24,464 bases of DNA, from the IMG/VR virus record IMGVR_UViG_3300049810_002660, positions 1 through 24,464 of that record. The stretch is one strand, 5' to 3'. The position numbers and the translations under genes are program-made. The notes beneath the pieces were generated by a model. The model worked only from the letters and a program-made list of their open reading frames with translations. It did no database searches and was not told the DNA's origin. The stretch comes from a virus. Positions 1 through 24,464 of the stretch are shown one piece after another (the stretch's first letter is position 1; every line of letters begins with the position of its first letter).

Positions 1-1518
1 TCCAATGGAGGAACTAAACGACTCTCCCTCAAGCTGCGCGCCTTTTACAAAAAACGCCATAGCAATCGGACCCTTCCCGTCTGCTTGCGGCTCCCGCAAG
101 ATAAACTGCAAGTCATGATTTGCAAAGTTAAACAAGTGATCTGCTACGTTGCCCGCCTTAAGGTCGGAAACGATAGCGCTAACACTTACGTTAACAGTGA
201 TTGGGAAATCAAGCGGTCTTGTATATGCGTAAGGAGTTCCAAGTCTTTGAAGCGGTGTTCTAGAAAGAGGAAGCTCGATACTAAAACTTTGAACGTGACA
301 GCTGCCAATAGTATGATCTGTTGGAGGTGTTCCATCAGGCATAGTATTCATAAGTGCCGAACTACCATCTGTACCAAGATGCATTTCAATGTCTCCTGGA
401 CGTAGGCAAGAAAATCCGTCTGCTTGGCCCGAAAGTTTATCGGCGTCACCAAGAGTTGGGTCTGTTCCGCTATCATCCAAAACGCCACTAACTGGAGTTG
501 GAAGACTGAATTGAACGCCCTGAATAGGTGTTCCACGCTCATTGTTTACAGCAGGAATATCAATATTATGAAATCCTGCATCTGACTTTAAGTTCAAACC
601 TTCTACTGTAACATTAGCTGTAGGCATTCCACCCACAGAAGCTTCAACAGAATAGTTTGTAACATAGCCATTTCCTAAAGCAATAGTAGAGGCTGTGCTG
701 TCATCTGCATCACCATAGTTATCAAAAATGCTGTTGTTAACTGCGTCTGTACCTTGTTTTGTGGTTAAGATGAAATAATTTCTTCCAGCATAATCATCCT
801 CTTGCTTGTCTGTTTTTACAAAATTAACTGCAGTTCCGGCGTCAAGAGCAGCGAAATCTTCTAGGTTAAAGCCCATAAGTTTTTCGTTTGATCCATTAGT
901 TAGATAATAAGAAAAATCTAAACTAACTGTTGGAGGCTCAATAGCTACGGAATCGATTCTGGAAAGCTGTCCAAACTGATTAACGTCTTGCCTGTTGATT
1001 GTAAAACTATAGTTTGCACTTTGCACACGATTAAGTTGTCTTACTGCTGGAAGGATGTCCCAGTCTGTAAGAGCAGCATTATTTGATAAATCATAATTTC
1101 CATTATCTGTGAAATCAGTTAATGCAACCAATGGAGCTTTTACTGCTGTCGATGGCCCACTTTCTTGAGACGCCTCGAAGTACCAGTCTTTGCCATCATC
1201 TGTAACTTTAACTACATCGTCGACGGAATAATCTACTGCAGCGTCAAAGTCGCCTTTAAATGGAGCGACCGCAGCTCCTCCAGCATCGACAAGGTCCGTG
1301 GGTTTGGTAATTAATGACCAAAAGTCAGTGTTGTCTAGGATGCATAATTTTGCGATATTGTCTGGCTCTTTAACCAAGCCCCAAACTTTACTACTAACAT
1401 CGTCGCCATTGGCGTCGCTAGCATTGTTGCTTTTAGCGGTAATGTGGTGGCCTGTAGCTTCAGGCTGACCCACGTACAGCGCTTCACTCTGATAAATAAC
1501 TCTATTTCTAGTTGCCAT
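1..1518 (-). CDS. Major tail tube protein, two tube domains (partial, runs off left edge)
   Basis: An open reading frame without stops runs from the ATG at 1518 leftward through base 1, giving at least 506 residues. Seen: an N-terminal part with a short CBM5/12-like segment (about residues 87-120), then two beta-rich segments of similar style (about 160-312 and 375-506). Each looks like a tail-tube fold, with a long strand pair followed by an 'F/Y-x-hydrophobic' strand ladder. The layout resembles tube proteins that carry two tube domains per chain and stack as trimers, as in phage T5. Position directly after head-closure, completion and terminator-like genes is the usual place for the major tail protein. 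The gene is clearly richer in G+C than its neighbours (hand count 61-180: about 51%), fitting codon selection in an abundantly made protein. The C-terminus is missing. Tube assignment is by fold style and order, not by a clear sequence match. Confidence 0.65.
   Translation of the reverse strand, partial: MATRNRVIYQSEALYVGQPEATGHHITAKSNNASDANGDDVSSKVWGLVKEPDNIAKLCILDNTDFWSLITKPTDLVDAGGAAVAPFKGDFDAAVDYSVDDVVKVTDDGKDWYFEASQESGPSTAVKAPLVALTDFTDNGNYDLSNNAALTDWDILPAVRQLNRVQSANYSFTINRQDVNQFGQLSRIDSVAIEPPTVSLDFSYYLTNGSNEKLMGFNLEDFAALDAGTAVNFVKTDKQEDDYAGRNYFILTTKQGTDAVNNSIFDNYGDADDSTASTIALGNGYVTNYSVEASVGGMPTANVTVEGLNLKSDAGFHNIDIPAVNNERGTPIQGVQFSLPTPVSGVLDDSGTDPTLGDADKLSGQADGFSCLRPGDIEMHLGTDGSSALMNTMPDGTPPTDHTIGSCHVQSFSIELPLSRTPLQRLGTPYAYTRPLDFPITVNVSVSAIVSDLKAGNVADHLFNFANHDLQFILREPQADGKGPIAMAFFVKGAQLEGESFSSSIG
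1159..1260 (-). other. CBM5/12-like segment in the tail tube protein
   Basis: Residues about 87-120 of the tail tube protein read as an aromatic, a Y-x-x-x-D-x-V core, a short turn with DGK and then W-Y-F. This is the pattern of small chitin-binding-type (CBM5/12) modules and matches similar segments in four other places in this window. It is the weakest member of the set, since the opening aromatic is F rather than W. Confidence 0.35.
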
Positions 1519-1529
1519 AATTAAAAGTA

Positions 1530-1566
1530 TTCTCTTTCTATTACATTAACTTTTTTAAAAAGAGAA
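1530..1566 (-). promoter_or_regulatory. Inverted repeat ahead of the tail tube gene
   Basis: In the 49-base gap between the 341-aa gene and the tail tube gene, TTCTCTTT (1530-1537) is the exact reverse complement of AAAGAGAA (1559-1566), with a 21-base A/T-rich loop. On the minus strand the second arm lies within about 12 bases of the tube start codon and overlaps its purine-rich ribosome-binding region. It could be an RNA stem affecting translation or processing. It lacks a U-tract and so is not a convincing terminator. An 8-bp repeat in AT-rich DNA may be chance. Confidence 0.25.
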
Positions 1567-1567
1567 A

Positions 1568-2593
1568 TTAAATTCTTGGATAGCGATATGTATTAACCTC
1601 AAAATCTATAAATCCTACGAATGTATTTGGGTTAATTGTTTTAGTTACTCTATCGCTAAGCTTGGAAATATCCACTCTATCAATATAATGTAATGCTGAT
1701 GGATTATTATTTAATCTATGTTGTGCTAAATCTTCGTAATTAAAATTAAATGCGTCTCCGTATTCATTAAGGGGGTAGTCTTCAAAAGCAAGCGCGGCAA
1801 AACATTCTCTAGAGGAATCATTAAAGATAGATAATACTGCGTCAAGCTGATAAATATTCTCAGCCATAACGACACATCGTATGTCTGCCATAGTTTTTTC
1901 TTCTCCACCCAATGAGAATGGATCGTTTGTTGATCTAATATTATTTATAAATATTGCTGGAAGTACTTGATCGTAAGGAGGTATTGGGTTTAAATCTTGA
2001 TTAAATCTACTATTAAAATCAAACTTGCTTTCTATAATTAAATTTTCTTCTGTTTCATTTGTAACATATATATTAAAATCTTTTACAGAATATTCTGCTT
2101 GTACTACTGATGCTGATGAACCTAATGATGTCACTACTCTTCCATTTATATAATCTATAAAAACTATATCTCCATTTTGGCTAGTTGCAGTCCATGTTAT
2201 ATCTTCCCACTTATTTGATACGCCTGGTTCTTCAGCTTGTTCTGTATATTCCATAGCAATCCAAGCCTGTCCATTATGCTCTACAAAATCTCTGGGCTGA
2301 TAATTATCTGTGTTGCTCCAAGCTGTTAGCGTGGAAGGGTCTATGCCGCCGCTTTTAGGAACACTAGTTCCATCAATACTCACGTTAAATGGTACGTCTG
2401 CATCAGTAATGCTTTTGTCAAACACCCATTGTTTGTAAGGGCTAGAAAAAGTTTGTAGTCCAGGCAAGCGATCATCTTCAAGATAAGATAAATCATCTGT
2501 CTTGTTCTCATACGCTTCACCCTTCTTTAATAAATAGTTCTCAAACCATAAAGAAAAGCTTGTTGTAATTTCGTGCTGGAATTGTGGTTTCAT
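1568..2593 (-). CDS. Tail terminator/completion-like protein with inserted CBM-like module
   Basis: 341 residues, starting at an ATG that overlaps the stop of the upstream gene by 4 bases (ATGA). Seen: an N-terminal alpha/beta part (1-80), a CBM5/12-like module (about 88-133), a beta segment containing DYINGRVV, and a C-terminal half with an alternating strand/helix pattern (PFSLGGEEKTMADIRCVVMA, then LDAVLSIF). The last part looks like the small alpha/beta ring proteins that cap phage tails. Position between the completion protein and the tube protein supports a tail terminator or neck role, analogous to lambda gpU. The module seems inserted in a loop of the N-terminal domain, since sequence on both sides (SIDGTSVP before, NGDIVFIDY after) reads as one split beta sheet. 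I do not recognise a specific family, so the function is inferred from order and fold style. Confidence 0.5.
   Translation of the reverse strand: MKPQFQHEITTSFSLWFENYLLKKGEAYENKTDDLSYLEDDRLPGLQTFSSPYKQWVFDKSITDADVPFNVSIDGTSVPKSGGIDPSTLTAWSNTDNYQPRDFVEHNGQAWIAMEYTEQAEEPGVSNKWEDITWTATSQNGDIVFIDYINGRVVTSLGSSASVVQAEYSVKDFNIYVTNETEENLIIESKFDFNSRFNQDLNPIPPYDQVLPAIFINNIRSTNDPFSLGGEEKTMADIRCVVMAENIYQLDAVLSIFNDSSRECFAALAFEDYPLNEYGDAFNFNYEDLAQHRLNNNPSALHYIDRVDISKLSDRVTKTINPNTFVGFIDFEVNTYRYPRI
2195..2332 (-). other. CBM5/12-like module in the terminator-like protein
   Basis: Residues about 88-133 show the clearest small carbohydrate-binding pattern in the window: AWSNTDNYQPRDFVEHNGQA, then W-I-A, and after 18 residues W-E-D-I. 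This follows the CBM5/12 plan W-(n)-Y-x-x-x-D-x-V-x-x-x-G-x-x-(Y/W), then (n)-P-(n)-W-x-x-(I/V). Ligand binding is not shown; the fold is also used as a generic surface decoration. Confidence 0.55.
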
Positions 2594-3171
2594 AATGTTA
2601 AGCCATAAGATTGAAGTTTTGTTTTGAAATTATTAAGTATACTTGATATATAAGATGTATTTCTAAATACACCTCCAGTGCTATATTTAGATTGGAAACC
2701 TTCTCCTGATCTGCTGGCGCTAGATTCTACATCAATATAGTTTCCTATTCCAGACACCCCCTGCTCAATGGATTTAACCCAGCTTCTGCCTGAAGCCCAG
2801 GGCAAGGGAGTCGCGGCATATATATCTTCTTTATTTGGAATTTCAACAATGTATCTTCTGGTTGCGGTGCGCTTCTGATTTCTTAAGAAGCGAATTGAGA
2901 TAGACTTTTCTAAAAACTTTCTAAGATCTTCTGCTGGAGCTTCAGCTCTATCGAAGCCAAGAAAACCAAACAACGTACCCTTTGTCACGAAAGCACCATT
3001 AGATTCATTATTAAGATCCCTCGTTACAGGATGCATGTCGAACTCTCTAAATAGTTCTTTCTTGCATTTTTCAAAGTGCGCAAACACTTGTGTGTCCATT
3101 TGTTTTTCTACATTTTTATCTTGCAGAAGTTTAAGTTGTAGGGATCGTCTTAATGCCTGGCTCTGAATCAT
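2590..3171 (-). CDS. HK97 gp10-like tail-completion/neck protein
   Basis: 193 residues. The start overlaps the head-closure gene by 4 bases and the stop overlaps the next gene by 4 bases, so all three are coupled. Seen: a charged helical N-terminus (1-50), the segment GTLFGFLGF (about 66-74), then IPNKEDIYAATPLPWASGRS, followed by W-V-x-x-I-E-x-G-V-S-G and S-A-S-R-S-G-E-G-F-Q. These G/W/SRSG motifs are the kind I associate with gp10-like tail-completion proteins of siphoviruses and their marine relatives. The protein would sit at the head-tail junction and let the pre-assembled tail join the capsid. Family assignment rests on motif memory and gene order. Confidence 0.5.
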   Translation of the reverse strand: MIQSQALRRSLQLKLLQDKNVEKQMDTQVFAHFEKCKKELFREFDMHPVTRDLNNESNGAFVTKGTLFGFLGFDRAEAPAEDLRKFLEKSISIRFLRNQKRTATRRYIVEIPNKEDIYAATPLPWASGRSWVKSIEQGVSGIGNYIDVESSASRSGEGFQSKYSTGGVFRNTSYISSILNNFKTKLQSYGLTL

Positions 3172-3626
3172 TTTGCTTCTACAGGTTTTAGATACAAAGT
3201 ATAATAATTGACTTCAAACAGGCCATGTGCTCGTGGATCAGAGTCAACCATGAACATTCTCTCATCAAACTCTATTCTTTTTACATCTTTAATTTGTAGA
3301 TAATCTTCTTTTCTAAGTTTAATCCTGACACGACTATTCCCGTCTACTCTTTTTACTTTAGTACTCGCCCCGAACTCTCCAAAGTATTCTGTGTCTCTAT
3401 TGTCATCATATAATATGCGAGCTTGAAATATAAATTTTTGTGGTACGTTTTGTACGCTAGGTGCTGCTCCAGTATTATTATAAATATAATTGTAATTTAT
3501 ATCTGTGTTGATAACAACCTTCTGAGCTTCTTTGTAGACAACAATCTCTCTCGCGAATGTGTCATGCAAATGTGCGAACTGTTGTGCAAAAACTTTTTTT
3601 GCTAGATCTGATATAAAACTTGCCAT
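3168..3626 (-). CDS. Head closure (head-tail joining) protein
   Basis: 152 residues, first gene of the leftward set in this window. Seen: a helical N-terminus (1-28), then a beta-rich C-terminal part with RVRIKLRKEDYLQIKDVKRI and a later SDPRAHGLF followed by Y-T-L-Y-L-K-P. A compact SH3-like beta barrel of this kind, placed just before a gp10-like gene, fits the head-closure/gp16-like connector ring that plugs the portal after packaging. There is no strong Shine-Dalgarno ahead of the ATG. The assignment is by fold style and order. Confidence 0.5.
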   Translation of the reverse strand: MASFISDLAKKVFAQQFAHLHDTFAREIVVYKEAQKVVINTDINYNYIYNNTGAAPSVQNVPQKFIFQARILYDDNRDTEYFGEFGASTKVKRVDGNSRVRIKLRKEDYLQIKDVKRIEFDERMFMVDSDPRAHGLFEVNYYTLYLKPVEAK

Positions 3627-3635
3627 AATTTATTC

Positions 3636-3658
3636 TACACTAAATAATAATAGGTGTA
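3636..3658. promoter_or_regulatory. Operator-like dyad in the divergent region
   Basis: TACAC (3636-3640) and GTGTA (3654-3658) form a perfect inverted pair around a 13-base A/T-rich centre. Allowing one extra base in the right arm, the symmetry extends to TACACTA against TAGGTGTA. The spacing (about two helical turns end to end) and position suit a dimeric regulator controlling both directions. No regulator gene is present in the window to pair it with. Confidence 0.35.
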
Positions 3659-3667
3659 TCAACTATT

Positions 3668-3677
3668 AGGAATAAGG
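3668..3677 (+). promoter_or_regulatory. Ribosome-binding motif AGGAATAAGG (copy 1)
   Basis: AGGAATAAGG ends two bases before the ATG at 3680. The AGGA part sits at a normal Shine-Dalgarno distance; the trailing AAGG lies unusually close to the start. The same block precedes the starts at 3992 and 5832. Confidence 0.5.
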
Positions 3678-3679
3678 TT

Positions 3680-3967
3680 ATGGAAGCAGAAAATATTTTT
3701 CGCAAACATTGCGAGAGGAGTACTAAGTCTTTGTTTAAAGGTTTTCTAATGATGTTAGAGGATTTGAACGAAGAACACAGGATTAATTTTGCAAAATTAA
3801 AGCGAAATTTACCTGAAGAATATGAAAGTTTAATTGATCAAGCAGATTACTTTGATCAAGATAAGTTGCAACACTTAAGGAAAAGGACTCTAGACATTGG
3901 AAATGAGACTATTAGGAACATTGAAGGTGATTTAGAAAATTTTACTATAGGTTTTGTATTTAAATAA
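3680..3967 (+). CDS. Small charged helical protein, function unknown
   Basis: 95 residues, first gene of the rightward operon, preceded by AGGAATAAGG. Seen: predicted all-helical, rich in E, K and D, with no membrane segment, no cysteine pair beyond a single C, and no catalytic motif I recognise. A 24-base gap precedes the next gene. Its place ahead of the chaperone-position genes suggests a tail-assembly accessory, but this is guilt by association only. Confidence 0.6.
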   Translation: MEAENIFRKHCERSTKSLFKGFLMMLEDLNEEHRINFAKLKRNLPEEYESLIDQADYFDQDKLQHLRKRTLDIGNETIRNIEGDLENFTIGFVFK

Positions 3968-3980
3968 ATATAATTAAGAA

Positions 3981-3990
3981 AGGAATAAGG
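3981..3990 (+). promoter_or_regulatory. Ribosome-binding motif AGGAATAAGG (copy 2)
   Basis: Identical to copy 1 and ending one base before the ATG at 3992, which supports that start over internal ATGs. Confidence 0.5.
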
Positions 3991-3991
3991 A

Positions 3992-4807
3992 ATGAATTTA
4001 TTAGAAAAAGAAACGCAGGCCGAAGAAGAAAAATCTTTGGATAAAATTAAGGAAGTTTACAGCTTTACTGTAGAGCAAACTGAAAAAGTTAAGGTTACTG
4101 AGCAAGAAACTCGTAAAAACGAGGATGGTTCTGAGGAGGAAGTCGAGGTCACAAAAGAAATTGACCAAGCAGTTCCATATCGAATTATTATCAAGCAGCC
4201 AAATCGTAGAGAGATGGAAGAAGCTGAACTTGAATACAGTATTGAAATGAGCAAATGCGTCAAGCAAGGCATTCTTACTAAAGCCATGCTGGCAAAGAAA
4301 TATTCTGACAGCGGAGGACTAATGCCAGAAGAAGACGCTCAAGAACTTACTCGACTTTACATGAAGTTTGGAGAATACAGTACGGAGCTGGGACGACTAA
4401 GCACAAAAGTCTCTAAAACGCAAAAAGATAAAGATAAAATTGCTGAACTATCTGCAAAATTAGGAGAAGCTCGCAAAAGTATCGTAAACGTTGAAACTAA
4501 TTACGCCTCTTTGTTTAATCATACAGCCGACTCTAGAGCTGCTAATAAAGCGGTAACATGGTACCTACTTAATCTATCTTACATAAGAAAAGACGAAGAA
4601 GATGAAGTAAAGCCAATATTTTCTGGCGAAACTTTTGAAGATAAGGTTGATGAGTATTATAGGCTTGAGGAACGAGGAAGTGAAATCTACCACACCATTG
4701 CTAATAAGCTTACTACATATGTAAGTTATTGGTACTATAGTGCTGGAGCTGTTTTAGCTGAAGACTTTGAGCGTCTGCAAGAAGATATAGATAACGGGGA
4801 AGTATAA
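3992..4807 (+). CDS. Tail assembly chaperone-position protein 1
   Basis: 271 residues. Seen: a very charged N-terminus (1-55, alternating K and E runs), a segment KQPNRREMEEAELEYS followed by GILTKAMLAKKYSDSGG (about 68-110), a probable coiled coil (about 127-165), and a helical C-terminus ending near the LEERGSE and YWYYSAG segments. No signal peptide or enzyme motif. It sits where siphoviruses encode the G tail assembly chaperone, just before the tape measure, and its stop overlaps the next start by one base (TAATG). The two proteins may together replace the G/GT pair, but no frameshift signal is visible. Function is inferred from position; sequence similarity to known chaperones is not evident to me. 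Confidence 0.5.
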   Translation: MNLLEKETQAEEEKSLDKIKEVYSFTVEQTEKVKVTEQETRKNEDGSEEEVEVTKEIDQAVPYRIIIKQPNRREMEEAELEYSIEMSKCVKQGILTKAMLAKKYSDSGGLMPEEDAQELTRLYMKFGEYSTELGRLSTKVSKTQKDKDKIAELSAKLGEARKSIVNVETNYASLFNHTADSRAANKAVTWYLLNLSYIRKDEEDEVKPIFSGETFEDKVDEYYRLEERGSEIYHTIANKLTTYVSYWYYSAGAVLAEDFERLQEDIDNGEV

Positions 4808-5793
4808 TGTCCACAACAACTGAACACCGTAAGGCGTTTAGAGATGTTGTAAGAGGTTACTCTTCTGTAGTTTACAATGAAGAGATTATCTATATGCGCC
4901 ACTTGACCCCTCATGATCAAGTCGAACTTGAGGATATTAACGAACTATACGTAGCCAAAGCTAAGAAGAGAGGGCTACCTACTAATGATGAAATTCTAAA
5001 ATTCCTTGCAGAGGAAGGCGATTGGACTGACAAAGACGAAGATAAGATCGAAAAGTCTAAAAGATTTTTAGACAGCTTAATAGATTCAAAGAAAAAAATA
5101 GTACTAAAGTCTGCCATTGATAAGCAGAACGAAATAATAAATAAAGAAAAAGAAAAGCTGGCGGTACTAGAACAACAAAAGGATAATCTCATGGGCAATA
5201 CTTGTGAGAAATATGCCGCCCAAAGGACAAACGATTTTTATATATTAAAAAGTTTTTATAAAGATAATAAATTTTTACAACCATTGTATGATGAAAAACA
5301 ATATGATGAATTAGATTCAAAACAAATTGCTGAATTAATTAAATTATATAATGATACGTTTTCATCTTTTACTGAAGAGAGTATACAATATTTAATATTA
5401 GAAGAGTTTTATCATCCATATTTAAATTTTGCTGAAGATAGTATGCAATTTTATGGCAAGCCTTTTTGTGTGTTAACATATAATCAAGTTAGAATGATTG
5501 TATATACTAGAATATTTAAAAATATATTCGAAAGTAATGAAAATATTCCAGAAAAAATAAAGAAGGATCCAAAAGCTTTATTGGATTACGGAAGTACTTC
5601 TACTGAAGAAAAAGAAAAAATGAAATCCAAGTTTGAAGAAAGTGATGGAGCGACATTGGTCGGTGCGAAAGATGAGGATTATGAATACCTTGGAATAAAG
5701 AAACCTGCTGGCGGAGTTGATCTCCACGAAGAGGCAAAGAAAAAAGGAGGCTCTCTTTCTATGGAAGACATGATGAAGCTTTCTGGAATATAG
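4807..5793 (+). CDS. Tail assembly chaperone-position protein 2
   Basis: 328 residues, start overlapping the previous stop by one base, with GGGGA just upstream. Seen: an alpha/beta N-terminus (VVYNEEIIYMRHLTP), a lysine/glutamate-rich coiled coil (about 90-135), a helical aromatic-rich middle (about 190-245, with EEFYHPYLNFAED), and a C-terminal tail of K/G/D ending GGSLSMEDMMKLSGI. The DNA for residues about 139-258 is far more A+T-rich than the ends (hand count 5221-5580: about 22% G+C). It immediately precedes the tape measure, the usual place of a T-domain chaperone that binds it. No family recognised; role inferred from position. Confidence 0.5.
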   Translation: MSTTTEHRKAFRDVVRGYSSVVYNEEIIYMRHLTPHDQVELEDINELYVAKAKKRGLPTNDEILKFLAEEGDWTDKDEDKIEKSKRFLDSLIDSKKKIVLKSAIDKQNEIINKEKEKLAVLEQQKDNLMGNTCEKYAAQRTNDFYILKSFYKDNKFLQPLYDEKQYDELDSKQIAELIKLYNDTFSSFTEESIQYLILEEFYHPYLNFAEDSMQFYGKPFCVLTYNQVRMIVYTRIFKNIFESNENIPEKIKKDPKALLDYGSTSTEEKEKMKSKFEESDGATLVGAKDEDYEYLGIKKPAGGVDLHEEAKKKGGSLSMEDMMKLSGI

Positions 5794-5820
5794 AAAGAAA
5801 ATACGTGTAATACTGTGTCA

Positions 5821-5830
5821 AGGAACAAGG
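5821..5830 (+). promoter_or_regulatory. Ribosome-binding motif AGGAACAAGG (copy 3)
   Basis: Differs from copies 1 and 2 by one base and ends one base before the tape measure ATG at 5832, supporting that start. Confidence 0.5.
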
Positions 5831-5831
5831 C

Positions 5832-8800
5832 ATGAGTATAAACATTGATGTACATGGAAACACAACACCTCTAGAAAGAGATGTACAAGCTGCTGTTAAG
5901 CGGATAAATCGTACTGGGGGCATCAAAATACGCTTAGATGAAAAAGGGGTTACTCAACCCCTTGGAAACATGAAGCGTAGCGCTGATGAGTTTACAAAAT
6001 CATTAGAAGCATCTAACGCCCGTGTTCTTGCGTTCGGAGCTTCTGTTGGGATTATCAATGCCGTTGCAGATGCATTTAAGGGGCTAGTGACAAGCACCAT
6101 GAAGGTTGAAAAGAACCTGACTGACATTAATGTAGTCATGGGTCTTACTAATAAACAACTAGATAAATTTGGAGGTGGTTTATTCAAGGTCGCAAAAGAA
6201 ACTGGCGCAGGATTCGACGCGGCTAGTGAAGCTGCAACTGAATTTGCTCGTCAAGGTTTAAGCGTTAACGAAACTTTAAAACGAACCAAAGACGCTCTTG
6301 TTTTGACTAGGTTGACAGGCATGAAAGCTGCAGAATCTGTGAAATCTTTAACCGCAGCCATGAATACATTTAAGGGTGAAATATCTGACTCCACAGCTTT
6401 GGTAAGTAAGTTTGCTGCGGTAGATGTTAAGTTTGCTGTTAGTGCTGAGGATTTTGCTCAAGCCATAGCTCGATCTGGTCAGGCTGCTAGAGATGCAGGG
6501 GTTGATATTAACCAATTAATAGGATTAGTAACTGCAGCTCAAGAGCGTACTGCTCGTGGTGGCGCTGTTATTGGTAATAGTTTTAAAACAATTTTCACCA
6601 GAGTACAAAGAAGCTCTACTCTTAACGAGCTAGAGAATATTGGTATAGCTGTAAGAGATTTGTCAGGAAATACATTGCCCGCAATTAAAATTCTTGAAAG
6701 CTTAGCTAAAAAATACGACCACCTTAATGATGCTCAAAGAGCTTACATCTCTCAGAATGTGGCTGGAGTTTTCCAAGTGAATATTCTTAAGGCTGCTTTG
6801 GCAGACCTTGGTAAAGCTAATAGCGTTACAGCTCAAGCAACTCAAATTGCTGCAAGCGCTACTGACGAATCTAATAAAAAGAACGAACAATTAAGGCAAA
6901 CTATGTCTGCCCTCGCTGGAGAAACAGGCGTGGCGGTTCAACAGTTAGCTAAAACAATCGGAGATATTGCTCTTGCTCCTGGAATAAATAAAGTTTTAGA
7001 CGGCATCAAGGGCATGGCCGAGTGGGCTACTGGGATTTTAGGAAACGGAGAAAATGAGGGAAATAAATTCGCCCAAGGTTTATTAAAGGGAATTGGTAAT
7101 GTTATTACTGGCCCTGGGCTTGTTGTGTTTGGAGCTTTGTTTACAAAACTTTTTGTGAATGCAGCAAAATATGCAGCGAGCAGTTTGTCTAGTTTATTAA
7201 ATATCAATAAAAGCGCTTCTGCTAGAAAAAATATTGAACAAAGTTTGATGATGGTTCTGACTCAGAATGCAGCGCTACAACAAGAGATGCTTAGGACTGA
7301 TATTTCTAGGGCTCAAAAAGAGCAGATGATTTTAAATATTATTAAACAGCAAACAGTCGAAGCTCAGAAGCTCTCTCAAATAAGCAGGTCTATGTCTCCA
7401 GGACTTATTAAATCTGGAGTCGGGCCAAATCTAGCATACAAACCAAGAAGAGCTTTCGGGTTTGTTCCTAATTTTGCTGACGGTGGCGACGAAAAGCAAA
7501 TGGCTAGAGCAGGAGGTTATACCCCAGGACACTTAAGGTCTATGAATATTCCTGGCGCAGGAGGAGTTATATACAACAGCTCGGAAACTGTTAAAAGATT
7601 CCCAGGATTATCGCAACCCGCAATCATGCCACCTCAATCAAGCAAAGCTGGAGAAAATTACAAGAAAATGTTCGGCGCCGCACATGGATTTGATCCTTAC
7701 GCGGCGAATGGATTTGTGCCCAATTTTGCTGTTCCGTTCGATCAAGCTTATCGTATTAGTGGCGACACGCTCAAAACGTACAAGGGACTAAGCTCTAGAC
7801 AACAAAAAGATCTACTGCGCTTTGAAAGAACTGAAGCTTCTAAAATAATGCAAGGAAACGAACTCAATAAAGTAGGAGGGTCAAACATTCTCAAGAGCTA
7901 TTTGGCTAAGCAACAAATGAACAGAAAGTATGCCATGTTCGTGCCTCCTGAAGGATTCAAAAGCCCAGTATCTTTTTACAAAGACGGTAAAAAACCTCAA
8001 GTATCATGGCCTGTATATGGACTAAAACCGAAACTTGGAATGAAAGATCCTAACTTAAGTAAAATGATGGAAAAATCGTTTAAAGAAGCTGGCTCTCAAT
8101 ATGCAAGTAAAATTTACAGCATAATTGAAAATCCAGATGGAAAAGTGAGTGGAGAACAGTTTTGGAGTAAATACAAGTCTGATAAAGCTGGAGGAGCTAT
8201 GGGGGCATATAATTCTGCAGTTGGCGCTGTGTTCGAAACGGCTGTCAACGCAGCTATGAACTACGCAGCTAAGGTTCCTGATGGACAAGCTGACTTTGAT
8301 GTCCGAGGTGCAGATAAGAATAAACTATCTAGAATATTTAATATAAGCGGTGTCGGGCTTGGGGCTTTTAAATTAGGCGATTACAAAAATAACTCTAGCA
8401 GCGTAGGCAATCGAAGATCTTTCTATCAAAAAATAGCTAAACAGGAAAAATTCAAGCCAAATAAAGCTTTTGGATACATTCCTAACTTTGCCGCAAACGC
8501 TTTAACAGATGCAATAGAAAGAGAAAAGGGAGCGGGCATTCCTGTATCTCAGATCAGAGTTGGAACTCATTCTCGACTAAAAAATCAAAGTAATCCACTA
8601 GGCATTGGAGTCACTAACACCAAGGACGAACCCAATGGGCTAGCGGATGTATTTAAGGCTAGTGGATTTGTTCCAAATTTTGCAATTAAAGATTTCTTTA
8701 CTCAAATGCAAAGAGATCCTGAAGAAACTAAAAAAATACAAGCTATTAATGACAAGCTAGTAAAGAAAAAAGAAAAACAACTAAAAGCCTTAGACGGACA

Positions 8801-11800
8801 TACAAGGACAATTAAAAAACTAGAAAATAAAAATAATTTAACCGATAAAGAAACGTCTAAACTTGCAAACGCTAGAAAGCTTGCTGCAAATACTGAGGCG
8901 AAATTAAAGCAAACAACTGACAAACTGATCGCAAGTAATCAAGCTGCAGCCTCAACCAGAAGTCGAAGTGGTAGAGCTGGCGCTGCTATTGCTCGAAACG
9001 GTGCGATGGCTGGCTTTGGGGGTATGTTTGCTGCAGATATGATCGCCGGACAAATAACCTCTCATGCGGACCCAACAAACAGAGCAGCTCATGGAAGCGC
9101 AGGCATGCTCTCAGGAGCTGCTACAGGAGCAATGATGGGTTCGTTTCTGGGGCCATTGGGGGCGGTTGCTGGTGGATTTATTGGAGCAGCGACAGGAATG
9201 ATATCAGGTATTAACTCGGCTAATGAAGCTAGAGCAGAAGAGAAACGAGCTTTAGAAGAAGCTGCTGAAGCTGCTAGAAAAAATGCAGAAGCTTTTAATA
9301 AAAATTCATTTGCTCAAACACTAGGAAAAGCAGCCGCTACAAACACAGTATTGCAGTCAATTGGAGCATCTGCATCAGGTTCGGTATCTCTTGTCGGTAG
9401 GAATAATAAATCCTCAGTTTCCAGAAACGCAGCACTAGGCCAAACATTTATGGACGGCCAAGCGTTTGAAGGAAGCGTCGCACAAGCTAATGCGGAGCTC
9501 GCTAAAAGAGAATCTGATATTTTTAAAGGAATGACGATTTCTGATGCTATGGATAATTTAGAAAAGACAATCGCGGGAAATGGAGATAGTGGATTTAATG
9601 CAAGAATGTATAACGCTCATAATTTAAATAATCGTGACGGGGAATTTTTTGAAGCGGTTACAAAATATGCTGAAAATCCTACGGCTGGCGGATTTGCAGA
9701 TCTTAAAACAAACTTTAACGAAGATTATAGTAGCCAACTAAACAAATTAAAGGATGCATCAACCTATCTTGCAGAAGGATTGTCGGGCCGATTTTCCTCT
9801 GCACGAAGATTCATTGCACACGATCCAACAGAAGGTCTTGCGGAATCAGGTAAAGCTCAGCAAAACAAGGATAGACAAGGGTACGCAGTAAAAAATCTTG
9901 CAAAATTTTTAGGCAGCATGGATTCAGGAGCAAAAGCAGATCTGAGGGGTTATGCTCAAGCATATCAAAATGAATTTATTAGCAATATATATACAGGCGG
10001 AGTAGAAGGCACTAGAATTCACGACATGAAAATCCAGCGGGGAAAAGAAACGATCGACGCCAAGCTTACAGGCCGAGAAATTGCAGATATACATTCGAAG
10101 GGAACAGAATCAGAAACCGCTAAACGACTTAATCTTAGTGATGAAGATATTAAAAGCTTTAGAGAAGAAAACATTAAAGCTATAAAGCAACAAGGGCAAA
10201 TTCTTAAGCAGCAAACCGAGAACTACATAAAAACATTAAACTTTCAAAAAGTAGAATTAAGTATCCGCCACCAATTAAATCAAACCCTTCAAGAACAAAG
10301 CCAATCTTCTAGAGAGCTAGCTAATAAAAACAAAGCCTTGAGTGCAATTATGGGCAACACTTTATCTCAGGCAGGCAGGCAAAAAATGCAATCCGCAGAA
10401 CAAAGATTAGACATAAACAACGCAAGAGCAAGCTCTGTAGCTAAAGCTCAAGCAGATTATAAATCTAGTCTATTTAAGTCTATCTCTGGAAACACCGTAG
10501 CAAGTCAATCGTTTAGAACGCTTTTTGGCGCAAACAGAAATGCAGAGACAGGAGAAGTAACAATAGACCCCCAAGCATTAAAAGAAAGTGGATTAAAAAC
10601 TGTATTTCAGAAAGCTTATGGCAATGATACTGATGGAGACAAAGCGTTTACAAAATTTGTAAACAACGCAAAGAACACTTCGGTCGAGGATGCGCTCTCT
10701 GGAATTGATGGCAGGGTGATCGAGAGACTAATTTCAGGAGACGATGGGCTTGCTGCAAATAATGATGCTTTGAGGGTTACTTTAGAAGGTATATTAGAGA
10801 AGCGAAAAAACTCTCTAGAGCTATCCGAGGATGAATATAACTCTGCAATAGCTCAGCTTGGTATAATGGATCAAATTAACGACACCATTGCCGAGCAAGC
10901 AGACACAAGAAAAAAAGCGTCAGACGTTCTAGCTTTTGATATCAAGCAGCAAGAAAGGGGTAATCAGCTCGCCCAAAAAAGAATGGAACTAAGCAAAATG
11001 AGCCGCCAGGTTAGACAAGGGCCTGGGTATATAAATTTTGCAACGGGAATCAATAATCAAATCTCCAACATTAATAAATCAACGTTTTTACAGGCAGAAG
11101 ACTTAAGAGATCAAGACGGCTTCGCTGCTAGACAATTTAATATAGACCAGCAAGGAAGATATAATCAACGAGATCTATTAGATCAACAAATAGCTTCCAG
11201 CTCCGACGAAGAAAACAGGGCAACGCTTCAAAAAGAATTAGAAATTTTAAACGAAAAAATACAACTCGCTCAAGACGAACGAGATGCAGAATCTAAACAT
11301 AATAAAGACACGATAGTACTCCTGGAACGAATGGCCGAAAAAAGAAAAGAAATGCTCGAAAGTCAATTGGCCCTGCGACGTGGACCAGATGCGTTCCAAA
11401 ACGGCATTAATGAATCCATGAAGAAAATGTCTGACGAATCTAAAGATTTTGAATATAAATTTGGAGAAGCTATACCTAACGCTTTCGCTAACTCTTTAAG
11501 CTCCGCAATGACTAATGCAATACGACAAGGAGGAACCTTAAAAGAAACCCTAACTGACGCCGCCATTTCATTTCTAAATACAATGAATCAAATGTATGCT
11601 CAACAATTCGCTCGAAACGCATCTCTTGCATTATTTGGAGATGGCCAAGCTAAATATAGTGGAGGCTTAGTTAGAAGAAACAAAGGAGGGCTGGTTCCTG
11701 GAAGAGTTACTAATGGAGAGTATCGCATGAACCCTGGGGCTGTGAGCCGATACGGCGTAGGCATGATGGATTCTTTAAATGCAGGCCATGTCCCCAAGAA

Positions 11801-12854
11801 AAACTCAGGAGGAGAGGCTAAAAAAGAAGGGTCAATGCTTGGAGCTCTCGCTGGTTTTGGAATTACTGCTGGCCTCCAAGGGCTTCTTGCTCCGAAAGAA
11901 CAAAAGAAACATGTCGCAAGGCAAAAAGATCAATTTGAAACAGACGGAGCGTGGAAAAGACATAATATGTCTGCTCATTACATGCAAAATAATTCAAGAG
12001 TGGGTGAATATGTTGAGGGGTTAAGAGAACAAAAAAGAGCCGAAACTGCAGCTTGGGTAAAAAAGATGGAAAAGCGCGCTCAACTCGGCAGATCAATAAC
12101 CAATTTCGTTGGCAATATGGCCATGAGTAAACTAGGTAATCATCTTGAAAACTCCGGAGCTTTTGCTAAAGCAGATATAGCTATGGGTCTAGGCAAGGAG
12201 GTCTCCAGCTCAGATGGTTTGTTTAAAGGAATACAGGCTCCAGATGGAGGCTTGAGGCTTACACAAGATGTTGATCTAGGGGTAGGTTCGTCTTATAAGG
12301 CTGGAGATTTAATTCCTGCGTCTGTATTTAATGACGCCAGTTATAACATGGACAATTTTAGCGTAGTACAAGGCGGTAACCATGGAGGGGTTTATAACTT
12401 AGGCTCATCTATGGAAAACTGGGGCGATAAAATTGGAAAAAAGTACGGTAAGAAAAAGAAAAACTCAGGCGGCCCGGTTAATGGAGCATCAGGAATCGAT
12501 AGAATTCCTGCAATGCTAAGCGAGGGCGAATATGTAATCCGCGCGGACGCAGCAAGAAAAATCGGCAGGCCAACATTAGAAAAAATAAATTCAGGAAGAT
12601 TTAATACAGGAGGTATTGTTTCCAGCAACTCTTCGGGCGTACCTGGGCAAGAGTCTACAGGAGCCATGAATAATAACATTTCAATCACAGTTAACGTTAG
12701 TGATTCAGGGGGAACAAGCGAAGAAAAGGATAAAGAAGGAGGTAGCAACAAAGACAAAATGGATAAAATGTCTGCAAGAATAAAAGATCAAGTTGTTACA
12801 GTAATTAAGGAAGAAAGCAGGCCAGGAGGATTGCTTGATAAGGGAGGAAATTAA
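5832..12854 (+). CDS. Tail tape measure protein with modular inserts
   Basis: 2340 residues. Sets tail length inside the tube and is ejected ahead of the DNA. Seen: a TP901-type tape measure domain (about 85-340, with LTDINVVMGLTNKQLDKF, an E-F-A-R-Q-G-L-S stretch, and TAAQERTARGGAVIGNSFKT); a hydrophobic stretch near 420-445; four GFVPNFA-type motifs (543-549, 627-633, 881-887, 945-951) bounding modules, one with nuclease-like residues; coiled coil about 952-1040; an A/G-rich glycine-zipper-like membrane-active stretch (about 1049-1125); long helical coiled-coil rod to about 1930; and two GG-(n)-GEY repeats near the C-terminus (about 1943-1985 and 2211-2261) of the type common in tape measures. 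By the rule of about 1.5 angstrom per residue the upper limit for the tail is near 350 nm, less if the inserts do not span. The next gene overlaps the stop by one base. Confidence 0.93.
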   Translation: MSINIDVHGNTTPLERDVQAAVKRINRTGGIKIRLDEKGVTQPLGNMKRSADEFTKSLEASNARVLAFGASVGIINAVADAFKGLVTSTMKVEKNLTDINVVMGLTNKQLDKFGGGLFKVAKETGAGFDAASEAATEFARQGLSVNETLKRTKDALVLTRLTGMKAAESVKSLTAAMNTFKGEISDSTALVSKFAAVDVKFAVSAEDFAQAIARSGQAARDAGVDINQLIGLVTAAQERTARGGAVIGNSFKTIFTRVQRSSTLNELENIGIAVRDLSGNTLPAIKILESLAKKYDHLNDAQRAYISQNVAGVFQVNILKAALADLGKANSVTAQATQIAASATDESNKKNEQLRQTMSALAGETGVAVQQLAKTIGDIALAPGINKVLDGIKGMAEWATGILGNGENEGNKFAQGLLKGIGNVITGPGLVVFGALFTKLFVNAAKYAASSLSSLLNINKSASARKNIEQSLMMVLTQNAALQQEMLRTDISRAQKEQMILNIIKQQTVEAQKLSQISRSMSPGLIKSGVGPNLAYKPRRAFGFVPNFADGGDEKQMARAGGYTPGHLRSMNIPGAGGVIYNSSETVKRFPGLSQPAIMPPQSSKAGENYKKMFGAAHGFDPYAANGFVPNFAVPFDQAYRISGDTLKTYKGLSSRQQKDLLRFERTEASKIMQGNELNKVGGSNILKSYLAKQQMNRKYAMFVPPEGFKSPVSFYKDGKKPQVSWPVYGLKPKLGMKDPNLSKMMEKSFKEAGSQYASKIYSIIENPDGKVSGEQFWSKYKSDKAGGAMGAYNSAVGAVFETAVNAAMNYAAKVPDGQADFDVRGADKNKLSRIFNISGVGLGAFKLGDYKNNSSSVGNRRSFYQKIAKQEKFKPNKAFGYIPNFAANALTDAIEREKGAGIPVSQIRVGTHSRLKNQSNPLGIGVTNTKDEPNGLADVFKASGFVPNFAIKDFFTQMQRDPEETKKIQAINDKLVKKKEKQLKALDGHTRTIKKLENKNNLTDKETSKLANARKLAANTEAKLKQTTDKLIASNQAAASTRSRSGRAGAAIARNGAMAGFGGMFAADMIAGQITSHADPTNRAAHGSAGMLSGAATGAMMGSFLGPLGAVAGGFIGAATGMISGINSANEARAEEKRALEEAAEAARKNAEAFNKNSFAQTLGKAAATNTVLQSIGASASGSVSLVGRNNKSSVSRNAALGQTFMDGQAFEGSVAQANAELAKRESDIFKGMTISDAMDNLEKTIAGNGDSGFNARMYNAHNLNNRDGEFFEAVTKYAENPTAGGFADLKTNFNEDYSSQLNKLKDASTYLAEGLSGRFSSARRFIAHDPTEGLAESGKAQQNKDRQGYAVKNLAKFLGSMDSGAKADLRGYAQAYQNEFISNIYTGGVEGTRIHDMKIQRGKETIDAKLTGREIADIHSKGTESETAKRLNLSDEDIKSFREENIKAIKQQGQILKQQTENYIKTLNFQKVELSIRHQLNQTLQEQSQSSRELANKNKALSAIMGNTLSQAGRQKMQSAEQRLDINNARASSVAKAQADYKSSLFKSISGNTVASQSFRTLFGANRNAETGEVTIDPQALKESGLKTVFQKAYGNDTDGDKAFTKFVNNAKNTSVEDALSGIDGRVIERLISGDDGLAANNDALRVTLEGILEKRKNSLELSEDEYNSAIAQLGIMDQINDTIAEQADTRKKASDVLAFDIKQQERGNQLAQKRMELSKMSRQVRQGPGYINFATGINNQISNINKSTFLQAEDLRDQDGFAARQFNIDQQGRYNQRDLLDQQIASSSDEENRATLQKELEILNEKIQLAQDERDAESKHNKDTIVLLERMAEKRKEMLESQLALRRGPDAFQNGINESMKKMSDESKDFEYKFGEAIPNAFANSLSSAMTNAIRQGGTLKETLTDAAISFLNTMNQMYAQQFARNASLALFGDGQAKYSGGLVRRNKGGLVPGRVTNGEYRMNPGAVSRYGVGMMDSLNAGHVPKKNSGGEAKKEGSMLGALAGFGITAGLQGLLAPKEQKKHVARQKDQFETDGAWKRHNMSAHYMQNNSRVGEYVEGLREQKRAETAAWVKKMEKRAQLGRSITNFVGNMAMSKLGNHLENSGAFAKADIAMGLGKEVSSSDGLFKGIQAPDGGLRLTQDVDLGVGSSYKAGDLIPASVFNDASYNMDNFSVVQGGNHGGVYNLGSSMENWGDKIGKKYGKKKKNSGGPVNGASGIDRIPAMLSEGEYVIRADAARKIGRPTLEKINSGRFNTGGIVSSNSSGVPGQESTGAMNNNISITVNVSDSGGTSEEKDKEGGSNKDKMDKMSARIKDQVVTVIKEESRPGGLLDKGGN
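7458..8684 (+). repeat. GFVPNFA-bounded modules in the tape measure
   Basis: Four near-identical heptapeptides: GFVPNFA at 7458-7478, 7710-7730 and 8664-8684, and GYIPNFA at 8472-8492. They delimit three modules of 77, 247 and 57 residues. Module 1 is Gly/Pro-rich and ends HGFDPYAAN before the motif; module 3 contains GIPVSQIRVG and TNTKDEPNGL. Codons differ between copies (GGG/GGA, GTT/GTG/ATT, CCT/CCC/CCA), so protein sequence is conserved rather than DNA recently duplicated. The function of the motif is unknown to me. Confidence 0.8.
7731..8471 (+). other. Possible PD-(D/E)XK nuclease-like domain inside the tape measure
   Basis: The 247-residue module between motifs 2 and 3 looks globular, unlike the flanking rod. 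It has AVGAVFETAV with Glu802 in a helix, then GQADFDVRG with Asp821/Asp823, then KLGDYKNN with Asp850 and Lys852. Glu, Asp, then D-x-K at these spacings follows the PD-(D/E)XK nuclease core. The pattern is short and loose and could arise by chance. Confidence 0.35.
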
Positions 12855-13876
12855 TGAGTTTTTCAAGCTATGAACAAGAATTTATAATAAATGATCAAGT
12901 TGTAAGTGGAATATCTTCCGTGTCATTAAATTATGGATCTAATATTACACCTTTATACCTTGCTGGTATAGGATATATTGATAGTTTTATTAGCGGGCCT
13001 GTTGAAGGAGACTTGTCTATTACTAGATATATGTTGGGTCCTGATATTTTGGCAGACAAACGAGATAACGAAGATATTACTGGAGGATTTGTTTTAGGCG
13101 AGGGCGTTCTAGAAGCAGGCTTTACTAAAGGTAGAATTATATCTCGACGAGTTGCATGTAATATAGGAGAGATACCTACTATAGAAAACACAATTAGAAT
13201 CTACGGCAATTTTGGAGGAGGAATACCAGCTATCACAGGAAGCTATACTGACTCACAGGGGAATGCAATTAGTTCTTATGAAGGTGTCAAAGTTGATCAA
13301 GAAGATAGAGAATATACCATACCCACACAGGGCAGTATCATTGTGCAAATCGGTGGCAACGACTATGATATTCTTGGCTTTGCTATCGATAGAACTTTAA
13401 ATATCGAAGCTTTATATGCATTAAATAAAGAACATGTAAATACATTAAAAAATTATGAAGCACATGATATTCAAATTATATATCCTATTGAAACGAAATT
13501 AGATTTTACTATCGCTCAAGAAGATTATAATATATTACAGATGAGAGAACTAATGGATTATGACTCTATTGAGACTGCTGTGGAAAATTTAGATATAAAA
13601 ATATATGACCCAGAAACTATGGATGATGTTAGTCCCACAGTAATAAATGAATATCATATCACTAGAGCCAAAATATCCTCTGTTAATCAGAGTTCAGAAA
13701 CTGATTCAGAGACCACAATCAATTTAAGCTTTGTAGGTTTTGAAACCGATCCACGCACCCCCGACGTTTACCAAAATGAGACCCCTACTCCCAGCTATGG
13801 ATCAGACCTGCAAGGCGATTTTATAACACCAGAAGAGCAAAGCTCATCAGAAGAAAGGCTATTTGGAGGATTATGA
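12854..13876 (+). CDS. Tube-like distal tail protein A
   Basis: 340 residues, with GGAGG 12843-12847 ahead and a one-base overlap with the tape measure stop. Seen: two beta-rich halves. The first (1-125) has LNYGSNITPLYLAGIGYID and then G-P-V-E-G-D-L-S-I-T; the second (about 158-310) has DYDILGFAIDRTLNIEALYA and IQIIYPIETKLDFTI. Both halves resemble tail-tube domains and match the layout of the major tube protein and of the next gene. Placed between tape measure and M, it is likely a tip component that seeds the tube or forms the distal ring. The acidic, Ser/Thr/Pro-rich C-terminus (310-340) looks disordered. Exact role is inferred. Confidence 0.6.
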   Translation: MSFSSYEQEFIINDQVVSGISSVSLNYGSNITPLYLAGIGYIDSFISGPVEGDLSITRYMLGPDILADKRDNEDITGGFVLGEGVLEAGFTKGRIISRRVACNIGEIPTIENTIRIYGNFGGGIPAITGSYTDSQGNAISSYEGVKVDQEDREYTIPTQGSIIVQIGGNDYDILGFAIDRTLNIEALYALNKEHVNTLKNYEAHDIQIIYPIETKLDFTIAQEDYNILQMRELMDYDSIETAVENLDIKIYDPETMDDVSPTVINEYHITRAKISSVNQSSETDSETTINLSFVGFETDPRTPDVYQNETPTPSYGSDLQGDFITPEEQSSSEERLFGGL

Positions 13877-14886
13877 GTGAGTTTACCAGTTTTAATAGAT
13901 GTCTTATTGAGCTAGGAGACCAGCAAATATATGCAACATCAGCTAATCTCAGAATGGCTCCTACATTAAAAAGAGATGTTAGGTTTGACGGGTTTAGTTT
14001 AAATAAAGTAGGCGCAACTGTAAACGAGCCAACCTTTGTTCCTACTGGACCATTGACTGGAACGCTATCTTTTGAGTTTGTTGTCGCGGAGGAGCATTTT
14101 AATCCAATTGATACAATATTTGATATTAGTAAAGACATGAGCGAAAGTCCTATTGTTATGGGTAGGATTGGTCAATACAGATTTTGGAATGCTTATTTAA
14201 CCAGCTTCTCTTTTACTATGGAGCCGTTTCAGTTAATTAAAGCTAGAGCTGAATATGAAATTTTTGGAACTATTCATGAAATAGGAGATAAAAAACTCGC
14301 AGAGGTTCCAGATGTAAATCCCGCTGAAAGTTTAAAAAGCTATGGTGAAATTTTTGCTACAGGTATTGATCTGCAGGATGAGAATAATAAATTTGATTTA
14401 AGAATGTTAAGTGCAGAGTATAGTGCTACAGCCACAAGAAAAAATACATATACAATTCGAATGAACGAAGGTCCTGGAGCAGATTTTTCTGGATCTGGAT
14501 TGCTTCCATACAGAAGTGCAATAACAGGCATAGAAATTAATTGCGATATTAAATCAAATAAAATAATTAATTATATAAACCACGAAGGGGTTGTACAAAT
14601 GCAGCATCCATCTGAGGTTCCCGAACAAATTGCAGTACAATTAAATCTTTACGGAGCAAAAAAAGAAAATGTTTATACTCATACGGATGACTCTGCAAAA
14701 AAAATTGATGAGGCGACCTACCTAAATATGAGTACCGTAGACCAAGCTATGTATAATGGCCCAGAAAGAGAGTCGATGCATATCGCTTCGTTCGCATGTA
14801 ATGGCAAAGTAATGTCGCAGAGTTTAGATGTCGCTTCAGGAGGATATCTTAGTGGTAGTTTTAAAGTATCCCAGGTTGTAAGATGA
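13873..14886 (+). CDS. Tube-like distal tail protein B
   Basis: 337 residues, overlapping the previous gene by 4 bases with GGAGGA at 13865-13870 ahead. Seen: two tube-like beta domains. The first (1-135) has SANLRMAPTLKRDVRFDGF, FVPTGPLTGTLSFEF and FWNAYLTSFSFTM; the second (about 155-337) has AEYSATATRKNTYTIRMN and ends SGSFKVSQVV. The plan is the same as protein A, with low residue identity, suggesting an old duplication. Likely a second ring of the tail tip. The stop overlaps the next start by 4 bases. Confidence 0.6.
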   Translation: MSEFTSFNRCLIELGDQQIYATSANLRMAPTLKRDVRFDGFSLNKVGATVNEPTFVPTGPLTGTLSFEFVVAEEHFNPIDTIFDISKDMSESPIVMGRIGQYRFWNAYLTSFSFTMEPFQLIKARAEYEIFGTIHEIGDKKLAEVPDVNPAESLKSYGEIFATGIDLQDENNKFDLRMLSAEYSATATRKNTYTIRMNEGPGADFSGSGLLPYRSAITGIEINCDIKSNKIINYINHEGVVQMQHPSEVPEQIAVQLNLYGAKKENVYTHTDDSAKKIDEATYLNMSTVDQAMYNGPERESMHIASFACNGKVMSQSLDVASGGYLSGSFKVSQVVR

Positions 14887-17800
14887 GTAATAAATACACA
14901 GGTTTTTGGAATCCACAGCGCAATTATGAAGTAGGCGATATAGTTACTTATTATTCATCAAGCGGATATAATTTTACAGTCTTTTATGAATGTACTACAA
15001 GTGTTTCTGCAGTTAAAAATAATCTAGGTTACAGCGGGTGTCCATTGAAAGAATTTAAGATGCCTGTTCTATCTGGAGGTATTACTCCAGAAGTAATTGA
15101 ATCTGAATCTTTTAATCCCACAAAAGGACATAAACTTGTAGAGATAACAGCCCAGTTAATGTCTGAAACTAACGATTGGACTAGTTATCAATGGTATCAT
15201 CCAGATTATTGGGTAGGTCCAAACGGAAGCGATCTTGAGGTTGAGTCTGCTTTTTGGGCAGTTAAGTCTGTGGTTCCATCTCAAGACAATATAGATAATG
15301 CAACTGTTGATAATCAAAGATTTACTTCCACAGGAAGGTCAACAACTAGCGTAGGACTTTATAATACAGAAACAACAGAGGAAATAAGTTTTGACGATAT
15401 AGCCGACTCGGAAGAAGGAGGCGAACTAGAAGCTGATAATTATTACATCTCCTCTGTTCAGAATTACAAAGGCTATTGGAATAAACAAAATGATTATAAA
15501 AAATTTGACATAGTTAGGCATAGAGAAAGTAATACTTTTTATTATGCCAAAAAAGATATTCGTAATTTTAATGATCAGGTTACAAAAACTTTATCTTGCG
15601 AAGCTTTTCCTCCTGATGTCCCCCTTGTTGATAATCATATTGGCACTTTAATTTTTAAAGATGGAGTTGGAGGTTTTTTAAGCGAAGGGTTTTCAGAAGG
15701 ACAAACAGTTCAGTTAACTAGAGTTGGCAACTCAAAAGATTTAGGTATCTTATCAATTGCTAAATTGTCTGAGAAGATAATGGTTCTCTCATATTATTCC
15801 CCCAGCGGCGAAACTTTTCATGACATTACTCAAGAAGATTTCTTGCCAGTGATTAATACTCCTGAGGATATAGAAATTAGCGTAAAAGTCGTCGATGATC
15901 CAGATACCGATCCATTTCTAGATAATACCTTTGAGGCAAATTGGACTAAAAATTATTTTATATTTGATCCTGATTACGGATCTTCTGTGAAATTTTCTTC
16001 AACTACAATGGAGTATGCTTATGGAGACGGGTATAAATCTTACAGGCCCAAAGGAGCTAATAGTTTAAAAGTAGAATTTAACCTCAAGTTCTCTAACAGA
16101 AGTTCTAGAGAGGCTAACTCTATCCTGCATTTTGTAGAAAACAAACTGGGGCAGCATGAAGATAGTGAAAATAGAAAATTTACATTAGATTATAATCAAG
16201 GTATAGAAGGTTTTTATTTAGATGGTGGCATGTTATTCTTTCCATATCTTAATACAGAAAACTTAACTAGAAAATTTTATTGTTTTGATTTTAATCATAC
16301 TATTGAAACAGAAGATGCACACAATCTTTCTTTAAATATATTTAATAATACTGCTAGCATTTTGAATAGAAATGATTATATGTATGTTAATCGCCCTGAT
16401 ATATATGACGAAGATAAAGTTTATAGGAAAAATGATGTTGTATATATTGAAGATAATGATGGGTATTATTATCATAATGGAGATTCTACATCTAGAGGAG
16501 ACCCGCCAACACAAAAGAATCCGTCAACGGGAGAAGTCACGTCAATCAATCAAAATATATGGACTAGAGAATTTCATTGGTATCCGTCAACAACATTTGA
16601 AGTTAATCATTCCCCTGATATTATGGAGATGTCGGGGAAGACTTCTGCTTATACTCAATATTTCCCAGGAAACAAAGTTCATATAAACTTATTAAAGTTT
16701 CAATTAAAGTTTGAAAATAGAAGCGCCGAGGAAGCCTATGCCATTCTGCATTTCTTGGAGTCTCACTTAGGGTATAAGTCGTTTTTATACACCCCTCCAG
16801 CGCCATACAATAGAAAGAGAAGGTTTGTCTGTAAAGAGTGGACGCATACATATACATTTAAAGATAGTCATACTATAAATGCTAGCTTTGAACAATTTGC
16901 AATTGGACAAAACACCCCTCTAGATGATGATGAATTGGATGCCTTAACTATTGCTGCTGAGCCAGATCAAGCCCAGCTCGTAATTAACGACGAAATAAAA
17001 CTGAACACTTCATACTCTCCAGCAACTTCACAAACTTTTCTACCTAGGGCAATTATTGAAATAGAAAACATAGGGGAAAAAGAAGCGACTAATCTTTCTG
17101 CTAGTTTGATTGGTGATTCCTCTAGTAAATTCAGTAAAAGCGTTATTGGTAATTATACCAATACAAGTCCTACAGTTGGAGGGATTGCTTACCAGATGCT
17201 TTCTGCACCAGAAGGCTACAACAACGAAGAGTCTGGGGTGTTTTTGTATACAAAAAATGGCACGCTAGAATCTCAAGATAACTTAGGAAGAAAAGCTAGT
17301 ATTGATAGTTCTTTAGGGGTTTTGTCCTCTCGCTCTAGCTCTGGCTCGACTCATAACAGTCAATTGTTTTTATCTGAAGTATCAACAATACCCCCAAAGA
17401 GTAAGGCTTATATAGAAGTTTTCGCTACTGCTACCGAATCTGATAAAAACGTTGAGTATGTCGCAGAACTAAAAATAAACTACGAATCTGATTCCGAAGC
17501 TAAATTTGTTGAAGCCGAAATATCTTCACACATGGCTTATGAAAGCTCGAAAGAGGAAACAATTGATATAGATATTAGAGGTACTGAATTAAGCGAAGAT
17601 ATATATTTCAAAAAATACTCAACAGATGTATACGAAGAAATTCATTCGATTGATCCTAATGATCAAATAGAAAATTTTAAAGCAAGCGCAATGAAGGAAA
17701 GCGGTAAACTTGCCGAGCCAAGATCTCAAGAAGAGCTTGATAATATCATGTTGGAGAATGGAGTAGAAGGATTGATTGCTATTGGAGTCATAAGACAATC

Positions 17801-18770
17801 TGGAGCGTGGAAATATATGTCTGACGGAACTTCTTTTTCGCTGTCTAATGTTGGAGGGCAAAATGGAGACATACTTGCGATTAGAACTGGTGATAACTCC
17901 AGAGAAATCAGCTCTTTTCAGGCCGTGTCTAATGAAGATGCTAATATAATTGATGCAATATTTATAGAAAATTTAGAAGCTAATTCTTTGTCGAACATAA
18001 ATCTTAAATCAATACTAATTGAGCAGTCCAGCGCCCAAGGAAAAGTAATATCTAATTTAAAAAATATTAATTTTAATATATATGGAGTTATATTCTCTGA
18101 TTCTATTGATAAGGCAGCGATTAATAGTGGGTCCGGCTTTCTTGCTAATCAAAATGTAAATATTAATATTAAAGATAATGCGTTTATTATCGGCAAGGGC
18201 GGTAGAGGTGGAGACGGCATGTTTTCGGAGGGGAAAATGGATGAAAATGACGGCAGTAAAACATCTTTACCATATATAACTCCGCCGCAAGCAGGAGAAA
18301 GAGGCGGTAACGCAATAGAAATTTCAGAGGCAAACGTGCTGGTTAACTTCACAATAAACCTACCTTCTTCTGGCGGAGTTTTTGGAGGCGGCGGAGGCGG
18401 CGCAGGCGGTAATGTTGATAAAGACCAATACTTTGACTGGCCAATATCCGTATCTTCTCTTATAGATTTTGCTGGTGGCGGAGGCGGTGGAGCAGGCATG
18501 GGTGAGTCAGGAAACATTTTAGGTCAATCTGCAATTTTAAACCAAGCAGGAAGTGGTGGAGACGCTAAAACACATTCTTTATTATATAATATGCAATCTG
18601 GATCGGATGGCGGCGGGCCAGGCGAAGATGGAAATGATAATAATCAGTTAAAAATGTTTGCTGTAAGTGGAGGAAAAGCTGGTTTTGCTATAATATATTA
18701 TAGTAGCAATCAGATTTCAATACTTGGCGAAACTGCTTCGAATTTTAAAGGAGGAAGGAAAATTAGATAA
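14883..18770 (+). CDS. Minor tail tip protein M-like, duplicated, with glycine-rich C-terminus
   Basis: 1295 residues, against about 109 for lambda gpM. Domain order: CBM-like module (5-49); Trp/Tyr-rich linker; second CBM-like module (195-226); beta region (230-350); M-like domain 1 (about 356-490, with YGDGYKSYRPKGANSLKVEF and a terminal RKFYCFDFNHT); third CBM-like module (503-565); M-like domain 2 (about 563-676, with KSFLYTPPAPYNRKRRFVCK and EWTHTY); an immunoglobulin-like beta region (about 685-890); a beta-structured stretch (about 890-1100); and a glycine-rich C-terminus (1104-1295). The motif pair YGDGY and KSFLYTPP matches lambda gpM, and the gene lies just before an L homolog as in lambda. 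It would join the tip between tape measure and L while its C-terminus projects outward, possibly to bind receptor. Confidence 0.8.
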   Translation: MSNKYTGFWNPQRNYEVGDIVTYYSSSGYNFTVFYECTTSVSAVKNNLGYSGCPLKEFKMPVLSGGITPEVIESESFNPTKGHKLVEITAQLMSETNDWTSYQWYHPDYWVGPNGSDLEVESAFWAVKSVVPSQDNIDNATVDNQRFTSTGRSTTSVGLYNTETTEEISFDDIADSEEGGELEADNYYISSVQNYKGYWNKQNDYKKFDIVRHRESNTFYYAKKDIRNFNDQVTKTLSCEAFPPDVPLVDNHIGTLIFKDGVGGFLSEGFSEGQTVQLTRVGNSKDLGILSIAKLSEKIMVLSYYSPSGETFHDITQEDFLPVINTPEDIEISVKVVDDPDTDPFLDNTFEANWTKNYFIFDPDYGSSVKFSSTTMEYAYGDGYKSYRPKGANSLKVEFNLKFSNRSSREANSILHFVENKLGQHEDSENRKFTLDYNQGIEGFYLDGGMLFFPYLNTENLTRKFYCFDFNHTIETEDAHNLSLNIFNNTASILNRNDYMYVNRPDIYDEDKVYRKNDVVYIEDNDGYYYHNGDSTSRGDPPTQKNPSTGEVTSINQNIWTREFHWYPSTTFEVNHSPDIMEMSGKTSAYTQYFPGNKVHINLLKFQLKFENRSAEEAYAILHFLESHLGYKSFLYTPPAPYNRKRRFVCKEWTHTYTFKDSHTINASFEQFAIGQNTPLDDDELDALTIAAEPDQAQLVINDEIKLNTSYSPATSQTFLPRAIIEIENIGEKEATNLSASLIGDSSSKFSKSVIGNYTNTSPTVGGIAYQMLSAPEGYNNEESGVFLYTKNGTLESQDNLGRKASIDSSLGVLSSRSSSGSTHNSQLFLSEVSTIPPKSKAYIEVFATATESDKNVEYVAELKINYESDSEAKFVEAEISSHMAYESSKEETIDIDIRGTELSEDIYFKKYSTDVYEEIHSIDPNDQIENFKASAMKESGKLAEPRSQEELDNIMLENGVEGLIAIGVIRQSGAWKYMSDGTSFSLSNVGGQNGDILAIRTGDNSREISSFQAVSNEDANIIDAIFIENLEANSLSNINLKSILIEQSSAQGKVISNLKNINFNIYGVIFSDSIDKAAINSGSGFLANQNVNINIKDNAFIIGKGGRGGDGMFSEGKMDENDGSKTSLPYITPPQAGERGGNAIEISEANVLVNFTINLPSSGGVFGGGGGGAGGNVDKDQYFDWPISVSSLIDFAGGGGGGAGMGESGNILGQSAILNQAGSGGDAKTHSLLYNMQSGSDGGGPGEDGNDNNQLKMFAVSGGKAGFAIIYYSSNQISILGETASNFKGGRKIR
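14895..15029 (+). other. CBM5/12-like module 1 in the M-like protein
   Basis: Begins YTGFWNPQRNYEVGDIVTYY and continues to F-Y-E-C, the canonical W-(n)-Y-x-x-G-D-x-V-x-Y plan of chitin-binding-type modules. It sits at the very N-terminus. Confidence 0.55.
15465..15560 (+). other. CBM5/12-like module 2 in the M-like protein
   Basis: YKGYWNKQNDYKKFDIVRHR followed by TFYYAKKDI shows the same plan as module 1, with G replaced by F before D-I-V. Confidence 0.5.
15949..16909 (+). repeat. Tandem M-like domains (internal duplication)
   Basis: The stretch holds two diverged copies, 15949-16350 and 16571-16909. Paired segments: NRSSREANSILHF and NRSAEEAYAILHF, each followed by a KLG or HLG turn; and RKFYCFDFNHTIETEDAHNL against RRFVCKEWTHTYTFKDSHTI. 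A CBM-like module separates the copies. Confidence 0.8.
16389..16577 (+). other. CBM5/12-like module 3 in the M-like protein
   Basis: Contains PDIYDEDKVYRKNDVVYIED, then GYYYHNG, a P-P-T-Q linker and a closing W-T-R. It keeps Y-x-x-x-D-V-V-Y and the final Trp. It lies exactly between the two M-like domains. Confidence 0.5.
18192..18767 (+). other. Glycine-rich adhesin-like C-terminus
   Basis: Residues 1104-1295 of the M-like protein contain repeated glycine tracts: GKGGRGGDG, GERGGN, FGGGGGGAGG, FAGGGGGGAGMG, GSGGD, SDGGGPGEDG and SGGKAGFAI, separated by short variable hydrophobic segments. The architecture resembles the polyglycine-helix sandwich of T-even gp38-type adhesins, where variable loops between glycine tracts choose the receptor. 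Similarity is architectural only. Confidence 0.55.
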
Positions 18771-19801
18771 TGGAACCAGAAAGTTCAAAAAAAAATATAA
18801 CAAAAGAAATTTTTCGATTAGAATCTGATGCAATAGTGGAAATGTTTGAAATTGATTTTTCTCATTTACAAAACGACTTTTCTTTTCTTAGCAAAAAGCA
18901 TAAAACAGATTTGGGTCCAGAGCCCGTATATAGGTTTTGCTCTTCCGTAAATAATACAAATCCAATTATCTGGCAAGGGAAATCTTATCAACCCCTACCA
19001 ATATTTACTACTGATTTTGAAATGCCTTCTGATGGTAGGTTGCCTAGACCTAAGCTTGCTGTGGCTAACCCATCTGGATTATTATCCACTATAGTTCTAA
19101 TGAATTATGACTTTCATGGATGTAAGGTTTCAAGAAAAAGAACGTTTGTTAAATTTTTAGATGACGCAAATTTTAGATCTAGAAACGGGGAGCCTAAAAA
19201 CCCTAGTGGTATGGCAGATCCTAATGCGCACTTGCCGGACGACGTTTTTTTTATTAATAGAAAAATCGCTGAAACTAGAGAGAGTATAGAATTTGAATTA
19301 ACCTCCATGCTTGAAATGGAAGGAATTGTTTTTCCTGCAAGAGAAATGCTTGCAGACCATTGTTCTTTTAGATATAGGGGCCTAGGCTGTAGTTATGCTG
19401 GAGCTCCATGCAGTACCGAAACCGGATCTACTTTTGCTAAATATGGGATCACAAAGTTCACAGACCCAAGAACTAACCAGGTTTTAGAGTCTTCGAGCTG
19501 GGGAGATAATAGTCAGCATTTTTTAAATAGCATTAAGTGGGATGTTGATAATAGTTATCAGAAAGGTAATGTTGTTAACTGGCCTGGTATTAAAGAGCCT
19601 TATGTTCCATCTATTTTTGTCTGCATACAATCTCATGAAGATCCTTCTCCTAATCCGTATATAGCTAAAGATTTTTGGATAATGGATAGTTGTGCAAAAA
19701 CTCTTGGAGCATGCATGAAACGTTGGGGAGGTAATCTAGCTAACGGAGAAACTATCCCTTTTGGGGGTTTTCCAGAGACTGCTAGCTTTAGACATCAATA
19801 A
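18770..19801 (+). CDS. Minor tail protein L-like, Fe-S cluster tip protein
   Basis: 343 residues (lambda gpL is 232), with GGAGGAAGG at 18750-18758 ahead and a one-base overlap with the M stop. Seen: L-type N-terminus with VYRFCSS, IIWQGKSYQPLP, SDGRLPRPKLAVAN, the KRTFVKFLDD segment and PDDVFFINRKIAETRESIEF; then HCSFRYRGLGCSY (Cys198, Cys207), DSCAKTLGACMKRWG (Cys308, Cys315) and IPFGGFP. The C-x8-C plus C-x6-C spacing is that of the [4Fe-4S]-binding C-terminal part of lambda gpL. About 100 residues, including a CBM-like module, separate the two cysteine pairs, against roughly 20 in lambda. The protein closes the tip between M and the J hub. Confidence 0.9.
   Translation: MEPESSKKNITKEIFRLESDAIVEMFEIDFSHLQNDFSFLSKKHKTDLGPEPVYRFCSSVNNTNPIIWQGKSYQPLPIFTTDFEMPSDGRLPRPKLAVANPSGLLSTIVLMNYDFHGCKVSRKRTFVKFLDDANFRSRNGEPKNPSGMADPNAHLPDDVFFINRKIAETRESIEFELTSMLEMEGIVFPAREMLADHCSFRYRGLGCSYAGAPCSTETGSTFAKYGITKFTDPRTNQVLESSSWGDNSQHFLNSIKWDVDNSYQKGNVVNWPGIKEPYVPSIFVCIQSHEDPSPNPYIAKDFWIMDSCAKTLGACMKRWGGNLANGETIPFGGFPETASFRHQ
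19532..19690 (+). other. CBM5/12-like module between the Fe-S cysteine pairs of the L-like protein
   Basis: SIKWDVDNSYQKGNVVNWPG, then FVCIQSHED and a final FWIMD, fit the plan W-(n)-Y-x-x-G-(D/N)-V-V, a hydrophobic strand, P-rich turn and closing W. It occupies residues about 255-307, ending at Cys308. Confidence 0.55.
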
Positions 19802-19802
19802 A

Positions 19803-20147
19803 ATGCATGAATTTACACATGGCTTACTTAATGAAATAAAACTGAAGTCTTTAGAAACTTCTGAAGAAATCGCTGGCGTAATATTTAAATTTAAGGAATT
19901 AAATTTTTTCCAAATGGACAACCTATCTTATTCAAAAGAAGGCGAATTTGAAATTGACCCAAAGGTTGTATTATTAAAGGATAAAATCCACTGTATTTTT
20001 CACTCTCACCCAGTATCTGACGCAGCTCCTTCTACAAAGGATAAGAATATATTTAAAAATCATAAAATACCCTTGTTAATATATAGTTGTATTTATGATA
20101 ATTTTGTATTTTTTAATGGCGAAAAGTGTAAGCCTATAAAGGTATAA
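19803..20147 (+). CDS. K-like tail protein, JAMM (Mov34/MPN) domain only
   Basis: 114 residues. I chose the ATG at 19803, two bases after the L-like stop codon ends; a longer TTG start at 19761 would sit inside the L-like gene. Seen: Glu22 in EIAGVIF, then HSHPVSDAAPSTKD with His67, His69, Ser77 and Asp80, a complete E plus HxHx7SxxD zinc metallopeptidase (JAMM) signature. In lambda gpK the same domain is followed by an NlpC/P60 peptidoglycan hydrolase domain; here the protein stops after the JAMM part. Gene order L, K, I-J is as in lambda. The role in tip assembly is not established even in the family; the intact zinc ligands suggest it is enzymatically competent. Confidence 0.88.
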   Translation: MHEFTHGLLNEIKLKSLETSEEIAGVIFKFKELNFFQMDNLSYSKEGEFEIDPKVVLLKDKIHCIFHSHPVSDAAPSTKDKNIFKNHKIPLLIYSCIYDNFVFFNGEKCKPIKV

Positions 20148-20149
20148 GG

Positions 20150-23100
20150 ATGAAAAAGATTTATTTACATGGCGTGTTTGCTGAGCACTTTGATAAAGAG
20201 TGGGAGCTTAATGTTACATCTCCGTCTGAGGCAATAAATGCTATTGATGTTAATACAGGAGGCAAGTTTAGAGAAATGATTTTAAATATGGCTCAAAATG
20301 GTAATGATTTGGCCATGGCTTCTATAGGAGAAAATCAAACAAAAAAAATAGCAAAGTTTTTAGAACAAGATAATTTTGACGAAGATTTGCTAGGCCATAT
20401 ATTCTGTAATGAAAAGACTATACATTGCCAAACAAAAGATTCTGATCTACATATAATACCAATTATTCAAGGAGAAGCTATATTTACACCCATGATAGCT
20501 CTGGCAGCCAAAGGCTTAAAAGCAGCTGGGGTAGCAATGAAAGGAATGAGTTTAAGTAAAGCTGCTTTTAATATACTTGCCCCAATAGCAGTATCAGCTA
20601 TCGCTAACGCTTTATTTCCATCTCCAAAAGTATCAGATCAAACGAGAAGAACTAAATCTTATCTATTTGATGATAGGCCTAATACCACTGCGCAAGGCGC
20701 ACCAATACCTGTAGGATACGGAACCTTAAAAATTGGTTCAAATACAATTTCATATAATAGAACTAATAAAGATAAAGGCGGAGCAGCAAAAGGAGGACTA
20801 ATCGAAACCTTCACTACTTACAATGTTTACGATGTTTTGTCCGAAGGTCCAATAGGAGGACTGTGTGATATGGCGGGGAATATATGTGGAGAGAAATCAG
20901 ACGGAAATATAAATGTGTATAACTCGTTTGACGATAATCTCGCTCTGAAATCAATATTTCTTTCAGACATGGTAATTATGAACCATCCTGCAAAAACACT
21001 AAATTTCTTATTGAATGAAAATGATCTTCAACCAAGCGGAACTTTAGGTTACATGGATAGATCTTTAGAACCTGGTTCTGGGTTTTTTATAGCAGGAGAA
21101 TCTGAGAGCGCAACATCATCTATGCTACCTGGGCCAGATAAAGGGTCAAAGCGACCACCTGCAATATTAACTGGCCTGCCAACGGTTTTTCAAAACGCAC
21201 AGTCAAACGGAGCAAAAATATTTTCTTACCCTATAACAAGAAATCATACTCAAGTTGTTAAGATTACTCTATCTCCCAAAGCTATGTTTCATAATTGGAC
21301 AGACCAAAGAGTCAGAAGGGGGTTTTTGGGGATTGGAGCAAGATCAAGCGTGGTTACTGGAACAAGCGCTGTTTCTATAAGTGTAGTTGCTTGTGTTAGA
21401 GATGGACCCGCAGCAATACCTCTTATATTTCCTAGAGACTCCGGAGGATGGGGAGGAGGAGAAGGTGGAACCACTTGGGGTGATACAAGTAATTCTCAGA
21501 GACGAGTTACTGGGTTTTTGGGTTCATCAAATCAAGTTTCTGACCCTTCTCCTTGGGATACGAATTCAGCAGATTTAATTCGTAAGTTTTCTTTGGCGAT
21601 ATTTTTTGGTGATACAAAGGTATTTGCTGAATGCAATGGGATTTTTAATTTTTTAGAAAAATTTAGATTAGCGCTGCTTTCAAATGAAACCTTATCCGCA
21701 TCTTTTAATTTTGCAAATGTTTCTGGGCTTAAATTGATTGAAGCTATTGATCAAATTTATAGCGACGACCAATACGAAAACAAAAGAACTAGCACAGGTG
21801 AAATATTAGTAGATCTAGTGAGCGCTATTAGGACTGGGCAGTCGCCCTTGGAGTTGGGATATAGATATTACAACCAAATTATGCCTTTAATAAAAAAAGA
21901 AACTTATAAAAAATATGGTATTAGTAATAGAGCAGGCTTTAGGGTTTTAGGGGCTGATGGCATGATATACGCCTGTGGTGAAAAACAATATTCTACTTTG
22001 ACGGTGCACGGACTATGTACAAGCCCAGCAGGCTTAGATATGCATATCGCGCTGCCTTATTTTGGGCCTAGCGAGAACTTAGTCTTAACTTTATGCCGAA
22101 CAACAAATGAACTAAGCGATCCAAAAGATTTAAGAGACAAAAATAACAAAATGAATTTGTCTGCAGTTACTTCTTTAGATGGAATTATGGGTAAAACAAT
22201 AAAATATTCTCACCCCGGAGTCGCATGCATTAAAATACCTTTTGATGCTGTAAATTTTCCTCAGCTCCCAGAAAGAAATTATGTAGCAAAACTAAAAAAA
22301 ATTGCGATACCCTCAAATTATAATCCTATTACTCGTAAATATTACGGAGCTTGGAATGGATTGTTTAAAGGGCAAAGCAAGAATAATTTAGATTACGGAT
22401 CTATCACAGAGCAGAGCTTGGAGTGGACTGATAACCCAGCTTGGATTTTGGCAGATATATTATTAAATAGAAGATATGGTGTTGGTAGTTATGGTTTTAC
22501 TGTGTCTGATATTGATATTTGGAAACTCTATGCCGCTGCAAAGTTTTGCGACGAACTTGTGGAAACAGGATTCCCTTTGGAGTATCCTAAAAGAAAATTT
22601 ACAAGCAACAATCAGCCGCGAAGCAGAGAGTCTTTTCTTTCTACAAAGCCTAGTGAAAATTCATTTAGCGTAAATGTGCTATATGATTATACAAATGACT
22701 CCAATGAGAAAAAGCTAAGTTTTTTAAGCGAATTTAATTTAGGTAGCGATAATACTAGTATCGCCGCAGGAAGAAAAGTAGCTTTCTTTATGAGCGATGG
22801 CAGTATTGAGGAAAGGGTTATGATTAGCGTTAACCCATCGACCCAAACTATAATTCTAATGGGACCTAACTTCTGGGACAATTCCGCAACAAATAAAAGC
22901 ACTGGAGTTACAACAGGAGAGTGCGTGATGTCTGTGAGCTACCCTATAGTAGAGCCTAGGTTTTCTGCCAATATGCTATTTAAAGAAAAGGAAGAAGCTC
23001 TGCGCGCTGTAAAAGAAATTTGTACTGTATTTCGAACGGTTGTTGCTTACTCTGCTGGCAAGGTTTCTTTTGCTTCTGAACATAAGAAAGATCCCTCTAT

Positions 23101-24464
23101 GATATTTACTGATGCTAATGTGAGCGAAGAAGGTTTTAGTTATGCTGGCAGCCCTAGGACTTCAAGGATCACCGCCTGCAAAGTTAGGTATGCGGATAAA
23201 TTTGATAATTTTAGAAGTAAGGTGGAATATTATGAAGACTCTGGAGGTATAGATAAATTCGGATATAAGCTTGAGGAGATTCTGGCAGTAGGATGCACCT
23301 CAAGAGGGCAAGCTAGAAGGCTCGCTAAATTCACAGTTATGGCTCCAAATTTAGAAAACGAATATACGACCTTTGAAACAGGAATGGAGGCAGCTTTGTT
23401 GGCTCCAGGAGCTATAATTGAAGTTTCTGATTCTAGAAGGTTTGGAGAAAATGTAAACGGCAGGATTAAAAAAATTAATCTTGGCGAACAATCAGTTATC
23501 GTTGATAAAGTAATGGATAATTTATCTTTTTATAACCCTAGTTCTCCAAATGACCCTAGGAACCCTGTGGAGTTAACAGTAATGTGTGGGAGAGGCTATG
23601 AAATTGTAGGTGAAAATGCAATAGGAGCTAAAGATAAAACTGGACTATATAAAAAAATGTTCAGCTTGTCGCAAGATTCTAACTCTTTTGATGTCGAAGA
23701 GCAGATGGCTATGATAAGTGGAATATCTAGACCTCAACTTGTGTATTTCGATGGATTTGTTGATCACGTGAATAATTCAATAACAGACTTAAAGTCTAAA
23801 TTTAGATTCACACCAAACATCGGAGGAGGCACGATTAGGAGTAATGCTCATGGGCTAACTAACGGAGAAACAATAAGATTTACATCTTTTGGTAGATTGC
23901 CTGGAGGTTTAGAATCTAATAAAGACTATACTGTTGTTATTAGTGACCCTGCGCAGCAAAAAAATTCTTTTGAAATTACAGATGGGGGCAGCCCTGTGAA
24001 TATAACAGACTTAGGGTTTAAAGTGGAAACTGGAGGTGATTCACCAGAAATTCCAGGAGGTGAACATTTCTATTTTATATCTAGTAGCAATGCAAAGACA
24101 GTAGCTAATTTGTCAAACATAAGCGTCGGCGCCGTTTGGTCTATCAGAGGTTATAAGAGGGATGCGTTACAGTCGGTTCAAGAGTATGACCAAGACTTGG
24201 TTAATGTTATACATCAGCAACTTGGAGGAGAGGATATACCTAACTCTGTGTTTAAAAAATCTCCAGCTCTCGGAAGATATAAAATTTTTGATATTCATAA
24301 TTTAGATTCAATATCCAATCAAAAAGTGGTAACGATAAGGCAAAAATCTGCAAAGGGATTAGGGTTAGGCGATGTGCAATTAATTGTTAATTCAGATGGT
24401 AGTTTTGATTCAAATAAATTTCATTATAAATATGATGCAGTTAATCTTAGTTGGCTTAAAGTTT
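20150..24464 (+). CDS. Tail hub protein, I-J fusion (partial, runs off right edge)
   Basis: An open frame with no stop runs from the ATG at 20150 to the window end (at least 1438 residues); the start follows TAAGG directly. Seen: residues 1-207 match lambda gpI in plan: KKIYLHGVFAEHF ubiquitin-like start, IPIIQGEA, a hydrophobic Ala-rich stretch (about 113-160), and AQGAPIPVGYGTLKIGSNTI. From about 215 the sequence is a J-type hub: YDVLSEGPIGGL, NPAWILADILLNRRYGVGS near 765-780, and KVRYADKFDNF with RQARR-like (G-Q-A-R-R-L-A-K-F) later. A beta module with SNAHGLTNGETIRF lies at 1218-1292. J forms the trimeric cone and host-binding tip. In lambda, I and J are separate genes; here they are one chain with no internal stop. 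The C-terminal receptor-binding end is outside the window. Confidence 0.9.
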   Translation, partial: MKKIYLHGVFAEHFDKEWELNVTSPSEAINAIDVNTGGKFREMILNMAQNGNDLAMASIGENQTKKIAKFLEQDNFDEDLLGHIFCNEKTIHCQTKDSDLHIIPIIQGEAIFTPMIALAAKGLKAAGVAMKGMSLSKAAFNILAPIAVSAIANALFPSPKVSDQTRRTKSYLFDDRPNTTAQGAPIPVGYGTLKIGSNTISYNRTNKDKGGAAKGGLIETFTTYNVYDVLSEGPIGGLCDMAGNICGEKSDGNINVYNSFDDNLALKSIFLSDMVIMNHPAKTLNFLLNENDLQPSGTLGYMDRSLEPGSGFFIAGESESATSSMLPGPDKGSKRPPAILTGLPTVFQNAQSNGAKIFSYPITRNHTQVVKITLSPKAMFHNWTDQRVRRGFLGIGARSSVVTGTSAVSISVVACVRDGPAAIPLIFPRDSGGWGGGEGGTTWGDTSNSQRRVTGFLGSSNQVSDPSPWDTNSADLIRKFSLAIFFGDTKVFAECNGIFNFLEKFRLALLSNETLSASFNFANVSGLKLIEAIDQIYSDDQYENKRTSTGEILVDLVSAIRTGQSPLELGYRYYNQIMPLIKKETYKKYGISNRAGFRVLGADGMIYACGEKQYSTLTVHGLCTSPAGLDMHIALPYFGPSENLVLTLCRTTNELSDPKDLRDKNNKMNLSAVTSLDGIMGKTIKYSHPGVACIKIPFDAVNFPQLPERNYVAKLKKIAIPSNYNPITRKYYGAWNGLFKGQSKNNLDYGSITEQSLEWTDNPAWILADILLNRRYGVGSYGFTVSDIDIWKLYAAAKFCDELVETGFPLEYPKRKFTSNNQPRSRESFLSTKPSENSFSVNVLYDYTNDSNEKKLSFLSEFNLGSDNTSIAAGRKVAFFMSDGSIEERVMISVNPSTQTIILMGPNFWDNSATNKSTGVTTGECVMSVSYPIVEPRFSANMLFKEKEEALRAVKEICTVFRTVVAYSAGKVSFASEHKKDPSMIFTDANVSEEGFSYAGSPRTSRITACKVRYADKFDNFRSKVEYYEDSGGIDKFGYKLEEILAVGCTSRGQARRLAKFTVMAPNLENEYTTFETGMEAALLAPGAIIEVSDSRRFGENVNGRIKKINLGEQSVIVDKVMDNLSFYNPSSPNDPRNPVELTVMCGRGYEIVGENAIGAKDKTGLYKKMFSLSQDSNSFDVEEQMAMISGISRPQLVYFDGFVDHVNNSITDLKSKFRFTPNIGGGTIRSNAHGLTNGETIRFTSFGRLPGGLESNKDYTVVISDPAQQKNSFEITDGGSPVNITDLGFKVETGGDSPEIPGGEHFYFISSSNAKTVANLSNISVGAVWSIRGYKRDALQSVQEYDQDLVNVIHQQLGGEDIPNSVFKKSPALGRYKIFDIHNLDSISNQKVVTIRQKSAKGLGLGDVQLIVNSDGSFDSNKFHYKYDAVNLSWLKV
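23801..24025 (+). other. HGL-type beta module in the hub protein
   Basis: Residues about 1218-1292: N-x-H-G-L-T-N-G-E-T-I-R-F, then LPGGLESNKDYTVVI, NSFEITDGG and NITDLGFKV. The pattern 'HGL-x-(N/T)-G-(D/E)' followed by P-x-G-L and Y-x-V recurs in many phage tail and fibre proteins as a small beta domain. It looks inserted between hub segments. Confidence 0.5.

Follow-up and report, generated by a model that had tools for sequence, protein, structure and literature searches.

Here we report that the tape measure protein (TMP) of a virus from the IMG/VR collection is probably built as an internal cassette array, in which a short boundary peptide, GFVPNFA and its near variants, marks off two constant framework modules and a slot for exchangeable enzyme-like effector domains. 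The usual view of a tape measure is that of a ruler, to which a wall-cutting domain may at most be added. The fenced swapping of modules described here suggests that this TMP doubles as a changeable cargo carrier that is sent into the host. The analysed DNA, hereafter the window, is a stretch of 24,464 nucleotides (positions 1 to 24,464 of record IMGVR_UViG_3300049810_002660), and its relatives are referred to by L numbers.

The cassette lies within a 2340-aa open reading frame that is, by its profile matches and gene neighbourhood, the TMP gene of a siphophage-like tail cluster. It matches the PHROG TMP families (best E 3e-53) in addition to the Pfam domain listed in the table, and minor tail genes lie 3' of it (Phage_min_tail and Phage_tail_L in Pfam), with Phage-tail_3 also matched in the tail cluster; the protein thus combines a TMP domain with a position among tail genes. 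The next gene overlaps the TMP gene (at 12854) and has a weak tail-tube match alone. Upstream of the tail cluster, four genes on the (-) strand (window 1-3626) have no Pfam match at E 0.01, and one of them shows a weak carbohydrate-binding match. The C-terminal part of the TMP (window 9600-12851) contains GG-V-G...GEY(V/R)(I/M) repeats (NKGGLVPGRVTNGEYRMNPGAV; SGGPVNGASGIDRIPAMLSEGEYVIRADA), and a GHVPKKNSGG sequence in this repeat region resembles the start of the boundary motif. The 24.5-kb window is a fragment from a virus record; its nearest relatives come from aquatic contigs that reach 205-211 kb. The two nearest, L002 and L006 (IMGVR_UViG_3300017763_000002 and 3300009104_001827), are on contigs of 205 and 211 kb, respectively, and given these sizes the window may be a piece of a jumbo-sized siphophage.

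Features of the tape measure gene and its module cassette (positions in the window; aa numbers refer to the TMP)
Feature	Positions	Strand	Basis
Tape measure protein (TMP) gene, 2340 aa	5832..12854	+	PhageMin_Tail, PHROG TMP families, tail-gene neighbours
PhageMin_Tail domain, conserved N-terminal TMP region, aa 121-311	6192..6764	+	Pfam E 9e-27
Boundary motif 1, GFVPNFA, aa 543	7458..7478	+	Same place in relatives
Framework module 1, 77 aa, GGYxPGxxRxMNIPGxGxVIYNSxExVKxFPGxSQPAIMPPxSSKAGxxY...HGFDPYA	7479..7709	+	56-82% identity to the 4 closest relatives
Boundary motif 2, GFVPNFA, aa 627, left edge of swapped slot	7710..7730	+	DNA similarity ends, median -3 bp
Hypervariable slot module, 247 aa, aa 634-880, PD-(D/E)XK-like	7731..8471	+	101-sequence alignment, iterated profile
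Putative catalytic set: Glu802 (8235), Asp823 (8298), Asp850-x-Lys852 (8379-8387), Lys867 (8430)	8235..8432	+	Alignment invariance
Boundary motif 3, GYIPNFA, aa 881, right edge of slot	8472..8492	+	DNA similarity resumes, median 0 bp
Framework module 3, 57 aa, AIxREKxAGVPVSQIRVGxxxxL...NPxGxGVTNTxDEPxGL	8493..8663	+	52-73% identity to the 4 closest relatives
Boundary motif 4, GFVPNFA, aa 945	8664..8684	+	Missing in a few relatives, e.g. L010-L012, L014

The pattern G[FY][VI]PNFA occurs four times in the window TMP. A first-pass annotation had described these near-identical heptapeptides, separated by 77, 247 and 57 residues and encoded by differing codons; on rereading of the ORF, the positions and gaps proved exact and all four 21-mers were distinct from one another. 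The only 6-mers present three times in the TMP are those of the motif. A chance origin was rejected, because shuffling the protein 5000 times produced no motif and because the motif is found at homologous places in relatives: related TMPs were searched for it, as its absence there would count against the proposal, and it was present at these places. When the whole region was modelled with AF2, all four motifs fell into segments of pLDDT<50 between predicted secondary structure elements; the model is poor (mean pLDDT 54) and of insufficient quality for fold searches, and the low confidence indicates that the motif segments are probably flexible. The motif was not seen to be part of one continuous ordinary fold in this model.

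Scans with the TMP, framework modules 1 and 3 and the motif DNA as queries, supplemented by one bacterial-genome scan, yielded 461 inter-motif modules in 145 distinct proteins that bear the motif, from IMG/VR and metagenome-assembled genomes (MAGs). In TMPs longer than 1500 aa the number of motifs ranges from 2 to 12, with 4 the most frequent. The consensus derived from 606 instances is A-[AS]-x-G-[FYH]-[IV]-P-N-[FY]-A, where P and N were preset by the search pattern. Neither the cassette nor the framework modules had a match among 50,697 cultured-phage records; the N-terminal domain of the TMP has distant cultured-phage matches, and two cultured-phage records reach 60-80% identity, with the cassette region by itself having no cultured match. 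Matches in genome collections came from Flavobacteriales/Flavobacteriaceae MAGs, one uncultured bacterium and one Halobacteriovorax MAG, and flavobacteria are on this basis a first guess at the hosts. Two contigs binned with the Halobacteriovorax MAG (L123 and L124, the host being the bin label) encode TMPs of ~3,200-3,300 aa with 8 motifs and seven modules that are mostly unseen elsewhere. Around the first motifs of L119, L136 and L192 there is another short module, TM(V/I)ANTSE(V/Y)xVPNxAGxGxAIFNQ(D/N)M, accompanied by extra PNF/PNY copies, which may show the source of the boundary motif. In the literature searched, with journals and preprints partly covered, we found no mention of GFVPNFA or of motif-fenced effectors or cargo in TMPs.

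The common layout of these proteins consists of a motif, a conserved module 1 of 74-81 aa, a motif, the slot, a motif, a conserved last module of 57-71 aa, and a final motif. Framework module 1 forms a cluster of 73 members, all within that length range, and framework module 3 is the final inter-motif module in most TMPs. The slot is variable, from 227 to 340 aa, and at times there are extra modules of 87, 94, 121, 155 or 247 aa, each with its own motif; long module arrays occur in L038, L056, L079 and L124. Kinship of the two framework modules, which look similar by eye, was rejected because hhalign found them unrelated. The earlier proposal that the motifs bracket passenger modules is retained for the variable 247-aa middle module and dropped for the 77- and 57-aa modules, which represent the conserved framework.

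Comparison of related TMPs indicates that exchange, gain and transfer all involve whole modules, from motif to motif. In several pairs the N-termini (~540 aa) are 96-100% identical, yet the slot modules are unrelated: N-terminal identity is 99.3% for L028/L037 and 98.5% for L042/L060, both without any slot similarity, while L041/L048 (100%) and L044/L050 (99.8%) have slots of 29% and 35% identity, respectively. The flanking DNA of L044/L050 and similar swapped pairs, including the downstream genes, is still 95-99% identical. DNA similarity of up to 99.5% halts a few bases from motif 2 and restarts at motif 3. Relative to the end of motif 2, the left breakpoint has a median offset of -3 bp (70% within 15 bp), and the right one, relative to the motif 3 start, has a median offset of 0 bp (92% within 30 bp), based on 222 and 202 comparisons, respectively, of non-independent pairs. 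Such sharp DNA boundaries would fit recombination at the motif codons; the same pattern would arise from recombination in the flanks followed by survival of in-frame whole modules.

Gain of a module is illustrated by L034 and L046 (N-termini 97% identical), where L034 possesses exactly one extra 155-aa module and one extra motif; similarity stops just past motif 2 and restarts with motif 3 of one protein aligned to motif 2 of the other. As for transfer, L034 and L045 (N-termini 69% identical) have in common one segment, 92% identical in DNA and delimited exactly by a motif start and a motif end, with a left flank of 73%, and L021 and L052 carry 100% identical slots on N-termini that are 85% identical. 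On a tree of 64 N-terminal framework regions, the slot class (A, B or C) changes at least 15 times, and 36 slot alleles are distributed among the 64 TMPs. Assembly chimerism is an unlikely source of these patterns, because slot alleles that are identical or closely similar turn up again in samples independent of each other and because the motif DNA itself varies, with 36-42 distinct 21-bp sequences at each of the four places among 52 TMPs. Several near-identical TMP pairs also have a second hypervariable stretch of ~2 kb after the last motif (L028 6698-8728, L037 9578-11911), so the cassette is not the sole fast-changing part of the TMP.

The three slot sequence classes merge, by iterated profile search, into one family of 102 modules that includes the module of the window and is present in 83 of the 111 long TMPs. 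Its 101-row alignment has a mean identity of 16%, and nevertheless one G, one E and one D are each conserved in 101/101 sequences, the acidic residue and the Lys of a (D/E)xK motif in 100/100 (one gap), and the last position is occupied by K (97 sequences) or Q (4). Such a conserved E...D...(D/E)xK...K/Q pattern is the residue signature of PD-(D/E)XK nucleases. With the acidic residues, the (D/E)xK motif and a basic residue or Gln in the next helix all in place, the slot module of the window is a putative PD-(D/E)XK-type nuclease. The core fold of the superfamily is alpha-beta-beta-beta-alpha-beta. An AF2 model of the slot domain, computed with 101 homologues as input (pLDDT 82, pTM 0.76), has short strands at the Asp and at (D/E)xK, and helices at GxxFE and at K867. 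Searches of PDB and BFVD with this model (Foldseek, VIA-align) gave no fold match above noise; rows with a STING-like fold had a Z of about 3 and were treated as noise. There was likewise no significant match of the slot family to Pfam or PHROGs profiles, and nothing in a sequence-profile search of PDB with class A, class B or the joint slot set. Aligned to Mrr_cat by hhalign, the family obtains a probability of 0.1%, with GxxFE and FD in register. Among 196 genomes of the putative host order the slot family occurred in one, and there on a phage contig.

Motif-bounded modules of other kinds are found in the relatives. The best supported is an SNase module of L224, which scores 38.4 bits against a Pfam cut-off of 21 (E 1.9e-9) and matches thermonuclease structures in PDB (E 1e-6). 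The catalytic residues D13, D15, R30, D35, E38 and R77 are invariant in L224, L081 and L209, so that by profile and catalytic Asp/Arg/Glu residues these three, and not the window, have a staphylococcal nuclease module. L148 contains a GHKL/HATPase module just below the Pfam cut-off (E 3.8e-5), and a GNAT-like module in L038, L247 and two others is also below the cut-off (E 0.0017-0.003), matching GNAT structures with E 0.09 at best. The L081/L210 cluster, with D-x(11)-ExK followed by a Lys, appears to be a second PD-(D/E)XK-like type. Unlike modules can be combined in one relative TMP, namely SNase with the PD-(D/E)XK-like type in L081 and the slot family with HATPase in L148. By eye, we noted modules resembling ADP-ribosyltransferase, HAD phosphatase and kinase domains in L162 7921-8550 (-), L270 5178-6212 (+), L318 2529-3278 (+), L183 850-1281 (+) and L179 7387-7974 (-). 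The HAD-like motif was read as DxDGT...VDD and the kinase-like motif as DLHGxN...DPG; neither cluster has Pfam or PDB support, and the ART-like modules lack Pfam support. The first-pass idea that the motifs bracket passenger modules has strong support, from exchanges, gains and transfers of modules whose limits coincide with motif codons, from the enzyme-like domains among the modules, and from the position of all four motifs in low-pLDDT segments.

Several other explanations were weighed against the cassette array. The slot modules could be structural, filling the lumen or binding the tube or tip, with the motif as a linker and with variability that reflects co-evolution with variable tail parts. 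This would agree with the nature of a TMP as a virion structural protein, with the missing fold match of the window module to an enzyme, and with the second variable stretch past the last motif in some pairs. We nevertheless regard a structural role as rather unlikely, given that E, D and (D/E)xK are invariant at such low mean identity, as is typical of active sites, that the SNase module retains its catalytic residues and GHKL and GNAT-like modules exist, and that swapped pairs such as L044/L050 keep 95-99% DNA identity in their flanks and downstream genes. A cell-envelope hydrolase or penetration domain, common inside tape measures, is a very improbable identity for the slot module: there is the precedent of the TM4 TMP, which reportedly has a mid-protein peptidoglycan hydrolase, and of SPbeta-type TMPs annotated as transglycosylases, but no Pfam hydrolase match was obtained in 38 class-A modules, 72 other module representatives or the class-C set, and the conserved residues match PD-(D/E)XK instead.

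Selfish homing offers a different account of the variability, as module drive: the slot nuclease would cut rival cassette alleles in co-infecting phages and be copied in by repair. A nuclease-like module at a fixed place, and exact motif-to-motif units of transfer with DNA similarity that stops at the motif, are what this account would predict. On the other hand, non-nuclease modules share the same boundaries, the putative nuclease is part of the same reading frame as a late structural protein, and homing needs empty sites, whereas the slot family is held by most long TMPs and no clear cassette-less allele was seen. Homing is thus an improbable driver, and more so than a structural role. In-frame insertions with repeated boundary sequences would also result if the TMP had taken up inteins or some other self-excising element; the chance of this is slight in the extreme, as the window module has no Cys/Ser start or His-Asn end (A-VPFD... 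to ...KAF-G), no Hint-type Pfam match was found, and the boundary motifs remain in the protein on both sides.

Under the favoured reading, a cassette array of exchangeable effector domains, the TMP would leave the tail ahead of or together with the DNA. Its modules, extended during travel and folded afterwards, would arrive in the cell envelope or cytoplasm as infection begins; a folded 27-kDa domain may not fit the tail lumen, and hence the domain would have to be extended. Once there, the modules would serve as early effectors whose targets are nucleic acids or proteins of the host or of competitors, and host counter-measures and competition would drive their fast replacement. The motif most likely would keep each domain extended in the tube, with separate folding or release after ejection, and its codons would mark the sites of module recombination. 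The motif itself may serve in processing, by analogy with the VENN peptide of CdiA, or else in docking or as a foldon spacer; no processing protease was identified near the TMP gene. A putative nuclease inside the DNA channel would have to be inactive or selective so as not to endanger the genome of its own phage. In lambda, genome injection brings the TMP into contact with inner-membrane proteins and with a defence nuclease of the host (PMC13190303), and since a TMP meets host proteins at this stage, its cargo would plausibly be first to meet the host.

A wider reading, which is possible though we hold it only tentatively, gives GFVPNFA a dual use: as a peptide, it would be a release or unfolding signal for effectors of the ejected TMP, and as DNA, a recombination seam for an open-ended arsenal (PD-(D/E)XK, SNase, GNAT, GHKL and others). 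If this dual-use reading is true, the system would represent tail-tube-borne effector delivery. If the TMP is an exchangeable cargo array, it would supply long-tailed phages with first-contact weapons before any phage gene expression and would partly explain why TMPs of environmental phages are so extreme in size and variability. It would also make testable the question of what siphophage tails deliver besides DNA. The boundary peptide would further provide a marker with which to mine for unknown early effectors and enzymes of host take-over, and it might serve as a tag by which cargo is loaded into tails.

Comparison with known systems places the array between several of them. The slot family resembles the PD-(D/E)XK superfamily (Mrr, Hjc) in the order and nature of the residues GxxFE, D, (D/E)xK and K/Q, and differs from it in its spacing of ~27 residues from the Asp to (D/E)xK and in being known only from TMPs here. 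An enzyme domain within a TMP is shared with SPbeta-type transglycosylase TMPs and with the TMP of TM4, in which an internal domain (Mt3) is said to act on peptidoglycan. The TM4 and SPbeta-type enzymes target peptidoglycan, and motif-fenced exchangeable modules were found described for none of these TMPs in the literature searched.

Polyvalent proteins of phages and conjugative elements contain ARTs, kinases, GNATs and nucleases (Iyer et al. 2017, PMC5512222), and by analogy the module repertoire described here resembles that of such ejected proteins and of polymorphic toxins (PMC5512222). As is proposed for polyvalent proteins, a single polypeptide would combine several putative enzymatic domains and reach the host along with the DNA. 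However, polyvalent proteins use head/MuF-type or conjugation carriers and their separation is ascribed to MPTase domains, whereas here the carrier is a TMP and the separator a heptapeptide, and the window TMP has one putative enzyme, unlike modules being combined in its relatives; the word 'tape' is absent from the polyvalent-protein paper (PMC5512222). With polymorphic toxins (CdiA with its VENN peptide, Rhs) the array has in common a constant delivery protein, an exchangeable module and a short conserved junction peptide, which in CdiA must be removed for delivery (PMC9424206). In contrast to CdiA and Rhs, where the toxin is C-terminal, the slot occupies an internal position (aa 634-880 of 2340), is fenced on both sides and resides in a virion protein; the boundary peptide is unrelated, and no immunity gene is expected here. 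The GFVPNFA system would work like polyvalent proteins and polymorphic toxins but fits neither, being distinguished by its TMP carrier, its internal module and its own boundary peptide.
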